Shown here: positions 1 to 64,000 of the stretch, in pieces
Layout of the letters: each line of letters opens with the position of its first letter
How positions within the stretch are numbered: position 1 is the first letter of the stretch
Assembly (NCBI GenBank): GCA_934590325.1
Contig: CAKTOW010000003.1
Location: 124,001 to 188,000, forward strand
Length of the DNA: 64,000 bases
DNA from: an uncultured Oscillospiraceae bacterium
GTDB taxonomy: Bacteria; Bacillota; Clostridia; Oscillospirales; Oscillospiraceae
Direction of reading: 5' to 3'
The notes under the pieces: generated by a model
What the model saw: the letters and a program-made list of their open reading frames with translations, nothing else
Told to the model about the DNA's origin: nothing
Databases searched by the model: none
Position numbers and translations under genes: made by a program

Positions 1-1256
1 CCGTCCACCAGGCAGCGCAGGGTCTGCCCCACGTACTGGCGGTGCAGCTCCTCGGAGATGCCGTTCTGCACGGCGCAGAGCCGGTCGAACCACTTCTGCT
101 TCTCCGCGCGGGGCACCGGGTCGTCCATTTTGGCGGCCGGGGTGCCGGGACGGGGGGAGAAGATGAAGGTGAACAGGGCGTCGAAGCGCACCTTCTCCAC
201 CAGGGCCACGGTCTCCATGGCCTCGGCCTCGGTCTCGCCGGGGAAGCCGATGATCACGTCGCTGGTCAGCACCAGCTCCGGCATGACCTTCCGGGCGTAG
301 GTGATGAGGTCCAGGTATTTCGCCACGTCGTAGGGGCGGTTCATGGCCCGCAGCACCCGGTCGCAGCCGGACTGCACCGGCAGGTGCAGCTGCCTGGCCA
401 CGTGGCGGCTGTTTGCCATGGTGTCGAACAGCTTGTAGGTGGCATCCTTGGGCTGGGAGGACATGAAGCGTATCAGATAGTCGCCGTCGATGGCGTCCAG
501 CGCCGTCAGCAGGTCGGCGAAGTCGTAGCCGGTGCCCAGGTCCTTGCCGTAGGAGTTGACGTTCTGTCCCAGCAGGGTGATCTCCTTGAAGCCCTCGGCA
601 ACCAGGCCGCGGACCTCGTCGATGATCTTCTCCGGGTCGCGGCTGCGCTCGCGGCCCCGGACGTAGGGGACGATGCAGTAGGAGCAGAAGTTGTTGCAGC
701 CGTACATGATGGACACCCACGCGCGGGTGCGGCCCTCCCGCACCACGGGCATGCCCTCGGCGATGGAGCCGTGCTCGTCGGCCACGGAGAACACCCGGCG
801 CCGCTGGGTGTAGACCTGGTACAGCAGCTCCGGGAACTTCCACAGGGCCTGGGGGCCGAACACCAGGTCCACATGGCGGTAGGACTGGCGGACCTTTTCC
901 GCCACCTCCGGGCGCTGGGCCATGCAGCCGCACAGGCATATCACCTGCTCCGGATGGGCCTTCTTCGTGTGGATCAGCGCGCCCAGATTGCCATAGACCC
1001 GCTTCTCCGCGTGGTCGCGGATGGCGCAGGTGTTCAGCACCACCACATCCGCCTGGGCCGGGTCGTCGGTGAAGGTGCAGCCCATGGCCTCCAGCATGCC
1101 CATGATGTGCTGGCTGTCGGCCACGTTCTGCTGGCAGCCGAAGGTGTCCACCATGGCCCGGAGGGGCCGGTGGGCGTGCATCTCCTTTATTTTCGCTTCA
1201 AAGTCCCGCTGGCGCTCCAGCTGCTCCGCGGGGATCTGTACCTGTGTTCTGTCCAA
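1..1256 (-). CDS. miaB: tRNA-2-methylthio-N6-dimethylallyladenosine synthase MiaB (3' part outside window)
   Basis: Radical-SAM methylthiotransferase that adds the 2-methylthio group to i6A37 of tRNAs reading UNN codons. The frame shows the N-terminal UPF0004 domain (VDTFGCQQNVADSQ, CAIRDHAEKR, CLCGCMAQ, giving three Cys for one cluster), then the radical-SAM motif YGCNNFCSYCIVPYVRGRE with CxxxCxxC, then GFPGETE and FSPRPGTPA. The frame stays open to base 1, so the C-terminal TRAM domain is missing. I chose a TTG start at 1256 because GGAGG lies 5 bases upstream and an in-frame stop sits just before it. The very long open frame on the opposite strand is a GC-bias shadow. Confidence 0.95.
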   Translation of the reverse strand, partial: MDRTQVQIPAEQLERQRDFEAKIKEMHAHRPLRAMVDTFGCQQNVADSQHIMGMLEAMGCTFTDDPAQADVVVLNTCAIRDHAEKRVYGNLGALIHTKKAHPEQVICLCGCMAQRPEVAEKVRQSYRHVDLVFGPQALWKFPELLYQVYTQRRRVFSVADEHGSIAEGMPVVREGRTRAWVSIMYGCNNFCSYCIVPYVRGRERSRDPEKIIDEVRGLVAEGFKEITLLGQNVNSYGKDLGTGYDFADLLTALDAIDGDYLIRFMSSQPKDATYKLFDTMANSRHVARQLHLPVQSGCDRVLRAMNRPYDVAKYLDLITYARKVMPELVLTSDVIIGFPGETEAEAMETVALVEKVRFDALFTFIFSPRPGTPAAKMDDPVPRAEKQKWFDRLCAVQNGISEELHRQYVGQTLRCLVD

Positions 1257-1360
1257 GGTTACCTCCCTGCCCCCGGAGGGGCGAAGTGAATTATCGGGGC
1301 TATTGTAGCACAGTCGGCAGGGAAAAACAAGAAAGCCGGGATAAAATACACCCGCCGCAC

Positions 1361-1388
1361 TTGACAAACAAGATACGGCGGGTATAAT
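1361..1388 (+). promoter_or_regulatory. Sigma-A promoter for a short antisense transcript
   Basis: TTGACA at 1361-1366, a 16-bp spacer and TATAAT at 1383-1388, a near-perfect vegetative promoter. No credible protein gene follows before the terminator at 1450-1479, so it should make an RNA of roughly 85 nt. That RNA converges on the small peptide gene at 1457-1537. Confidence 0.8.
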
Positions 1389-1394
1389 GAAATC

Positions 1395-1482
1395 AGAGGA
1401 CATCGCGACAGCGGTCAGCCTCGGTTATGTTTAGGTTATGTCTTTACAGAAAACCGTCACTTTGCCGAGTGGCGGTTTTCGC
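1395..1482 (+). ncRNA. Candidate antisense RNA (antitoxin-like)
   Basis: Inferred from the consensus promoter at 1361-1388 and the intrinsic terminator at 1450-1479. Its 3' end would be complementary to the last codons, stop codon and terminator of the small peptide gene on the other strand. This is the layout of Fst/RNAII and TxpA/RatA type I modules. No transcript data are available; boundaries are estimates. Confidence 0.5.
1450..1479. terminator. Bidirectional intrinsic terminator shared by convergent transcripts
   Basis: AAAACCGTCAC, an 8-nt loop, and GTGGCGGTTTT form a stem with one G-T pair and A/T tracts on both sides. It can end the rightward antisense RNA and the leftward peptide mRNA. 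The peptide stop codon (1457-1459) lies inside the stem. Confidence 0.75.
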
Positions 1483-1537
1483 GTTTCTTTACGATAATGG
1501 TGACAGTATATGTACCAATATGGAAAGTAATACGCAT
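1457..1537 (-). CDS. 26-aa peptide, candidate type I toxin
   Basis: Short frame MRITFHIGTYT...KKRENRHSAK. It has a strong Shine-Dalgarno (AAAGGAGGTAAGACC before ATG), its own consensus promoter and a terminator that overlaps its stop codon. The first half alternates hydrophobic and polar residues (ITFHIGTYTVTIIV) and the tail is basic. It is therefore not a classic single helix as in Fst or TxpA. It does not resemble any protein family I can name. Function as a toxin is inferred only from the convergent arrangement with an antisense promoter. Confidence 0.55.
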   Translation of the reverse strand: MRITFHIGTYTVTIIVKKRENRHSAK

Positions 1538-1607
1538 GGTCTTACCTCCTTTCGGAGATGTAGGCCAACCGCCGCCGATGTGTATGATGCCATGACTTCA
1601 CAGCATC

Positions 1608-1636
1608 ATTGTAACAAGGTGGCGATATTTTGTCAA
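1608..1636 (-). promoter_or_regulatory. Promoter of the 26-aa peptide mRNA
   Basis: On the minus strand TTGACA (1631-1636), 17-bp spacer, TACAAT (1608-1613). The 5' UTR of about 65 nt begins with an imperfect hairpin at 1586-1607 (GATGC...GCATC), a common feature of type I toxin mRNAs. Confidence 0.8.
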
Positions 1637-1726
1637 TATATGCGGAAAGGGAAGGCGGCAATATAAGTTGCAATCTCTGCCCGAATACGCTATGATAAGG
1701 ACACTATTTCTCCGGGAGGAAAGACT

Positions 1727-2221
1727 ATGTGGTATATGATCCTGCTGGCGCTGTGTATCGGCGGCGACCAGCTTTTGAAGTGGTGGGTGACGTCCCATCT
1801 GGAGGTGGGGCAGTCGGCGGCGTTCCTGCCGGGCATCGTGCGGCTGACCCGTCTGCACAACACCGGCGCGGCGTGGAGCAGCTTCTCCGGCAAGACCGGG
1901 CTGCTGGCGGCGGTGACCGTCGTACTGATGGCCGCGGTGGTGTGGCTGGTGGTGAAGAAGATCATCCGCCACCCCCTGGGACTCACCGCCGCCATGCTGG
2001 TGCTGGGCGGCGGCGTGGGCAACATGATCGACCGCATCTGCCGGGGCTACGTGGTGGATATGTTCGATCTGGAGTTTATCAGCTACCCCATTTTCAATCT
2101 GGCGGATATTTTCGTGGTCATCGGCGTGGTGCTGGGCGCGGTGTACTACCTGTGGTTCTACGACAAATACGACAAGAAGAAGGAGCCGAACGATGACGCG
2201 GGAGCTGACGGCCACAACTGA
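1727..2221 (+). CDS. lspA: Lipoprotein signal peptidase (signal peptidase II)
   Basis: Membrane aspartyl protease that cleaves prolipoproteins after lipidation of the lipobox Cys. The 164-aa length fits the family. It has four hydrophobic segments, the conserved HNTGAAWS (44-51) and GGGVGNMIDR (94-103). The catalytic aspartates are D111 in VVDMFD and D127 in FNLAD. The start at 1727 has GGGAGG upstream. It overlaps the following pseudouridine synthase gene by 29 bases, indicating co-translation. The window contains at least three lipoproteins that would be substrates. Confidence 0.96.
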   Translation: MWYMILLALCIGGDQLLKWWVTSHLEVGQSAAFLPGIVRLTRLHNTGAAWSSFSGKTGLLAAVTVVLMAAVVWLVVKKIIRHPLGLTAAMLVLGGGVGNMIDRICRGYVVDMFDLEFISYPIFNLADIFVVIGVVLGAVYYLWFYDKYDKKKEPNDDAGADGHN

Positions 2222-3101
2222 ACAGGCGGGGCTGCGGCTGGACGCCTTTCTGGCCGCGGGCGGGACGCTGTCCCGGTCCCAGGCGGCCCGGCTCATAGAG
2301 GAGGGCCGCGTCACCGTGGACGGAAGGACGGCAGCCAAAAGCTGCCGCCTGCTGGGCGGCGAACGTATCGCCGTGGACGTGCCGGAGGTGCGGGATACCG
2401 CCGTGACGGCCCAGGACATCCCGCTGGACGTGGTGTACGAGGACGAGGACGTGATCGTGGTGAACAAGCCCACGGGCCTGGTGGTGCATCCCGCGCCGGG
2501 CCACCCGGACGGCACGCTGGTGAACGCGCTGCTGCACCACTGCGGCGACAGTCTCTCCGGCATCGGCGGCGAGAAGCGCCCCGGTATCGTCCACCGTATC
2601 GACCGGGACACCAGCGGGCTGATCATCGCCGCCAAGAATGACGCCGCCCACGCGGCGCTGAGCGCGCAGCTCAGCGACCACTCCCTGGCCAGGACCTATG
2701 AGTGCCTGGTGGTGGGGAACATGCGCCAGGACAGCGGTACCGTGGACGTGCCCATCGGCCGCAGCGGCAGCGACCGGAAGAAGATGGCCGTGGTGCCCGG
2801 CGGGCGCCGCGCCGTGACCCACTGGGAGGTGGTGGCGCGGTATCCCGGCGTGACGCACCTGCGCTGCCGGCTGGAGACCGGCCGCACCCATCAGATCCGC
2901 GTACACATGGCGCACATCGGCCACCCCATCCTGGGCGACACCGTGTACGGGGCGAAAAAGCCCGTACCGGGTCTGACCGGCCAGTGCCTGCACGCCACGG
3001 GCCTGCGGTTCGTCCATCCCCGCACCGGCGCGGCCGTGGAGCTGCACTGCCCGCTGCCGGAGGAGTTCACCCGGATGCTGGAAAAGCTGGCGAAGAAATA
3101 A
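2193..3101 (+). CDS. RluD-family 23S rRNA pseudouridine synthase
   Basis: An N-terminal S4 RNA-binding domain (about 14-60: RLDAFLA, SRSQAARLIEEGRVTVDG) precedes the RluA/RluD catalytic domain. The signature HRIDRDTSG (134-142) is present; D137 is the expected nucleophile. Length 302 aa is normal for RluD. The lspA-rluD-like pair is a conserved Firmicutes neighbourhood (ylyB in Bacillus). Exact target uridines cannot be assigned from sequence. A strong terminator follows directly. Confidence 0.92.
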   Translation: MTRELTATTEQAGLRLDAFLAAGGTLSRSQAARLIEEGRVTVDGRTAAKSCRLLGGERIAVDVPEVRDTAVTAQDIPLDVVYEDEDVIVVNKPTGLVVHPAPGHPDGTLVNALLHHCGDSLSGIGGEKRPGIVHRIDRDTSGLIIAAKNDAAHAALSAQLSDHSLARTYECLVVGNMRQDSGTVDVPIGRSGSDRKKMAVVPGGRRAVTHWEVVARYPGVTHLRCRLETGRTHQIRVHMAHIGHPILGDTVYGAKKPVPGLTGQCLHATGLRFVHPRTGAAVELHCPLPEEFTRMLEKLAKK

Positions 3102-3106
3102 CGCAC

Positions 3107-3133
3107 ATACCCCCGGCCCTCGGCCGGGGGTAT
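3107..3133. terminator. Intrinsic terminator
   Basis: Perfect 12-bp stem ATACCCCCGGCC / GGCCGGGGGTAT with a 3-nt loop, followed by a T-rich tract. It lies between the convergent pseudouridine synthase and LysR genes and can serve both. Confidence 0.85.
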
Positions 3134-3143
3134 GGTTTTGCGC

Positions 3144-4040
3144 TCAATACCAGGTGATGCCGTCCACGCCCCGGATCTGCTCCCGCAGGTCCTCCAGCAG
3201 GGTCACGGCTGCGGCGGACAGTGCGCGGCCCTTGGGCGTGACCAGATAGAACGTCCGCTCCGCCGGAGGATGGGCCAGGTGCAGTACCTGTACGTTGCTG
3301 AACATGCGCAGGTACGGCTCGGTGGCGCCGGCGGGAATGATGCTCCAGCGCTTGCCGCAGGCGGGCAGGGTCTCGGCCAGCTGTGGGGTGTCGGCGTACA
3401 GCAGGGGCCGGGCGTCCACGCCGAACCAGTAGTCGTGCCACTGCTGTATCTCCGGCTGGCCGTAGATGAGTATCTCATCCTGCACGTGCAGCGCCGTGGC
3501 CTCCACCGGCTCGTGCAGCGCCACGGTCTTGGGCAGCACCAGGAAGAACCCCTCCCGGAACAGGGGCTTCGCCTCGATCTGCAGGTCGTAGTGCAGGCCG
3601 CCGTCCACGATGGCCATGTCCGCGTCGCCCCGGGCCACGGCGGATACCGCCTGGTCGGTGCGCATGGACTCCACCCAAAGGTTCACCGGCAGCTCCCGCT
3701 CCAGGAACCGCTGGTACACCGGCGGCAGGATGTACTGGTTGGCGGTGTAGGCGGCGATGACGTGCAGGAACTCCCGCTTCTCCGCGGCGGCAAAGGTCTG
3801 GGTCTCTGCCAGCAGGTTCTGCCACCGGCGTGCCAGGGGCAGGAAGTGCTGCCCCGCGTCGGTGAGGGTGATGCGCCGCTGGCCCTTGCCCCGGTGGAAC
3901 AGGGGCGCGCCCACCTCGTCCTCCAGCGCCTTCAGTCGTGCGGACAGGGAGGGCTGGGTGATGTACAGCGCCTCGGCGGCGGCGGTCATGGTGCCGTGAT
4001 CCAGCACGGCGAAGAAGGTCTCGATGTCCTGGTTGGTCAT
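3144..4040 (-). CDS. LysR-family transcriptional regulator
   Basis: 298 aa. The N-terminal winged helix-turn-helix (about 1-60) shows TMTAAAEALYITQPSLSARL and the typical GAPLFHRGKGQRRITLT wing. The remainder is a LysR substrate-binding domain (about 90-298). The effector is unknown. It is transcribed away from the small membrane gene at 4155, and the -35 elements of the two divergent promoters overlap (4095-4101). The regulator probably acts on both itself and that neighbour, as LysR proteins commonly do. Confidence 0.93.
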   Translation of the reverse strand: MTNQDIETFFAVLDHGTMTAAAEALYITQPSLSARLKALEDEVGAPLFHRGKGQRRITLTDAGQHFLPLARRWQNLLAETQTFAAAEKREFLHVIAAYTANQYILPPVYQRFLERELPVNLWVESMRTDQAVSAVARGDADMAIVDGGLHYDLQIEAKPLFREGFFLVLPKTVALHEPVEATALHVQDEILIYGQPEIQQWHDYWFGVDARPLLYADTPQLAETLPACGKRWSIIPAGATEPYLRMFSNVQVLHLAHPPAERTFYLVTPKGRALSAAAVTLLEDLREQIRGVDGITWY

Positions 4041-4072
4041 GGAAACACCTCCGAATTATAGATGTTGCCTAT

Positions 4073-4123
4073 ATTATACCGCATAATAATCAATTTTACA
4101 AGCACCAACCTTTGTGGTATGCT
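4073..4123. promoter_or_regulatory. Overlapping divergent promoters between lysR and a small membrane gene
   Basis: Minus strand: TTGTAA (4096-4101), 17 bp, TATAAT (4073-4078), reading into lysR. Plus strand: TTTACA (4095-4100), 17 bp, TATGCT (4118-4123), reading into the 61-aa gene. The two -35 boxes occupy the same bases, so occupancy of one should interfere with the other. Confidence 0.7.
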
Positions 4124-4154
4124 TTAGCCAACATCAAGAAAGGAGTTGTTCCCC

Positions 4155-4340
4155 ATGACAAAAACCAAGTCCAATACCAAGACCCTTATGGCCATCGCCG
4201 CAGTGGTGGTCACCGCCATTATCGTTTACACCTTCGTGTGTATCCTGACGGGGAACATCACCCCGTTGTGCCGTGTGACGGCTATGCTGACGCCGGTGTG
4301 GTTCGTGGCGGAGCTGAATTTGCTGTGCACCCTGCTGTAA
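4155..4340 (+). CDS. Small membrane protein, unknown function
   Basis: 61 aa starting MTKTKSNTKTLMAIAAVV. The ATG at 4155 is preferred over an in-frame TTG nine bases earlier because AAAGGAG (4138-4144) is correctly spaced for the ATG. Two hydrophobic segments (about 11-30 and 41-58) suggest two membrane passes with a basic N-terminus inside. No family is recognised. The divergent lysR gene is the likely regulator. A strong terminator follows. Confidence 0.7.
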   Translation: MTKTKSNTKTLMAIAAVVVTAIIVYTFVCILTGNITPLCRVTAMLTPVWFVAELNLLCTLL

Positions 4341-4384
4341 CGGCACTGTCTATCGTACATATTCTTCCCTTTTTTCTCTCTTAA

Positions 4385-4424
4385 CACGAAAAGCGCGGAC
4401 GGTTCACCGTCCGCGCTTTTCGTG
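4385..4424. terminator. Intrinsic terminator
   Basis: Perfect 18-bp stem (CACGAAAAGCGCGGACGG and its complement) around a TTCA loop, with A- and T-rich flanks in the stem. It separates the small membrane gene from the RND exporter promoter. Confidence 0.85.
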
Positions 4425-4516
4425 CTGTATGGGGACAAAAATGCTACGAACCCCGAACTATTTTACCGCAAAAATCCCCGGTTTGTAACGCTTTCGTTAA
4501 TAATTTACTTCTTCTC

Positions 4517-4545
4517 TTGCAACTTTGCCCCGCCGGTGGTAGACT
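4517..4545 (+). promoter_or_regulatory. Promoter of the RND exporter
   Basis: TTGCAA (4517-4522), 17-bp spacer, TAGACT (4540-4545), about 50 bases ahead of the exporter start codon. Confidence 0.6.
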
Positions 4546-4597
4546 GTTCTCTGAATCGCAGTTTAACGCCCCTTACCGGGCGGAAGGAGAACGATAT

Positions 4598-7500
4598 ATG
4601 GCTGGTTTCAGTGTCAAAAAACCGTTGACCGTCTTTGTGGCGGTGCTGGGCATCATCGTGCTGGGCGTGGTGGCGTATCTGAAGATGACGCCCGACCTGT
4701 TCCCCAACATGGACTTCCCCTACGTCATCATCGTGACCTCCGACCCCGGTGCCAGCCCGGAGTCCGTGGAACAGGCCATTACCAAGCCGGTGGAGCAGTC
4801 CATGGCCACGCTGGATAAGATAAAGACCGTCACCTCCACCAGCCAGGACAGCGTGTCCATGGTCATTCTGGAGTTCGAGGACGGCGCCAATATGGACACC
4901 ATCAGCGTGGACATCCAGCAGAAGATATCCATTCTGCAGGGCGACTGGGACGACACGGTGTCCGCACCCTACGTGCTGAAGATCAACCCCTCCATGCTGC
5001 CGGTGATGGTGGCCGCCGTATCCCGTGAGGACATGGACGTGTACGAGCTCAGCGACTTTGTTACCGACGAGCTCAGCCCCAAGCTGGAGGGCGTGTCCGG
5101 CGTGGCCAGCATCAGCGTCAGCGGCGCCGTCACCCGCGAGGCCCACGTGATACTGGACGCGGAGAAGCTGTCCGCCCTGTCGGAAAAGCTGGCCGCCGCG
5201 GTGAAAAAGGAACTGGCCAAGGCGGAGGGCAAGCTCATCGACGCCCAGGACGAGGTGGAAAAGGGCCAGGCGGAGCTGCAGAAGGCCAAGGAGGCCATTG
5301 CCGCCGGACTGGCGGACACCGCCGGCGACGCGGTGGACGATGTGTACAAGTACATCAAGCAGGCCTACGACAGCCTGCCCGACCTGCCGGAGGGGCCCAT
5401 CACCCCGCCCACACCTGACCCCGACGGCGGCGACGAGCCCACCGTGCCGGACCTGCCGGAGATACCGGACGTGTCCGGACAGCTGGAGGACCTGTACAAG
5501 ACCCTGAACCAGCTGAAAAAGACCCTGGAAACACTGCTGAAGGACATGGAGAGCGGCAAGACCCGCCGTGAGGTGGAGGGTCAGGTCTACGACGCCACGC
5601 TGTCGCTGATCGACGGCATGACCCAGCTGACCGAGGCGGATATGCAGCTGAAGGAGGCCAAGACCCAGATCGAGAGCGGTCTGGAGCAGATCAAGGATGC
5701 CTACAAGTCCGTGGCGGACCAGACGGACGTGGGCGGCATGCTGTCCATCTCCACCGTCAGCCAGCTGCTGACGGCGCAGAACTTTGCCATGCCCGCCGGG
5801 TACATCGAGGATGACAGCGGCGTGCGGTATATGGTGTCCGTGGGCGAGAGCGTGTCCTCCCGGCAGGAGCTGGAGGACATGGTGCTGCTGGACCTGGGCA
5901 TGGAGGGTATCGAGCCGGTGACCCTGGGCGATATCGCCACGGTGGTGGTCACCGACAACGCCGACGAGCTGTACACCAAGGTCAACGGCGACAACGGCAT
6001 CCTTATCACCTTCACCAAGCAGTCCAACTACGCCACGGCGGAGGTGTCCAACAACATCAGCGACCGGTTCGAGCAGCTGGAGGCGCAGTATGAGGGACTG
6101 GACTTCGCGCCGCTGATGGACCAGGGCGACTATATCTACCTCATCGTGGAGACCATCACCTCGTCCCTGCTGTGGGGCGCGCTGTTCTCCGTGGTGGTGC
6201 TGTATCTGTTCCTGCGTGACTGGCGTCCCACGGTCATCACGCTGGTGTCCATACCTGTCAGCGTGATATTCGCCGTGGTGCTCATGTACTTCACCGGCGT
6301 GACCATCAACATGATCTCCCTGTCGGGACTGGCGGTGTCGGTGGGTATGCTGGTGGACAACTCGGTGGTGGTCATCGAGAACATCTACCGCCTCCGTGCC
6401 AAGGGCGCCACCATCATACAGGCGGCGGTGTCCGGCGCCCAGCAGGTGCTGGGAGCGGTGACGGCCTCCACCCTGACCACCGTGTGCGTGTTTGCACCCA
6501 TCGTGTTTGTGGAGGGCCTGACGCGGCAGCTGTTCACCGACCTGGCGCTGACCATTACATACTCTCTGCTGGCCAGCCTGCTGGTGGCACTGACGCTGGT
6601 GCCCGCCATGGCCAGCGGTATGCTGCGCCGCGACCTGGTGCAGAAGCCGGGCCTGCTGGATAAGATATACCCCGCCTACCGCAGGGCCATCGCCTTCGCG
6701 CTGGACCACAAGGCGGGCGTGCTGCTGTTGTCCCTGGTGCTGCTGGTGACCAGCGGCTGGGCGGCGGTGAGCCGCGGCTTTACCTTCATGCCCGACATGG
6801 ATATGAACAACCTGTCCGTCAACATCACCATGCCCGAGGATGTCACCCGCGAGGAGGCCGTGGCGCTGGCCGACACAGTGCTGGAGCGGGTCATGACTGT
6901 GGACAACATTCAGGACGCGGGCTTTATGATGAGCGGCGGGTCGTCCGGCATGAGCTTCGGCGGCTCCACCGGCGGCACCTATGACGTGGAGGGCTACATC
7001 ACCATGCCGGAGGGCACCTTCGGCTCCGTGGCGGGCAAGGAGATCGAGGCGCTGTGCGCCGACCTGCCCTGCGAGGTGACAGCCGGCGGCATCATGAGCG
7101 AGATGATGAGCTATATGACCGGCAGCGGCGTGTCGCTGCAGGTGTTCGGCAGCGACATGGCTGACCTGCAGAGCAGCGCCCGCGCCATCGCCCAGCGGCT
7201 GGAGCAGGTGGAGGGCGTCGGCGAGGTGGACAATGGGCTCAACGAGTCCGCCCCGGCGCTGCAGGTGGTCATCGACCGCAAGGCGGCGGCGGAGCACGGC
7301 ATGACCGTGGCACAGATATACATGAAGATCGCCGCCGCGCTGCAGAGCAGCGCCAGCCTGTCCGATGTGACGCTGGACAACAACGACATGAGCCTGACCG
7401 TGGACGCGGCGGAGGGCACCGCCCTCACCCGCGAGAAGCTGCTGGAGCTGGAGATCACGCCGGACAGCACTATGTCCGCCGCCATGGGCGGCAGCAGCTC

Positions 7501-8308
7501 CTCCGCCATGAGCCAGCTGACCGGCGGCAGCGACGGCGAGGAGGACGACGGCACCTTCAAGCTGGGCGACGTGGCCAAGGTACAGGAGACCGTGTCCATG
7601 AACACCATTTCCCGCGACCAGCAGCGCCGCTGCGTCACCGTTACCGCCGCCGTGGCCGACGGCTACAACGTGACCCACGTGACCTCCGCTGTGCAGAAGG
7701 CGCTGGGCAGCGTGGCCCTGCCCGAGGGCATCACCGTGGAGTTCAACGGAGAGAACGAGCAGATCATGGAGGCCATGAGCCAGCTGATGCTCATGCTCCT
7801 GCTGGGCGTGGTGCTGGTGTACCTGATCATGGTGGCGCAGTTCCAGTCCCTGAAGTCCCCCTTCATCGTCATGTTCACTATACCGTTGGCCTTCACCGGC
7901 GGTTTCCTGGCGCTGCTGGTCGCGGGCATCGAGGTATCGGTCATCAGCCTGATCGGCTTCGTGATGCTGGTGGGCATCATCGTCAACAACGGCATCGTGC
8001 TGGTGGACTACATCAACCAACAGCGTCTGGCCGGCATGGAGCGCCGCGAGGCCATCATCGATGCCGGCGTCACCCGCCTGCGTCCCATCCTGATGACCTC
8101 CCTGACCACCATCCTTGGCCTGATCGTCACCGCCCTGGCGAAAAACGCCGGTACGGCGCTGATGCAGCCCATCGCGGTGGTGTGCATCGGCGGATTGCTG
8201 TACGCCACGCTGATGACCCTGTTCGTGGTGCCCTGCATGTACGACATGATGAACAAAAAGGACCTCCGCAAGGTGGACGAGGACGAGCTGAAGCTGCTGG
8301 ATATATGA
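4598..8308 (+). CDS. RND-family exporter with coiled-coil insertion
   Basis: 1236 aa. I chose the ATG at 4598 (MAGFSVKKPLTVFVAV) because GGAAGGAG is 8 bases upstream; an upstream in-frame extension lacks a ribosome site. Two AcrB-like halves are visible. There is an N-terminal helix, then SLSGLAVSVGMLVDNSVVVIE near residue 580 and GFVMLVGIIVNNGIVLVDY near 1120. The first extracytoplasmic loop carries a long insertion (about 187-375) rich in A/E/K/Q heptads. A proline-rich linker (PEGPITPPTPDPDGG) splits it, and the whole would make a coiled-coil hairpin. Related Firmicutes pumps include SwrC-type proteins. No adaptor or outer-membrane gene is adjacent. The substrate is unknown. Confidence 0.93.
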   Translation: MAGFSVKKPLTVFVAVLGIIVLGVVAYLKMTPDLFPNMDFPYVIIVTSDPGASPESVEQAITKPVEQSMATLDKIKTVTSTSQDSVSMVILEFEDGANMDTISVDIQQKISILQGDWDDTVSAPYVLKINPSMLPVMVAAVSREDMDVYELSDFVTDELSPKLEGVSGVASISVSGAVTREAHVILDAEKLSALSEKLAAAVKKELAKAEGKLIDAQDEVEKGQAELQKAKEAIAAGLADTAGDAVDDVYKYIKQAYDSLPDLPEGPITPPTPDPDGGDEPTVPDLPEIPDVSGQLEDLYKTLNQLKKTLETLLKDMESGKTRREVEGQVYDATLSLIDGMTQLTEADMQLKEAKTQIESGLEQIKDAYKSVADQTDVGGMLSISTVSQLLTAQNFAMPAGYIEDDSGVRYMVSVGESVSSRQELEDMVLLDLGMEGIEPVTLGDIATVVVTDNADELYTKVNGDNGILITFTKQSNYATAEVSNNISDRFEQLEAQYEGLDFAPLMDQGDYIYLIVETITSSLLWGALFSVVVLYLFLRDWRPTVITLVSIPVSVIFAVVLMYFTGVTINMISLSGLAVSVGMLVDNSVVVIENIYRLRAKGATIIQAAVSGAQQVLGAVTASTLTTVCVFAPIVFVEGLTRQLFTDLALTITYSLLASLLVALTLVPAMASGMLRRDLVQKPGLLDKIYPAYRRAIAFALDHKAGVLLLSLVLLVTSGWAAVSRGFTFMPDMDMNNLSVNITMPEDVTREEAVALADTVLERVMTVDNIQDAGFMMSGGSSGMSFGGSTGGTYDVEGYITMPEGTFGSVAGKEIEALCADLPCEVTAGGIMSEMMSYMTGSGVSLQVFGSDMADLQSSARAIAQRLEQVEGVGEVDNGLNESAPALQVVIDRKAAAEHGMTVAQIYMKIAAALQSSASLSDVTLDNNDMSLTVDAAEGTALTREKLLELEITPDSTMSAAMGGSSSSAMSQLTGGSDGEEDDGTFKLGDVAKVQETVSMNTISRDQQRRCVTVTAAVADGYNVTHVTSAVQKALGSVALPEGITVEFNGENEQIMEAMSQLMLMLLLGVVLVYLIMVAQFQSLKSPFIVMFTIPLAFTGGFLALLVAGIEVSVISLIGFVMLVGIIVNNGIVLVDYINQQRLAGMERREAIIDAGVTRLRPILMTSLTTILGLIVTALAKNAGTALMQPIAVVCIGGLLYATLMTLFVVPCMYDMMNKKDLRKVDEDELKLLDI

Positions 8309-8310
8309 GA

Positions 8311-8342
8311 AAAAAAGAAAGCCCGGGAGGGCTTTCTTTTTT
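8311..8342. terminator. Intrinsic terminator
   Basis: A-rich arm ending AAAGAAAGCCC, GGGA loop, GGGCTTTC plus a long T tract. It sits between the convergent RND exporter and glyS genes. Confidence 0.85.
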
Positions 8343-8351
8343 TGCTTATTC

Positions 8352-9773
8352 TTAATACGCCAGCTTCTCCGCCAGGTACGCCTTCAGCTCGCTGATGGGG
8401 ATGCGCACCTGCTCCATGGAGTCACGCTCGCGGACGGTGACGCAGTTGTCGCCGGCCTTCTCCGCGTCGCCCACGGTGTCGAAGTCCACAGTGATGCAGT
8501 AGGGGGTGCCCACCTCGTCCTCGCGGCGGTAGCGCTTGCCGATGGAGCCGGTCTCGTCGAAGTCGATCATCCACTCCTTGCTCAGCTCCTCATAGATCTT
8601 GCGGGCAGGCTCGCTGAGCTTCTTGCTGAGGGGCAGGATAGCGGCCTTGTAGGGCGCCAGCGCGGGATGCAGGTGCAGCACCACGCGGACATCGTTCTTC
8701 TCCGCGTCCACCATCTCCTCGTCGTAGGCGTCCACCAGCACCGCCAGCACGCTGCGCTCCACGCCCAGGGAGGGCTCCACCACGTAGGGGATGTACCGCT
8801 CGTTGGTCTCGGGGTCGAAATAGGTCAGGTCCTTGCCGGACACGGTCTGGTGCTGGGTCAGATCGTAGTCGGTGCGGTCGGCCACGCCCCACAGCTCGCC
8901 CCAGCCGAAGGGGAACAGGAACTCGAAGTCCGTGGTGGCCTTGGAGTAGAAGCACAGCTCCTCGGGGTCGTGGTCGCGCAGGCGCAGGTTCTCGTCCTTC
9001 AGGCCGATGCCCAGCAGCCAGTTGTGGCAGAAGGTGCGCCAGTAGTTGAACCACTCCAGATCGGTGCCGGGCTTGCAGAAGAACTCCAGCTCCATCTGCT
9101 CGAACTCGCGGACGCGGAAGATGAAGTTGCCCGGGGTGATCTCGTTGCGGAAGGACTTGCCGATCTGGCACACGCCGAAGGGCAGCTTGCGGCGGGTGGT
9201 GCGCTGGGTGTTGACGAAGTTGGTGAAGATGCCCTGCGCCGTCTCAGGCCGCAGATACACGGTGTTCTTGGCATCCTCGGTGACGCCCTGGAACGTCTTG
9301 AACATCAGGTTGAACTGACGGATGTCGGTGAAGTTATGCTTGCCGCAGCTGGGGCAGGGGATGTTGTTCTCCTCGATGAAGTCCTTCATCTCCTGCTGGG
9401 AGAAGGCGTCGATGGGCTTGGTCAGCTCCACGCCGTTGGTCTGGCACCAATCCTCGATGAGCTTGTCGGCGCGGAAGCGCTCCTTGCACTCCTTGCAGTC
9501 CATCAGAGGATCGGAGAAGCCCGCCAGATGGCCGCTGGCCACCCAGGTCTGGGGGTTCATGAGGATGGCGGCGTCCTGTCCCACGTTGTAGGGATTCTCC
9601 TGGACGAACTTCTTCCACCAGGCCTTCTTGATGTTGTTCTTCAGCTCCACGCCCAGGGGACCATAGTCCCAGGTGTTGGCCAGACCGCCGTAGATCTCGG
9701 AGCCGGCGAAGATGATGCCGCGGTTCTTACACAGCGCCACGATCTTGTCCATGGTCTTTTCAGTGTTTTTCAT
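8352..9773 (-). CDS. glyS: Glycyl-tRNA synthetase (single-chain type)
   Basis: 473-aa homodimeric class II enzyme (GlyQS/eukaryote-like type, not the alpha2beta2 form). It shows [16 protein letters not shown] at the N-terminus, the Cys pairs CKECKE and [18 protein letters not shown], motif 2 region [22 protein letters not shown] and motif 3 [13 protein letters not shown]. The ATG at 9773 is chosen ([10 protein letters not shown]): AAAGGAG lies 8-9 bases upstream, while upstream ATGs sit on top of that site. A T-box leader precedes it, so expression rises when tRNA-Gly is uncharged. Confidence 0.96.
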
Positions 9774-9835
9774 GTTCATTACTCCTTTTATCCGCATTTT
9801 TCAACATGAATACAAAAAATATTCAAATAAAATAT

Positions 9836-9992
9836 AAACGCCCTGACGCCAATTTGGCATCAGGGCGAACTAAATATAGTCCGTGGTCCCACCTGAATTT
9901 GGATACTTCCACACTCTTGCGCCTGTAACGGGGCCACCGGCGGGCATTTCCTCCCGCGGCTCAGGGCCGCCACGCCCGTCATCGCCTGTAAC
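9836..9992 (-). promoter_or_regulatory. T-box leader (glycine type) of glyS
   Basis: The minus strand carries the conserved T-box antiterminator core GGTGGGACCACGGAC around 9881-9897. An intrinsic terminator follows at 9839-9867 (CGCCCTGA...TCAGGGCG, then T-rich). The leader is short, about 155 nt, as typical of glycine T-boxes that lack stem II. Identity as glycine-specific is inferred from the downstream gene. Two GTTACAGGCG segments occur in the leader. Confidence 0.88.
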
Positions 9993-9998
9993 GGGAAA

Positions 9999-10027
9999 AG
10001 AATAGCACGTTTTTGTGTGCTTGTCAA
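9999..10027 (-). promoter_or_regulatory. Promoter of the glyS T-box transcript
   Basis: Minus strand TTGACA (10022-10027), 17-bp spacer, TATTCT (9999-10004). The -35 lies directly beyond the terminator of the upstream lipoprotein gene. Confidence 0.85.
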
Positions 10028-10035
10028 GCACACAA

Positions 10036-10068
10036 ACCGAAAACCGCCGCAAAGCGGCGGTTTTCGGT
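10036..10068 (-). terminator. Intrinsic terminator after the lipoprotein gene
   Basis: 15-bp perfect stem ACCGAAAACCGCCGC / GCGGCGGTTTTCGGT with a 3-nt loop, nine bases after the lipoprotein stop codon; the T-tract is weak on the minus strand. Confidence 0.75.
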
Positions 10069-10077
10069 CGTTTTCAG

Positions 10078-10797
10078 TCACTTCCCGGCGGCCATGACCT
10101 TTCCGGCGGCGTCCACCACCAGGCGGTCGGTCTTGGCGCCGGCGGCGGCCTTGCTGAAGCTCACCGTCCAGGCGCCGGCGGTGACGTCATAGGTGGCGTA
10201 CACCTGATCGTACTCGCCGGTGTACTGGGCCTTGGCGGCGTCGATGGCGGCCTGCTGGCTGACGCTCTTGCGGCCGATCTGGGCGGTGCCCAGAATGGAC
10301 AGCAGCGCATCGCGGTTGGCGTTCCACACCTCGGTGGTCATGGTGTCGGAGGGGGCGGCCACATAGCTGCCCGGCACGTCCTCAAAGGAGATGTCGGCCA
10401 TGACCATGGTGCCCTTTTCCGTGTTCTCCTCCGTGTGCTGCCAGACCTTCATGCCGTTGGCCAGGGTGATCTCCTCACTGGTGACGCCGGTGCCGCAGAT
10501 GCCGTAGCCGCCGGTCCAGCACAGCAGGGTGTAGCTGACGGTGGGATCGTCGGTCTTATAGAACCGGATGCCCTCGGTCTTGTCGCTGCCGGTGTCGGAG
10601 ACCTGCTCCCAGCTCCAGCCCTCCGGCAGGTCCAGCGCCATGTCCACATAGCCGTGGGTGAACTCGGCGGTAGTGGCGGCGGGCTGGGGGTCCGGCGCGG
10701 GGGTGGGGTCCTTCTTATTGTCGTCGTCCTTCTTGCCGCAGGCCACCAGCGTCAGGGCGCAGGCCAGGGCAAGAATAAAGGCCAGAAACTTTTTCAT
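10078..10797 (-). CDS. Lipoprotein, unknown function
   Basis: 239 aa. The ATG at 10797 gives MKKFLAFILALACALTLVAC, a lipoprotein signal peptide with Cys20 as the lipidated residue; AGGAGG is nine bases upstream. After an Asp/Lys/Pro-rich linker (KKDDDNKKDPTPAPDPQP) the mature domain has no motif I can assign. It contains LPEGWSWEQV, reminiscent of PsbP/Mog1-like lipoproteins, but this is weak. It would be processed by the LspA encoded at 1727. It is a monocistronic unit between a terminator and the MATE gene. Confidence 0.85.
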   Translation of the reverse strand: MKKFLAFILALACALTLVACGKKDDDNKKDPTPAPDPQPAATTAEFTHGYVDMALDLPEGWSWEQVSDTGSDKTEGIRFYKTDDPTVSYTLLCWTGGYGICGTGVTSEEITLANGMKVWQHTEENTEKGTMVMADISFEDVPGSYVAAPSDTMTTEVWNANRDALLSILGTAQIGRKSVSQQAAIDAAKAQYTGEYDQVYATYDVTAGAWTVSFSKAAAGAKTDRLVVDAAGKVMAAGK

Positions 10798-10938
10798 GTC
10801 GGAGTACCTCCTTTTTTCTATTCCTTCCAATACTTTTCTATGTCTATGTATACCGCCCGCAGGCGGGGACAGGCCGTACCGTACCGCGGCTCTGTATTTC
10901 TATAGACGGAAGACCGGGGGAGTTCGTTCCGTTTTATT

Positions 10939-12309
10939 CTATTCGCGGCCCTCGGGCAGCTTGGCGATAACGGTCCTGTACAGATGGCGGAAGAAGCACA
11001 GCGTCAGCGCCAGGGAGAACACCTCCGCGATGGGATAGCTCCACCACACCAGGTCGCTGTTGCCCACGGTGGCGCCGTACCGGGCCAGCACGTAGGCGAT
11101 GGGGATGAGGAACACCAGCTGACGGACGATGGAGGTGATCATGGAGTACAGGGACTTGCCCAGTGCCTGGAAGGAGGCACCCAGGGCGATGCAGGCGCCA
11201 GCCATGCAGAAGCTGATGGAGATGATGCGCAGGGCGGGGATGCCCACGGTGAGCATGGTGTCCGTGGCGTCGAATATTTTCAGCAGGGGGCCGGGGATGG
11301 CCCAGAACAGGATGGTGCCGAACACCATGATGCAGGAGGCGTACAGGGCGCCGCGCTTGATGGTCTCCACCATGCGTTTGCGGTTCTGTGCGCCGTAGTT
11401 GTAGGCCACGATGGGCACCACGCCGTTGTTCATGCCGAACACCGGCATGAAGATGAAGGAGTTCAGCTTGAAGTACGCGCCGAAGGCGGTGGCCGCGGTC
11501 TCGTGGGCGGCGTGGTAGACGATGAGTATCTTGTTCATCAGGAAGGTCATCACCGAGCCGATGGCGATCATAATGACGCTGGGCAGGCCGATGGCGTAGA
11601 TCTCGCCGATGAGGCGGAAGTCCGGGCGGAAGCCCCGGACGGACAGGGTGATGTCGGTGTTCTTCTTGTGGTTGAACCACATGGCCAGGGCGCAGCCGCA
11701 GAACTGGCCGATGATGGTGGCCACGGCGGCGCCGGCCACGCCCATCTTCAGCACAAAGATGAAGATGGGGTCCAGGACGATGTTGATAATGGCGCCCAGC
11801 CCCTGGGTGTACATGCTGAGGATGGAGCGCCCGGTGCCCTGCAGCAGCCGCTCGTACATGATCTGGCAGAACATGCCCAGGGAGCCGATGGTGACGATGC
11901 GCAGGTAGTCGTTGCCCATTTGGGTAATGTTCTCGATCTGCGTCTGGGAGCGGAAGAACAGGTCGGAGCAGGTGGCGCCCAGCAGCGCGGAGATGGCGAA
12001 GCCCACCAGCGCCAGCAGGATGCCGTGGTTGGCTACCTTGTCGGCCCGCTCGCGCTGTCCCGCGCCCAGTGCGCGGCCCATCAGGGCGTTGACGCCCACG
12101 GCGGTGCCGGTGGCCAGTCCGATCATCAGGTTTTGGGCCGGGAAGGCCAAAGACACGGCGGTAAGCGCCTGTTCGCTGACGCGGCTGACGAACACGCTGT
12201 CCACGATGTTGTACAGGGCGGACACCAGCATGGAGGCGATAATAGGCAGGGACATGTTCCATATCAGCTTGGAAATGGGCATGACGCCCAGCTTGTTTTC
12301 TTCGTGCAA
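10939..12309 (-). CDS. MATE-family multidrug/sodium antiporter
   Basis: 456 aa with twelve hydrophobic segments and MATE landmarks: MPISKLIWNMSLPIIASMLV at the N-terminus, ALYNIVDSVFVSRV, RLLQGTGRSILSM, and GMNNGVVPIVAYNYGAQNR in the second half. It should export cationic compounds using a Na+ or H+ gradient. I place the start at TTG 12309 (L/MHEENKLGVMP), which matches the usual N-terminus of this subgroup. The Shine-Dalgarno is poor (AAAGAG), and upstream in-frame codons run into the promoter (TACAAT around 12354). A second, different MATE gene lies at 56086. Confidence 0.9.
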   Translation of the reverse strand: MHEENKLGVMPISKLIWNMSLPIIASMLVSALYNIVDSVFVSRVSEQALTAVSLAFPAQNLMIGLATGTAVGVNALMGRALGAGQRERADKVANHGILLALVGFAISALLGATCSDLFFRSQTQIENITQMGNDYLRIVTIGSLGMFCQIMYERLLQGTGRSILSMYTQGLGAIINIVLDPIFIFVLKMGVAGAAVATIIGQFCGCALAMWFNHKKNTDITLSVRGFRPDFRLIGEIYAIGLPSVIMIAIGSVMTFLMNKILIVYHAAHETAATAFGAYFKLNSFIFMPVFGMNNGVVPIVAYNYGAQNRKRMVETIKRGALYASCIMVFGTILFWAIPGPLLKIFDATDTMLTVGIPALRIISISFCMAGACIALGASFQALGKSLYSMITSIVRQLVFLIPIAYVLARYGATVGNSDLVWWSYPIAEVFSLALTLCFFRHLYRTVIAKLPEGRE

Positions 12310-12378
12310 AGGTATCACTCTTTTCTGTGGGAATTTCTGTGTATTCCCCATTGTACCATGGACATTGGCAAAAAGGAA

Positions 12379-12413
12379 CCCCCGGAATGTGCTATTTCCA
12401 CACATTCCGGGGG
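12379..12413 (-). terminator. Intrinsic terminator of the hisS-aspS-alaX operon
   Basis: Perfect 13-bp stem CCCCCGGAATGTG / CACATTCCGGGGG, 9-nt loop, then TTCCTTTTTG on the minus strand, about 50 bases after the AlaX stop codon. Confidence 0.85.
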
Positions 12414-12460
12414 CGATATTTGGCTAAAACGCGCAAAATTGTTTCGCGCCGGGGAGAAGT

Positions 12461-13609
12461 TTATCGCCGGGAGAAAAACGCCCGTATCTCCTCCGCAGTG
12501 CAGGCGGCGCTGCCCTGGGCGAAGCCGTCCCGGCCGCCGCCCCGGCCGTGGAGCGTGTCATTCATGTCCTTTACCAGCGGGCGGATGTCCTGTCCCGTGT
12601 GGATGACCGCGTAGCGGTAGGCGCCGTCCTCGCCGGCGAACACCGCGCAGCGGCCGCCGCAGGTCTGCGCCACCGCGTCGCACAGGCGGCGGGCACCGTC
12701 GCCCTCCAGAGGCCCGGTGACCAGCACTGTGTCGCCCTTGCCGGCGTATTCCGCCGCCGTGTGGGCGAAGGACTGTTCCTCCAGCCGGGCGGCGCGTTCC
12801 TTGGTGTGCAGCAGCTCCGCCTGCATACGGCTGACGGCGGGGAAGGACGCCTCGGGCTTCACGGACAGGGACTGGCCGATCTGCCGCGCCTGCTCCCAGC
12901 AGGCGGAGAGAAAGTCCGCCGCCCGGCGGCCGCACAGCAGCTCCAGCCGGACGCCGTCACGGAACTTCTGACAGCTGAGGAACTTCACCAGGCCCACCTG
13001 GCCGCTGCGGAGCACGTGGGTGCCGCAGCAGGCGCACATATCCGCGCCGGGGAACTCTGTGATGCGCACCGCGCCGGTGAGCTCCTTCTTGCTGCGGTAG
13101 GGCAGGGCGGCCAGCTCCGCCGGGGAGGGATACCAGATATGCATCGGGTGGTCCTCCCAGATATAGGCGTTGGCGCGCTGCTCCACCTCCAGCACCTGCT
13201 CCCAGGTGATGTCGGCGTTGTAGTCGATGGTCACCACGTCCGCGCCCATGTGGAAGCCCACGTTGTCGCAGTGGAACGTGCTGCACAGCATACCGGAGAC
13301 AATGTGCTCGCCGGAGTGCTGCTGCATGTGGTCGAACCGGCGGGCCCAGTCGATGCGGCCGCTGACGGCGGCACCAACGGGCAGCTCGCGGTCGCACAGG
13401 TGAGTGACGACGCCGTCCTTCTCGTGGACATCCAGCACACGGGCCTCGCCTAGCGTGCCGTGGTCGGCGGGCTGGCCGCCGCCCTCGGGATAGAACGCCG
13501 TGCGGTCCAGCACCACGGCAAAGCCGCCTTTCACAGCCCCGCAGGACTCCACCACGGCGGTGAAGTCCTGCGTAAAGGCGTTTTCATAGTAGAGTTTGAC
13601 GGTCTCCAT
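12461..13609 (-). CDS. AlaX-type alanyl-tRNA editing protein with DHHA1 domain
   Basis: 382 aa. It contains the trans-editing domain that hydrolyses Ser/Gly mischarged on tRNA-Ala: AFYPEGGGQPADHG (38-51), zinc ligands in HSGEH (98-102) and CCGTH (194-198). A linker helix and a C-terminal DHHA1-like domain with GRGGGRDGFAQG follow, making it the long AlaX form that resembles the AlaRS C-terminus without the catalytic core. Its ATG overlaps the aspS stop (TGATG), so it is translationally coupled and shares the T-box-controlled operon. Confidence 0.93.
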   Translation of the reverse strand: METVKLYYENAFTQDFTAVVESCGAVKGGFAVVLDRTAFYPEGGGQPADHGTLGEARVLDVHEKDGVVTHLCDRELPVGAAVSGRIDWARRFDHMQQHSGEHIVSGMLCSTFHCDNVGFHMGADVVTIDYNADITWEQVLEVEQRANAYIWEDHPMHIWYPSPAELAALPYRSKKELTGAVRITEFPGADMCACCGTHVLRSGQVGLVKFLSCQKFRDGVRLELLCGRRAADFLSACWEQARQIGQSLSVKPEASFPAVSRMQAELLHTKERAARLEEQSFAHTAAEYAGKGDTVLVTGPLEGDGARRLCDAVAQTCGGRCAVFAGEDGAYRYAVIHTGQDIRPLVKDMNDTLHGRGGGRDGFAQGSAACTAEEIRAFFSRR

Positions 13610-15387
13610 CAGTCGTCCTTCTCCACCTCGCCCACGATGGCGATGTGCAGCTCATCCAGCTGCTTCTGCTCCACCGTGGACGGCGCGCCCATCATGATAT
13701 CCTGGGCGTTCTTGTTCATGGGGAAGGGGATGATCTCGCGGATGGAGCTTTCGCCGGCCAGCAGCATGACCATGCGGTCCACGCCCGGGGCGATGCCCGC
13801 GTGGGGAGGCGCACCGTAGCAGAAGGCGTTGTACATGGCGGGGAACTTCTTCTTCACGTCCTCCTCGCCCAGACGCACCAGCTCGAAGGCCTTGATCATG
13901 ATCTCGGGGTCGTGGTTACGGACGGCGCCGGAGCTCAGCTCCACGCCGTTGCACACCAGGTCGTACTGGTTGGCGTAGATGTCCAGGGGGTCGATCTCGC
14001 CGCGCTCGGCCTTCAGCAGCACCTCCATGCCGCCGTTGGGCATGGAGAACGGGTTGTGGCAGAACTCCAGCTCGCCGCTCTCGTCGCCGATCTCGTACAT
14101 GGGGAAGTCCACGATCCAGCAGAACTCGTAGCGCTCCTTGTCGAAGTGGTTCTCGCAGGCGGCGCCGAAGGTCTTGATCAGCACGCCCACGGACTTGGTG
14201 GCGTACTCGCCCGCGGCCACCACCACCAGAGTGTTGGGCTTCAGAGTCAGCACCTTGGCCAGCTCGCCCTTCACAGGGGCGACGAACTTGCCGATGCCGC
14301 CGGCGATCTCGCCGTTCTCGTCCACCTTGAACCAGTAGGCCTTGGAGCCGGACTGCACCTCGCAGTCGGTCAGCAGCTTTTCGACCTGCTTGCGGGTCAG
14401 GGTGCAGTCGGTGATGTCCACCATCTTCACGGTCTGGCCCTTCAGAGGCTCGAACTCGCTGTCGGCGAACAGGGCGGTGACGTTCTTGCAGGTCAGGTCG
14501 ATGCGCAGGTCGGGCTTGTCGGAGCCGTAGGTCTCCATGGCGGTGTTGTAGGGGATGCGGCGGAAGGGAGCGGAGGACGCCACGTTATAGGTGCCGAACT
14601 TGGCGAAGATGGGGGGCAGCACGTCCTCCAGCACGGCGAAGATGTCGTCCTGGGTGGCGAAGGCCATCTCCATATCCAGCTGGTAGAACTCGCCGGGGGA
14701 GCGGTCGCCGCGGGCGTCCTCATCGCGGAAGCAGGGGGCGATCTGGAAATAGCGGTCAAAGCCGGAGGTCATCAGCAGCTGCTTGAACTGCTGGGGCGCC
14801 TGGGGCAGCGCGTAGAACTTGCCGGGGTGCTTGCGGGCGGGCACCAGGTAGTCGCGGGCGCCCTCGGGGGAGCTGGCGGTCAGGATGGGGGTGGTGATCT
14901 CCAGGAAGCCGTGCTCCATCATAGCGGCGCGCAGGGCGGCCACCACCTGGCAGCGCAGGATGATGTTCTGCTTCACGGCGGGGTTGCGCAGGTCCAGATA
15001 GCGGTACTTCAGGCGGGCGGTCTCGTCGGCCTCGCGGCTGCGGTTGATCTCGAAGGGCAGGGAGTTGTAGCGGCAGCGGCCCAGCACCTCGATCTTGGTG
15101 GGCACCACCTCGATCTCGCCGGTGGCCTGCTTGGGGTTCTTGCTGGCGCGCTCACGGACGGTGCCCTCCACAGAGATGGTGGACTCCTTGTTCAAGTCCT
15201 TGACGGTCTTGAGATCCGCCTCGTCCTCCACCACCACCTGCGTGGTGCCGTAGAAGTCCCGCAGCACCACGAACGCCAGATTGCCGCCCACTTCGCGGAC
15301 GTTCTCCATCCAGCCCACGATCTTCACGGACTTGCCGACATCGCTCAGCCGCAGCTCGTTACAGGTATGTGTACGCATCTGCATCAT
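13609..15387 (-). CDS. aspS: Aspartyl-tRNA synthetase
   Basis: 592 aa, bacterial AspRS architecture: OB-fold anticodon-binding domain (about 1-110), class II core with KYRYLDLRN, SPEGARDYLVPAR, motif 2 FRDEDARGDRSPGEFYQLD, a GAD insertion, and motif 3 GIAPGVDRMVMLLAGE. The first of two tandem ATGs (15387) has GGAGG nine bases upstream. Whether it is discriminating or also charges Asn cannot be decided here. Third gene of the T-box operon after the membrane protein and hisS. Confidence 0.97.
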   Translation of the reverse strand: MMQMRTHTCNELRLSDVGKSVKIVGWMENVREVGGNLAFVVLRDFYGTTQVVVEDEADLKTVKDLNKESTISVEGTVRERASKNPKQATGEIEVVPTKIEVLGRCRYNSLPFEINRSREADETARLKYRYLDLRNPAVKQNIILRCQVVAALRAAMMEHGFLEITTPILTASSPEGARDYLVPARKHPGKFYALPQAPQQFKQLLMTSGFDRYFQIAPCFRDEDARGDRSPGEFYQLDMEMAFATQDDIFAVLEDVLPPIFAKFGTYNVASSAPFRRIPYNTAMETYGSDKPDLRIDLTCKNVTALFADSEFEPLKGQTVKMVDITDCTLTRKQVEKLLTDCEVQSGSKAYWFKVDENGEIAGGIGKFVAPVKGELAKVLTLKPNTLVVVAAGEYATKSVGVLIKTFGAACENHFDKERYEFCWIVDFPMYEIGDESGELEFCHNPFSMPNGGMEVLLKAERGEIDPLDIYANQYDLVCNGVELSSGAVRNHDPEIMIKAFELVRLGEEDVKKKFPAMYNAFCYGAPPHAGIAPGVDRMVMLLAGESSIREIIPFPMNKNAQDIMMGAPSTVEQKQLDELHIAIVGEVEKDD

Positions 15388-15457
15388 TGTTGTTTTCCTC
15401 CTATTTGTGATAGTGATTTGTATAATTATATTGAATATTACTTGCGGTTGTTGCAAG

Positions 15458-15496
15458 GAAGCCTACTCCCTTAGCAGGGGAGCCCCCTTTGGCCTT
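15458..15496. repeat. Short G/C-rich hairpin, possible fragment of a palindromic repeat
   Basis: The hisS-aspS gap holds a stretch with CTCCC...GGGGAG pairing next to GGAGCCCCCTTT. It is similar in style to the palindromic element at 47516 and to dispersed repeats of Oscillospiraceae genomes. No terminator T tract is present on the minus strand, so read-through to aspS is expected. Confidence 0.35.
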
Positions 15497-16853
15497 ATTT
15501 TTCCACGATGACCTTGCCGCGGTTCCGCTCGGCCAGGCCTTCCCGGATGCGGGCGAGGGTCTCGTCAAAGCCCAGGGTGGTCTGCTCACCGCTGGTCATG
15601 TCCTTGCAGGCGATGACGCTGTTCTTCACCTCGTCCTCACCCAGGAACACCACATAGGGCACGCCGATCTTGTCGGCGTAGTTCATCTTGCCCTTGAACT
15701 TCTTCTGCTCGGTGTACAGCTGGGTGCGGATGCCCGCGTCGCGGAGCCTGGTGGCCAGGGTCACGGCGGCGCTCAGGTCCTCCGTCATGGGCAGGATCAG
15801 CACATCCGCCGGGGCGGTGGGCAGGTCGCCGTTCAGCATGCCCTGCTCGCCCAGCACGTAGAACAGCCGGGTCAGGCCGATGGAGATGCCCACGCCGGGC
15901 AGCTGCCTGTCGGTGTAGTACGCCGCCAGGTTGTCGTATCGGCCGCCGGAGCAGACGGAGCCGATCTCCGGGTGGTCCAGCAGCGCGGTCTCGTACACCG
16001 TGCCGGTGTAGTAGTCCAGGCCGCGGGCGATGGTCAGGTCAACGGCGAAGTTCTCTTCTGGCACGCCGAAGGCGGACAGGTACTTCACCACGGTCTTCAG
16101 CTGGTCGAGGCCCTCGTCGAACACCTCGTTCCGTCCGGTGTAGCCCTCCAGGGCGGACAGCACCGCGTCGTTGCTGCCGGTGATAGCAATGAACTTCAGT
16201 ATCTCACCGGCGTTTTCGGAGGAGACACCCACCTCGTCGGTGAGCAGCGTCCGCACCTTGTCGGCGCCGATCTTGTCCAGCTTGTCCACCGTGCGCATGA
16301 TGTCGCCGGACTTCTCCGTCAGGCCCAGCATGGCGTAAAAGCCATTGAGTATCTTCCGGTTGTTTACCCGGATGCAGAACCGCTTCAGGCCCAGCTCGCT
16401 GAACGCCCGGTAGATGATGGCGGGCATCTCGGCCTCATTGGTGATGTCCAGCTTGCCGTCGCCGATCACGTCGATATCCGCCTGATAGAACTCCCGGAAC
16501 CGGCCCCGCTGAGCCCGCTCGCCCCGGTAGACCTTGCCGATCTGATACCGGCGGAAGGGGAAGGACAGGTCGTTGTAGTGCAGGGCCACGTACTTGGCCA
16601 GGGGCACCGTCAGGTCGAACCGCAGCGCCAGGTCGGCGTCGCCCTTGTTGAAGCGGTAGATCTGCTTCTCTGTTTCGCCGCCGCCCTTTGCCAGCAGCAC
16701 CTCCGCCGCCTCGATCACCGGGGTGTCCAGCGGGGTGAAGCCGTACAGGGAGTAGGTACGGCGCAGGATGTCCATCATCCGCTCCATCTGCTGCTGCGGC
16801 CGGGGCAGCAGCTCCATAAAGCCCGACAGTGTGCGGGGCGTCATCTCAGCCAT
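15495..16853 (-). CDS. hisS: Histidyl-tRNA synthetase
   Basis: 452 aa class II enzyme. It contains LRFDLTVPLAKYVA, motif 2 FRRYQIGKVYRGERAQRGRF with REFYQADID, the histidine-specific LTIARGLDYYTGTVYE, GGRYDNL, and motif 3 GVGISIGLTRL. A C-terminal anticodon-binding domain begins near residue 355 (PADVLILPM). The start overlaps the preceding membrane-protein gene by eight bases. Control is by the upstream T-box. Confidence 0.97.
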   Translation of the reverse strand: MAEMTPRTLSGFMELLPRPQQQMERMMDILRRTYSLYGFTPLDTPVIEAAEVLLAKGGGETEKQIYRFNKGDADLALRFDLTVPLAKYVALHYNDLSFPFRRYQIGKVYRGERAQRGRFREFYQADIDVIGDGKLDITNEAEMPAIIYRAFSELGLKRFCIRVNNRKILNGFYAMLGLTEKSGDIMRTVDKLDKIGADKVRTLLTDEVGVSSENAGEILKFIAITGSNDAVLSALEGYTGRNEVFDEGLDQLKTVVKYLSAFGVPEENFAVDLTIARGLDYYTGTVYETALLDHPEIGSVCSGGRYDNLAAYYTDRQLPGVGISIGLTRLFYVLGEQGMLNGDLPTAPADVLILPMTEDLSAAVTLATRLRDAGIRTQLYTEQKKFKGKMNYADKIGVPYVVFLGEDEVKNSVIACKDMTSGEQTTLGFDETLARIREGLAERNRGKVIVEK

Positions 16854-17334
16854 TTTCGGTCTCTCCTTTATCTTCGGTAGTATCGTTGGTATCCGCAGTT
16901 TCCGCGGCCTCCGAGGTCTCGGGCAGCTGCTCGCTGCCGCTCTCCAGGGTGTGGGCGGCGGCCTCGCGGGCGGCCTCTGCCTCCGCCTCGCGCTTCAGCT
17001 CCAGCGCCACGTCCCGGTAGATGTCATCCAGCTCCGCGCCCTTCTTCTTGCCGCGCTTGCCGCCGGCGATGCCCAGGACCACTGCCAGCGCCAGTCCGGC
17101 GTACCACAGCTTCGGCAGGAACAGCACCGGCACAAGGCCGATCAGCACGCCGATCCAGGCGCCGATCTCGGTGTAGTTGTCCGTTACGGCGTGGTAGACG
17201 CCCTTCTTCTCCCGGATGGAGGCGATCTTTTTCAGCTGTGCCCGGCAGACCAGGATGCGCAGCACGGCCAGCGCCGTCAGGGGGATGAAGATGTCGTAGG
17301 TGTGGGTGTTGATGAAGTCCAAAACAGCGTGCAT
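16846..17334 (-). CDS. Membrane protein of unknown function, first gene of the his/asp synthetase operon
   Basis: 162 aa from ATG 17334 (MHAVLDFINTHTYDIF), with AAGGAG six bases upstream. Two hydrophobic regions are seen: about 14-32 and a longer one about 67-98 (WIGVLIGLVPVLFLPKLWYA, then VVLGIAGG). They are followed by a basic GKRGKKKG patch and an acidic, Ala/Glu-rich cytoplasmic tail of about 60 residues ending TNDTTEDKGETENG. I recognise no family. It lies directly behind the T-box and overlaps hisS, so it is induced with the synthetases. Confidence 0.8.
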   Translation of the reverse strand: MHAVLDFINTHTYDIFIPLTALAVLRILVCRAQLKKIASIREKKGVYHAVTDNYTEIGAWIGVLIGLVPVLFLPKLWYAGLALAVVLGIAGGKRGKKKGAELDDIYRDVALELKREAEAEAAREAAAHTLESGSEQLPETSEAAETADTNDTTEDKGETENG

Positions 17335-17372
17335 GGTGTTCTCCTTTTTAATGTGATGCGGGAACAAAAAAA

Positions 17373-17602
17373 CGCTCCCGTCCCCTGCATTGGGACGAGA
17401 GCGTCAAACACTTCGTGGTGCCACCCAAATTCGGCCTTGCGGCCCTTTCGTGCTCCTGTTACGGGGAGCGTGCCGTGGATGTTTCCATCCCCGCTCGCTC
17501 GCTGTCTTCACCCTCTCCTTGCCGCGACGCGCTTTCAGCCGGTGGCGCGTCTCTCTTGCAGCGGCGGTGCGGGAGCTACTCCTGCGAGGTCTGCACGGTT
17601 AT
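17373..17602 (-). promoter_or_regulatory. T-box leader of the hisS-aspS operon
   Basis: The minus strand carries the antiterminator core GGGTGGCACCACGAA (17412-17426). It is followed by a terminator hairpin at 17373-17403 (CGCTCTCGTCCC / GGGACGGGAGCG) and seven Ts. Length is about 230 nt, a full-size T-box. Histidine or aspartate specificity is inferred from the operon; I could not fix the specifier codon by eye. Confidence 0.88.
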
Positions 17603-17608
17603 TCCTTA

Positions 17609-17637
17609 TTGTATGCGATTTGCTGTCCCTTGTCAAG
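17609..17637 (-). promoter_or_regulatory. Promoter of the hisS T-box transcript
   Basis: Minus strand TTGACA (17632-17637), 17-bp spacer, TACAAT (17609-17614). The -35 box overlaps the last codons and stop of mgsA (17633), so the two transcription units are packed without any gap. Confidence 0.87.
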
Positions 17638-18049
17638 CTGTAAACGGCTTGTTCTTGGGATTGACGATGTCACGCCAGTCTAGATCGCCGCGGTCCAGGC
17701 CCAGCACCAGCATCTCGGCGGTGGCCAGATTGCTGGCGAAGGGCACATTGTTCTGATCGCACAGGCGGGAGATATAGGCGATGTCGTTGTCGGGCACCTT
17801 CTGATTGGGGTCGCCGAAGCACAGCACCATATCGATCTCGTTGTAGGCGATGCGCGCGGCGATTTGCTGTCCGCCGCCGTGAGCGAAGGACAGGAAGCGG
17901 TGTATGGTCAGCCCGGTGGCGTCGGCGATCTGCTGGCCGGTGCGGGCGGTGGCGCAAAGGGTGTGCTTGGCAAGGATGCCGCAGTAGGCGGTGCAGAACT
18001 GTACCATCAGCTCCTTGCGGTTGTCGTGTGCCATCAATGCAATGTTCAT
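17633..18049 (-). CDS. mgsA: Methylglyoxal synthase
   Basis: 138 aa. It converts dihydroxyacetone phosphate to methylglyoxal and phosphate, a glycolytic bypass. Visible family features are MNIALMAHDNRKELMV, the phosphate-binding ATARTGQQI, FAHGGGQQIAARI and the Asp-containing loop LCFGDPNQ. The usual form of the loop is FFxDPL, so this copy is somewhat divergent. SNLATAEMLV closes the domain. It is last in the leftward mscL-rsmG-minD-mgsA run. Confidence 0.92.
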   Translation of the reverse strand: MNIALMAHDNRKELMVQFCTAYCGILAKHTLCATARTGQQIADATGLTIHRFLSFAHGGGQQIAARIAYNEIDMVLCFGDPNQKVPDNDIAYISRLCDQNNVPFASNLATAEMLVLGLDRGDLDWRDIVNPKNKPFTA

Positions 18050-18067
18050 AGAAGGCTCCTTTCCGTG

Positions 18068-18805
18068 TTATATCTTCATCAGGGGCGTTTTCTTGCCCAT
18101 GATGCGTTTGGCGATGTTCTCATACGCCCGGGCGGCGTAGTAATTGCGCTCCCGCAGGGCCAGCCCGCGGTTCAGGCAGTAGGGCACGTCCGGGTCCTCC
18201 GGCACCACGCCCAGAAGCGGCAGCCCCGCCTCGTCGATGGCGTCGTCGATGGTGGTGTGCAGCTGCTTGAGCACCTTCTTGGATACCCGGCCCACCACAA
18301 GATGCACCGTCCCGTTGGGGAAGGCGGACAGCTCCGCGGCGGTGCGCTGGGCGTCACGCATGGCGGACACGTCCGTCGTGGTGATGACCACTACTTGGTC
18401 GGCCATGCACGCCGCCATCCGGAAACCCTGACCCAGGCCCGCCGGCGCGTCGATCAGGCACCAGTCGTACTTTTCCCGTATCTCCCGGGCCAGCGCCTGC
18501 AGCTTCGCCACGGACAGCTCCAGCGGCCGGTCGGCCATGGGCGCCGTCAGCAGGGAGAGGGAGGGGTACCGGTCGTGGGCCACGGCGGCCTCCTCCAGAG
18601 TGCAGCGGCCCTCCAGCACGTCGGAGAAGTCCATCAGCGCCCGGTCACTCAGCCCCAGGGCCAGATCGAGGTTCCGCAGGGTAATGTCGCAGTCCATGCA
18701 CAGCACCTGCTGTCCCATGTCCGCCAGTGCCAGGGCGGTGTTGGCGGTAAAGGTAGTCTTGCCGGTGCCGCCCTTGCCGGACACCACGGCGATGATCTTG
18801 CCCAT
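18068..18805 (-). CDS. minD: Septum-site determining ATPase MinD
   Basis: 245 aa with the deviant Walker A motif GKGGTGKTT (10-18), CMDCDITLRNLDLALG and LIDAPAGLG. It ends with a basic amphipathic stretch (YENIAKRIMGKK) that can serve as a membrane-targeting sequence. It would place MinC at the membrane to block polar Z rings. No minC or minE is in the window. Its position beside mgsA follows the Clostridia mre-min-mgsA theme. Confidence 0.88.
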   Translation of the reverse strand: MGKIIAVVSGKGGTGKTTFTANTALALADMGQQVLCMDCDITLRNLDLALGLSDRALMDFSDVLEGRCTLEEAAVAHDRYPSLSLLTAPMADRPLELSVAKLQALAREIREKYDWCLIDAPAGLGQGFRMAACMADQVVVITTTDVSAMRDAQRTAAELSAFPNGTVHLVVGRVSKKVLKQLHTTIDDAIDEAGLPLLGVVPEDPDVPYCLNRGLALRERNYYAARAYENIAKRIMGKKTPLMKI

Positions 18806-18826
18806 GATGGCTCCTCTCTGCGCCGC

Positions 18827-19525
18827 TCAGACCAACGGCGCTTTTTTGATCCGGGCAAAGGCCCGGGGGAATTGCTTCGGTGTGTGCTGCGTCTTTTCGA
18901 TGGACACCACGCGGTGTACCACCTCCGTGCCGGGTATGGTGTAGTCCGTGCAGCCGGTCAGCTGCCCACCCAACTGGACGATGGCGCTGTGCGCCTGGCG
19001 TATCTCCTCGTCGGTGGAGGTGGACTTCATGGCGGCGAACATGCCGCCTACCCTGACCAATGGCAGGGTCAGCTCGCACAGGACGTTCAGCTGCGCTACG
19101 GCGCGGGAGGAGGCTATGTCGAAGCGCTCCCGGTGGGCGGTGGCGAATTCCTCCGCCCGGGCGTGGACGCAGGTCACGTTCCGCAGCCCCAGGTCGTCAC
19201 AGACCTCCTGCAGGAAGTCCACCCGTTTGCCCAGGCTGTCCAGCAGGGTGAACCGCGCGTCGGGGGCCAGGATGGCCAGCACCATGCCGGGGAACCCGGC
19301 GCCGGTGCCCACGTCGATGACGCTCTTGCCCGGCAGGTCCAGCTGCGCGGCCAGGGCGGCACAGTCCAGCAGGTGGAGGGTGGCCACGTCACGGGGATCC
19401 GTGATGGCTGTCAGGTTCATGACCTTGTTTTTCTCCAGCAATGCGGCGGCGTACCGCTCCAGATCGTCCGCTGCGGCGGTATCCAGCCCCAGGGCGGCCA
19501 GACCGGCGGTCAGGATGTCCCTCAT
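18827..19525 (-). CDS. rsmG: 16S rRNA (guanine-527-N7)-methyltransferase RsmG
   Basis: 232 aa. SAM-binding loop [15 protein letters not shown] and the [11 protein letters not shown]-terminal signature identify it; also SSRAVAQL. It methylates N7 of G527 in 16S rRNA. It overlaps mscL by four bases (ATGA) and is close to parAB, as in Bacillus, where rsmG neighbours noc, soj and spo0J. Confidence 0.95.
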
Positions 19526-19956
19526 TTCTGCTGTTCTTTCAGCAGGTCACGGATCTCGGTGAGCAGCTCCTCACTGGTGGGCGCGGGCTCCTCCGCCGGC
19601 TCCTCTTCCTCTTTCTTCTTGCCCAGCTTGTGGAACTGGTTGATGGCCTTGACCATCAGGAAGATGACGAACGCCACCAGGATGAAGTCGATGATGGTGC
19701 TCAGGAACGTGCCGATGCCCAGGGTCACGGCGGCCACGGTCTCGCCTGCGGCGTTGACGGTCTCGGGCTTCAGCACGATATTCAGCTGGCCCAGGTCGAT
19801 GCCGCCGATGATCAGGCCGATCAGGGGCATGAACACGTCGTTCACCAGGGAGGTGGTGATCTTGCCGAAGGCGGTACCGATGACTACGCCGACGGCCATA
19901 TCCAGCACGTTGCCGCGCATGGCGAATTCCTTGAATTCATTCAGAAGCTTTTTCAT
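19522..19956 (-). CDS. mscL: Large-conductance mechanosensitive channel MscL
   Basis: 144 aa from ATG 19956 ([19 protein letters not shown]); AGGAG is nine bases upstream. TM1 [21 protein letters not shown]2 about 77-98 ([20 protein letters not shown]), and a charged C-terminal helix ([20 protein letters not shown]) are present. It forms the pentameric emergency-release channel for hypo-osmotic shock. Coupled to rsmG. Confidence 0.95.
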
Positions 19957-20011
19957 CTGCAAACACTCCTATACAAAGAGTATAATCTAAATTGAAAATT
20001 ACGAAGCGCTA

Positions 20012-21334
20012 TCAGTGCAGCGGTACCAGACGCTCCTTGCCGCCCATGTAGGGCTGCAGGGCCTTGGGCACCAGCACGGAGCCGTCTGCCTGCAGGTTGT
20101 TCTCCAGCAGGGCGATGAGCATGCGGGGCGGCGCCACCACGGTGTTGTTCAGGGTGTGGGGCAGGTACAGCTTGCCGTCCTCGCCGCGGACGCGGATCTT
20201 CAGACGCCGCGCCTGGGCGTCGCCCAGGTTGGAGCAGGAGCAGACCTCGAAGTACTTCTGCTGGCGGGGGGACCAGGCCTCGATGTCGCAGGACTTGCAC
20301 TTCAGGTCGGCCAGGTCGCCGGAGCAGCACTCCAGCTGCCGCACGGGGATGCCCAGGCTGCGGAACAGCTCCACGCTGTAACGCCACATCTTCTCGTACC
20401 ACGCCTTGGACTCCTCGGGCTTGCAGACCACGATCATCTCCTGCTTCTCGAACTGGTGGATACGGTAGACACCGCGCTCCTCAATGCCGTGGGCGCCCTT
20501 CTCCTTGCGGAAGCAGGGGGAGTAGGAGGTCAGGGTCTGGGGAAGCTTGTCCTCCGTTAAGATCTGGTCGATGAATTTGCCGATCATGGAGTGCTCGCTG
20601 GTGCCGATCAGGTACAGGTCCTCGCCCTCGATCTTGTACATCATGGCGTCCATGTCCGTCTGGCTCATAACGCCCTCCACCACGTTGCCGTGGATCATGA
20701 AGGGGGGGATGCAGTAGGTGAAGCCCTTGTCGATCATGAAGTCCCGGCCGTAGGCGGTGACGGCGGAGTGCAGCCGGGCGATGTCGCCCATCAGGTAATA
20801 GAAGCCCTGACCGCTGACACGGGCGGCGGCGTCCATATCCACGCCGTCGAATCGCTCCATGATCTCCGTGTGGTAGGGGATGTCAAAATCGGGGGTCTTA
20901 GGCTCGCCGAAGCGCTGCACCTCCACGTTGCAGCTGTCGTCCGGGCCGATGGGCACGGACTCGTCGATCATCTGGGGGATGACCAGCAGCAGCTTGTTCA
21001 TGGCGGTCTCGGCATGGGCTTTCTGCTCCTCTAGCCGGGACATGCGCTCGGCGTTGGCCTTGACGGCGGCGTTGTTGGCGTCGATCTCCGCCTGGATGGC
21101 GGCCTTCTCCGCCTCATCGGCGCACTTCTTCAGCCGGCCGAACAGGGGGCCGTTGGCCTTGGACAGCTTGTTGCGCTCCGCCTTCAGCGCCTCGCCCTCG
21201 TTGATGGCGGCGCGGCGCTCGGTGTCAAGAGCGATGACCTCATCCACCAGGGGCAGCTTGGCGTTCTGGAACTTCTTGCGGATGTTTTCCTTTACCAGTT
21301 CGGGGTTCTCCCGGATAAACTTGATGTCAAGCAT
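20012..21334 (-). CDS. serS: Seryl-tRNA synthetase
   Basis: 440 aa class II enzyme with the N-terminal tRNA-binding coiled coil (about 25-105), motif 2 SPCFRKEKGAHG, GVYRIHQFEKQEM and motif 3 PHTLNNTVVAPPRML. The serine-site strand reads GTSEHSMIGKF, where most bacterial SerRS have TAEV; this resembles a second SerRS subtype found in gut Clostridia. It starts at 21334 with GAGAGG upstream. Charges tRNA-Ser (and tRNA-Sec if present). No T-box is seen in the 64-base gap to parB. Confidence 0.94.
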   Translation of the reverse strand: MLDIKFIRENPELVKENIRKKFQNAKLPLVDEVIALDTERRAAINEGEALKAERNKLSKANGPLFGRLKKCADEAEKAAIQAEIDANNAAVKANAERMSRLEEQKAHAETAMNKLLLVIPQMIDESVPIGPDDSCNVEVQRFGEPKTPDFDIPYHTEIMERFDGVDMDAAARVSGQGFYYLMGDIARLHSAVTAYGRDFMIDKGFTYCIPPFMIHGNVVEGVMSQTDMDAMMYKIEGEDLYLIGTSEHSMIGKFIDQILTEDKLPQTLTSYSPCFRKEKGAHGIEERGVYRIHQFEKQEMIVVCKPEESKAWYEKMWRYSVELFRSLGIPVRQLECCSGDLADLKCKSCDIEAWSPRQQKYFEVCSCSNLGDAQARRLKIRVRGEDGKLYLPHTLNNTVVAPPRMLIALLENNLQADGSVLVPKALQPYMGGKERLVPLH

Positions 21335-21379
21335 GATGCTTTACCTCTCTATCATAATGTGTCGGCGGGGGAGGGGACA

Positions 21380-21395
21380 TGTTTCACGTGAAACA
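21380..21395. promoter_or_regulatory. parS centromere-like site 1
   Basis: Exact TGTTTCACGTGAAACA, the consensus parS bound by ParB/Spo0J, between serS and parB. Three copies occur within 1.8 kb around parAB. Confidence 0.95.
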
Positions 21396-21398
21396 CGC

Positions 21399-22265
21399 TC
21401 ACTTCTTCCCCAGCTTCTCCAGTGCCTCCAGCAGGGCGTTCAGGTCGTCAGTGCCGTAGTATTCCAGCTCCACGCGGCCCTTCTTCTTGCCGTTGACGAT
21501 GCGGCAGGGACGGCCCAGTTTCTCGCCCAGCTCCCGGGCGGCCTCCTCAACATAGTTGACGGAAAGGGCGTCCTTCCGGGGCTTCTCTTTTTTCTCGGCG
21601 GTGAGTTTTTTTACCAGCAGCTCCGTCTGGCGCACGGAGAGCGCGTCCTTGATCACCGTCTCCGCTGCCGCTTGCTGCTGCTTGCTGTTCAGCACCAGCA
21701 GGGCGCGGGCATGTCCCGCGGACAGCCGTCCGTCCTCCACCATGGCGCGCACCGGCTCCGTCAGACCCAACAGCCGCAGGGCGTTGGCCACCGTGGGGCG
21801 GGACTTGCCCACCCGCTGGGCACACTCGTCCTGGGTCATGCCGTACTGCTCCGTCAGCACCCGGTAGCCCTCCGCCTCTTCAATGGGGTTCAGGTCCTCG
21901 CGCTGCAGGTTCTCGATCATGGCCAGCTCCATGGCCTTGCGGTCGTCCGCCTCGATGACCACGGCGGGGACCTGGGTCAGGCCCGCCATCCGCGCCGCCC
22001 GCCAGCGCCGCTCACCGGCGATGATCTGATAGTAGCCGGACTGCAGCTTGCGGACGGTCAGTGGCTGGATGATGCCGTGGACGCGGATGGAATCCGCCAG
22101 ATCGCTGAGCGCCTCCGGTTCAAAGTTCTTTCGCGGCTGGGTGGAGCAGCTCTCCACCTGGCTGATGGGCAGCAGCAGGGAGGAGCTGCGTTCCTCGCCG
22201 GTGGCGATCACATCGTCGCCCAGCAGTGCGCCCAGACCCTTGCCCAAGCCTTTCATATTCGCCAT
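21399..22265 (-). CDS. parB: Chromosome partitioning protein ParB/Spo0J
   Basis: 288 aa from ATG 22265 (MANMKGLGKGLGALLGDD); AAAGGAG upstream. It has the CTPase/partition domain with STQPRKNFEPEALSDLADSI and GERRWRAARMAGL, ENLQREDLNPIEEA, the helix-turn-helix MTQDECAQRVGKSRPTVANAL, and a C-terminal dimerisation segment. It loads at parS and spreads as a clamp. Adjacent parS sites and the following parA make the chromosomal soj-spo0J locus, normally near oriC. Confidence 0.97.
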   Translation of the reverse strand: MANMKGLGKGLGALLGDDVIATGEERSSSLLLPISQVESCSTQPRKNFEPEALSDLADSIRVHGIIQPLTVRKLQSGYYQIIAGERRWRAARMAGLTQVPAVVIEADDRKAMELAMIENLQREDLNPIEEAEGYRVLTEQYGMTQDECAQRVGKSRPTVANALRLLGLTEPVRAMVEDGRLSAGHARALLVLNSKQQQAAAETVIKDALSVRQTELLVKKLTAEKKEKPRKDALSVNYVEEAARELGEKLGRPCRIVNGKKKGRVELEYYGTDDLNALLEALEKLGKK

Positions 22266-22278
22266 ACCGCTTCTCCTT

Positions 22279-23037
22279 TCAGCAGTTGTTCTTCCGCAGG
22301 AATTCCGCCGCCAGCGCCTTGTAGGCCTCCGCGCCCCGGCACGTCCGGTCGTAGGCACTGATGGGCTTGCCGTGGCTGGGCGCCTCGCTGAGCCGCACGT
22401 TCCGGGGGATGATGGTGCTGTACACCTTCCCGCCGAAGAATCGCTTCAGCTCCTGTGCCACCTGGATGTTCAGGTTGGTGCGGCCGTCGTACATGGTCAG
22501 CAGCACGCCCTCTATCTCCAGACTGGGGTTCATGCTGCGGCGCACGATGCGCACGGTGCCCATCAGGTCGCTGATACCCTCCAGCGCGTAGTACTCGCCC
22601 TGCACCGGCACCAGCAGGCTGTTGGCGGCGCACAGGGCGTTCAGCGTCAGCAGCTCCAGGGACGGGGGACAGTCGATGAAGATGAAGTCGTAGTCGTCGG
22701 CCACCTGCCGCAGTGCGGCCTTCAGCAGGAACATCCTGTCCTGCATGTTGATGAGCTCCACACCGGCGCCGGCCAGCGCCTTGCTGCTGGGCAGCACGTC
22801 GCCGTAGGGGGTGGACACAATGACATCGGCGGTCTTTGCCCCGTTGATGAGCGCGTCGTACACGCCGTTGCTGACGGTCTTGTCCACACCCATGCCGCTG
22901 GTGGCGTTGGCCTGGGGGTCGAAGTCGCACAGCAGCACCCGCTTGCCCGCGGCCTTGACGGCGGCGGCCAGATTCACGCAGGTGGTGGTCTTGCCCACGC
23001 CGCCCTTCTGATTCACGATCGCAATGATTTTCGCCAC
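22279..23037 (-). CDS. parA: Chromosome partitioning ATPase ParA/Soj
   Basis: 252 aa from a GTG start at 23037 (VAKIIAIVNQKGGVGKTT). The deviant Walker A KGGVGKTT is at 11-18 (signature Lys), with CDFDPQANATSG, DFIFIDCPPSLELLT and QGEYYALEGISDL following. ATP-dependent DNA binding drives ParB-parS segregation. The longer upstream frame crosses the promoter and parS site, so it is rejected. Overlap-free 13-bp gap to parB. Confidence 0.96.
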   Translation of the reverse strand: MAKIIAIVNQKGGVGKTTTCVNLAAAVKAAGKRVLLCDFDPQANATSGMGVDKTVSNGVYDALINGAKTADVIVSTPYGDVLPSSKALAGAGVELINMQDRMFLLKAALRQVADDYDFIFIDCPPSLELLTLNALCAANSLLVPVQGEYYALEGISDLMGTVRIVRRSMNPSLEIEGVLLTMYDGRTNLNIQVAQELKRFFGGKVYSTIIPRNVRLSEAPSHGKPISAYDRTCRGAEAYKALAAEFLRKNNC

Positions 23038-23072
23038 AGCAGATTCCTCTTTCTGTCTAAGTTCGATACTAT

Positions 23073-23102
23073 AGTATATACCACCCATGCGGTGGGTTTC
23101 AA
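23073..23102 (-). promoter_or_regulatory. parAB promoter with inverted repeat in the spacer
   Basis: Minus strand TTGAAA (23097-23102), 18-bp spacer, TATACT (23073-23078). The spacer holds CCCACCgcatGGGTGG, an inverted repeat well placed to be an operator. Confidence 0.65.
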
Positions 23103-23128
23103 GAGGGAAGTTGCAAATTTTCGCCCTT

Positions 23129-23144
23129 TGTTTCACGTGAAACA
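23129..23144. promoter_or_regulatory. parS centromere-like site 2
   Basis: Exact TGTTTCACGTGAAACA immediately upstream of the parAB promoter, so ParB loading could also repress parAB. Confidence 0.95.
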
Positions 23145-23157
23145 TCTCACAGCGCAA

Positions 23158-23195
23158 AACGCACCCGCTGTTTCACGTGAAACAGCGGGTGCGTT
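23158..23195. terminator. parS site 3 embedded in a 38-nt perfect palindrome that also forms the amylase terminator
   Basis: The exact parS core (23169-23184) is extended on both sides by AACGCACCCGC and its complement, giving a flawless 38-nt palindrome. It lies two bases beyond the amylase stop codon, and the minus strand continues GCGTTTTGCG. The same bases can act as a ParB site in DNA and as a terminator hairpin in RNA. Confidence 0.85.
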
Positions 23196-23197
23196 CC

Positions 23198-25039
23198 TCA
23201 TATCAGTATCACGCCGTCCAGCGGCGGCAGACTCAGGTGTACCTGCCCGCCGATGGTCAAAAAGCGCTGGCCGGTAACGGCGTCCGTGGCCGTGGGGGCA
23301 TCCCACTCCAGCGTCACTGGCAGGGGAGAGGCCCCGGCGTTCAGTGCCGTGACCGTGCGTTCGCCCTCCGTGTCCCGCCGGATGACCAGCCCGCCGCCCT
23401 GGGCATATATGTACCCCAGCGTGCCGCGCCGCAGGCTCTCCCGCGCTGTACGCAGCTGCCCCAGGGTGCGGAAGAACGCCGTCAGGTCCGCGTCCTCCTG
23501 CCCCCAGGGGAAGGTGCTGCGGTTCAGGGGGTCCTCAAAGCCCTGCATCCCGGCCTCGTCGCCGTAGTAGACGGTGGGGGAGCCGGGGAAGGTGTACAGC
23601 AGCATGGCCGCCAGACGCAGCTTCCGCACGCCCCGGTCAAGCTCGGCGGGGGAGAGGCGGTAGTCCGCCCGGGCCTGCTTGGTCTCCGGCGTTTTCTCCG
23701 CGCCCAGCAGCGTCAGGATGCGGGGCGTGTCGTGGGTGCCCAGAAAGTTCATGGCGCCGTAGAACGCCGCGGGAGGATAGTTCTCCCGTATGGTCTCCAT
23801 GCTGTCCCGGAAGGCCGCGGCGTCGCCGCCGCCCAGCCAGTCCAGCAGCGCCGTCCGGAAGGGATAGTTCATCAGCCCGTGGGTCTCCCGCCCCAGCAGA
23901 TACCGCCGCCGGCGGGAGTAGGCGATCTTGTTGCTGCCGTCCTCCCAGACCTCGCCCAGCAGGTACGCGCCCGGCTTTTCCGCGTCCATGGCGGCGCGGA
24001 TGCCCTCGATGAAGTCGCCGGGCAGTTCGTCCGCCACGTCCAGACGCCAGCCGTCAGCGCCGCAGCGGAGCCAGTGCCGCACCACGCTGTCCTCGCCGCC
24101 GAAAATGAACTCCCGGTAGTCCGGCCGCTCCTCGTTGACGGCGGGCAGCGTCCGCACGCCCCACCAGGCGTCGTACTGCGACGGCCAGGGGTGGAAGCTG
24201 TACCACCCGTAGTAGGGGGAGTCCTGGCTCTGGGCGGCGCCCAGCTCCGGGTAGTAGCCCTCCGCGTTAAAATACCGGCTGTTGCTGCCAGTGTGGTTGA
24301 ATACGCCGTCCACGATGACGCGCATCCCCCGCTCGTGGGCCTCACGGCACAGGGTACGGAAGTCCTCCTCCGTGCCCAGCAGGGGGTCGATGCTCCGGTA
24401 ATCCGCCGTGTCGTACCGGTGGTTGCTGGCGGCCTCGAAAATGGGGTTCAGGTACAGGGTGGTGACGGACAGGCTCCGGAGATAGTCCAGCTTCTCCGTA
24501 ATGCCCGCCAGCGACCCGCCGAAGAAGTCCCGGTTGGTGATCTCGCCGTTTTCCTCCGGGAGATACACCGGCTCGTCCTCCCACGCGCTGTGGAGCCATC
24601 GCCGTCCCACCATGTGGGACACGTCCGGCATGGCCACCCGGCGGAACCGGTCGGGGAATATCTGATAGGTGATGCCCTCGCCGAACCACGCCGGGGTGGG
24701 GGAGGGCTCGTACACCGTCAGCTGCCAGCGTGCCAGCTTCTCCGGCGCGTCCTGCAGGCCGTTCTTCCCCAGCCACAGCTGATGCCCGTCGCCGTCCGTC
24801 AGGCGGAAGGCGTACCAGCACAGCTCACCCTCGCCGGACACCGTGTAGTCCCCGGCAAAGCCGCCCTCTGCCGGCGGCAGGGCACAGACGTCCTCTACGC
24901 CTGCAAATTCCCGCTGCACCAGCAGCTCGCAGCCGTAGTAGATGTCGTCCCGCAGGGCGAAGCGCACCTGCGACCCGGCCTCCGCCGCGCCGAAGGGTGA
25001 TTTGTACCGGATGTCTCTGGGATCGAAAAAAGGTTCCAT
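23198..25039 (-). CDS. GH13 alpha-amylase / neopullulanase-like enzyme
   Basis: 613 aa from ATG 25039 (MEPFFDPRDIRYKSP), AGAGG upstream. An N-terminal beta domain (about 1-115, CBM34-like) precedes the GH13 barrel: WFGEGITYQIFPDRFRR, region I DGVFNHTG (about 245), region II GWRLDVADE with the nucleophile Asp (about 330), acid/base Glu in LGEVWED (about 361), and FLGTHDT (about 436). No signal peptide, so it should act on imported maltodextrin or cyclodextrin. It is the last gene of the cell-wall operon, 14 bases after mrdA. Confidence 0.93.
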   Translation of the reverse strand: MEPFFDPRDIRYKSPFGAAEAGSQVRFALRDDIYYGCELLVQREFAGVEDVCALPPAEGGFAGDYTVSGEGELCWYAFRLTDGDGHQLWLGKNGLQDAPEKLARWQLTVYEPSPTPAWFGEGITYQIFPDRFRRVAMPDVSHMVGRRWLHSAWEDEPVYLPEENGEITNRDFFGGSLAGITEKLDYLRSLSVTTLYLNPIFEAASNHRYDTADYRSIDPLLGTEEDFRTLCREAHERGMRVIVDGVFNHTGSNSRYFNAEGYYPELGAAQSQDSPYYGWYSFHPWPSQYDAWWGVRTLPAVNEERPDYREFIFGGEDSVVRHWLRCGADGWRLDVADELPGDFIEGIRAAMDAEKPGAYLLGEVWEDGSNKIAYSRRRRYLLGRETHGLMNYPFRTALLDWLGGGDAAAFRDSMETIRENYPPAAFYGAMNFLGTHDTPRILTLLGAEKTPETKQARADYRLSPAELDRGVRKLRLAAMLLYTFPGSPTVYYGDEAGMQGFEDPLNRSTFPWGQEDADLTAFFRTLGQLRTARESLRRGTLGYIYAQGGGLVIRRDTEGERTVTALNAGASPLPVTLEWDAPTATDAVTGQRFLTIGGQVHLSLPPLDGVILI

Positions 25040-25053
25040 GTGTGCCTCTTGTG

Positions 25054-27081
25054 TTACTGCAGTAGTGTGTTTTCGCCCACGGCGGTGCTGCCGCCCCGGG
25101 TGAACCATGCGTTGATGATGTCTACGGCGGCGTTGGCCAGCAGACTGCCGCTGCCGCCCTTCTCCACCACGATGGCGATGGCGATCTGGGGATCGTCATA
25201 GGGGGCGTAGGCCACGAAGGTGCCGTTGGCGATGTCCGTACCCACCTGGGCGGAGCCGGTCTTGGCGCCCGCCTCCACCACGCAGCGGGAAAAGGCGCTG
25301 GTCAGTGAGTCGTGGGTCAGGTCGTGCATGCCCTTGGTGATGGCCGCCACGGTGGAGTCGGACAGTTCCATGTCGTTCAGGGGGCCTTTGTTATAAACGT
25401 CGATAATTCGCGAATTATCGTAAGATTTAACTGTTTTCAGAAGATGTGCCTCGTAGTGCTCACCGCCGGACACCAGCGTGGCCACGTAGTTGGCCAGCTG
25501 CAGGGGGGTGAACAGGTTGTAGGACTGGCCGATAGCGGCGGTGATGGTCTGACCGTCTGTCCACTCCCGGTCGTGGGCCTCCGCCCACTCCGGCGAGGCC
25601 AGCACACCGCTGGCGTCGCCGATCTCGATGCCGGTGGACTGCCCCAGGCCGAAGGCCGTGGCGTATTCGTCCAGCTTCTTGATGCCCGTCAGGCGGCCCA
25701 CCTCGTAGTAGAAGTAGTTGCAGGAATCCACGATGGCCTGGCTGACGTTGATGCGGCCGTGGGTCATGCCCGCCTGCCGCCATATCCAGCACATGGGCTG
25801 GGGATCCTTGTAGTAGGTGTAGATACCCCGGTCCTCGATGATGGTAGAGGGGGTGATGATGCCCTCCTCCAGCGCCGCGGCGGAGGTACACAGCTTGAAG
25901 GTGGAGCCGGGGGCATAGATGCCCTGGGTGGCGCGGTTGAACATGGGCAGGCGTTCGTCGGCCGCCAGCTCCTCATAGTCCTGGTTGAAGGTCTCCAGGT
26001 CGTAGGTGGGGTAGCTGGCCAGTGCCAGCACCTCGCCGGTGCCTACCTCAATGACCGCCGCCGCGCCGCCCCGCTGGTAGCTGTCCTTGTCCATCATGCC
26101 CTGAATGGTCTCGGCCAGCGTTTCCTCCACCACCCGCTGCAGGTCGATGTCCAGCGTCAGGGCCACGGTGCCGCCGGGCTGGGGCTCGCGGGTGTACAGC
26201 TCGCCGGTGAGCTTGCCGTTCTCGTCAGTGGTGATGAGCCGCCTGCCGTCCTTGCCGTGGAGGTATTCCTCAAAGGCCTTCTCCACGCCGTCCTTGCCCA
26301 CCAGATCATTCATGTTGTATCCCTTGTCGGCGTAGCCCACGTAGCCGGTGGCCTCGTCGCTGCGCCATTCCTCCTGCCATATGGCGCCCACGGTGCCCAG
26401 GATGTGGGCGGCCAGCTTGGTGTTGTACACCCGCGCCGCCGCCGTCTTGATGGTCACGCCCTCGTAGTGCCCGTCGGTGATGCGGCTCAGCAGGTCCGTG
26501 GACACGTCCTCGGCGAAAGTATAGCTGCTGCGGCCGTCCAGCTCGTACCGGACGCCTACGATCAGCCGCGCCTGCGCGTTGGGCAGGCTCTCGTCTATTT
26601 TGTACAGGGCCCGCAGCGCGGCAAAGGTCTCCTCGTCGGTGCCGTTCTGGGGCAGCTTGTTGTCTTTCAGGTATTTCTTGAAGGCCTCCGACCGGCTGGC
26701 GGTGGTCAGGCGGGGGGAGGCGCCCATGGTCATGGGCAGCGTGTCGTTCCACAGCACGTCCTGCTCCTGGCACAGCTGTATCAGTCGCAGTATGGCGTCG
26801 TTCAGCGCCGCCTGGTCCTTGCCGAAGCCGCTCTTGTCCAGCACCAGGGTATAGGCCAGGCGGTTGCTGACCAGCACCTTGCCGTTGCGGTCGGTGATGA
26901 TGCCCCGCGAGGCGGTCACCGTTTCGCTGGTGGTGTTGCTGGTGATGGATTTGGCGCGGTTCTCGCTGCCGTGTGCCACCTGTGCGTCGTACAGCACGGC
27001 GAAAAACAGCAGCAGAAACGCGGCAAAAAAGCCCAGCAGCATATATACGCGCCGTCTGGCGGGGTGAGGGTTCTTTATCAT
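25054..27081 (-). CDS. mrdA: Penicillin-binding protein 2 (elongation transpeptidase)
   Basis: 675 aa class B PBP. An N-terminal membrane anchor (RRRVYMLLGFFAAFLLLFFAVL) and a dimerisation domain with ASRGIITDRNGKVL come first. The transpeptidase domain has STFK in APGSTFKLCTSAA (about 392), SCN in VDSCNYFYYEVG (about 453) and KTG in AGAKTGSAQVG (about 605). It crosslinks lateral-wall peptidoglycan with MreCD and RodA. Gene order mreC-mreD-mrdA supports this. RodA and MreB are not in the window. Confidence 0.95.
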   Translation of the reverse strand: MIKNPHPARRRVYMLLGFFAAFLLLFFAVLYDAQVAHGSENRAKSITSNTTSETVTASRGIITDRNGKVLVSNRLAYTLVLDKSGFGKDQAALNDAILRLIQLCQEQDVLWNDTLPMTMGASPRLTTASRSEAFKKYLKDNKLPQNGTDEETFAALRALYKIDESLPNAQARLIVGVRYELDGRSSYTFAEDVSTDLLSRITDGHYEGVTIKTAAARVYNTKLAAHILGTVGAIWQEEWRSDEATGYVGYADKGYNMNDLVGKDGVEKAFEEYLHGKDGRRLITTDENGKLTGELYTREPQPGGTVALTLDIDLQRVVEETLAETIQGMMDKDSYQRGGAAAVIEVGTGEVLALASYPTYDLETFNQDYEELAADERLPMFNRATQGIYAPGSTFKLCTSAAALEEGIITPSTIIEDRGIYTYYKDPQPMCWIWRQAGMTHGRINVSQAIVDSCNYFYYEVGRLTGIKKLDEYATAFGLGQSTGIEIGDASGVLASPEWAEAHDREWTDGQTITAAIGQSYNLFTPLQLANYVATLVSGGEHYEAHLLKTVKSYDNSRIIDVYNKGPLNDMELSDSTVAAITKGMHDLTHDSLTSAFSRCVVEAGAKTGSAQVGTDIANGTFVAYAPYDDPQIAIAIVVEKGGSGSLLANAAVDIINAWFTRGGSTAVGENTLLQ

Positions 27082-27108
27082 GATGGTTCTCCTATGCCGT
27101 TGCCTGTG

Positions 27109-27618
27109 TCATTCGCTCTGTGTCCGCCGCTGCACCCAGCGCAGCAGCGGGTGCGCCGCCGCGGCAAAGGGCAGCGTCAGCAGCATCTCCCGTCCCAGCA
27201 GCGAGGCCGCCGTAGCCAGTGACGCGCCGTTCTGCCCGGCCAGCACCGCCATGTGCAGCAGCCCGCACAGCAGCATGGCCGCCGTCGTCACTGTCAGCGA
27301 GCATACCAGTCCCGCCACGATGACCTGTCCGCTGAGCACCCACGCGATGGCCGCCCCGGCCAGGAACGCCAGCGCGTAGAAGCACGGCAGGCCCGCCACC
27401 GGCGATAGAAGGTCGCACACGATGCCGAAGAACACCGCGTAGATCAGCGCCTGCTCGCTGCGCTCCAGCGTGGCGGGTATCACCGCGATGGCCGGCAGCA
27501 GGAACGGGTGCACGCCCCATACCTGTATGTGCACCAGCACCAGCCCCTGCACCAACACCAGCGCCAGCGCGCACAGGCAGTACAATATCCACTTGGCCGC
27601 GATAGCCCGCCGTGTCAT
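27109..27618 (-). CDS. mreD: Rod-shape determining protein MreD
   Basis: 169 aa, five or six hydrophobic segments over nearly the whole length, with the MreD-like YAVFFGIVCDLLSPVAGLPC. Position between mreC and mrdA decides the call, because MreD sequences are poorly conserved. GGAGG is seven bases before the ATG. Part of the elongasome membrane module. Confidence 0.88.
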   Translation of the reverse strand: MTRRAIAAKWILYCLCALALVLVQGLVLVHIQVWGVHPFLLPAIAVIPATLERSEQALIYAVFFGIVCDLLSPVAGLPCFYALAFLAGAAIAWVLSGQVIVAGLVCSLTVTTAAMLLCGLLHMAVLAGQNGASLATAASLLGREMLLTLPFAAAAHPLLRWVQRRTQSE

Positions 27619-27630
27619 AGCCTTCCTCCG

Positions 27631-28470
27631 TTACTGTATCACGTCAAACTCCGTGATGATGAACAATTCCTGTGTGTGCGTCACGTCGCACTTGGGCTCC
27701 AGCACCGCGTACCGCGCCAGGCCGCCGTCGTCGGTCTGCACCGCGTCCACGGTGCCTATCACCAGCCCGGAGGGGTAGTACCCGCCCAGTCCGGAGGTCA
27801 CGATCACGTCGCCCTTGATCAGGCTGGCGCTGTCAGTGAGATACTGCAGCCGCAGCTTCCCCTCGCTCATCAGGGCCAGGTCGCCCCCGGCCACGGCCGT
27901 TTCACCGGTGCGGAACACCGTGGCGCCGAACTGAGACTCCGTGTCCAGCACCGTGGAGAGCCTGCACCAGTTCAGCCCGGCCTCCGTGACCACGCCGGCC
28001 AGCGCGCCGGTGCTGTCCACCGCGCAGTCGCCCACGGCCACGCCGTGCTGCGTGCCCCGGTCCAGCACCAGCGTACTGGCCCAGTTGGAAACCTCGCGCT
28101 GGGTCACGTGGGCGGCCTCGAACTGCAGGTCGCTGCGCTGCTGGCGCAGACCCAACAGCTCGCGCAGCTGCTGGTTCTCCTCCGCCGCGGGCTGTGCCGC
28201 GCGCAGCTGCTCCTCCAGGTCCGCGATGCGCTGGCGCAGCTCCTCGTTCTCCTGCTGCAGCGCCTCCACGCTGTCGAACCGGTCGCCGATGCCGCCGACC
28301 CATCCGGCCACCGCCGCCCCCGCTGAGCGGAAGGGCGAGGCGATGACGCCCAGCGCGTTGTGCAGCAGCCCCGTCCCGGAGCTCAGCGCCGACACCACGC
28401 ACAGCATCACCGCGATGGTGGCCGCCGCGGCCAGCAGCCATATTCCCGTTTTCGTAAAAAATCGCTTCAT
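27631..28470 (-). CDS. mreC: Rod-shape determining protein MreC
   Basis: 279 aa: N-terminal membrane helix (IWLLAAAATIAVMLCVVSAL), then a coiled coil (about 68-110, ALQQENEELRQRIADLEEQL), then the beta-rich periplasmic-type domain with VLDRGTQHGVAVGD, TGALAGVVTEAG and VTSGLGGYYPSGLVIGTV. It scaffolds PBP2/RodA activation. Spacing of 12 bp to mreD. Confidence 0.94.
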   Translation of the reverse strand: MKRFFTKTGIWLLAAAATIAVMLCVVSALSSGTGLLHNALGVIASPFRSAGAAVAGWVGGIGDRFDSVEALQQENEELRQRIADLEEQLRAAQPAAEENQQLRELLGLRQQRSDLQFEAAHVTQREVSNWASTLVLDRGTQHGVAVGDCAVDSTGALAGVVTEAGLNWCRLSTVLDTESQFGATVFRTGETAVAGGDLALMSEGKLRLQYLTDSASLIKGDVIVTSGLGGYYPSGLVIGTVDAVQTDDGGLARYAVLEPKCDVTHTQELFIITEFDVIQ

Positions 28471-28486
28471 TGGGTGTACCCCTGTA

Positions 28487-29059
28487 TCAACCTAATAATG
28501 TAATGCCGAATTCCCCCAGCATCTCGCTGAGCATCACCACCGGCAGCCCCATCACGTTGAAAAAATCCCCGTCGATGCGCTCCACCAGCAGTGCGCCCTG
28601 CCCCTGTACGCCGTAGGCGCCTGCCTTGTCCATGGGCTCGCCCCCGGCGATGTAGGCGCGCAGCTCCCGCTCTGTGGCTGGGCGGAAATACACGTCCGTG
28701 GTCTGTGCGCGGGTCAGGGACCGCTGCCCCTGCCGCACCGTCACGCCGGTGCACACTGTGTGGTGCCGCCCCTGCAGCGCCGTCAGCATCCGCAGGGCCT
28801 CCGCCTCGTCGGCGGGCTTGCCCAGCTTCTTGTCGTCCAGGAACACCATGGTGTCCGCCGTGATGACGATCTCGTCCTCCGCTGATACCACCGCCTGGGA
28901 CTTCTCCCGCGAGATGTAGCACACGGTCTCCTGCGGCGTCAGCCCGGCGGGGAAGTACTCCTCCACCTCCGGCACCCGGATAGTGAAGTCGTTGATGCCC
29001 ATCCGCCGCAGCAGCTCCTGCCGCCGGGGCGACCCGGAGGCCAACACGATCTTCGCCAT
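28487..29059 (-). CDS. maf: Maf-family nucleoside triphosphate pyrophosphatase
   Basis: 190 aa from ATG 29059 (MAKIVLASGSPRRQELL). Family signatures are ASGSPRRQELLRR, SREKSQAVV, ITADTMV and GAYGVQGQGALLVERIDGDFFNVMGLPV. These enzymes hydrolyse dTTP/UTP or modified nucleotides and influence septum formation. A GTG at 29068, overlapping the dut stop, is an alternative start. Sits upstream of mreC as in Bacillus. Confidence 0.94.
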   Translation of the reverse strand: MAKIVLASGSPRRQELLRRMGINDFTIRVPEVEEYFPAGLTPQETVCYISREKSQAVVSAEDEIVITADTMVFLDDKKLGKPADEAEALRMLTALQGRHHTVCTGVTVRQGQRSLTRAQTTDVYFRPATERELRAYIAGGEPMDKAGAYGVQGQGALLVERIDGDFFNVMGLPVVMLSEMLGEFGITLLG

Positions 29060-29064
29060 GGCCG

Positions 29065-29514
29065 TCACCTGCCTGTGGAGCCGAAGCCGCCGGCGCCCCG
29101 GCCGGTCTCGTCCAGGTCCTCCACCGGCGTCAGCACGGGCTGCACCACCGGCACCACCATCAGCTGCGCGATACGGTCGCCGGGCTGCACCGTGTAGGGC
29201 TTGCCGCCCAGGTTTACCAGCCCCACGCCGATCTCGCCCCGGTAGTCACTGTCGATGACCCCTACGCCGTTGCTCAGGCACACGCCCTTCTTGATGCCCA
29301 GCCCGCTGCGGGCGAACACCAGCGCCACATAGTCCGCCGAGGGCAGCGCGATGGCGATGCCCGTGGGGACCAGCGTCCGCTCCCCGGCCTCCAGCGTCAC
29401 CGCACGGTCTATGCAGGCGCACAGGTCCATACAGGCCGCCCCGGCGGTGGCAAAGCGGGGGAGGGGTATCTCCGTCCCGATCTTGGGGGATAGGGCTTTT
29501 ATCTTCAGCTCCAT
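29065..29514 (-). CDS. dut: Deoxyuridine 5'-triphosphate nucleotidohydrolase (dUTPase)
   Basis: 149 aa from ATG 29514 (MELKIKALSPKIG). All five trimeric dUTPase motifs are visible: GAACMDLCA, FARSGLGIKKG, GVIDSDYRGEIGV, PGDRIAQLMV and the C-terminal RGAGGFGSTGR P-loop-like arm. It keeps uracil out of DNA and supplies dUMP. AAAAGG lies upstream, and upstream in-frame codons overlap an AT-rich leader. Confidence 0.96.
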   Translation of the reverse strand: MELKIKALSPKIGTEIPLPRFATAGAACMDLCACIDRAVTLEAGERTLVPTGIAIALPSADYVALVFARSGLGIKKGVCLSNGVGVIDSDYRGEIGVGLVNLGGKPYTVQPGDRIAQLMVVPVVQPVLTPVEDLDETGRGAGGFGSTGR

Positions 29515-29581
29515 AGTAACACCTTTTTCTCTCAGAATTGAATACAATTTGTAAATTTTGCCTGTCGTTATACTGTCTGTT

Positions 29582-31663
29582 TTACTCCACGCCCCGATAG
29601 AACAGCCCTCTTGTGCTGTCTCCGTCGGCGCGGACCGCCCCATTCCTGTGGGCGCGCAGGATGGCCGCGCACTCCGCGGGGCTCTCCGTGGTGAACCGCA
29701 GCCGCCCGTACCGCAGGCCGCACCGGAATACCTCCGGCTTGTCCGCCAGCACCAGCACCTTGCCGTTCTCTATCTCGCACCGGCAGCCGTAGGCGCACAG
29801 CACCGGGAATTGCGCCCCCACCCGGTCGGTGAGCACGCTGCCCTCCCCGTGGGCGCAGCCGGCGTTGTTCTTCGTCACGCAGTTCTCCGTGACCATCAGC
29901 GGCAGCCGGCCGTAGACGATGCCCTCGCAGGGCACGTACTTGGCCAGGTCCCGCACCTGCTGCCACCGCAGCTCGAAGCTGGCCGTCACGGAGTCCAGCC
30001 CCATCTCCTGCCAGAACCGCACCGCCCGGCTGTTGTAGACGTTCAGGCCGAAGTCCCCCCGCAGTGTCCGGCCCAGGCCCCGGGCGATGGGCAGGTGGCC
30101 CAGGTTGCCGACGGCCACGGACGCTGCCTCCGGGTGCCGCTGCAGGATGTCCCGCAGCACCGGCTCGTCCGCCGTGCGGAATATCCGCGGCAGCACCGCG
30201 CAGAACTCCGTCCTTCCCGCGTAGGCGGACAAGTCCAGCTTATCCAGCAGCTCCGCCGGGATATACACGATGGCGGGCTTTTCCGCCAGCAATTCCTCCG
30301 TTATCTGTTCGCACCGGCTGACGGACACGGTAAAGTCCATGACCTCCGCGCCCTCCGGCGCCTCCGGCAGGGGGGCGGCGGGCAGTATCCGCCGGGCCGG
30401 GATGTCCTCCCGCCGGGCCGCCAGTTCGTCCAGCACCTCCCGGCGCAGACCGTTGACGGCACTGGCGGAGACCATCAGCCCCTCGTCCAGATCTATCTCC
30501 ACGCTGTCCGCCGTGAACACGGTGCCGCCGGTCTTGGTGAGCCGCTGCCGCAGCTCCTCCGCCGTCACCGCCCGGTTCCGGGCTTCCTCCGGCATATCGC
30601 CTGTTGCCATGGTTATGGCCACGCCGCCGTTGACGGCGCAGGCGCCGCCCAACGTCACCGGCTTGCCCCGCTTCACCGTCAGGCGGAGGTTTACGGGTAT
30701 TTTTCGGTTTTCTTTGCCGTTTTCGTACCGCTCCCGCGCCCGGGCGAACAGCTCCTTCGGCTCCGGCATGTTCTCCGGCCGTGTGCCGAACATGGCCCGG
30801 CCCTTTTTGCCCAGCCAGTAGCCGTCGGTAAAGCCGCTGCGGGAGAAGGCCTGCTCCAGCGCGGCGGATTCCTCCGCCGTGGGGCTGCGCCTCTCGTCCA
30901 GCAGCCGCCGATAGATGGACGTCACCACCGCCACGTACTCCGGGCGCTTCAGCCTCCCCTCTATCTTCAGGCAGTCCACGCCCATTTGCTCCATGTCCTG
31001 CAGATACGCGGACAGGTTGGCGTCCTTCAGGCTCAGGGGATAGTTGTTTCTGCAGGGCCCGTTGACGCCGTAGGGCAGGCGGCAGGGCTGGGCGCAGGCG
31101 CCCCGGTTGCCGCTGCGCTGTCCCAGCACGGCGCTCATCTCACACTGTCCCGAGTAGCACATGCACAGGGCACCGTGGCCGAACACCTCGATCTCCGCCC
31201 TGCACCCGGCGCATATCTCCGCCACGTCCTCCCGGCGCAGCTCCCGCGCCAGCACCACCCGCTCCATACCCAGCGCGGCTGCCTCATTGGCGCCGCCCAG
31301 GGTGAACAGGCTCATCTGCGTGCTGGCGTGTATGGGCAGGTCGGGCACGGTCTCCCTGGCCAGGGCCAGCAGTCCCCAGTCCTGCACCAACACCGCGTCC
31401 GCGCCCATGGCGCTGGCCTTGCGCAGCGCCTCCGCCGCCTGGGGCAGCTCCCGGTCCGTCACCAGCGTGTTCAGGGTAAGGAACACCCTCACCCCCCGCA
31501 GATGGCAATACCGCACCGCCGACGCGAAATCCTCGTCGGTAAAATTCTTTGCGCTCCGCCGCGCGTTGAAGGCGCCGAAGCCCATATATACCGCGTCGGC
31601 GCCGCTTTGCACCGCGGCCGTCAGCGCCTCATACCCGCCTGCGGGGGACAGAAGCTCCATCAT
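29582..31663 (-). CDS. U32-family protein (RlhA/YrrN-O-like)
   Basis: 693 aa. The U32 core (about 1-330) shows ELLSPAGGYEALTAAVQSGA, YMGFGAFNARRSAKNF, HASTQMSLFTLGGANEAA and the Cys cluster CMCYSGQCEMSAVLGQRSGN followed by CAQPCRLPY. LKIEGRLKRPEYVA closes the core. A C-terminal DUF3656-like region follows. Some family members are peptidases; E. coli RlhA hydroxylates C2501 of 23S rRNA and TrhP hydroxylates tRNA U34. I infer an RNA-hydroxylation role over collagenase activity. It overlaps zapA by four bases (ATGA). Confidence 0.9.
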   Translation of the reverse strand: MMELLSPAGGYEALTAAVQSGADAVYMGFGAFNARRSAKNFTDEDFASAVRYCHLRGVRVFLTLNTLVTDRELPQAAEALRKASAMGADAVLVQDWGLLALARETVPDLPIHASTQMSLFTLGGANEAAALGMERVVLARELRREDVAEICAGCRAEIEVFGHGALCMCYSGQCEMSAVLGQRSGNRGACAQPCRLPYGVNGPCRNNYPLSLKDANLSAYLQDMEQMGVDCLKIEGRLKRPEYVAVVTSIYRRLLDERRSPTAEESAALEQAFSRSGFTDGYWLGKKGRAMFGTRPENMPEPKELFARARERYENGKENRKIPVNLRLTVKRGKPVTLGGACAVNGGVAITMATGDMPEEARNRAVTAEELRQRLTKTGGTVFTADSVEIDLDEGLMVSASAVNGLRREVLDELAARREDIPARRILPAAPLPEAPEGAEVMDFTVSVSRCEQITEELLAEKPAIVYIPAELLDKLDLSAYAGRTEFCAVLPRIFRTADEPVLRDILQRHPEAASVAVGNLGHLPIARGLGRTLRGDFGLNVYNSRAVRFWQEMGLDSVTASFELRWQQVRDLAKYVPCEGIVYGRLPLMVTENCVTKNNAGCAHGEGSVLTDRVGAQFPVLCAYGCRCEIENGKVLVLADKPEVFRCGLRYGRLRFTTESPAECAAILRAHRNGAVRADGDSTRGLFYRGVE

Positions 31664-31986
31664 CCCCGGCGGTTATTCTGATTCTGGGCGTTCTGCAGCT
31701 TGCGGCGCAGCTCCGCGGCCTCGTTCTTGGCGCGGCTGGCCTCGTCCAGATAGGTCTTGACCTGGCGGCGCAGATTCTCCGCGCCCTCCTGCGCCTTGGC
31801 CAGCTGGTCGGCCAGATTCACCGCCGCCAGCACCGCCGCCGCGTCGCGGCTCATGTGGGCGGTGTCCATCAGGTTCTGCATCTCTGCGTCCACCATGCCG
31901 CCGATCTTCTCCATGTAGGCGGCGTCCTCCTCCGCCACGAGGATGTACTCCGTGCCGCAGATGGTCATCGTTACCCGGTTCGCCAT
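31660..31986 (-). CDS. zapA: Cell division protein ZapA
   Basis: 108 aa from ATG 31986 (MANRVTMTICGTEYILVAEE), AAGGAGG eight bases upstream. The N-terminal globular part has the ZapA-like VTICGTEY...YMEKIGGMVDAEM pattern and the C-terminal half is a coiled coil (LRRQVKTYLDEASRAKNEAA). It bundles FtsZ filaments. It heads the U32-dut-maf-mre operon. Confidence 0.9.
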   Translation of the reverse strand: MANRVTMTICGTEYILVAEEDAAYMEKIGGMVDAEMQNLMDTAHMSRDAAAVLAAVNLADQLAKAQEGAENLRRQVKTYLDEASRAKNEAAELRRKLQNAQNQNNRRG

Positions 31987-32042
31987 GACAAAGCCCTCCT
32001 TGTATTTATCAACATTTGTGTATACATACCTATACATAATCC

Positions 32043-32148
32043 ATTATAGCACAAATCCCGGCGGAGGAAAGCCTATTTTGCCGAAAAGCGGAAATTTGTA
32101 AAAAGTTGTCCCGTCCCGCTTTACGCCGCCCCCTTTTTCGTGTAGAAT
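32043..32148. promoter_or_regulatory. Divergent promoters zapA / dnaD-like gene
   Basis: Minus strand: TATAAT (32043-32048) with an upstream TGC (extended -10) and a poor -35, reading to zapA. Plus strand: TTTACG (32120-32125), 17-bp spacer, TAGAAT (32143-32148), reading to the replication genes. Confidence 0.65.
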
Positions 32149-32179
32149 GGAGGGCACTACGAGGAAAGGAGGCATCCCC

Positions 32180-33112
32180 ATGGACGGATATATTCTCCGC
32201 GACAAGCGCGAGCAGCTGACCCTGCCCGCCGATGCCGCGGATAAGCTGCTGCGCAGCGGCCAGGGCGATGCCGCCCTGCTGTACCTTGCGCTGCGCCGCT
32301 TCGGCCGCGGCGTCACCCCGGAGGAGTTGGAAAAGGTCCTGCCCATCAGCCGCCTGCGCATCGACGCCGCGGAAAAGACCCTGCAGGAGCTGGGCCTCCT
32401 GCCCCGCCCGGAGCACCAGGTGCCCCCCGCCCCGGCGGACGAGCGCCCGGTCTACACCGCCCAGGACATCGCCGGCCTGCTGACGGACAACGAGGGCTTC
32501 CGCCTGCTGGTGCCCCAGACGGAGCAGCAGCTGGGCAAGAAGCTCCGCACCCCCGACCTGCAGATACTGGCCGGGCTCTACGACGACGTGGGCATGCCCG
32601 CCGACGTGATCTACCTGCTGGTATGCCACTGTGTGGAGCGCGCCAAGCGCCAATGGGGTGAGGGACGCCGTCCCACCCTCCGCCAGATCGAGAAGGAGGG
32701 CTACCGCTGGGCGCAGCTGGGTATATTTGACCAGAATTCTGCCTCCGTCTACCTGAAAAAGTGGGCGGAAAGGGAGAGGAAGTACACTTCCTATCTGCGG
32801 AATTTGCAGATCCTTAACAGGCAGCCGGTGGAGGCGGAGCGCCGCTACATCGACCAGTGGATAGACATGGGCTTCCCGCCGGAGACCGTGGCCCTGGCCT
32901 ACGAGCGCACGGTGTTCTACAAGAAGGACCTGAACTGGCGGTACCTGAACGGCATCCTGCGCCGCTGGCACGATGCCGGCTGGCACACCCCCCACCAGGT
33001 GGAGGAGGGCGAAAAGGGCGGCAAGCCCGCCCCCAACAGCGCCGCCCGTCCCGCCGCCCCCGGCAGCGGAGGGAACAAGGACGCCTGGATGCGCCGCTAT
33101 ATAAAGAGGTGA
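32180..33112 (+). CDS. DnaD-like replication initiation/loader protein
   Basis: 310 aa from ATG 32180 (MDGYILRDKREQLTL), AAAGGAGG upstream. Two DnaD/DnaB2-type helical domains are visible, around 110-185 and 200-275. The latter ends in KKDLNWRYLNGILRRWHDAG, the DnaD-family C-terminal motif. In Firmicutes such proteins act with DnaB and DnaI to place DnaC helicase at origins. Four bases separate it from the ATPase loader gene, supporting this role. Confidence 0.85.
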   Translation: MDGYILRDKREQLTLPADAADKLLRSGQGDAALLYLALRRFGRGVTPEELEKVLPISRLRIDAAEKTLQELGLLPRPEHQVPPAPADERPVYTAQDIAGLLTDNEGFRLLVPQTEQQLGKKLRTPDLQILAGLYDDVGMPADVIYLLVCHCVERAKRQWGEGRRPTLRQIEKEGYRWAQLGIFDQNSASVYLKKWAERERKYTSYLRNLQILNRQPVEAERRYIDQWIDMGFPPETVALAYERTVFYKKDLNWRYLNGILRRWHDAGWHTPHQVEEGEKGGKPAPNSAARPAAPGSGGNKDAWMRRYIKR

Positions 33113-33116
33113 GAGT

Positions 33117-34094
33117 ATGTCATACGACGGTATCATCATGCAGCGGGCCATCGCCCGCTTTGACCAGGCCAAGCAGCGCCGCGAGGCGGAGCTGGAGCAG
33201 CGCCGCCGGGAGGTCTACGCCCGGCAGCCCCGCCTGCAGGAGATCGAGCGCACCCTCCGCGGCACCATGAGCCGCATCGTGGCCGCCGCCATGAAAAAGG
33301 GCGACGACCCTCTGCCCGCCCTCCGCGTCCTCCGGGACGAGAACCTCTCCCTGCAGCAGGAGCGCGCGTCCCTGCTGACGGAGCTGGGCTACCCCGCCGA
33401 CTATCTGGAGGACAAGCCCGCCTGCCCCCTCTGCGGCGACACCGGCTACGACAAGCACGGCGTATGCCGCTGCCTGCGCAGCTACTACGCCCGCGAGCAG
33501 CTGCAGGAGCTCTCCCGTCTGCTCCCCCTGGGCGAGGCGCGGTTCGAGACCTTCCGCTTTGATTTGTACGACAGTGCGGTGTGGGAGAGCTACGGCACCT
33601 CGCCCCGCGCCAACATGGAGCATAATTTCGACGTCTGCCGTGACTATGCCAACCAGTTCTCCCGCGGCAGCGGCAGCCTGCTGCTCTCCGGCGGCACCGG
33701 CCTGGGCAAGACGTTCCTCTCCGCCTGTATCGCCCGCGTGGTCAGCGAGGGCGGATTCTCCGTGGTCTACGACACCGCCATCAGCATCTTCGCCCGGCTG
33801 GAGGATGCCAAGTTCCGCCCGGACGAGACCAACGCCGCCGATGTCCGCCGCTGCGAGAGCTGCGACCTGCTGATCCTGGACGACCTGGGCACCGAGATGA
33901 CCACCTCCTTTGTCCAAAGCGCCCTGTACCAGCTGGTCAACGGCCGTATGCTCTCCGGCAAATCCACCATCATCAACACCAACCTGGCGCCCCAGGAGCT
34001 GGCCGCCCGCTACGGTGCGCCCATCCTCTCCCGCATCGAGGGCACCTACGAGATACTGCCCTTCTTCGGCGATGACATTCGCACAAAGCAATAA
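33117..34094 (+). CDS. DnaI/DnaC-like helicase-loader AAA+ ATPase
   Basis: 325 aa. The N-terminal helical region is followed by a zinc-ribbon-like CPLCGDTGYDKHGVCRC (about 102-118). The AAA+ domain has Walker A SGGTGLGKTFLS (about 190), Walker B LLILDDLGTE (about 258), and the sensor-like INTNLAPQEL and SRIEG. This matches primosomal DnaI and IstB/DnaC-type loaders. No transposase is adjacent, so a chromosomal loader working with the preceding DnaD-like protein is favoured. Confidence 0.9.
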   Translation: MSYDGIIMQRAIARFDQAKQRREAELEQRRREVYARQPRLQEIERTLRGTMSRIVAAAMKKGDDPLPALRVLRDENLSLQQERASLLTELGYPADYLEDKPACPLCGDTGYDKHGVCRCLRSYYAREQLQELSRLLPLGEARFETFRFDLYDSAVWESYGTSPRANMEHNFDVCRDYANQFSRGSGSLLLSGGTGLGKTFLSACIARVVSEGGFSVVYDTAISIFARLEDAKFRPDETNAADVRRCESCDLLILDDLGTEMTTSFVQSALYQLVNGRMLSGKSTIINTNLAPQELAARYGAPILSRIEGTYEILPFFGDDIRTKQ

Positions 34095-34123
34095 AAAAGA
34101 CCGGCTCAGGCCGGTCTTTTTTT
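34093..34123. terminator. Bidirectional terminator between loader gene and noc
   Basis: AAAAAAGACCGGC / GCCGGTCTTTTTT stem with a short loop. The noc stop codon (34106-34108) lies within the hairpin. Confidence 0.85.
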
Positions 34124-34924
34124 ATTGCGCGGTATCCTCACCGTCAGGCATATCTCCTCCTCCGTGTCCTGCCGCGCTATCTTCGCGCCCACCCCGGCGG
34201 TGCGCATGAGCCGTATGCCCCGCTCCACGCTGTTGAGGAACAGCCGCACGTCCTTGATGATGTACGCGCTGCGCCCCTTGGGCGGCGTGGCCTGGTTCTG
34301 GGCCAGCAGCCGCTCGATGTACTCCTCCGCCGCCGCCACGTTCAGCTGCCGCTTCCCGATGTGCTCCGCCGCCGTCAGCCGCTGCTCTCCGTCCTCCAGC
34401 CGCAGCAGCGCCCGGGCGTGGCGCTCCGTCAGGCCGTACCGGTGCAGCGCCTCCACCACCGGCTCCTCCAGCCGCAGCAGCCGCAGCTTGTTGGCCACGG
34501 CGGACTGGCTGCGCCCCAGCTTCTCCGCCGCCTGCTGCTGGCTCAGCCCGTACCGCCGCACCAGCCGCGCGATGGCCGCCGCCTCCTCCATATAGTCCAG
34601 GTCCCGCCGCTGCAGGTTCTCTATCAGCGCCAGAAGCGCCGCGTCCTCCTCGTCCACCCGCGCCAGCAGGCACGGCACCTGCCGCAGCCCCGCTATCCGC
34701 GCCGCCCGCCACCGGCGCTCACCGGCCACCAGCTCGTACCCGTCCCCCTGCGCCCGAACGGTCACCGGCTGCAGTATGCCGTAGGCACGGATGCTGTCCG
34801 CCAGCTCCTGCAGCCCCTCCGGGTCGAACCGCCGCCGCGGCTGCTGGGGATTGGGCCGTATGTCGTTGATGGGTATGTACCGCACGCGGGTGGATAAAAA
34901 CTCCGATTTCTGCTCTTTTTTCAT
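34106..34924 (-). CDS. noc: ParB-like nucleoid occlusion protein Noc
   Basis: 272 aa from ATG 34924 (MKKEQKSEFLSTRVRYIPI), AAAGGAGG upstream. ParB fold: RPNPQQPRRRFDPEGLQELA, GERRWRAARIAGLRQ, IENLQRRDLDYMEEA, and helix-turn-helix YGLSQQQAAEKLGRSQSAVA. As a second ParB paralogue away from parA and without parS nearby, Noc is the best call. Noc binds NBS sites and the membrane to keep Z rings off the nucleoid. I did not find an obvious NBS near it. Confidence 0.85.
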   Translation of the reverse strand: MKKEQKSEFLSTRVRYIPINDIRPNPQQPRRRFDPEGLQELADSIRAYGILQPVTVRAQGDGYELVAGERRWRAARIAGLRQVPCLLARVDEEDAALLALIENLQRRDLDYMEEAAAIARLVRRYGLSQQQAAEKLGRSQSAVANKLRLLRLEEPVVEALHRYGLTERHARALLRLEDGEQRLTAAEHIGKRQLNVAAAEEYIERLLAQNQATPPKGRSAYIIKDVRLFLNSVERGIRLMRTAGVGAKIARQDTEEEICLTVRIPRNKKRPA

Positions 34925-35107
34925 GTTCTCCCCCTCCTTTGCCCCCATTGTACGCCCCGTCCCCTGTCGGATACGGCCGGAATTTGCCGGGAAATAAAAA
35001 ATTCCGCTCGGCGTCGTCCGCCGCCGCTCCGTAACGCTTTTGTAACCCATTTCCCCTCCGGCCGTGGTACAATGCACCTATCACCGATAAAAAAGGAGGG
35101 ACGCACC

Positions 35108-36802
35108 ATGCCTGAAGAAGTCAACGTGTCCTCTGCTGCCGCGGAAGCGCCCGCCAGGGGCGGCCGCCGTATGGCGCCCGCGGAGAAGAAAGAAAAGACC
35201 CCCATGACCCCCGGCAAAAAGGCCGGGCTGATCGTCGGCATCATCGCCGTCGTGCTGGTGTTGGCCTACGCGGGCTGCTGCGCGGCCGCCAACGCCCTGT
35301 ATTCCCACGCGGCCTTCCCCGGCACCTCCGTGCTGGGTCTGGATGTCTCCGGCCTGTCCGCACAGGAGGTGGAGCAGCGCTGGGCGGAGCAGGGCGGCGC
35401 CCTGCTGGACGGCACCCTGATCCGCCTGACCCGCGATGGGCAGGAGATCGGCAGCGTGTCCCTTTTAGAACTGGGCGTGAGAGTCCAGCCCATTTACGTC
35501 TCGCAGGCCGCCGGGTGCGACGTGCAGAGCCGCGGTTGGGGCGGGGAGGCAGAGAGCTTCCTCCGGGGCGGCTGGCGGTTCATTGAGAGCTGGTTCCGCG
35601 CCGTGGATGTCACGCCCCAGCTGGACGTAGACGAGGAAAAGCTCACCGCCGCCTGCGAAGAGTTGTCCAATATTGTGGGCTGTACCTTCGTTGAGGGCGG
35701 CTACCGTCTGGCGGAGGGTGAGGGGCTGTACATCACCAAGCCCGCCGACGGCGAGAAGCTGGACGCGTCGGCGCTGCGCACCGAGCTGATCAAGCGCTTC
35801 GAGAGCCGCGACCTGTCCGTGGCGGCGCGGCAGGTGGAGTGCGTTTTTTCGCCCCATACCGCCCAGCCGCTGGACCTGCAGCAGCTCCATGACGAGATCG
35901 CCGGCACCATGGCCGCCGCCACCTACGACCGCGCCACCGGCAAGCCTACCCGGTCCCGCATCGGCGTGCAGTTCGATGTGGCGGCCGTGCAGCAGCAGCT
36001 GGACGCCGCCGCCCCCGGCACGGAGTTCCTGGCGGACGCGGAGGTGCAGTTCCCGCCCGCCTCCACCGAGGAACTGGAGACCGCCATGTTCCGCGACGTG
36101 ATCGGCACCTGCACCACCACTTGCGCCGGGCCCTGGGGCCGGCGGCAGAATATCAAGCTGGCCGCTGCCGCCATCGACGGCCGGGTCTATAACCCCGGCG
36201 AGGAATTCTGGTACAACGCCACCGTGGGGCAGCGCACCGAGGCGCGGGGCTTCCAGCCCGCCGCGGCCTACGCCGGCGGCAAGACCGTCACCTCCATCGG
36301 CGGCGGCATCTGCCAGGTGTCCTCCACCCTGTACTACGCCGCACTGATGGGCGACCTGAAGATCGTCCTGCGCTACGCCCACATGTTCGACCCCGGCTAT
36401 ATGCCCGTCACCGGCTGTGACGCCACGGTCAGCTGGGGCGGCCCCGACTTCGCCTTCCGCAACAGCACCGACTATCCCATCAAGCTCACCACCAGCTACA
36501 ATGACGATACCAACCAGCTGACGGTCACCATTCTGGGTACCAAGACCGACGACAGCTACGTGGTCATGACCAATCAGTTCCTGTCCTACTCCGAGAGCCG
36601 CACCCGCTACCAGGAGTCCGAGGACATCGCCCCCGGCACTACCCAGGTGGAGCAGTACGGCCACAACGGCTACGCCGTGCAGACCTACCGCAACGTCTAC
36701 GACAAGGACGGCAACCTCCTGCGCAGCAGCAAGGAGGCCTACAGCGACTACGACCGCGCGGATAAGATCATCCTGGTGGCCCCCGGCGAACTCCCGCAGT
36801 AA
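35108..36802 (+). CDS. VanW-domain cell-wall protein with G5-like C-terminus
   Basis: 564 aa from ATG 35108 (MPEEVNVSSAAAEA), AAGGAGG upstream. A cytoplasmic basic N-terminus, one membrane helix (about 38-62, AGLIVGIIAVVLVLAYAG), a peptidoglycan-binding-4-like repeat region, then VanW (about 350-480). The latter has FSIGGG-type TSIGGGICQVSSTLYYAAL and ALMGDLKIVLRYAH. A G5-type beta region (VQTYRNVYDKDGNLLRSSK) ends the protein. YoaR/VanW proteins are exported, wall-associated, and of uncertain biochemical role. Confidence 0.9.
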   Translation: MPEEVNVSSAAAEAPARGGRRMAPAEKKEKTPMTPGKKAGLIVGIIAVVLVLAYAGCCAAANALYSHAAFPGTSVLGLDVSGLSAQEVEQRWAEQGGALLDGTLIRLTRDGQEIGSVSLLELGVRVQPIYVSQAAGCDVQSRGWGGEAESFLRGGWRFIESWFRAVDVTPQLDVDEEKLTAACEELSNIVGCTFVEGGYRLAEGEGLYITKPADGEKLDASALRTELIKRFESRDLSVAARQVECVFSPHTAQPLDLQQLHDEIAGTMAAATYDRATGKPTRSRIGVQFDVAAVQQQLDAAAPGTEFLADAEVQFPPASTEELETAMFRDVIGTCTTTCAGPWGRRQNIKLAAAAIDGRVYNPGEEFWYNATVGQRTEARGFQPAAAYAGGKTVTSIGGGICQVSSTLYYAALMGDLKIVLRYAHMFDPGYMPVTGCDATVSWGGPDFAFRNSTDYPIKLTTSYNDDTNQLTVTILGTKTDDSYVVMTNQFLSYSESRTRYQESEDIAPGTTQVEQYGHNGYAVQTYRNVYDKDGNLLRSSKEAYSDYDRADKIILVAPGELPQ

Positions 36803-36836
36803 AAAGAGCCCCCGGCGGGCTTCTGCGGTAATAAAA

Positions 36837-36865
36837 AAGCCCCCGCACCATCGGCGCGGGGGCTT
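36837..36865. terminator. Intrinsic terminator
   Basis: AAGCCCCCGC / GCGGGGGCTT stem behind an A tract, between convergent VanW and small-protein genes. A weaker AGCCC...GGGCT hairpin precedes it at about 36806-36822. Confidence 0.8.
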
Positions 36866-36878
36866 CACACACCCTTGT

Positions 36879-37064
36879 TTACTTTTTCTTCTTCTTGGCG
36901 CCCACGATGAGCAGCACCACTACGGCGATCACGGCCACCACCACCATGGCGATCCACAGACCCATGTTGCTGGTATCGCCGGTCAGGGGGCTGGCGCAGG
37001 CCACGCACAGGCTCATAGCCGCGGCACACACCGCGCACAGCAGCGCGATAAGCTTCTTCATCAT
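36879..37064 (-). CDS. 61-aa secreted mini-protein with sortase-like C-terminal signal
   Basis: Start ATG 37064 (MMKKLIALLCAVCAAAMSLC), preceded by ACGAGG. A signal peptide is followed almost at once by SPLTGDTSNMGLWIAMVVVA, a hydrophobic helix and a KKKKK tail. PLTGDTSN-MGLWIA closely resembles the C-terminal part of sortase substrates (LPxTGD-N-GLW pattern), but there is essentially no mature domain between the two signals. A lipobox-like VAC also occurs. No family known to me; a membrane peptide is the safe statement. Confidence 0.65.
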   Translation of the reverse strand: MMKKLIALLCAVCAAAMSLCVACASPLTGDTSNMGLWIAMVVVAVIAVVVLLIVGAKKKKK

Positions 37065-37135
37065 CTTCACCTCGTTCCAACGAATGTTGCATCCCCCGCA
37101 GACGGCGGGGCATGTATGCTTGTCTCGACAGGCCT

Positions 37136-37163
37136 ATTGTACCATAGATTTCCCGTTTTGCAA
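37136..37163 (-). promoter_or_regulatory. Promoter of the 61-aa mini-protein
   Basis: Minus strand TTGCAA (37158-37163), 16-bp spacer, TACAAT (37136-37141). The 5' UTR of about 65 nt contains a CCCCGCcgtctGCGGGG hairpin. Confidence 0.7.
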
Positions 37164-37178
37164 GTCCGGAAAAACAAC

Positions 37179-37201
37179 ACCCCCGCCCACCGGGCGGGGG
37201 T
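37179..37201 (-). terminator. Intrinsic terminator of the M23 peptidase gene
   Basis: Ten-base stem ACCCCCGCCC / GGGCGGGGGT followed on the minus strand by GTTGTTTTTCC. Confidence 0.8.
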
Positions 37202-37209
37202 GCGTGCGC

Positions 37210-38934
37210 TTACAGGTAGTTCAGCGGGTTCACGAACGTGCCGTTCAGCTTGATGCCGAAGTGGCAGTGGTTGCCGGTGGAATATCCGGTGGAGCCCATC
37301 CGCGCGATCAGCTGGCCCTTGTGTACCTTCTGCCCCACGTAGGCCACCAGGCTGCTGTTGTGGCCGTAATAGGTCTCATAGCCGTTGCCGTGGTCGATGA
37401 TGATCAGGTAACCATAGCCGCCCATCCAGCCGGCGTATGTCACCGTGCCGCCGTCGGAGGCGTAGATGGACGTGCCGTAGCTGTTGCCGATGTCGATGCC
37501 CTGGTGGTTGTTGGAGCCCGATAGCCTCAGGCTGCGGTAGCCGAACCGGCTGGTCAGGGTGCCGGTGCAGGGCCACGAGAACGACCCGGTGGGGTACCAT
37601 GTGGGCCGCTCCTTGGTGCCGCGGAGCTGCTGCTCCGTCACCGGCTGGGACAGCGTCACGCTGGCCACCACCTCGCGCTCAGTCTCTGCGCCGTTGATGT
37701 AGGTCACGTTGGCGGTCACGTCCGCCTTGCCGTACACACCGGCGGAGGTCACCTTGTACTCGCCCTGGTACATGGATGCGTCGTCGGTGTACTCCACCTG
37801 ATAGGGCGTATCCTGCACGTACCGCTGCCGCTCCACGTTCACCACGGTCAGGTAGGGCACGGCGTTGCTGATGGTCAGCACGTCGCCCACCCGCAGCAGA
37901 TCGGGATCATAGCCCTCGTTCAGCTTCATCAGGTCCTCCAGGGACATCTCGTAGTCCTCGGCGATGCTGTAATAGCTGTCGCCGCTCTCCACGGTGTAGG
38001 TGACCTCGCCCTGCTTGGTCTCGTTGAGTATCTCGGCGATATAGCCCAGATTCATCACGTAGGAGGACTCCACGTACTCCTGCCGTATCTCCACGTCCTC
38101 CACGAAGTATGCGTTCACGGTGTCCGCAGTCTGATAGCCCAGCTTCAGCTGCTCCAGCAGGTCCTCCAGCGCGCCGGACCGGGTGGTGGCTACCACCTTT
38201 TCCCCGTCCACGTACAGCACGTAGGCGTAGTCCACCTGCCCCAGCGCGTCGCCCAGGGTCTCCTCGAACTCGTCCCGGCTCAGCAGCTCCCGGCGGGGGA
38301 ATACCCCTGTCTCGGTGCTCAGCAGCGCCTCGTCCACGGCGTAGCCGCCGTTCCCGGTGGTCTTGCGTGTGATGTCCTCCAGCTCCTCCACCACCTGCTG
38401 GGCCGCGCGGCTCGATGCCACCACGCCCAGCCGCTGGCCGCCGTAGGTCACCTCCGCGCCCAGCGTGTACAGCGACAGCACCGTGGCCGCCGCGGCGATG
38501 GCCACCGCGCCGAACAGGAACGCCACCGGGTGCAGCTTCATCTTCTCGAAGAAGTGCCGCCGCTTGCCGCCCAACCATGCCCAGCCCTTGCGCCGGTTGG
38601 TCCACCGCTCCCGCACCGCCGCGGCGAACCGCTCGATGCTGCTGCGGAAGAACAGGAATAACTGCGCCGCGCCGAATTCGGATTCAGGGAACCTCCGGTC
38701 GCGGTTGGCGGCTGCCAGCCTCTTCGCGTTGCCGCGGAGGTCGGACAGCCACCGGCCAATACGGCGGAAGCCTGCCTGAATGTTCAGGGTGAACAGGTCG
38801 TGGTGCTCATCGCAGAAGCTCCGCCAGCTCATTAAGTTGTCACGCCACAGCTGCCACAGCTCCGATAGGGTCATGTGTTCCCGATTGGGGTCGCGGCCGC
38901 CGGCTTTTTTCTGTTGCTGTTGATCCTGCGTCAT
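37210..38934 (-). CDS. Membrane-anchored M23 endopeptidase with LysM and G5 domains
   Basis: 574 aa. A long basic cytoplasmic N-terminus (about 1-135) and a single membrane helix (about 136-158, HPVAFLFGAVAIAAAATVLS) come first. The extracytoplasmic part has a LysM motif (about 316-360: YTVESGDSYYSIAEDYEMSL) and a G5 domain (VERQRYVQDTPYQVEYTDD). The peptidase domain shows NHQGIDIG (about 478), IIDHGNGYETYYGH and GNHCHFGI, the zinc ligands of lysostaphin-type enzymes. All expected His/Asp ligands are present, so it should be active against peptidoglycan cross-bridges or stem peptides. The promoter lies directly upstream. Confidence 0.95.
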   Translation of the reverse strand: MTQDQQQQKKAGGRDPNREHMTLSELWQLWRDNLMSWRSFCDEHHDLFTLNIQAGFRRIGRWLSDLRGNAKRLAAANRDRRFPESEFGAAQLFLFFRSSIERFAAAVRERWTNRRKGWAWLGGKRRHFFEKMKLHPVAFLFGAVAIAAAATVLSLYTLGAEVTYGGQRLGVVASSRAAQQVVEELEDITRKTTGNGGYAVDEALLSTETGVFPRRELLSRDEFEETLGDALGQVDYAYVLYVDGEKVVATTRSGALEDLLEQLKLGYQTADTVNAYFVEDVEIRQEYVESSYVMNLGYIAEILNETKQGEVTYTVESGDSYYSIAEDYEMSLEDLMKLNEGYDPDLLRVGDVLTISNAVPYLTVVNVERQRYVQDTPYQVEYTDDASMYQGEYKVTSAGVYGKADVTANVTYINGAETEREVVASVTLSQPVTEQQLRGTKERPTWYPTGSFSWPCTGTLTSRFGYRSLRLSGSNNHQGIDIGNSYGTSIYASDGGTVTYAGWMGGYGYLIIIDHGNGYETYYGHNSSLVAYVGQKVHKGQLIARMGSTGYSTGNHCHFGIKLNGTFVNPLNYL

Positions 38935-38973
38935 TGGTATAGCCCCTAAAAGTTACAAATAGTTACAAAATGT

Positions 38974-39002
38974 ATAATACATGCTTTTAGGTGCCGCGTC
39001 AA
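38974..39002 (-). promoter_or_regulatory. Promoter of the M23 peptidase gene
   Basis: Minus strand TTGACG (38997-39002), 17-bp spacer, TATTAT (38974-38979). Two TTTGTAAC copies follow in the initially transcribed region. Confidence 0.75.
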
Positions 39003-39088
39003 GGATTAAATTGTAAACAAACCTTGTTATGAGAATAAAACCTCACAAAACACCCCTTAAAGGCACAAATTTGCCCGTTTTCCGCTTT

Positions 39089-40021
39089 TTATTTTTTTCC
39101 CGCCGGCGTTACGTTGGCCACAAACACGCACCCCAAAATGACTGCCACGCCCAGCATCTGCCACAGGCTGAAGGGCTCCTTCAGCAGTATGACGCCCGCC
39201 AGCACAGACACCACCGTGGTCACGTTGGAGAACAGGGAGGACTCCGACACCGTCAGGTGCCCGTTGGCGAAGTTCAGCAGGCCGTAGGCCACCCCCGAGG
39301 ACAGCACGCCCAGATACAGCACCGCCAGCCAGAAGTCCCCGCTCTGCACCGGCAGGGTGATGAGTTCGCTGTGCAGACCCCCGGCCTGCAGCAGCGCCAC
39401 GGGGATGAACACCACCATGCCCACCACGAACATCACGTAGGTCATCTCAAAGGGCGTGCACACCTTGGCGGCGCTGTGGCTGATGCCGTAATACACCGTG
39501 TCGCTCAGCATGGTCAGCAGCAGGAACAGCAGACCCAGCGCCGAGATCATCACCGCCCCGCCCACGGAGATCAGCGCCACGCCGCCCACCGCGCCCAGGG
39601 CGCACAGCACCTGCCGCGCGGTGACCTTCTCGTGCAGCACCACCACATCCATGAGGATGCAGCACACCGGCACTGCGGATATGATGGTGCCCGCCACGGC
39701 GGAGGACGTGTACAGTATGCCGTAGTTCTCGAAGATAAAGTACGCCACCGGCTGCACCATGCCCAGCAGGATCAGCTTGCCCACCGGCTTGCCCCGCAGG
39801 GAGAAGGCGAACAGCTTCCTCCCGCGTATTTTCCCCGCCAGCTCATTGACCAGCACCGCCAGGGACATCACCGCCACCGCCACCGTGAACCGGAAGGCCA
39901 GCAGCACCGTGGGCTGCGCCACCGCCAGCGCCAGCTTGGAGAACATGAAGCTCATGCCGAAGATAACATCCGCCGTGATGGCCGCCAGCAGGGACAGCCC
40001 GTGCAATTTTTTCTCGTTCAT
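39089..40021 (-). CDS. DMT/EamA-family transporter
   Basis: 310 aa from ATG 40021 (MNEKKLHGLSLLAAITADVI), GAGGT upstream. Ten hydrophobic segments are arranged as two EamA repeats (FGMSFMFSKLALAVAQPTVL in the first; ENYGILYTSSAVAGTIIS and SSGVAYGLLNFA later). Typical drug/metabolite exporters of this size have an unknown substrate. The C-terminus is TPAGKK. Monocistronic. Confidence 0.9.
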   Translation of the reverse strand: MNEKKLHGLSLLAAITADVIFGMSFMFSKLALAVAQPTVLLAFRFTVAVAVMSLAVLVNELAGKIRGRKLFAFSLRGKPVGKLILLGMVQPVAYFIFENYGILYTSSAVAGTIISAVPVCCILMDVVVLHEKVTARQVLCALGAVGGVALISVGGAVMISALGLLFLLLTMLSDTVYYGISHSAAKVCTPFEMTYVMFVVGMVVFIPVALLQAGGLHSELITLPVQSGDFWLAVLYLGVLSSGVAYGLLNFANGHLTVSESSLFSNVTTVVSVLAGVILLKEPFSLWQMLGVAVILGCVFVANVTPAGKK

Positions 40022-40087
40022 AGGGAATACCTCTTTTATCATATAACGCCGGTATCGTACCATACCCCCGGCGAAAAGGCAAGAAAA

Positions 40088-40112
40088 AGCACCGCCAGGG
40101 AGGGGCGGTGCT
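40088..40112 (-). terminator. Intrinsic terminator of the 26-aa membrane peptide transcript
   Basis: AGCACCGCC / GGCGGTGCT stem with TTTTTCTTG following on the minus strand. It lies about 95 bases after the small peptide stop codon and just before the DMT gene leader. Confidence 0.7.
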
Positions 40113-40207
40113 CTTTCCGCGCGGAGCGGTGGGGGTAAGACCGTGCCGCTCACGTCCAATTTGTAAGGGGGAGAGAGGAAAACAATGGAATGGTAAAGGC
40201 GTTTGGT

Positions 40208-40288
40208 TTACTTGCTGGTCGCCTTCGTGACAATGGCCACGACCACCAGCAGAACCGCCAGACTAGCCAGCAGAAGATTCAATGCCAT
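40208..40288 (-). CDS. 26-aa single-helix membrane peptide
   Basis: Short frame MALNLLLASLAVLLVVVAIV followed by TKATSK. AAAGGAGG with good spacing precedes the ATG, a consensus promoter lies at 40330-40358, and a terminator is downstream. This gives it all the signals of an expressed gene. The sequence is one hydrophobic helix with a short basic tail, as in type I toxins and small regulatory membrane proteins. No antisense promoter was found opposite it. Function unknown. Confidence 0.6.
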   Translation of the reverse strand: MALNLLLASLAVLLVVVAIVTKATSK

Positions 40289-40329
40289 GTTCAGCGCCTC
40301 CTTTCTGATGGGTTTCTTAACGTGCTTTT

Positions 40330-40358
40330 AATATAGCACGAAAGGCGCGATTTGTAAA
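40330..40358 (-). promoter_or_regulatory. Promoter of the 26-aa membrane peptide
   Basis: Minus strand TTTACA (40353-40358), 17-bp spacer, TATATT (40330-40335). Confidence 0.75.
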
Positions 40359-40392
40359 ACGCATCAATTTCATCAAAACCATGAAAAATACT

Positions 40393-40421
40393 TTGCACCA
40401 TGCCGGCGGATGTGGTAAAAT
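40393..40421 (+). promoter_or_regulatory. Promoter of the second LysR gene
   Basis: TTGCAC (40393-40398), 17-bp spacer, TAAAAT (40416-40421), about 28 bases before the start codon. It is divergent from the small-peptide promoter, 35 bp away. Confidence 0.7.
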
Positions 40422-40448
40422 GACAGCGACGAAAGGGAGGGGATAGGT

Positions 40449-41369
40449 ATGTCCATCAGCAAGTACAAGATATTCCTCAAGACTGTGGAGCTGGGCAGCT
40501 TCACCGCCGCCGCCCGTGAGCTGAACTTCACCCAGTCCGGCATCAGCCATGCCATCGGCTCGCTGGAGGAGGAGTTGGGCGTGACGCTGCTGGTGCGCAG
40601 CCACGGCGGCGTGACCCCCACGGCGGACGGCCGCGCGCTGACGCCGTACTTTCAGGAGATGTGCGCCACGGCGCACCGGTTGGAACAGCACGCCGCCGAC
40701 CTGCGGGGCCTGGACACCGGTCTTGTCCGCGTGGCCACCTTCACTAGCGTGTCGGAGAAATGGCTTCCCGGCATCCTCAAGACCTTTCAGGAGAAGTACC
40801 CCCGCATCGAGTTTGAGCTGCTGCCCTCCAACTTCAATAATGAAATATCCGATTGGGTGCTCCACGGCCAGGCGGACTGCGGGTTCATCTCCCTGCCCGC
40901 CCCGGCGGAGAAGTACCTGGACTGCTGGCTGCTGCAGCGGGACCAGTGGAAGATCATCATGCCCTGCGACCACCCTCTGGCCGGGCGCGATCCCTTCCCC
41001 CCGGAGGCGCTGGACAAGTATCCCCTCATCCTGCTGGATGAGGGCGACGACTACGAGATACAGGCCATCTTCGACCACTACAAGGTGCACCCCAGGATAC
41101 AGTATACCGTCCAGCAGGACCAGACCATCCTGGCCATGGTGTCCGGCGGGCTGGGCATCAGCGTCATGGAGGAGCTGATGCTCTATAAGTGCGCCTACCC
41201 TCTGGCCGCCAGCGTGCTGCCCAAGGTGTTTCACCGTGACATCGGCATCTGCGTCAAGGACAGGTCCGCCCTCTCTCACTCCACCCAGGTGTTCATCGAC
41301 CATGTGCGCCAGTGGGTGCTGCAGAACTTCCCGGAGGGTTGGAATGCTCCCCGGCCCCATGAACGATAA
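40449..41369 (+). CDS. LysR-family transcriptional regulator
   Basis: 306 aa. The winged helix-turn-helix (about 1-62) shows SFTAAARELNFTQSGISHAI and GVTLLVRSHGGVTPT. The effector domain (about 90-300) has the usual two-lobe pattern (VRVATFTSVSEKWLPGIL, PLAGRDPFP, MVSGGLGISVME). The start has AAGGGAGG upstream. LysR proteins usually control a divergent gene; here that is the 26-aa membrane peptide, so regulation of the peptide or the DMT exporter is plausible. A terminator follows. Confidence 0.92.
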   Translation: MSISKYKIFLKTVELGSFTAAARELNFTQSGISHAIGSLEEELGVTLLVRSHGGVTPTADGRALTPYFQEMCATAHRLEQHAADLRGLDTGLVRVATFTSVSEKWLPGILKTFQEKYPRIEFELLPSNFNNEISDWVLHGQADCGFISLPAPAEKYLDCWLLQRDQWKIIMPCDHPLAGRDPFPPEALDKYPLILLDEGDDYEIQAIFDHYKVHPRIQYTVQQDQTILAMVSGGLGISVMEELMLYKCAYPLAASVLPKVFHRDIGICVKDRSALSHSTQVFIDHVRQWVLQNFPEGWNAPRPHER

Positions 41370-41383
41370 AACGCAACCGACCG

Positions 41384-41416
41384 CCGCCCTCTGCCGTCAG
41401 TATAGGCAGAGGGCGG
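41384..41416 (+). terminator. Intrinsic terminator of lysR
   Basis: Perfect 12-bp stem CCGCCCTCTGCC / GGCAGAGGGCGG, 9-nt loop, then TATTTTCC. Confidence 0.85.
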
Positions 41417-41471
41417 TATTTTCCGTCCATAGCAGGCGGCATCCGCCTGCCTGAAAGGAGTTGCTTACACT

Positions 41472-42002
41472 ATGAAGAAGTTATTTGCATTGCTTCTGGC
41501 CCTGGTCATGGCCCTGTCCCTGGTGGCCTGCGGCCAGAAGGAGGACAACATCGGCGGCGACAAGACCGGCGATGACAGCCAGGGTCAGACCGATACCCAG
41601 TCCGTGGACCTCCGCGCCGCCTACGAGGCGGCCATCAAGCAGGTGCAGGACCAGCTGGGGGACGAGGCCCCCGTGCTGCTGGAGGAGACCGCTGTGGAGC
41701 TGCTGAACAGCTACTATCCCGGCCTTGAGAACGCCAAGCTGAAGCAGTCCGTGTTCTTCATCTCGCCCACCGCCACCTCCTGCGAGGTGTCCATGGTGGA
41801 GGCGGAGAGTGCCGCCGACGCCGAGATCGTCCGTCAGAGCTTCCAGGCCCGCGTGGATGACATGGCCAACGACACCACCTACCCCGAGGAGGCCGGTATG
41901 TGGAAGAACAACGCCACCGTGTCTGTCAACGGCAACTACGTGGTGCTGGAGGTGCTGCCCGACGGCTGCACCGTGCCCGACGCATTTCTCGCCAAATTCT
42001 GA
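41472..42002 (+). CDS. DUF4358-like lipoprotein
   Basis: 176 aa, MKKLFALLLALVMALSLVAC with the lipidated Cys at 20, then a Gly/Asp/Gln-rich linker and a compact domain (about 48-176). The latter contains LNSYYPGLENAKLKQSVFFI and VVLEVLPDGCTV. This resembles the DUF4358 lipoproteins of Clostridia, with no known role. It precedes an ECF sigma factor by 77 bases but has its own ribosome site (AAAGGAG). Confidence 0.8.
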   Translation: MKKLFALLLALVMALSLVACGQKEDNIGGDKTGDDSQGQTDTQSVDLRAAYEAAIKQVQDQLGDEAPVLLEETAVELLNSYYPGLENAKLKQSVFFISPTATSCEVSMVEAESAADAEIVRQSFQARVDDMANDTTYPEEAGMWKNNATVSVNGNYVVLEVLPDGCTVPDAFLAKF

Positions 42003-42079
42003 TTCTATTTGTAACTGGTATTCCCCCTTTTTGTGTGCTATGATGTTTTGACCGATACAGACAGAAAGGGGAGTGCCCG

Positions 42080-42634
42080 ATGGAGGACGCTCAGATCATA
42101 GAGGGCTTTTTCCGCCGTGACGAGTCGGCCATCACCGCCGCGCAGGAGAAATATGAGCGGCGCTGTCTGGCCGCCGCCCGCCATATCCTGCCGGACGAAC
42201 GCGACGCGGAGGAATGTGTCAGCGACGTGTGGCTGCGGCTGTGGAACGCCATCCCGCCGGAGCGGCCCCGCTCGCTGGCGGCGTATGTCACCACCGTCAC
42301 CCGGCGCCTGGCGCTGGATAAGTGCGACTATAACAAGGCCGCCCAGCGGCGCAGCGACCTGACGGTGGCCTTTGAGGAACTGGAGGGCTGCCTGGCCGCC
42401 GAGGACGGCGCCGTGCGCGCGCTGGAGCAGGAGGACTTCCGCCGCGTGCTCAACGGCTTCCTGCGCAAGCTGACCCGGCAGAGCCGCACGTTCTTCCTGC
42501 GCCGCTACTGGTACGGCGAGAGCATCCGCGAGATCGCCGTCAGCTGCGGCGCCGGGGAGGAAAAAATAAAATCCTCCCTGTTCCGCACCCGTCAGCGGCT
42601 GCGGACAGTACTGGAAAAGGAGGGGATGCTGTGA
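42080..42634 (+). CDS. ECF-type RNA polymerase sigma factor
   Basis: 184 aa. Region 2 is around 20-90 (ERDAEECVSDVWLRLWNAIP, YVTTVTRRLALDK). Region 4 is around 125-178 (RQSRTFFLRRYWYGESIREI with AVSCGAGEEKIKSSLFRTR). It lacks region 3, as ECF factors do. The stop overlaps the GTG start of the membrane partner gene (GTGA), the usual sigma/anti-sigma coupling. The promoter it recognises cannot be deduced here. Confidence 0.93.
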   Translation: MEDAQIIEGFFRRDESAITAAQEKYERRCLAAARHILPDERDAEECVSDVWLRLWNAIPPERPRSLAAYVTTVTRRLALDKCDYNKAAQRRSDLTVAFEELEGCLAAEDGAVRALEQEDFRRVLNGFLRKLTRQSRTFFLRRYWYGESIREIAVSCGAGEEKIKSSLFRTRQRLRTVLEKEGML

Positions 42635-43641
42635 ACGACAACAGAATGAAGCAGTGGATGGAGTCCGTGGACGACGACCTGCTGGAGGAGGCCCAGCGTC
42701 CCCTGCCCGCTGGCGGCGGACTGCGCCGCTGGGGCGCGCTGGCGGCCTGCTTCTGCGCCGCCGCGCTGGCGCTGGCCCTCTGGCAGCCCTGGAACGCCGC
42801 CAAGTCCGACTGCGGCGCCTTCGACGACGCCAACGGCAGCGGCGCCGGGGACTATGCCGCCATGGATAAGAGCTTCGCCGCGCCCACCCCCTCCGCCGGG
42901 GATGCCGAGCCCCTCAGCGCCACGCTGGTACTGCCCGCTGACGCGGAGCTGGCCTCCGACGAGCTGCAGTTCACCGCCCGGTCGGATGCCCCCTCCGCCG
43001 CCACGTCGGGCACCGCCGTCTGCACCATCGTGCTGGGCGGCTACGACTACGACTACGGCGCGGTCTACGCCTCAGCGCCCCTGCCCGCCCCGGACGGCGC
43101 CCTGCCGGAAACGATCTGGCAGCTGTCCGACACCCTGACCGTCATGCTGTACGGCGGCGGTGCCGTTGGCTGGTATGACGCCGCCGCGGGCATCCAGTGG
43201 TACTGCGTGGCATGGGACGGCGGCGCGCCGCTGGTCACCGCCTTCGCCCTGATGGACGCACAGTCCTACACCGTGCCCACAGCCCCGTCGGGCGCGGAGA
43301 CCCAGGGCTACGACCTCTTCGACCTGGACGGCATGACCGTCACCGAGGTGACCTTCACCCTGGATGGCCGCACCTGGCGCTACCGCATGGCCCCCACCAT
43401 GGATGTGACGGAGACCATCCCGGACATTTCAGGCTCCACCGGCGGCAGCCTGACGGCGGAGGGCACCGTGCGCTGGTGCGCCGCCGCGCTCCGCTGGGAC
43501 GAGGGCGGCACCGGCTGCATTATCTGGAAGGACGTGGCCCCCGGCCTGGTGTACAGCCTGACGGTGGATACCGGCGCGTCGGAGGACCTGCTGTCCGACA
43601 CCGCTCTGCTGGTATTCCAGCCCGCCCAGGAAGAATCCTGA
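42631..43641 (+). CDS. Membrane protein, probable anti-sigma/sensor partner of the ECF factor
   Basis: 336 aa from GTG 42631. A cytoplasmic N-terminus of about 30 residues (MKQWMESVDDDLLEEAQRPL) and one membrane helix (about 34-52, GALAACFCAAALALALW) are followed by a large extracytoplasmic domain of beta-like sequence with no motif I know. No HHCC zinc anti-sigma motif is present. Topology plus the four-base overlap with the sigma gene suggest it sequesters the factor and senses an envelope signal. Confidence 0.75.
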   Translation: MNDNRMKQWMESVDDDLLEEAQRPLPAGGGLRRWGALAACFCAAALALALWQPWNAAKSDCGAFDDANGSGAGDYAAMDKSFAAPTPSAGDAEPLSATLVLPADAELASDELQFTARSDAPSAATSGTAVCTIVLGGYDYDYGAVYASAPLPAPDGALPETIWQLSDTLTVMLYGGGAVGWYDAAAGIQWYCVAWDGGAPLVTAFALMDAQSYTVPTAPSGAETQGYDLFDLDGMTVTEVTFTLDGRTWRYRMAPTMDVTETIPDISGSTGGSLTAEGTVRWCAAALRWDEGGTGCIIWKDVAPGLVYSLTVDTGASEDLLSDTALLVFQPAQEES

Positions 43642-43692
43642 ATAGGACATAAAAAAGCACCCCTATTTGGGGGTGCTTTTTTATGTCCTATT
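43641..43692. terminator. Long perfect bidirectional terminator
   Basis: A 23-bp perfect stem (AATAGGACATAAAAAAGCAC with CCC, and its complement) around a 6-nt loop. It overlaps the stop region of both convergent genes. Confidence 0.9.
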
Positions 43693-44053
43693 CGCCGTAT
43701 CTCCTGCGGTACAGCAGGTTCTTCGCGGCCTTTTTGGCCTCCGGGGTGTAGTCCCTGCCCTCCGCGACCTTCTGCAGCTTCTCGTCAGAGTAGTCCCGGA
43801 AGCTGTACTCGAACTTCTTCACCGGGTCGCTGATGGCCTGCATCTCCGCCTGCCGCTTCTCAAATTCCTCCAGCGGCGACGGCGGCGCGAACATGGCCAC
43901 GTAGCGGCATTCCGGGCAGATATAGATCAGCACCTCCGTGTGCCGCTCCATGATGGGCAGCTCGGGGTCATCCACCGTGGTCAGATAGCTGGCGCACCGC
44001 GGCGGCGTCATCTCCGCGCCGCACAGGGGGCACAGCTTCGCATCAAAGCCCAT
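43688..44053 (-). CDS. Zinc-ribbon protein, unknown function
   Basis: 121 aa from ATG 44053 (MGFDAKLCPLCGAEMTPP). Two CxxC pairs (CPLC and CPEC near residues 8-11 and 47-50) make a treble-clef or zinc-ribbon fold. A charged helical C-terminus (EFEKRQAEMQAISDPVKKFE, ending NLLYRRRYGE) follows. Many Clostridia carry such proteins without known role. It follows the DUF6440-like gene by about 20 bases, so it is probably the last gene of the XRE-NfeD/SPFH operon. Confidence 0.8.
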   Translation of the reverse strand: MGFDAKLCPLCGAEMTPPRCASYLTTVDDPELPIMERHTEVLIYICPECRYVAMFAPPSPLEEFEKRQAEMQAISDPVKKFEYSFRDYSDEKLQKVAEGRDYTPEAKKAAKNLLYRRRYGE

Positions 44054-44072
44054 CGCTCCGCTCCTTTCTCCG

Positions 44073-44273
44073 TCAGAATTCCGGCGCGTCAGGGGTCTTG
44101 CGGTACAGCAGCGGCTTGCCCTCGGCATCCACCAGCAGCGTCAGCCCGCCGGAATTGCCCACAGCATGGTAGAGATACTGTACGCCGGTCTGGGTGTCCA
44201 CCAGTACCTCGTTGCTGCTGATGAAGCCGCTGTCCTCCATGACCTTGATAAAGCGCTGCTCCTTCTTCGCCAT
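44073..44273 (-). CDS. DUF6440-like small protein
   Basis: 66 aa from ATG 44273 (MAKKEQRFIKVMEDSGFISS). The pattern EVLVDTQTGVQYLYHAVGNS followed by GGLTLLVDAEGKPL is the hallmark of a small all-beta family (DUF6440) common in Clostridia, of unknown function. The start is four bases downstream of the SPFH stop codon, so it is translationally coupled. Confidence 0.8.
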   Translation of the reverse strand: MAKKEQRFIKVMEDSGFISSNEVLVDTQTGVQYLYHAVGNSGGLTLLVDAEGKPLLYRKTPDAPEF

Positions 44274-44277
44274 AGCC

Positions 44278-45192
44278 TTATTCCGCCGCCGCGTCGTCTT
44301 TCTCCACCAGCATCTTCGCACTGGCGGCCAGACCGGCCAGCCCCTGGATCTCGCTGGGGATGATGAGCTTGGTGGCCTTGCCGTCCGCCACCTTCTGCAG
44401 GGCCTCCAGCGCCTTCAGCTTGATGACCTGTTCGTTGGGCGCGTTCTCGTTCAGCATGCGCATGGAGTCTGCCATGGCCTGCTGTACCTTCAGGATGGAT
44501 TGCGCCTCGGCCTCGGCGGCCATGATCTTGGCCTGCTTGGCGGCGTCGGCCCGCAGCAGGGTGGACTGCTTCTCGCCCTCGGCGATCAGCACCTTGCTGG
44601 CCTTCTCGCCCTCCGCCTGCAGGATGGACTCACGGCGCTCGCGCTCCGCCTTCATCTGCTTTTCCATGGCGTTCTGTATCTCGCGGGGCGGCAGGATGTT
44701 CTTCAGCTCCACGCGGTTGACCTTGATGCCCCAGGGGTCGGTGGCCTCGTCCAGAATGGAGCGCATCTTGGCGTTGATGGTGTCGCGGCTGGTCAGGGAC
44801 TGGTCCAGCTCCAGCTCGCCGATGATGTTGCGCAGGGTGGTGGCCGTCAGATTCTCGATGGCGCTCATGGGGTACTCCACGCCGTAGGTGTACAGCTTGG
44901 GGTCGGTGATCTGGAAGTAGATGACCGTGTCGATCTGCATGGTCACGTTATCCTTTGTGATGACCGGCTGGGGGTCGAAGTCCGCCACCTGCTCCTTCAG
45001 GCTGACCTTCTTCACCACCCGCTCGATGAACGGCAGCTTGAAGTGCATGCCCACGCCCCACACACTGTGGAAGGCGCCCAGGCGCTCCACCACGTAGGCC
45101 TTGGACTGCTGTACGATCTGGATGCAGCTCACCACGACGGCGAGAATGAGAACGACTAAGATGATGATGGCAATGGTTCCGGGTGTAGGCAT
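44278..45192 (-). CDS. SPFH/stomatin-like membrane protein
   Basis: 304 aa. The N-terminal membrane segment (IAIIILVVLILAVVVSCIQI) is followed by the SPFH/band-7 domain (about 25-180: VVERLGAFHSVWGVGMHFKL, PQPVITKDNVTMQIDTVIYF, ATTLRNIIGELELDQSLTSR). An Ala/Glu-rich helical tail (EKQMKAERERRESILQAEGE) completes it. Prokaryotic stomatins pair with NfeD proteins in membrane microdomains; here an NfeD gene lies just upstream in the same operon, which supports the assignment. Confidence 0.95.
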   Translation of the reverse strand: MPTPGTIAIIILVVLILAVVVSCIQIVQQSKAYVVERLGAFHSVWGVGMHFKLPFIERVVKKVSLKEQVADFDPQPVITKDNVTMQIDTVIYFQITDPKLYTYGVEYPMSAIENLTATTLRNIIGELELDQSLTSRDTINAKMRSILDEATDPWGIKVNRVELKNILPPREIQNAMEKQMKAERERRESILQAEGEKASKVLIAEGEKQSTLLRADAAKQAKIMAAEAEAQSILKVQQAMADSMRMLNENAPNEQVIKLKALEALQKVADGKATKLIIPSEIQGLAGLAASAKMLVEKDDAAAE

Positions 45193-45223
45193 AGTGTTTC
45201 CTCCTTATTCTCTCGTTGCTTGT

Positions 45224-45331
45224 TTATGCGGTCGGTTCGTCTTTGCTGCTGCGGTGTTTGCGGGCCAGGTGTACGATGCGGCCCACGGCACCCGCCAGCA
45301 CAAGGGCCAGTCCGGCCAGTACATACTGCAT
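45224..45331 (-). CDS. 35-aa membrane peptide between nfeD and stomatin genes
   Basis: Frame MQYVLAGLALVLAGAVGRIV followed by a basic HLARKHRSSK stretch and an acidic end. AAGGAG is nine bases upstream of the ATG, inside the end of the NfeD gene; the ATG is just after the NfeD stop. One membrane helix with a basic cytoplasmic tail. Position between the two microdomain genes suggests a small accessory subunit. Not similar to anything I can name. Confidence 0.65.
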   Translation of the reverse strand: MQYVLAGLALVLAGAVGRIVHLARKHRSSKDEPTA

Positions 45332-45334
45332 AGC

Positions 45335-46165
45335 TCACTGCTCCTTTTGTACGATGAGCTTCACGCCCTCCATCCGCAGGATGCGCACGGCGGCGTCCGG
45401 CTCGATGATGCTGTCGTCGGCGCTGCGCGCCGTCCAGGTCTTACCGTCTATATAGACGGCGCCGGAGGGCAGTGCGTTGTTGATGCGTTCCGTCACGCGG
45501 CCCACCCCGCCCAGAACGCGGTCGGCGTTGGTGGGTTTGATGTCCTTCTTCATCCACTTGGCCACCAGCGGGCGGGTGAAGGCCAGTGCGGCGATGGACA
45601 CCGCGAAGAACAGCACCACCTGCAGCCATATCGGCCCGCCGCACACCGCGGCGATCAGGCCCGCCACGGCGCCCAGCACGAACCATATCGACGTCAGTCC
45701 GGCGGTGGCGGCCTCCGCCACACCGAAGATGATGATGGCGGCGATCCATATCGTTGTTGCCATGTCTGCGCTTCCTCCTTTCAGAATGAGCCCGATGATA
45801 CCGGCCAGCATGCCGATGCCCACCAGCACGGCGGCGGCCAGCCACTTGTTTTTCGGGGACAGATTGGTCAGGAACGCGCCCACGGCGCTGCGCAGGGTGG
45901 CGCGGGGCAGGGGAGCGGGCACTGTCTCCGGCGATGTGGTCTCCGCCGGAGCGGAGGGCACCACCGGCGCCTCCTCCGCGAACAGCTCGGCGATGGACAC
46001 GTGGTAGCGGTTACATATATATAGTATCTTCTCCATCTCCGGATAGCCCCGGCCGGATTCCCATTTGCTCACCGCCTGGCGTGAGACCTGCAGTTCCTCG
46101 GCGAACTGCTCCTGGGTCAGGCCGTTGCCGCGCCGTACCGCCGCCAACTGTTCACCAAATGCCAT
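45335..46165 (-). CDS. XRE-type DNA-binding domain fused to an NfeD membrane protein
   Basis: 276 aa in one frame. Residues 1-60 are an XRE helix-turn-helix (LTQEQFAEELQVSRQAVSKW ESGRGYPEMEKI). A Pro/Ala linker (about 64-90) and a membrane helix (about 109-128) follow. From residue 135 onward there is an entire NfeD protein: MATTIWIAAIIIFGVAEA, membrane segments, then the C-terminal OB-fold (GRVTERINNALPSGAVYIDG, RILRMEGVKLIVQ). Met135 is preceded by a perfect ribosome site, so free NfeD of 142 aa is probably also made. This may be a recent read-through fusion of two neighbours. Confidence 0.85.
   Translation of the reverse strand: MAFGEQLAAVRRGNGLTQEQFAEELQVSRQAVSKWESGRGYPEMEKILYICNRYHVSIAELFAEEAPVVPSAPAETTSPETVPAPLPRATLRSAVGAFLTNLSPKNKWLAAAVLVGIGMLAGIIGLILKGGSADMATTIWIAAIIIFGVAEAATAGLTSIWFVLGAVAGLIAAVCGGPIWLQVVLFFAVSIAALAFTRPLVAKWMKKDIKPTNADRVLGGVGRVTERINNALPSGAVYIDGKTWTARSADDSIIEPDAAVRILRMEGVKLIVQKEQ
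45774..45781 (-). promoter_or_regulatory. Internal ribosome site for free NfeD
   Basis: AAAGGAGG on the minus strand, ten bases before an in-frame ATG at 45763, inside the XRE-NfeD reading frame. It predicts a nested second product starting MATTIWIAA. Confidence 0.65.
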
Positions 46166-46194
46166 ATGCGCCCTCCTTTGCTTCCTGTGGCGTC

Positions 46195-46223
46195 AGTATA
46201 CGTGACACCGGCGGGAATGTCTA
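46195..46223 (-). promoter_or_regulatory. Promoter of the XRE-NfeD/SPFH operon
   Basis: Minus strand TAGACA (46218-46223), 17-bp spacer, TATACT (46195-46200), followed by AAAGGAGG and the ATG at 46165. Confidence 0.7.
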
Positions 46224-46232
46224 TCATCCTGA

Positions 46233-46336
46233 GGTTGCGCCGCGGTAAAATTTCGGTGCCGCCGCGCAACCTGAAGTTTACACCCCATATTATACCGTAT
46301 CGCCGGAGGAAAAGCCACAGGATTTTTGGGTTGCGC
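46233..46336. repeat. Three GGTTGCGC operator-like repeats in the divergent intergenic region
   Basis: GGTTGCGC occurs at 46233-46240 and 46329-46336 and inverted at 46264-46271. The first two form a 14-bp near-perfect inverted repeat (AGGTTGCGCcGCGG / CCGCcGCGCAACCT). The third overlaps the -35 of the methyltransferase promoter. The XRE domain encoded next door is the obvious candidate binder. Confidence 0.55.
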
Positions 46337-46359
46337 ACCGTGGGTTTTTTCGGTATACT
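46331..46359 (+). promoter_or_regulatory. Promoter of the RNA methyltransferase gene
   Basis: TTGCGC (46331-46336), 17-bp spacer, TATACT (46354-46359). The -35 is part of a GGTTGCGC repeat. Confidence 0.65.
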
Positions 46360-46390
46360 CTGAAGTAATGCGAGAGTAGAGGTGTGTGCC

Positions 46391-47506
46391 ATGATGACCT
46401 ATGAGATACCCTGTCTGCTGGGACTGGAAAAGCTGGTGGCTGACGAGATAAAGCGCCTTGGCCTTGCCGAGGTGCGGGCCGAGAACGGCCGCGTGCTCTG
46501 TCAGGGAACCTGGTCGGACTGCGCCCGGCTGAATATCAACCTGCGCTGCGGCGCGCGGGTCATTGCCCTGCTGGGGCAGTTCCCGGCACGCAGCTTTGAG
46601 GAGCTGTTCCAGGGCGTCCGCGCCGTGGCCTGGGAGGAATTCCTCCCCCGTGACGCCGCTTTCCCCGTGAAGGGCTACTCCATCTCCTCCCAACTGCACT
46701 CCGTCCCCGCCTGCCAGAGCATCATCAAGAAGGCAGTGGTGGAGCGGCTCCGCGCCCACTACGGCATAGAGCAGTTCCCCGAGACCGGCACGAAGTATCA
46801 GATACGCTTCTCCGTTTTCAAGGACCAGGTGTCCATCGGTCTGGACGCCAGCGGCGAGGGTTTGTACAAGCGGGGCTACCGCGCTGTGGGCGTGGAGGCC
46901 CCCCTGCGGGAGACACTGGCCGCCGCCCTGGTCACCCTCAGCCGCTACCGTGGCCGCGACCCCTTCTGCGACCCCTTCTGCGGCAGCGGCACCATCCCCA
47001 TCGAGGCGGCGCTGATCGCCAAAAACCGCGCCCCCGGCCTCGACCGGCGGTTCGACGCCCAGAAGTGGGCCTTCCTCCCGACGGAGTGCTGGATGGACGC
47101 GGCGGACGAGGCGCAGGACCGGGAGTTCCACGGCCGGTACGATATATGGGGCGGCGACATCGACCCCAGGGCCGTGGCCATCGCCCGGGACAACGCCCGC
47201 AAGGCCGGCGTGGACGACTGCGTCCGCTTTGAGGTGGCCGACGCTTCCCGGTTCCACCGGGACAGCCAGTACGGCCAGTTGGTGACCAATCCGCCCTACG
47301 GCGAGCGCCTGCTGGAGCGGCAGGAGGCCGAGTCCCTCTACCGCGCCTTCGGCAAGGCATGGCGCACGCTGCCGGAGGGCTGGCGCACGCTGGTGCTCAG
47401 CAGCCACACCGAGTTCGAGCGCTGCTTCGGCCGCCCGGCGGACAAAAAGCGCAAGCTGTACAACGGCATGATCAAGTGTGATGTATTCTTCTACGGAAAT
47501 GTCTGA
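46391..47506 (+). CDS. THUMP-domain RNA guanine-N2 methyltransferase (RlmL/YpsC-like)
   Basis: 371 aa from ATG 46391 (MMTYEIPCLLGLEKLVADEI), AGAGG upstream. The N-terminal THUMP domain (about 40-155, GARVIALLGQFPARSFEELF) is followed by a SAM-dependent domain with DPFCGSGTIPIEAALIA, GGDIDPRAVAIARDNA and the N2-guanine signature VTNPPYGERL. The family modifies 23S rRNA G2445 in E. coli. Length matches the single-domain Firmicutes form (YpsC), not the fused RlmKL. Confidence 0.93.
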   Translation: MMTYEIPCLLGLEKLVADEIKRLGLAEVRAENGRVLCQGTWSDCARLNINLRCGARVIALLGQFPARSFEELFQGVRAVAWEEFLPRDAAFPVKGYSISSQLHSVPACQSIIKKAVVERLRAHYGIEQFPETGTKYQIRFSVFKDQVSIGLDASGEGLYKRGYRAVGVEAPLRETLAAALVTLSRYRGRDPFCDPFCGSGTIPIEAALIAKNRAPGLDRRFDAQKWAFLPTECWMDAADEAQDREFHGRYDIWGGDIDPRAVAIARDNARKAGVDDCVRFEVADASRFHRDSQYGQLVTNPPYGERLLERQEAESLYRAFGKAWRTLPEGWRTLVLSSHTEFERCFGRPADKKRKLYNGMIKCDVFFYGNV

Positions 47507-47515
47507 AGAGAAGGA

Positions 47516-47612
47516 GACGCCTCCCTTGTGTAAAGGGAGGCGTCAGCACGAAGTGCTGACGGAGGGATCGTCGTTCCCCCGTAGGGCGGGGTGACCACAC
47601 CCCGCCGCCCCG
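47516..47612. repeat. Dispersed palindromic repeat with three hairpins
   Basis: Three consecutive stems: GACGCCTCCC / AGGGAGGCGTC, GTCAGCAC / GTGCTGAC, and GGGCGGGGTG / CACACCCCGCC. Such G/C-rich REP-like elements are scattered between genes in Oscillospiraceae. It lies 10 bases behind the methyltransferase stop and may also act as a terminator or mRNA stabiliser. Confidence 0.6.
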
Positions 47613-47748
47613 GCTTAATAAATCTCCGGCCACCCAGTTTATTTTCAATTTGTTCACTTTCTTTTGTGGAAACATGCTACAATCATTTCTATACCTTTCA
47701 AAATAAATGCAAATAAATTTCAATATGTTGATGAGGAGGAGAGCCTCG

Positions 47749-48675
47749 GTGAAGCATATTTTTATCATCAATCCCACCGCGGGAAAGTCCGACAGCCGGC
47801 AGAAGATATACGACATGGCGGAGTCGCTGCGGCAGAATCACGGGCTGGATGTGCAGTGCATCCTGACGAAGAAGCAGGGCCACGCCACGGAGCTGGCGCG
47901 GAAGCTCTGCGAGAGCGGCGAGGAGCTGCGGTTCTACGCCTGCGGCGGCGACGGCACGGTGAACGAGGTGGCCAACGGCATCATCGGCTATGACAATGCC
48001 GCCATGAGCGTCATCCCTGTGGGCACCGGCAACGACTTTCTGAAGAACTTCGGCGACGATGCCGAAAAATTCAAGGACGCGGAGAATCTGTGGGACGGTC
48101 CCCAGTTCCCCATGGACGCCATCGATGTGAACGGGCGGGTGGCACTGACCATCGCCTGCTCCGGCATCGACGCCCGTGTGGCCGCCGACGTACATAAATA
48201 CAGCGAGAGCCCGCTGCTGGACGGCAAGGGCAGCTACATCTACTCCCTTGCGGTGAACTTCCTGTTCAAGGGCATCGCCACCCACTGGACCATCACCCTG
48301 GACGACGTGACCACCGAGGGCGACTGGTCCCTGGTGTCCGTGTGCAACGGCCGGTATTACGGCGGCGGCTTCATGCCGGTGGCCGAGGCGCGTATGGATG
48401 ACGGCGTGCTGAACACGCTGGTGGTCAGGAAGGTCAACCGCCGCACGTTCCTGAAGTTCGTTGGCCCCTACTCCCGGGGCGAATACGCCCGTTTTCCCGA
48501 ATACGCTCGCTGTTCCACCCCCAAGGTGGTCCGCATCCACTCGGAGAAGCCGGACATCGTCACCTGTCTGGACGGCGAATGTGTGGTCAACAGTGACGTG
48601 ACCATCAGGCTCCACGACAAGAAACTGAATTTCTTCGGGCCCGAAGGCTGCTCCTGCAACCGCACCGCCCGGTAA
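47749..48675 (+). CDS. Diacylglycerol/lipid kinase family protein
   Basis: 308 aa from GTG 47749 (VKHIFIINPTAGKSDSRQ) with AGGAGGAG upstream; an ATG at 47731 is an alternative. The DAGK catalytic domain shows INPTAGK, the nucleotide loop CGGDGTVNEVANGI, VIPVGTGNDFLKNFG, and the conserved late motif PEGC. DgkB-like enzymes recycle diacylglycerol to phosphatidic acid in Gram-positives. The neighbours do not define the lipid substrate. An extended -10 (TGCTACAAT) lies near 47686. Confidence 0.92.
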   Translation: MKHIFIINPTAGKSDSRQKIYDMAESLRQNHGLDVQCILTKKQGHATELARKLCESGEELRFYACGGDGTVNEVANGIIGYDNAAMSVIPVGTGNDFLKNFGDDAEKFKDAENLWDGPQFPMDAIDVNGRVALTIACSGIDARVAADVHKYSESPLLDGKGSYIYSLAVNFLFKGIATHWTITLDDVTTEGDWSLVSVCNGRYYGGGFMPVAEARMDDGVLNTLVVRKVNRRTFLKFVGPYSRGEYARFPEYARCSTPKVVRIHSEKPDIVTCLDGECVVNSDVTIRLHDKKLNFFGPEGCSCNRTAR

Positions 48676-48687
48676 AAACACACCTGA

Positions 48688-48717
48688 AAGCGTCTGCCTG
48701 ACGGCAGACGCTTTTTT
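48688..48717 (+). terminator. Intrinsic terminator of the lipid kinase gene
   Basis: AAGCGTCTGCC, TGAC loop, GGCAGACGCTTTTTT. Confidence 0.88.
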
Positions 48718-48875
48718 CGCGCGCCCCGCCCGCCGCCATTTTTCAAGCTCTCCGGTCGCCCCGCGCCATTGCACCGCGCCCGCGCTTCCCGTCCCCTCCG
48801 GCGCCCACGCTTTCCGCCCCCTCCGGGGCCGCTTGAACAATTTGTGAATTTTTCAAAATTTCACCGTTTTCCCCC

Positions 48876-48903
48876 TTGCAAATCCCGTACAGTGTGGTAT
48901 TAT
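48876..48903 (+). promoter_or_regulatory. groESL promoter
   Basis: TTGCAA (48876-48881), 16-bp spacer, TATTAT (48898-48903); an overlapping TATAAT at 48901-48906 with 19-bp spacing is possible. The CIRCE operator starts nine bases downstream. Confidence 0.75.
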
Positions 48904-48911
48904 AATCAGCG

Positions 48912-48938
48912 TTAGCACTCAAAGACACTGAGTGCTAA
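48912..48938. promoter_or_regulatory. CIRCE operator (HrcA binding site)
   Basis: Exact TTAGCACTC, nine bases, GAGTGCTAA. HrcA repressor bound here blocks groESL until heat shock or GroE shortage. No other heat-shock gene is in the window. Confidence 0.97.
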
Positions 48939-48964
48939 CGCCTGGATCGTTTATCAAAAAATAG

Positions 48965-49270
<306 letters not shown>

Positions 49271-49276
49271 GAATAG

Positions 49277-50920
<1,644 letters not shown>

Positions 50921-50986
50921 TGATCATCGAGCGAAAACCGCTTCGCTGGGTTTTCATTCGAACAGGCTGCGGTCTGCTGCAGCGCA

Positions 50987-51014
50987 CGAAATGCCGCCTT
51001 CGGGCGGCATTTCG
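50987..51014 (+). terminator. Hairpin after groEL
   Basis: CGAAATGCCGCC, TTCG tetraloop, GGCGGCATTTCG, followed by a weak CACGTTT. A shorter AAAACCGC...GGGTTTTC hairpin precedes it near 50934-50955. The remaining 140 bases up to the tRNA promoter hold no gene I can support. Confidence 0.65.
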
Positions 51015-51156
51015 CACGTTTGCAGACCGAGAAGTATTTTTGACGACGTACACGCCGCCGAAAATAGATTTAGGCTTATTTGTGCCTGCGGGCGCAAACT
51101 CTGCGAGGCTGCATACCGCGGTGTGCCAGTTTTTCCTCTGATTTGCAAAAAAGCTG

Positions 51157-51186
51157 TTGACAAAGGGCGCTGAAATATGGTATAGT
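51157..51186 (+). promoter_or_regulatory. Promoter of the tRNA cluster
   Basis: TTGACA (51157-51162), 18-bp spacer, TATAGT (51181-51186), 25 bases before tRNA-Met. Confidence 0.85.
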
Positions 51187-51211
51187 AACTCGTGCCTGTC
51201 GAGGATGACAT

Positions 51212-51288
51212 GGCGGCGTAGCTCAGTTGGCTAGAGCATGCGGTTCATACCCGCAGTGTCACCGGTTCAAATCCAGTCGCCGCTACCA
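51212..51288 (+). tRNA. tRNA-Met (CAT)
   Basis: 77 nt, full cloverleaf with encoded CCA. Acceptor GGCGGCG, anticodon loop TTCATAC in GCGGTTCATACCCGC, T-arm GGTTCAAATCC. The base 1-72 pair and T-arm are those of elongator Met; a tRNA-Ile with lysidine at C34 is the alternative for a CAT anticodon. Confidence 0.93.
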
Positions 51289-51335
51289 GACCGGAGAGAT
51301 GCTTCGGCATCTCTCCGGTGTACCCCTCGAAAGAC

Positions 51336-51410
51336 GGCCCGTTGGTCAAGAGGTTAAGACACGGCCCTTTCACGGCTGTAACATGGGTTCGATTCCCGTA
51401 CGGGTCACCA
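51336..51410 (+). tRNA. tRNA-Glu (TTC)
   Basis: 75 nt with encoded CCA. Acceptor GGCCCGT / ACGGGTC, anticodon loop CTTTCAC reading TTC, T-arm GGGTTCGATTCCC. Confidence 0.95.
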
Positions 51411-51440
51411 TGTCGGCACCCCGAGGGTCGCCGACGATTT

Positions 51441-51517
51441 GGAGGCTTAGCTCAGCTGGTTAGAGCGCCTGCTTCACACGCAGGAGGTCACTGGTTCGAG
51501 TCCAGCAGTCTCCACCA
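51441..51517 (+). tRNA. tRNA-Val (CAC)
   Basis: 77 nt with encoded CCA. Acceptor GGAGGCT, anticodon stem-loop CCTGCTTCACACGCAGG reading CAC, T-arm CTGGTTCGAGTCCAG. It is the last gene before the accessory island, making its 3' end the likely attachment region. Confidence 0.94.
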
Positions 51518-51519
51518 AG

Positions 51520-51556
51520 AAAAAACCTTGGAAACCTTGTGTTTCCAAGGTTTTTC
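51520..51556 (+). terminator. Terminator of the tRNA operon
   Basis: AAAAACCTTGGAAA / TTTCCAAGGTTTTT stem with a 7-nt loop, followed by more Ts. Confidence 0.9.
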
Positions 51557-51681
51557 TCGTTTTTGATGGAACTTTTAATGTCTGCCTGTGACGGACGCTT
51601 TACCGCCTTGTGTCTTCAAATATTGCCTTGTTTTAGGTCTCTAGCTGTATTAAGCTGTACGGCTTTTGCGCCTTGAGAACC

Positions 51682-53010
51682 TTATAAATACTTGAGATTC
51701 ACGGTCATGTCCTCCGACAGCATCGGGTCGATCTGCTGTAACTGCGCCCTGACGGCTTCTGCGCTGCGCTTCGGCGTGTAGGTGCCGTCCATCAGCTGCT
51801 GCGAGGCAGTGTCCACGGCGGCGGCAACACCGGCGAATACCTCCGGCACCACGTGGGTATAGATGCCCAGCGTGGTGGACACGTCCCGATGGCCCAGCAG
51901 CTTCTGGACGATCTTGGGGTTGATCTCCTGCTCTAAAAGCATGGAGGCGTAGGTATGACGATACCGATGGAGATTCAAGCCTTCGCCTGAAAAGCCGTTG
52001 CGATCCAGAAAGTGACGATAGCTGGCGCGGAAGCCACTGTACGTCCGCATGGACATGGTGCGTGTGCTGATGAAAACAAAGCCCTCCGGCATCAGCACCT
52101 CCAACCCTTTCGGAAGGGTCGCCACGTAGCGCATCCATTCCCGCAGCCGTGTCAGTACCAGCTCCGGCACCTGAATAATTCGATGGGAAGTGCGGGTCTT
52201 GGTAGAGCCCAGCGCATCGGTCATCTCCACCGTTTTCCCGTTTTCGTCGAAAGTCAGTTTCCGTGTCACAGACTGCGCGATGGTGATGGTGTGGGCCGCA
52301 AAGTCGATATGCTTCCATTGGAGGGCCAGCAGCTCGCCGATGCGCATGCCGGTGAACAGCAGCGTAGTGATGATGGGGCGCATGATGGGGTCGTTCTGCG
52401 CCGCGGTCAGCACCGCTTCACGCTGGGCGATGGGGATGACTTTTTCCTCCGATTCTAGGCGCTGCGGCTGCCGGGGCAGCTTTGTGCTGCGGGCAGGATT
52501 GATCGGAGCCAGAGACATTTCCACGGCATAGTCATATAGCTGAATCAGAATACTGCGCACCAAAGAAATGGTGCGCCGGGAAAGCTGCTTTTCCGCTTGC
52601 AGATAATAGAGGAACGTCTGGATGCGGGAGGCTGTCAGCGCCGCCACAGGGATATCTCCCAATGCGGGAACAATATGTAACCGTTCGCAGGAATAATACA
52701 GTTCCATGGTGCGGCTGCAAACCTCATAGGTCTTGAACGTGGTCAGCCAGCGGTGCAGAAAGTCCTTCAGCAGCAGTTCAGATGCCAGTGAAGGGGCGGC
52801 CTTGGATGTTTCGGAAACCAGCGTCAGGGCGATCCAGTGCGCCGCCTCCTCACGGGTGTTGGCGTAGGTGTATTTGCGGATGGGCTTGCCGGTATCGGGG
52901 TGATAACCCACGGTTACCTGACCGACCCATTTGCCGTCCTTGCGGCGATAGACGCTGCCTTCGTTCTTTCCACGGCGTGTGGTTTTGGGTTTGCTTGGTT
53001 TACGCGGCAT
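51682..53010 (-). CDS. Tyrosine recombinase (phage/ICE-type integrase)
   Basis: 442 aa. A basic arm-binding N-terminus (RRGKNEGSVYRRKDGKWVGQ), SAM-like core-binding domain (about 95-185) and catalytic domain follow. The catalytic residues are Arg in LLFTGMRIGELLALQW, HRYRHTYASMLL (His-x-x-Arg), LLGHRDVSTT and the nucleophile Tyr in LGIYTHV. All are present, so it should be active. It points toward tRNA-Val, 165 bases away. Promoter with an internal inverted repeat at 53054-53083. Confidence 0.93.
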   Translation of the reverse strand: MPRKPSKPKTTRRGKNEGSVYRRKDGKWVGQVTVGYHPDTGKPIRKYTYANTREEAAHWIALTLVSETSKAAPSLASELLLKDFLHRWLTTFKTYEVCSRTMELYYSCERLHIVPALGDIPVAALTASRIQTFLYYLQAEKQLSRRTISLVRSILIQLYDYAVEMSLAPINPARSTKLPRQPQRLESEEKVIPIAQREAVLTAAQNDPIMRPIITTLLFTGMRIGELLALQWKHIDFAAHTITIAQSVTRKLTFDENGKTVEMTDALGSTKTRTSHRIIQVPELVLTRLREWMRYVATLPKGLEVLMPEGFVFISTRTMSMRTYSGFRASYRHFLDRNGFSGEGLNLHRYRHTYASMLLEQEINPKIVQKLLGHRDVSTTLGIYTHVVPEVFAGVAAAVDTASQQLMDGTYTPKRSAEAVRAQLQQIDPMLSEDMTVNLKYL

Positions 53011-53053
53011 GAATGATTCCCTCCTTTTGCCGCGCAGGGAAGATCATAAAATT

Positions 53054-53083
53054 ATTATACGACAGCAGGAGGTCATCCTGCAA
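53054..53083 (-). promoter_or_regulatory. Integrase promoter with inverted-repeat operator
   Basis: Minus strand TTGCAG (53078-53083), 18-bp spacer, TATAAT (53054-53059). The spacer carries GCAGGAtgaccTCCTGC (53065-53081). Confidence 0.65.
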
Positions 53084-53107
53084 ATTTTTTCTTTGCGGCA
53101 TTGTCAT

Positions 53108-53311
53108 TTAAAACTTCCTCCCATCCAAGAACTCCAGCAAAGCTTCCCTCGGAATGCGAATCTGCCTACCAATGCGGACGCTTCGTATCTGCCCGCTGCG
53201 GATCAGCTCATAGGCGGTGTTGCGGCCGATACCGAGAATGGGCATTAAGTCCTCTACCCGCAGGATCATGGGGAGGTCGTGCAGATCGCGATATTTATTC
53301 TCCACGGGCAA
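53108..53311 (-). CDS. Excisionase-like helix-turn-helix protein
   Basis: 67 aa, MPVENKYRDLHDLPMILRVE, with a winged MerR/AlpA-type helix-turn-helix (MPILGIGRNTAYELIRSGQI followed by RSVRIGRQIRIPREALLEFL). This is the standard small excisionase or directionality factor of Firmicutes ICEs and phages. Its start overlaps the 3' end of the second recombinase gene, so the two are coupled. Confidence 0.87.
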   Translation of the reverse strand: MPVENKYRDLHDLPMILRVEDLMPILGIGRNTAYELIRSGQIRSVRIGRQIRIPREALLEFLDGRKF

Positions 53312-54209
53312 CGCCTCCCTTCACAGACGCCAGATAGATGTCCGTCACATCGGGCCGCTCATGTCCCAACAGTCGCGACACAGTGAAATGGGCGTCCAAA
53401 GGCGTCATGCCGCCGCTGACAAGAGATGTATACTTTTCGGCGGCGTAGGTATGCCGCAGTCCATGGAAGGTGATGCGCCTGTCCGGTGCTGTAGGGTCGC
53501 AGATGGCGTCACGGTTGCGGATGATAAACTGCTGCATACCGTTGATGGCTCGGTCAGTGGGGGTGCCATCCGGCACCAACAGCTTGTGACCGCGTTCGGT
53601 TTTCTCCAGCAGCCGCTGCAGCATCATCGTGATGCGGTCGTCCTCGATGGGAACAATACGCACCTTGCCGCCCTTGCCTTTCACGGTGAGGGCGTTTTCA
53701 CGCAGCGCACGTTCCGCCGCGGCAGTGTCCATGCGGAAGCACTCGTGGATGCGCAGACCGGCGTAGCGGGCCAGATACAGGGCGAGAATGTAGTCCTCCC
53801 GCTCCTCTGCCATGGCGAGGCCGATCAGCTTGCCAAACTCGGAGTTCGTCCATGTACGATCCTGTTGCCCGAAGCGGCGGCGTTCCAGCGCAACGCCCAG
53901 TTCTTCATTGTCCGGCAGCGCGTAGCGGGGATGGGACATTTTATCGTGGAAGAAACGAATGGCGGAGAGGTCAGTCTTGATGGTGCTGGCCGACTTGCCC
54001 TGCTCCTGCAAATAGAGGACGTAACTCACCAGATGCTTGCCGCTGATGTTCTCCAGCTTTTGCAGATGGTAATGAACAGCGAGGTAGGCGCAGAACCGCT
54101 TGACTGCCTCGTAGTAGCGATCTTTCGTGCGGAAGCTGCCTTGCCGGTTGTGCCGGGCCAGCTTGTCCAGCTGGGTAACGAGGGTGCAATAAATGCCTTT
54201 TGTGGTCAT
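53295..54209 (-). CDS. Second tyrosine recombinase
   Basis: 304 aa from ATG 54209 (MTTKGIYCTLVTQLDKLARH), AAGGAG ten bases upstream. Core-binding region (about 15-110) with GKSASTIKTDLSAIRFFHDK, catalytic Arg in YLARYAGLRIHECFRMD, FHGLRHTYAAEKY, LLGHERPDVT and Tyr in DIYLASV. It is clearly different from the integrase at 51682 and shorter, XerC/D-like in size. Such second recombinases often occur in ICE recombination modules. A long leader precedes it. Confidence 0.9.
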   Translation of the reverse strand: MTTKGIYCTLVTQLDKLARHNRQGSFRTKDRYYEAVKRFCAYLAVHYHLQKLENISGKHLVSYVLYLQEQGKSASTIKTDLSAIRFFHDKMSHPRYALPDNEELGVALERRRFGQQDRTWTNSEFGKLIGLAMAEEREDYILALYLARYAGLRIHECFRMDTAAAERALRENALTVKGKGGKVRIVPIEDDRITMMLQRLLEKTERGHKLLVPDGTPTDRAINGMQQFIIRNRDAICDPTAPDRRITFHGLRHTYAAEKYTSLVSGGMTPLDAHFTVSRLLGHERPDVTDIYLASVKGGVARGE

Positions 54210-54724
54210 ATCAAAAAATCTCCTTGTATGCAAAGTTGTGTTCAGATGGGCGCACTTCACCCGTTGGCAAGGAGGGCCGTTTCCGGCGCATCTCCGCAGA
54301 AAGGATAGACTGCCGCAGGCGGAAAGCCTTGGTGCTGCGTGCTTTTCACGGCTCGCCTGTATGTCTGTCTCTCTTTACTTGTGCCAGGTCAGTACGCTGC
54401 CACATGGGGCAAATATGCCCTGCTCCGATAGAGCGGTGGCGGACACTAGGCCGCTGAACTCGGCTGCGGAAGGCTCCGCCGGTGTCCTGTGATCCGCCCG
54501 GCAACGGATCTGAGAATGTGCGAAACCCCGTATGACCGGCGCCGCACTCTGACTGCGGCATACAGGGGCGGGAGCTTGCCTCTCCCTGGACGATCTTCCT
54601 GCCGTATCGTCCCAACGGCTTTTTACAAAGCTTCTTTTTCCGGATCTGCGCCGAAGCGATTCCGGCGCTCTTTCTTTTCCTGCGGTATCGCGGCGTCGGC
54701 AAGTGCCGCGACAAAAATAGTAAG

Positions 54725-54751
54725 CAAAAACGCAGGAAGAATCTTCCTGCC
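54725..54751 (-). terminator. Terminator-like hairpin with a competing upstream repeat
   Basis: On the minus strand GCAGGAAGA-T-TCTTCCTGC is followed by GTTTTTGC. A second copy, CGCAGGAAGG, lies just upstream (54771-54780) and can pair with the same 3' arm. This allows two exclusive folds, as in attenuators. Confidence 0.5.
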
Positions 54752-54907
54752 ATTTCGGCTTCATACGATCCTTCCTGCGTTTGCAGTATTGTTCAATTCT
54801 GATGGACACCCCGCTTTTCCGGGAGGGTTCATTTTGACATACTTCGGGTTCTTAATCAGAGCGAAAAGCTGTTGATAGCCTTCCACCCGTTCCTGCTCTG
54901 CTCCGAC

Positions 54908-55051
54908 CTAAATGCTTGATGCCTTAAGTACAGGCACATCATAGCATAGCGGCAAAGCGGCGTACAGGTGGAAACTGCCGCGAGAGAAACTTCTCGCAGC
55001 ATAGTCATTAAAGCACGAGGGCGCAATGGCCCTAATCTCAAACGGGAGCAT
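54908..55051 (-). CDS. Possible 47-aa leader peptide
   Basis: ATG at 55051 (MLPFEIRAIAPSCFNDYAAR) preceded by AGGAG at a short spacing of four. The ribosome site and start codon are both inside the palindrome GGAGCATCATGCTCC (55046-55060), so translation would be restrained by structure. No family is recognised. It may be only a chance frame in a structured leader. Confidence 0.3.
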   Translation of the reverse strand: MLPFEIRAIAPSCFNDYAARSFSRGSFHLYAALPLCYDVPVLKASSI

Positions 55052-55142
55052 GATGCTCCTCAGCACAAACTTAACAACGTGTGCGATCCGAAAGGTATTC
55101 GGAAACCCCGTTGGGGCGGTGCACAAATAACTGAATAATTCT

Positions 55143-55171
55143 TATATACCACAATATGTTGCGGTTGTCAA
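55143..55171 (-). promoter_or_regulatory. Promoter of the recombinase module leader
   Basis: Minus strand TTGACA (55166-55171), 17-bp spacer, TATATA (55143-55148). Confidence 0.75.
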
Positions 55172-55215
55172 TATGAAAATGCCGATATATCGCGCTTTTG
55201 GGTCGGCGAAAAAAC

Positions 55216-55299
55216 TAATACGCATTATCTCCGTATTAAATGCGTATTACAGGCACATCACGAAAATAATGCGTATTATGTGCGTATTAAAAGCGTATT
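55216..55299. repeat. Iteron-like cluster of GCGTATTA repeats
   Basis: Copies of (T)GCGTATTA at 55241-55249, 55270-55278 and 55281-55289; degenerate copies at 55231-55239 and 55293-55299; one inverted copy (TAATACGCAT) at 55216-55225. Centres are 10-11 or about 29 bp apart, roughly on one DNA face. The AT-rich context directly upstream of the recombinase promoter suits integrase/excisionase arm sites, a repressor or an iteron origin. The following 170 bases up to the Lrp gene show nothing else I can support. Confidence 0.65.
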
Positions 55300-55473
55300 G
55301 GTGATCTGTCTAAATCGCTCACAATGACTTGAAGCTGATACGACGAAAGACTCGTCATAAAACCTCATGAGGCGGCATCCAGCGACGGGTGGTGTTCAGG
55401 GGAGATCTCCCCGCCCCTTACCGCCGAGTGGCAGTCGCTGCATTCTTTACGCCGCGTCCTCTCTCGACAGGTT

Positions 55474-55932
55474 CTACAAACGCAGCCCCTTTATGTCCTT
55501 GATACGCGACAAAATCATATTACAGCTGCAGCTGACCACACCGGGCAAGGTGTCAATGACCGCATGCAGAAAAACCTCCATTTCTTCAGCGGAAGCGGCG
55601 ACGGCGTGGACGTGCAGCTTGTCTTTTCCCGTCACGCGGTAGATCTGCGTGACGGTATCGTTTTGATGTAAGAACTCTGTGACCTCCGCCAGACAGCGCG
55701 GTGTTGTTTCGATTTCAAAATAGCAGGAAACCGCCCCGCTGATCTTCTGAGGATTGATAACGGTCGTATACTCCTCGATAATGCCCCTTTGCTCCAAAGC
55801 CTGTATCCGGGCTTTTACCGCAACTCTTGAAATGCCGACTTTTTCACCAATATCCGAGTAGGAGATGCGTGCATTTTCTATCAGCAGCCCCACGATCTTT
55901 TGATCCAATCCGTCCAGTCCATCTAAGTACAT
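55474..55932 (-). CDS. Lrp/AsnC-family transcriptional regulator
   Basis: 152 aa. The N-terminal helix-turn-helix (LDQKIVGLLIENARISYSDI, then GEKVGISRVAVKARIQALEQ) is followed by a RAM ligand-binding domain (about 68-145, SGAVSCYFEIETTPRCLAEV). These octameric regulators sense amino acids or small metabolites. It is divergent from a MATE exporter with 153 bases between them, so it probably regulates that pump. Confidence 0.93.
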   Translation of the reverse strand: MYLDGLDGLDQKIVGLLIENARISYSDIGEKVGISRVAVKARIQALEQRGIIEEYTTVINPQKISGAVSCYFEIETTPRCLAEVTEFLHQNDTVTQIYRVTGKDKLHVHAVAASAEEMEVFLHAVIDTLPGVVSCSCNMILSRIKDIKGLRL

Positions 55933-56013
55933 ACAGCTTCCTCCATAAATCAGGTTTCTCCATGATCTTCAGCTCTGATGATACCACCGTTCCTTCAAAA
56001 AGTAAACGCTGTA

Positions 56014-56042
56014 TTGACAGAGCGAACTAAAAGCACTACAAT
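56014..56042 (+). promoter_or_regulatory. Promoter of the island MATE exporter
   Basis: TTGACA (56014-56019), 17-bp spacer, TACAAT (56037-56042). Two CTTACGA direct repeats follow (56044-56050 and 56063-56069) in the leader, possible Lrp half-sites. Confidence 0.8.
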
Positions 56043-56085
56043 ACTTACGAAATGCAGTTTTTAACTTACGATACGGAGGCGCGCC

Positions 56086-57420
56086 ATGAACCGGGATTTA
56101 ACGCAAGGCTCTGTCACCAAGTCCATGCTGCTGTTTGCCATCCCTATGATTTTGGGGGATCTATTGCAGCAGTGCTATAACATTGCCGACACGCTGATCG
56201 TCGGGCAATTTCTCGGGCGGGATGCCCTTGCGGCGGTGGGCTCATCTTTTACGCTGATGACCTTTCTGACCTCCATCATCCTTGGCCTGTGCATGGGGAG
56301 CGGCGCACTGTTTTCCATGCGCTTTGGGCAGCGGGATGAGAAGGCTCTTTGCGAGAACCTCTGTGCATCGTTTTTCTTTATCGCGCTCGTCACCGCGCTC
56401 CTGAACATCTTATCGTTTGCCTGTCTGGACGGGCTTCGCACATTTCTCCGGGTTCCCGCCGAGGTCTGGGGCGATATGCGCGAATACCTGTTTGTGATTT
56501 TCATGGGAATTCCCGCGGTTTTTCTGTATAACTACTTCGCCTCCTTTTTGCGGGCGATCGGCAATTCCGTTATCCCGCTGGGCTTTTTGGCTGTTTCCGC
56601 TGTGCTGAATATCGCCCTCGATCTCTGGTTTGTCATCGGGCTAAATAGAGGCGTTGTCGGAGCGGCGGAGGCGACGGTGATCGCCCAGTATGTTTCAGGG
56701 ATCGGCATCGCCGCTTATACGCTTGTGCGCTTCCCTCAGGTGCGCTCTATATGGAATTTCCGCTCCCTGCGGCGCGGACGTATCCAGGAGATCGTCTCCT
56801 TCTCCACGCTGACCTGCGTGCAGCAATCCATCATGAACCTCGGTATCCTTATGGTGCAGGGACTGGTCAACAGCTTCGGCCCTATTGTGATGGCCGCCTT
56901 TGCCGCCGCCGTGAAGATCGACGCCTTTGCCTATATGCCGGTGCAGGACTTCGGTAACGCCTTTTCCACTTTTATCGCCCAGAATTACGGGGCAAAAGAG
57001 AGCGCGCGGATACGCGCGGGGCTGAAAAACGCCGTGTGCATTTCCATGGCCTTCTGCGTGGTCATATCCGCCCTCGTCTTCGTATTTGCAAGACCTCTTA
57101 TGGCGATTTTTGTGGATGTCGGAGAAAGCGAGGTCATTCTGGAGGGCGTGCGGTATCTTCGTATTGAGGGCGCGTTTTACTGCGGCATCGGCTGCCTGTT
57201 CCTGCTCTACGGGCTGTATCGTGCGTTGGGAAAGCCGGGCATGAGCGTGGTGCTTACCGTCATCTCGTTAGGCACCCGTGTCGCGCTGGCCTACCTGCTG
57301 TCCACGATTCCCACCATCGGCGTCACCGGTATCTGGTGGTCTGTCCCGATCGGCTGGGGTCTGGCGGATTTAGTCGGATTGCTTTATTACAAGGTAAAAA
57401 AGCAATCGCTGCTGTTTTGA
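56086..57420 (+). CDS. MATE-family efflux transporter (island copy)
   Basis: 444 aa with twelve membrane segments; MLLFAIPMILGDLLQQCYNI and ADTLIVGQFLGRDALAAVGS at the N-terminus, SFLRAIGNSVIPLGFL, PVQDFGNAFSTFIAQNYGAK in the middle and LYRALGKPGMSV near the end. Same family as the pump at 10939 but a different subgroup. Its DNA is less GC-rich than the core. CGGAGG precedes the ATG. The stop is followed directly by the response-regulator operon operator. Confidence 0.92.
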   Translation: MNRDLTQGSVTKSMLLFAIPMILGDLLQQCYNIADTLIVGQFLGRDALAAVGSSFTLMTFLTSIILGLCMGSGALFSMRFGQRDEKALCENLCASFFFIALVTALLNILSFACLDGLRTFLRVPAEVWGDMREYLFVIFMGIPAVFLYNYFASFLRAIGNSVIPLGFLAVSAVLNIALDLWFVIGLNRGVVGAAEATVIAQYVSGIGIAAYTLVRFPQVRSIWNFRSLRRGRIQEIVSFSTLTCVQQSIMNLGILMVQGLVNSFGPIVMAAFAAAVKIDAFAYMPVQDFGNAFSTFIAQNYGAKESARIRAGLKNAVCISMAFCVVISALVFVFARPLMAIFVDVGESEVILEGVRYLRIEGAFYCGIGCLFLLYGLYRALGKPGMSVVLTVISLGTRVALAYLLSTIPTIGVTGIWWSVPIGWGLADLVGLLYYKVKKQSLLF

Positions 57421-57448
57421 ACCTCCGTTGAGGTTGAATGAGTATACT
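57420..57448 (+). promoter_or_regulatory. Operator-promoter of the two-component operon
   Basis: Palindrome AACCTCCGTTGAGGTT (57420-57435), seven bases, then TATACT (57443-57448). The palindrome replaces a normal -35 box, as at activator-dependent promoters. The same arrangement recurs at 60306-60334. Confidence 0.7.
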
Positions 57449-57476
57449 AAGTTTGCAAAAGGACGGATGAAAGACT

Positions 57477-58151
57477 ATGAGAATACTGGTTGCGGAGGAT
57501 GATTCGTCGCTGCGGAGAGCGCTAATTTCCATTTTGCAAAAGAATCATTATACGGCAGAAGCGGTGGATAATGGCGGCGACGCGCTGGACTATCTGCTCA
57601 GCGGGCTTTATGATGCTGCGATTCTGGACATTATGATGCCGGTGATGGACGGTGTTTCGGTGCTCGTCGAGGTGCGAAAGGCGCACAATGTCACACCTAT
57701 ATTGCTGCTCACCGCCAAAGCGGAAATCGACGACAAAATCATCGGGCTGGATGCCGGAGCCAACGACTATCTGACCAAGCCCTTTGATATGCGGGAGCTG
57801 TTGGCGCGGCTTCGGGTGCTGACGAGGAAAAACGATATCCAGCAGACCAATACGCTTACTTTCGGAAACACCGCGCTGAATACCGAGACATTTGAATTGT
57901 CTGCACCCGGCGGCAGCTATAAGCTTGCCAACAAGGAATATCAGACGATGCTGCTGTTTATGCGCAATCCCAAGGTGGTTATTCCGTCCTCACGGGTATT
58001 GGAAAACATATGGGATCCGGATTCAAAAGCCGAGGACAATACCGTTTGGACATACATTTCTTATCTTCGCCGAAAGCTGGAAGCGATCAAAGCGGATATT
58101 GAGATCCGTACCATGCGGGGCGCAGGCTATACGCTGGAGGTGCGGAAATGA
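57477..58151 (+). CDS. OmpR-family response regulator
   Basis: 224 aa. Receiver domain with acidic pocket (VAEDDSS), phospho-acceptor D51 in AAILDIMMPVMDG, LLTAKAE and Lys in YLTKPFDMRELLARL. The C-terminal winged-helix DNA-binding domain (about 127-222) has YKLANKEYQTMLLFMRNPKV and RTMRGAGYTLEVRK. It overlaps the kinase gene by four bases. It most likely binds the AACCTC palindromes in front of its own operon and of the xGLK/SUMF operon. Confidence 0.95.
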   Translation: MRILVAEDDSSLRRALISILQKNHYTAEAVDNGGDALDYLLSGLYDAAILDIMMPVMDGVSVLVEVRKAHNVTPILLLTAKAEIDDKIIGLDAGANDYLTKPFDMRELLARLRVLTRKNDIQQTNTLTFGNTALNTETFELSAPGGSYKLANKEYQTMLLFMRNPKVVIPSSRVLENIWDPDSKAEDNTVWTYISYLRRKLEAIKADIEIRTMRGAGYTLEVRK

Positions 58152-59323
58152 CAGTAAGTTTGAAACACCGATTGCAGCTACGGTTTGTCCTGCTGTCCCT
58201 TGCCGCGCTGCTCATCTTGCAATCATTGATCGTAGGGTTCAGCCTGTGGCGCAATTACCGGCAGATCACCCTCAAAGCCGATCGGATGATCATGACGATC
58301 ATTTCAGATCCCGATTCCTCCGAGGTGGCGGACGCCCGGTATTTCACAGCAACTTATGATTTAAGCAGCCGAACGCTGTCGTCCGACACGAGCCATACAG
58401 CGCTGATCAGCCGGTCACAAGCTGCCGACTATGCCAAGTCGGTGATCGCCGATAAGACGGACAAGGGATATAAAGATAACTATCGCTATCTGGTGCATCG
58501 GGGGAAGAACGGGATATCGATCGTTTTTCTGTCCCGCACGGTCGCCTTGGAATCTTTCCGCAACAGCGCCGCTTCTCTGCTGATCATTTCCGGCGTCGGC
58601 ATTGCTCTGATGACAGCCGTTTTAGCGGCGGTATCCGGCAAAGTCGTATCTCCGCTTGTGAAAAATCGGCAAAAACAAAAGGAGTTCATTACCTCGGCAA
58701 GTCATGAGCTGAAAACACCGCTTACCGTGATCCATGCCGATGCGCAGCTATTGGAGTCGGAGATCGGCGAAAACGAATGGCTGTCCGATATACTGAAGCA
58801 AACCGAGCAGATGACCGAGATGACCCACCGGCTGGTGTTTTTGGCACGGACGGAGGAACAAAACGAGCGGACGGTCAAAATTGATTTTCCTGTTTCCGAT
58901 ATTGCTGACGAGGTTGCATCGTCTTATCAGGCAGTTGCCCTCAATACCGGCAAGACCTATACGAAAAAAATCGAACCCAATATCAGCTACTGCGGGGATG
59001 AAAAAGCCATTCGGGAGCTGATGACTGCACTGCTGGACAACGCTTTTAAGTACGGTGCGGAAAGTGGAACGGTCACGGTATCGCTCATCGCTGTTGGCCA
59101 CGGCGTCTGTTTTTCGGTGGAAAACACGGCAGATAAACAGCGAATATCGGATATTTCCCACTTTACCGAGCGCTTTTACCGAAGCGATACCTCAGACAAA
59201 GTCAAGGGTTTCGGCATCGGGCTTTCGGTGGCGCAGGCGGTATGCGAAACACACCGTGGCAAGCTGACGGTGGAACTTGTGGGAGAAAACAGAATTAAAA
59301 TTTCGGCTCTGCTGAAAAATTAA
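58148..59323 (+). CDS. Sensor histidine kinase
   Basis: 391 aa. Two membrane helices (about 13-32 and 143-162) flank an extracytoplasmic sensor of roughly 110 residues. There is no obvious HAMP, because the phospho-acceptor H186 in SASHELKTPLTVIHADAQLL follows soon after. The HATPase domain shows LLDNAFKYG (N box), FYRSDTSDKVKGFGIGLSVA (F and G2 boxes). The G1 box is weak (SVENTADKQ). The sensed signal is unknown; the output operons encode exported proteins. Confidence 0.94.
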   Translation: MTVSLKHRLQLRFVLLSLAALLILQSLIVGFSLWRNYRQITLKADRMIMTIISDPDSSEVADARYFTATYDLSSRTLSSDTSHTALISRSQAADYAKSVIADKTDKGYKDNYRYLVHRGKNGISIVFLSRTVALESFRNSAASLLIISGVGIALMTAVLAAVSGKVVSPLVKNRQKQKEFITSASHELKTPLTVIHADAQLLESEIGENEWLSDILKQTEQMTEMTHRLVFLARTEEQNERTVKIDFPVSDIADEVASSYQAVALNTGKTYTKKIEPNISYCGDEKAIRELMTALLDNAFKYGAESGTVTVSLIAVGHGVCFSVENTADKQRISDISHFTERFYRSDTSDKVKGFGIGLSVAQAVCETHRGKLTVELVGENRIKISALLKN

Positions 59324-59354
59324 AGCATTTGGCAGAGCGAAGGGAGCAGATTAT

Positions 59355-60251
59355 ATGAAGCAAAGATTTTACGCATCGATTGCCCTGCTGCTGGTCGCCG
59401 TATTGACGGCTGCCTTGCTCTGCGGATGTCACAGCAAGCCGGAGAATTCTTCCGATGAAACGAGCAGCGTTGGCTCAGTGCCGACAACCGAGTCAGACAG
59501 CAACAGTATGCCAGCCATAACACCGGACGAAAGCAGCGAAGACACCACCCCGAATGGGACAAACGGTTCTGTGGCAGGCAAGGAGCACACACCCGCCTCG
59601 TTTACTGCCTGCTCCATCAACACTTCACAGCTCGGTACCTTTCGGTATTGGCTGTATACACCGTCTGATCCTACGGAGAATATGCCGCTGATCGTATATC
59701 TGCACGGCGGCTCGGGAAAAGGCGATGATCTGAATTTAATTACGGCTGTTGACGGTTTCCCGCAGTATTTGCAGTCGGGTCAGCTTGGCGATGTGCGCGC
59801 CTATGTAGTCATTCCGCAGCTGCCGAGTACGCAAAAGGGCTGGGTCAATGCCGCAGAGTCGATCTCCGAATTGATCGATCATACAGTATCGACCTATAAA
59901 ATCAATCGGAACAACATCTCACTGACGGGACACAGCATGGGCGGCACGGGGACTTGGAATCTTGCCTGCACTTACCCGAGCTTGTTTGCCCGCATAGCCC
60001 CTCTTTCCGGCAGCATCCGCAATACACCCGATATCATCGACAACTTGAAAAACATACCCGTCCGAGCCTTTGTCGGTTCGGCAGATACCATTGTGCCCCC
60101 GGATTCCTCAAAGGAGGTTATCGCAGCGTTGAAAGCGGCGGGCGGCAGTGCCGAGATCACCGTGTTTGACGGTGCAGATCATTTTTCCGTGCCGAGCCTG
60201 ACCTTCCTCGATACCAATATCGATCTTATCGGTTGGCTGATCAGCGGCTGA
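59355..60251 (+). CDS. Lipoprotein alpha/beta hydrolase (esterase-like)
   Basis: 298 aa. The signal peptide ends in the lipobox LCGC with Cys25 lipidated. A long Ser/Thr/Glu-rich linker (about 28-80) follows, then the hydrolase: PLIVYLHGGSGKG oxyanion region, nucleophile S194 in LTGHSMGGTGTWNLA, Asp in VGSADTIVPPDSS and His in DGADHFSVPS. This resembles surface feruloyl/PHB-depolymerase-like (LpqC) esterases. It is third in the two-component operon (31 bases after the kinase) and ends with a terminator. Confidence 0.9.
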   Translation: MKQRFYASIALLLVAVLTAALLCGCHSKPENSSDETSSVGSVPTTESDSNSMPAITPDESSEDTTPNGTNGSVAGKEHTPASFTACSINTSQLGTFRYWLYTPSDPTENMPLIVYLHGGSGKGDDLNLITAVDGFPQYLQSGQLGDVRAYVVIPQLPSTQKGWVNAAESISELIDHTVSTYKINRNNISLTGHSMGGTGTWNLACTYPSLFARIAPLSGSIRNTPDIIDNLKNIPVRAFVGSADTIVPPDSSKEVIAALKAAGGSAEITVFDGADHFSVPSLTFLDTNIDLIGWLISG

Positions 60252-60260
60252 GCATGTCAT

Positions 60261-60304
60261 AAAGCAGGTATGGGAGAAAATCCTTCTCCTATACCTGCTT
60301 TTTT
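60261..60304 (+). terminator. Terminator of the two-component operon
   Basis: AAAGCAGGTATgGGAGAA / TTCTCCtATACCTGCTTTTTT, a long stem with T tract. Confidence 0.9.
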
Positions 60305-60305
60305 G

Positions 60306-60334
60306 AACCTCAATTGAGGTCAAGCACCTACGAT
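60306..60334 (+). promoter_or_regulatory. Operator-promoter of the xGLK/SUMF operon
   Basis: Palindrome AACCTCAATTGAGGTC (60306-60321), seven bases, TACGAT (60329-60334). Same palindrome and spacing as at 57420. The 5' UTR is about 55 nt. Confidence 0.7.
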
Positions 60335-60395
60335 AGATGTGTAAAAGAGAGATGGAATCAATCTTTTACCAATCTATTTGAAAGAGGTCTATATC

Positions 60396-60716
60396 ATGAA
60401 CTGCAAGAAAACGATTGTCGCTGCGTGTGCCGCTCTCTGTATCGGAACGGCACTGTCCGTTCCTGCATTTGCCGAGGAAGCAAAGCCGATCGAAAAAGAG
60501 CCGGTGGCGCAAAGCGTGGCTGTCCTTAGCGACGGACTGAAAGAAGGCTTAAAGTCCGGACTGAAAAACGGCTTGAAATCCGATGTAAAAGACGGACTGA
60601 AAAACGGCTTAAAATCAGGCACAAAGAACGGCCTGAAGGATGGATTGAAGAACGGCACAAAAGACGGGCTGAAGAATGGACTGAAAGACGGATTGAAGAA
60701 CGGTGACAAACGATGA
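60396..60716 (+). CDS. Secreted xGLK-tetrad repeat protein
   Basis: 106 aa from ATG 60396 (MNCKKTIVAACAALCIGTAL), AAAGAGG upstream. The signal peptide is probably cleaved after AFA26. A short acidic spacer (EEAKPIEKEPVAQSVAVLS) leads to residues 46-105, which are exactly fifteen tetrads of the form x-G-L-K (x = D, N, S or E; a few GTK, DVK and GDK variants), then a final Arg. The result is a highly basic, glycine-rich extracellular repeat. No family is known to me. Its stop overlaps an ATG, and the SUMF gene follows 14 bases later. Confidence 0.8.
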   Translation: MNCKKTIVAACAALCIGTALSVPAFAEEAKPIEKEPVAQSVAVLSDGLKEGLKSGLKNGLKSDVKDGLKNGLKSGTKNGLKDGLKNGTKDGLKNGLKDGLKNGDKR

Positions 60717-60730
60717 AAGGAGCGGACACA

Positions 60731-62338
60731 ATGCGTTTGACAAAGAGAATTTGCAGCATTGCCCTTGCTTCTGTTCTGGTGCTTTCGCTGATTCCGGCGA
60801 CGGCAATGGCGGCAGAAACAGATGACAGCATGAATATGTTTGAAAACAGTGACTTCATCGAGAAGGAGCAGCCGGAGCTGACCGAGGAGACAAAACAGCT
60901 TATTTCTCTCTATCAGAGAGATCCGTCGATGGAGAATTATCTGAATCTGCGGGACATCGTCATCGAAAACTATGATGCCGTGCTCGTCCGGAAGGAGGCA
61001 AAATTAGCTTCTCTGAAAGAGGAGACCGCAGGCAAGCCCGGCGGTGCCGATAAGGTTGCCGAGATGGAGGATATTGTGCAGGAAATGTACAAAACCTACT
61101 GGAACCGCATCAACAGCAGTATGCTGCGCTTTACCGACAGCCGCCTGCTGAAATGGAAGGTGTCCGATGCGGCGAAATATGATTACATTCCTGTGATGGG
61201 TGCAGGAACTACGGTGTATGTCAAGCGCACGCAGGTGACCAATGCCGAATACGCCGCCTTTTTGGCGGATACCGGAAAAGCGGCACCGCAAAATTGGATG
61301 GACGGCAATTATCCTGCCGGAGAGGAAAACTATCCGGTGAATTTTGTCAGTTATGAGGATGCCGCAGCGTACTGCGCGTGGCTTACCGAAAAGGACGGCA
61401 CCGATACTTACCGTTTGCCCAACGAAAGCGAGTGGGAGCTGGCAGCCGGTCATATGCCCAAGGATGCCGATTTCAACTGCGGTGTGAATGATGGCAGAAC
61501 GCCCGTGGATCAATATGCCGATGTTACCCGCGGTGCTCACGGCGCAATAGATTTCTGGGGCAATGTATGGGAGTGGACTTCCACCGTACGCAGCTCTGAT
61601 AATGGTATAGACACACTTGGCGTCAAGGGCGGCGCCTGGAATTCCGCACGAACCGATTGCCGCACCGAATACCGCAAAGAAGGCCGCACAGAAAACATCG
61701 GCTATGAAGATGTGGGCTTTCGTGTGCTGAAGATCCTGAATGGTGAAGAGCCGGAGCAGAAGGTGGAGCTTGCCACGCTGGAAGCTCCGACGGTCTCCGC
61801 CGTTCTTCTTGCAGACAATACCGTGCAGCTCTCGTGGCAGCCGGTAGCGGATGCTGTGGAGTATCAGATTTTCGATTATTGTGAAGAGACCGGACTTGTG
61901 CGGATGTTAAGCAGAACGGCACATACCTCCTTCACACTTACCTCTCCCGCCGCCGGTTCCTATCGTTATATTGTGCAGCCGATCTCTTATACAGCGATCT
62001 GTGACAATGTTTCTGCGGAATACAGTGTGGAGGTCTTAAAAGCCGAAACCCCGGCGGAAACACTGATGGCGACCGCTGCGTATAACGCCGAGAACAACAG
62101 CCTGACGCTTTCTTGGAATGCCGGTGACACGGCCGGTACATACTATGTGTATAAATATCACATGGACACGAACCAACTCTCCAAGGCAAAGATCGTGACT
62201 GGTAAGACGGAATGTACACTCCGTAAAATAGAGAGCGGCAAGGAATATGCTTTCATTGTCAGCACAAAAGAGCTTTCCAACAAGTACGGGTATACAGGTG
62301 CACCATCTTTGATTATTACGATCCCATACGCGGAATAA
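60731..62338 (+). CDS. Secreted SUMF1/FGE-fold protein with two fibronectin III domains
   Basis: 535 aa from ATG 60731 (MRLTKRICSIALASVLVLSL), AAAGGAG eight bases upstream. A signal peptide ends near AMAA28, followed by a helical region (about 35-125). The SUMF1/formylglycine-enzyme fold spans about 140-335: VTNAEYAAFLAD, NFVSYEDAAAYCAWLTEKDG, YRLPNESEWELAA, GNVWEWTS, GGAWNSARTDCRTEYR, GYEDVGFRVLK. By eye, C310 aligns with the second catalytic Cys of true FGE while the first is replaced by Ser. Two FnIII-like domains (about 345-435 and 440-535) close the protein. Confidence 0.88.
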   Translation: MRLTKRICSIALASVLVLSLIPATAMAAETDDSMNMFENSDFIEKEQPELTEETKQLISLYQRDPSMENYLNLRDIVIENYDAVLVRKEAKLASLKEETAGKPGGADKVAEMEDIVQEMYKTYWNRINSSMLRFTDSRLLKWKVSDAAKYDYIPVMGAGTTVYVKRTQVTNAEYAAFLADTGKAAPQNWMDGNYPAGEENYPVNFVSYEDAAAYCAWLTEKDGTDTYRLPNESEWELAAGHMPKDADFNCGVNDGRTPVDQYADVTRGAHGAIDFWGNVWEWTSTVRSSDNGIDTLGVKGGAWNSARTDCRTEYRKEGRTENIGYEDVGFRVLKILNGEEPEQKVELATLEAPTVSAVLLADNTVQLSWQPVADAVEYQIFDYCEETGLVRMLSRTAHTSFTLTSPAAGSYRYIVQPISYTAICDNVSAEYSVEVLKAETPAETLMATAAYNAENNSLTLSWNAGDTAGTYYVYKYHMDTNQLSKAKIVTGKTECTLRKIESGKEYAFIVSTKELSNKYGYTGAPSLIITIPYAE

Positions 62339-62349
62339 CACCCCCCTAT

Positions 62350-62414
62350 CCCCCAAAAGCAAGAGAAAGACACTGGATACCGGTGTCTTTCTCTTGCTTT
62401 GAGGGGCTTTTTTA
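62350..62414 (+). terminator. Terminator of the xGLK/SUMF operon
   Basis: Perfect 18-bp stem AAAGCAAGAGAAAGACAC and its complement (62356-62400), nested in an outer CCCCC / GGGG pair and followed by CTTTTTTAT. A possible extended -10 (TGCTATACT, 62502-62510) for the next operon lies about 90 bases downstream. Confidence 0.9.
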
Positions 62415-62554
62415 TCACTCATACTGCCCGTTGTGGTCACGCGGCGGAGGCTCATCGAGGATATGCTTAACAAAATCTGCACGACCGAAACGTGAAAACC
62501 GTGCTATACTATACGCGCAATTGGGAATACAGTCGATTTTAAGAGGTGAGTCCC

Positions 62555-63895
62555 GTGACAGAAACCGGTTTCCATTTGAAACGCCGTCTGACGTCCTTCC
62601 AGATCATGATCCTCGGCTTTGCGGGTGTCATCCTTCTGGGTGCGCTGGTGCTGATGCTGCCCATCGCCGCCGCAAGCCGCACATGGACGCCGTTTCACGA
62701 GGCGCTGTTCACCTCTACCTCTGCGGTCTGCGTGACGGGGCTGGTGGTGCAGGACACCGGCAGCTACTGGTCCGGCTTCGGTCAGACCGTGATCCTGCTG
62801 CTGATCCAGATCGGCGGCTTAGGCGTCATCACCGCCGCCGTAACGTTTCTGATGCTCTCCGGTAAGAATATCTCACTGAAGGAGCGCAGCGCCATGCAGG
62901 ACGCCATTTCCGCTCCGGCGGTGGGCGGCATCGTGCGCCTGACACGTTTTGTCCTGAAGGGCACATTCCTTGTGGAGCTGATCGGCTCGCTGGCGCTGCT
63001 GCCGGTATTCTGCCGGGACTACGGACTGCGGGGCGTGTGGATGGCGGTGTTTCACTCCGTTTCCGCCTTCTGCAACGCGGGCTTTGACATTCTGGGGCGG
63101 GCAAATGCGCTCTACACTTCCCTGACGGCGTACATGGCCGACCCGCTGGTCAACATCGTCATTATGCTGCTGATCATCGTGGGCGGCATCGGCTTTCTGA
63201 CGTGGGATGACGTCTGCACCCACCGGCTGCACCTGCGACGATACCGGATGCAAAGCAAGGCCATTCTGGGCGCGACGGCGCTTTTGATCGTGCTTCCGAC
63301 GATCCTGTTCTTCCTGACGGATTTTGCCGCCCTGCCCACAGGCGAGAGGGTGCTGGCGTCTCTCTTTCAGGCGGTCACGCCGCGAACAGCCGGCTACAAC
63401 ACCGCGGATCTGACGAAGATGGGCGATACCTCGCAAGCGGTCACGATTTTGCTGATGCTTACCGGCGGCGCACCCGGCTCCACTGCGGGCGGCATGAAGG
63501 TCACGACGCTGGCTGTGCTGGCCGCCAATGCCGCCGCCGTATTTCACCGCCGGGAGGAGCCGCAGCTTTTCGGGCGCCGGCTGGAGGATTCCGCCGTCAA
63601 AAACGCCGCCGCCATCCTGCTGCTGTATCTGGGACTGACCTTCGCGGGTGCAGCGGTCATCAGCGCTGCGGAGGGCCTGCCGCTGGGCGTCTGCCTCTAT
63701 GAAACGGCTTCCGCTGCCGGAACGGTAGGGCTGACACTGGGGCTGACGCCGCAGTTGGGTACGCTGTCGCAGGGCATTCTCATTCTGCTGATGTTCTTCG
63801 GGCGCGTCGGGGGACTTACCCTGATCTACGCCGCATTCTCCGGACATGATCTCACCTGTACCCGGTGTCCAAAAGAAAAAATCACCGTAGGCTGA
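62555..63895 (+). CDS. trkH: TrkH/KtrB-family potassium transporter subunit
   Basis: 446 aa from GTG 62555 (VTETGFHLKRRLTSFQIMIL), with AAGAGG upstream; another GTG nine bases earlier overlaps that site. Four pore repeats with the filter-like glycines appear: SAVCVTGLVVQDTG, SAFCNAGFDILGR, TPRTAGYNTADLT and ASAAGTVGLTLGL. It is the membrane channel part of a Trk/Ktr K+ uptake system. The regulatory TrkA/KtrA gene follows 12 bases later. GC content is back to the core level here. Confidence 0.94.
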   Translation: MTETGFHLKRRLTSFQIMILGFAGVILLGALVLMLPIAAASRTWTPFHEALFTSTSAVCVTGLVVQDTGSYWSGFGQTVILLLIQIGGLGVITAAVTFLMLSGKNISLKERSAMQDAISAPAVGGIVRLTRFVLKGTFLVELIGSLALLPVFCRDYGLRGVWMAVFHSVSAFCNAGFDILGRANALYTSLTAYMADPLVNIVIMLLIIVGGIGFLTWDDVCTHRLHLRRYRMQSKAILGATALLIVLPTILFFLTDFAALPTGERVLASLFQAVTPRTAGYNTADLTKMGDTSQAVTILLMLTGGAPGSTAGGMKVTTLAVLAANAAAVFHRREEPQLFGRRLEDSAVKNAAAILLLYLGLTFAGAAVISAAEGLPLGVCLYETASAAGTVGLTLGLTPQLGTLSQGILILLMFFGRVGGLTLIYAAFSGHDLTCTRCPKEKITVG

Positions 63896-63907
63896 AAGGA
63901 GCGCACG

Positions 63908-64000
63908 ATGAAAACAGTATTATTGATCGGACTTGGCCGCTTCGGGCGGCACCTCGCCATGCAGCTCAACGAGCTGGGGCATCAGGTCATGGCGGTAGAC
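63908..64000 (+). CDS. trkA: TrkA/KtrA regulatory subunit (5' end only)
   Basis: Start ATG 63908 with AAAGGAG upstream. The 31 visible codons, MKTVLLIGLGRFGRHLAMQL and following ELGHQVMAVD, form the first beta-alpha-beta of a RCK_N/TrkA Rossmann fold with GLGRFG as the nucleotide loop. It gates the adjacent TrkH channel by NAD(H)/ATP or c-di-AMP binding. The rest lies outside the window. Confidence 0.92.
   Translation, partial: MKTVLLIGLGRFGRHLAMQLNELGHQVMAVD

Follow-up and report, generated by a model that had tools for sequence, protein, structure and literature searches.

Proteins of the SUMF1/FGE fold (PF03781), which include human SUMF2, ToxD, EgtB-IV and PorK/GldK, have an FGE-sulfatase domain in common. 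EgtB and OvoA sulfoxide synthases employ a three-histidine iron site that uses an N-terminal helical domain. In FGE itself, mutation of Ser333, Cys336, His337, Tyr340 and Cys341 (human numbering) alters activity, and a C336S mutant traps the substrate cysteine on Cys341 (excerpt of PMC4505483). The variable proteins of DGRs, such as TaqVP, have an FGE-type fold without the FGE catalytic residues, and an excerpt of PMC6328139 argues that they bind ligands. A different set of proteins carries GX3 repeats, and the GX3 helices of one of them, FliH, are argued to pair (excerpt of PMC2674601).

The 64-kb stretch of DNA analysed here (the window) encodes an FGE-fold protein, SUMF, together with a tetrad-repeat protein, REP, an esterase-like hydrolase, EST, and a two-component system (TCS). 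SUMF may resemble C-type-lectin-fold binders of the FGE subtype (TaqVP; excerpt of PMC6328139) in having an FGE-type fold, predicted from its family match, without the FGE catalytic residues; in contrast to these variable proteins its domain is highly conserved. Compared with SUMF1/FGE-fold proteins at large, SUMF is likely secreted and is set apart by a particular helical N domain and by FnIII domains. Most of the FGE active-site residues are missing from it, as is an EgtB-like histidine, and it is paired with an esterase and a TCS. REP shares with FliH/YscL and Yae1-Lto1 proteins a glycine at every fourth residue and a variable repeat number (excerpts of PMC2674601 and PMC4523923), yet differs from them in its signal peptide (by eye), its [ND]-G-L-K composition and its nature as a short stand-alone protein. 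We found no description of a TCS-EST-SUMF-REP module in open PMC papers, and four GLK repeat strings had no occurrence there.

Five plus-strand genes make up the locus (57477-62338). An OmpR-family response regulator (57477..58151; Response_reg and Trans_reg_C by Pfam) is followed, with a 4-base overlap at its end, by a sensor histidine kinase (58148..59323; HisKA and HATPase_c by Pfam) and then by EST (59355..60251), an alpha/beta-hydrolase whose N terminus looks, by eye, like that of a lipoprotein. A putative triad of Ser194, Asp244 and His276 can be read from the EST sequence, and the protein would have esterase catalysis. REP (60396..60716, 106 residues) starts with what by eye is a signal peptide and has 15 repeats of four residues, while SUMF (60713..62338) comprises a signal peptide, also by eye, a helical N domain, an FGE-fold domain and two FnIII-like domains. 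The first ATG of SUMF at 60713 overlaps the REP stop codon (ATGA); a start at 60731 is common to most relatives in the alignment. Terminator-like hairpins on the same strand lie between EST and REP (60261..60301, with a T run; -28.6 kcal/mol, z -8.05) and 3' of SUMF (62356..62400; -39.5 kcal/mol, z -9.41). Because these strong hairpins, both absent from the output of a consensus terminator scan, bound the pair on either side, REP and SUMF look like a separate two-gene transcript. A MATE exporter gene (56086-57420) stands directly upstream of the response regulator and a TrkH gene downstream of SUMF; Pfam finds no sulfatase among the seven genes at 56086-63895.

OmpR/PhoB-family sites are direct repeats at 11 bp. 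In the window, one candidate operator/promoter precedes the response regulator (57417..57448, plus strand; TTGAACCTCCGTTGAGGT, N8, TATACT), contains an 11-bp TTGA direct repeat and overlaps the end of the MATE gene; the second precedes REP (60303..60334, plus strand; TTGAACCTCAATTGAGGT, N8, TACGAT). The pattern TTGAACCTCNNTTGAGGT-N8-TANNNT has these two exact copies in 64 kb, with equal spacing to the -10-like hexamer, and occurs in 0 of 100 shuffles. A looser TTGA-N7-TTGA-N11-TANNNT is found at the same two places alone when both strands of the window are scanned, and when the two upstream regions are compared in 32-base stretches, the best pair agrees at 26 positions, while 500 shuffles never exceed 23. 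With 3 mismatches allowed, the bare palindrome ACCTCAATTGAGGT is by itself not significant, its 3 sites being reached by 17 of 100 shuffles, and neither window promoter is in the output of a simple consensus sigma-70 scan. Among 12 genomes that carry a SUMF relative, the window-type operator gave one 3-mismatch match (G012) versus 6 for a backward control. None of these is credible, so the window-side operator rests on its two sites. We consider the predicted operator shared by the response regulator and REP to be real.

A second instance comes from Enterocloster alcoholdehydrogenati (locus L007), the sole REP-bearing locus among the 12, where REP lies 2.6 kb downstream of SUMF. Its response regulator and kinase are about 28% identical to the window TCS, and its operator is unlike that of the window in sequence. 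This operator stands between the response regulator and EST (5919-5948) and again upstream of REP (10723-10752), 80 bases before the REP ATG; the two copies are identical at 33 of 40 positions, and none of 500 shuffled pairs exceeds 25. When as many as 3 mismatches are tolerated, the 3.8-Mb genome (G007) holds exactly these 2 sites, and four further genomes with the same TCS type hold 1 site each. The five genomes thus have six extended-motif sites, all in module loci, versus 0 for the backward control. TANNNT follows exactly 21 bases after the operator at five of the six sites (the exception is L010). We note that the patterns of the window and of the L007 type were both derived from the sites themselves; for the L007-type motif the match of its own sites holds by construction, and the informative points are that there are no others and that the second copy stands before REP. 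Both response regulators belong to the OmpR family, and as in OmpR/PhoB-family regulators the half-sites (TTGAnnn in the window and TGCCGCA in the L007 type, known here from these loci alone) repeat at 11 bp. Such tandem half-sites, spaced by about 11 bp and preceding the promoters, make the sites of the window and of the L006-L010 type candidate OmpR-type operators. REP therefore looks dedicated, at the level of sequence, to an esterase-SUMF regulon in two lineages with non-homologous operators.

An earlier note on this DNA had described SUMF as an FGE-fold protein with two FnIII domains, under an operator that REP-SUMF shares with the neighbouring TCS. The operator is borne out by its two exact copies, and so is the fold, since SUMF matches Pfam FGE-sulfatase (PF03781) at E 2.3e-23, above the gathering score. 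The FnIII count is partly upheld: the structure model has two FnIII-like sandwiches (with most of the FGE domain at pLDDT <50), while one fn3 domain exceeds the Pfam cut-off. By profile, SUMF also matches ToxD (E 1e-16), EgtB-IV (5e-12) and SUMF2 (3e-9). Relatives at E up to 1e-3 number at least 1574, distant ones included, and the named close ones include those of Oscillospiraceae MAGs and of other clostridia, which makes it likely that the window is clostridial. Over the 120 relatives listed, mean identity is 82% in the N domain and 79% in the FGE domain, compared with 42% in the signal peptide; for the last FnIII domain the mean is 34%, and only 93 of the 120 cover over half of it. By precomputed Pfam assignments, 29 of these 120 carry SLH (21), Cu-amine-oxidase-N (4) or dockerin (4; PF00404, which we take to be dockerin) domains, five have an alpha/beta-hydrolase domain and one a metallo-beta-lactamase-fold domain, in a tally that counts four proteins twice. 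Given these SLH, dockerin and copper-amine-oxidase-N domains among relatives, and the fusion of others to EST, SUMF is placed at the cell surface with EST, as its probable ligand-binding FGE-fold partner outside formylglycine chemistry.

Comparison of the active site, by a manual alignment anchored on GGxW, is consistent with this placement outside formylglycine chemistry. At the positions of Ser333, Cys336, His337, Tyr340 and Cys341, the window SUMF has Ala308, Ser311, Ala312, Asp315 and Cys316, and thus keeps one of the five residues, Cys316 (= Cys341), which is invariant in 121 of 121 alignment rows. Position 308 is Ser in 77 rows and Ala in 44, so that many relatives keep two of the five. 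In the same 121 rows, position 311 is nearly always Ser (120, with 1 Thr) and position 315 nearly always Asp (119, with 2 Glu); position 312 is mostly Ala, Glu or Asp. The EgtB-type helical-domain site is missing from the window SUMF as well, because no His occurs upstream of residue 247, which leaves the helical domain without one; across the alignment, a His appears between 41 and 155 in 15 of 121 rows, at no conserved position. The score against NCBIfam EgtB is 48 bits, with a cut-off of 360.

The neighbourhoods of SUMF relatives place EST at the heart of the locus. A genome scan yielded 14 SUMF loci, of which we kept 12 after dropping a contig-end fragment (L013) and a protein of 27% identity (L014); L001, cut 62 bases upstream of SUMF, is counted among the 12. 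EST adjoins SUMF in six loci (L003, L005, L006, L007, L008 and L011, that of L003 being divergent at 32% identity) and is fused to it in three (L004, L009 and L010), hence in 9 of 12. It was not found in L002 and L012; L002 has a different esterase-family gene and a metallo-beta-lactamase-fold gene. A TCS of one of three types stands beside the module in 8 of 12 loci, one of them a remnant. L006-L010 have one OmpR type, that of L007, whereas L011 has the window type (response regulator 80% over 46 residues, kinase 61%) and L005 a window-type remnant with a 39-residue kinase piece. In L004 a LytTR response regulator and GHKL kinase (4668-6884, minus strand) are divergent from the adjoining fused SUMF-EST gene, and in L008 an IS110-type transposase gene (4558-5835, minus strand) lies between TCS and EST, parting the operator from EST. 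In L011 (1327-3765) and L012 (1684-3326), EST and/or SUMF appear broken into frames, by decay or by assembly error in these MAGs. The conserved core of the module, which would be inducible and extracellular, is thus EST and SUMF.

SUMF itself is sparsely distributed: at E up to 1e-60 it was found in the centre genome only in samples of 295, 250, 150 and 17 genomes. A mobile element was considered and set aside, as we found no viral relatives of SUMF or REP and no plasmid match for SUMF at >60% identity or 80% coverage.

The position of REP is different. It is next to SUMF in 0 of the 12 relative loci and was not found in 11 of the 12 SUMF-bearing genomes, most of them draft MAGs, and consequently appears inessential to the module. 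The note's pairing of REP with SUMF therefore survives in altered form: the functional tie to the locus recurs in a second lineage and shared regulation holds, but strict adjacency is rare, and the core partner is the TCS/EST/SUMF regulon and not SUMF alone. REP is best regarded as a probable accessory: two lineages differ in their TCS, and in each of them REP bears the operator found at the module there. The EST-SUMF gap, by called starts, measures 18 bases in L005, 21 in L007 and 9 in L008 with no REP inside, for which reason REP, hairpin and operator look inserted between EST and SUMF in the window; in L007, REP seems to be an addition beyond SUMF, following an LtaS-like gene. We read this as repeated recruitment of REP to the module, the alternative being its loss from an ancestral one. 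The single contig given for a SUMF relative (P0006) and that given for a REP relative (P0160) both measure 8823 bases, which hints at a linkage but may be coincidence.

As for REP itself, the note's "exactly fifteen xGLK tetrads" is right in number, while 11 are strictly xGLK and the remainder read SDVK, SGTK, NGTK and NGDK. Lys ends all 15 tetrads and Gly is present in 14. The mature protein is an acidic linker followed by the repeats, which are net positive (+7). The Lys codons mix AAA and AAG with the amino acid unchanged (pN 0.00), and Gly codons show pS 0.70 versus pN 0.08; because the copies differ in codons while Gly and Lys stay, we conclude from the codon pattern that selection is acting on the REP protein. 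REP is accordingly not the frameshifted low-complexity relic that the note allowed for; by the signal peptide seen by eye it is probably a small exported protein, as the note proposed. The note's further suggestion of a substrate is not supported in the formylglycine sense, with no Cys in the window repeats (2 of the 59 closest REPs have one in or after the repeats) and only the equivalent of Cys341 kept in SUMF; a scaffold or ligand role is possible.

Searches gave 131 relatives from the window REP (120 listed) and 77 from the Enterocloster REP, some of which may match through repeat composition alone. Among the 45 closest, 42 have lengths of 78, 82, 86, 90, 94, 98 or 106 residues, in steps of four, and the remaining 3 have 95, 96 and 113. 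Over 1371 tetrads in the 120 listed relatives, position 1 is Asn/Asp in 66%, position 3 Leu in 60% and position 4 Lys in 73%, Gly at position 2 being fixed by how the runs were chosen. The structure model, of low confidence (pLDDT 58, pTM 0.29), shows the part beyond the signal peptide as two long helices. The window REP scores 21.9 bits (E 1e-4) against Yae1_N and the L007 REP 27.8 bits, the cut-off being 27.5, and the window REP scores 34 bits (E 1e-8; cut-off 192) against a FliH model; periodic Gly composition alone may score so. Three genome samples (250, 295 and 391 genomes) gave REP-like profile matches, and those inspected were other proteins, with the exception of that in G007, the sole inspected short tetrad protein with a signal peptide; in one sample, 5 of 17 places were left out of the locus reading. 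We therefore rejected REP as a common genomic repeat, the other sampled matches being either GX3 tails that belong to larger proteins or frames rich in Gly and Ser. A 204-residue open frame elsewhere (L073, G433:C3, about 1150375-1150683), with more than 20 D-G-A-V-type tetrads and a C-terminal membrane helix by eye, is by its make-up a different tetrad repeat, unlike REP.

We tentatively favour, at somewhat less than even confidence, a sensor-switched extracellular module composed of an exported esterase, an FGE-fold binder and a repeat scaffold. The TCS would turn on two operons from two copies of one operator, the first being its own and including the exported EST, the second REP and SUMF. 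SUMF would bind a ligand as the partner of EST at the cell surface. REP, in the weakest part of the proposal, may be a helical GX3 multimer, multivalent and positively charged, that serves the module as a scaffold or attaches it to the surface where SUMF has no anchor domain of its own. This idea of anchor replacement is weakened, since anchorless SUMF proteins occur without REP in L001, L003, L005 and L008.

A rather unlikely, though serious, alternative is an envelope-stress or antimicrobial response in which EST and metallo-beta-lactamase-fold partners degrade an ester or lactone, SUMF binds the compound and REP shields anionic surface polymers. The TCS adjoining the module, the MATE exporter directly upstream and the positive charge of the REP repeats all fit such a role. 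So does a membrane protein of the Sulfatase family, LtaS-like, whose gene separates SUMF from REP in L007 (8351-10669) and which by eye has Thr at the expected nucleophile position. The same holds for metallo-beta-lactamase-fold domains that adjoin EST or SUMF or form one protein with them, in L006 (2959-4836, minus strand), L002 (8866-9357) and P0116. However, we found no relative of the window MATE in the 12 loci and none of the LtaS-like gene in the 11 loci other than L007, and dockerin-bearing SUMF relatives are a better fit to polymer use. We note as a separate observation that the metallo-beta-lactamase-fold proteins of L006, L002 and P0116, or their neighbours, also carry SLH or Cu-amine-oxidase-N domains; such a protein is a possible second hydrolase of the module.

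We give slightly less credence still to REP being an unrelated low-complexity passenger, placed between EST and SUMF by chance, with its operator a by-product of promoter duplication. The absence of REP from most relatives, as far as found, and the short REP-free EST-SUMF gaps are what this would predict. Against it, the L007 REP again has a local operator, one of two sites in its genome and with the same -10 spacing, and the codon pattern speaks for protein-level constraint.

More speculatively, and with little expectation of being right in full, gut clostridia may repeatedly recruit exported [ND]-G-L-K REPs to sensor-controlled esterase-SUMF systems, forming a new extracellular capture-and-hydrolyse apparatus with REP as an inducible helical matrix. 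SUMF would then be a natural counterpart of the FGE C336S trap, holding ligands on its Cys316 thiol, a proposal made because that mutant traps the substrate cysteine on Cys341 (excerpt of PMC4505483).

Extracellular modification by SUMF of Lys, Asn or Asp in REP as its peptide substrate is very improbable, for although the genes are adjacent with a stop-start overlap, both products have signal peptides by eye, the FGE domain is strongly conserved and the Ser333 equivalent is Ser in 77 of 121 rows, the window SUMF retains one of the five named FGE residues and no EgtB-type helical-domain histidine site, among the 59 closest REPs just 2 have a Cys in or after the repeats, and no REP was found in 11 of the 12 genomes with SUMF.

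The sensor-switched module we favour places a testable regulon around a strongly conserved and apparently uncharacterised FGE-fold group of at least 1574 proteins, distant ones included, and within it an odd tetrad-repeat protein carries the module operator in two lineages whose operators are non-homologous. Should REP polymerise, the result would be a GX3 fibre or scaffold that is exported. FGE-fold proteins that have lost formylglycine chemistry would, in turn, gain a function from knowledge of the inducing signal and of the substrate of the esterase.
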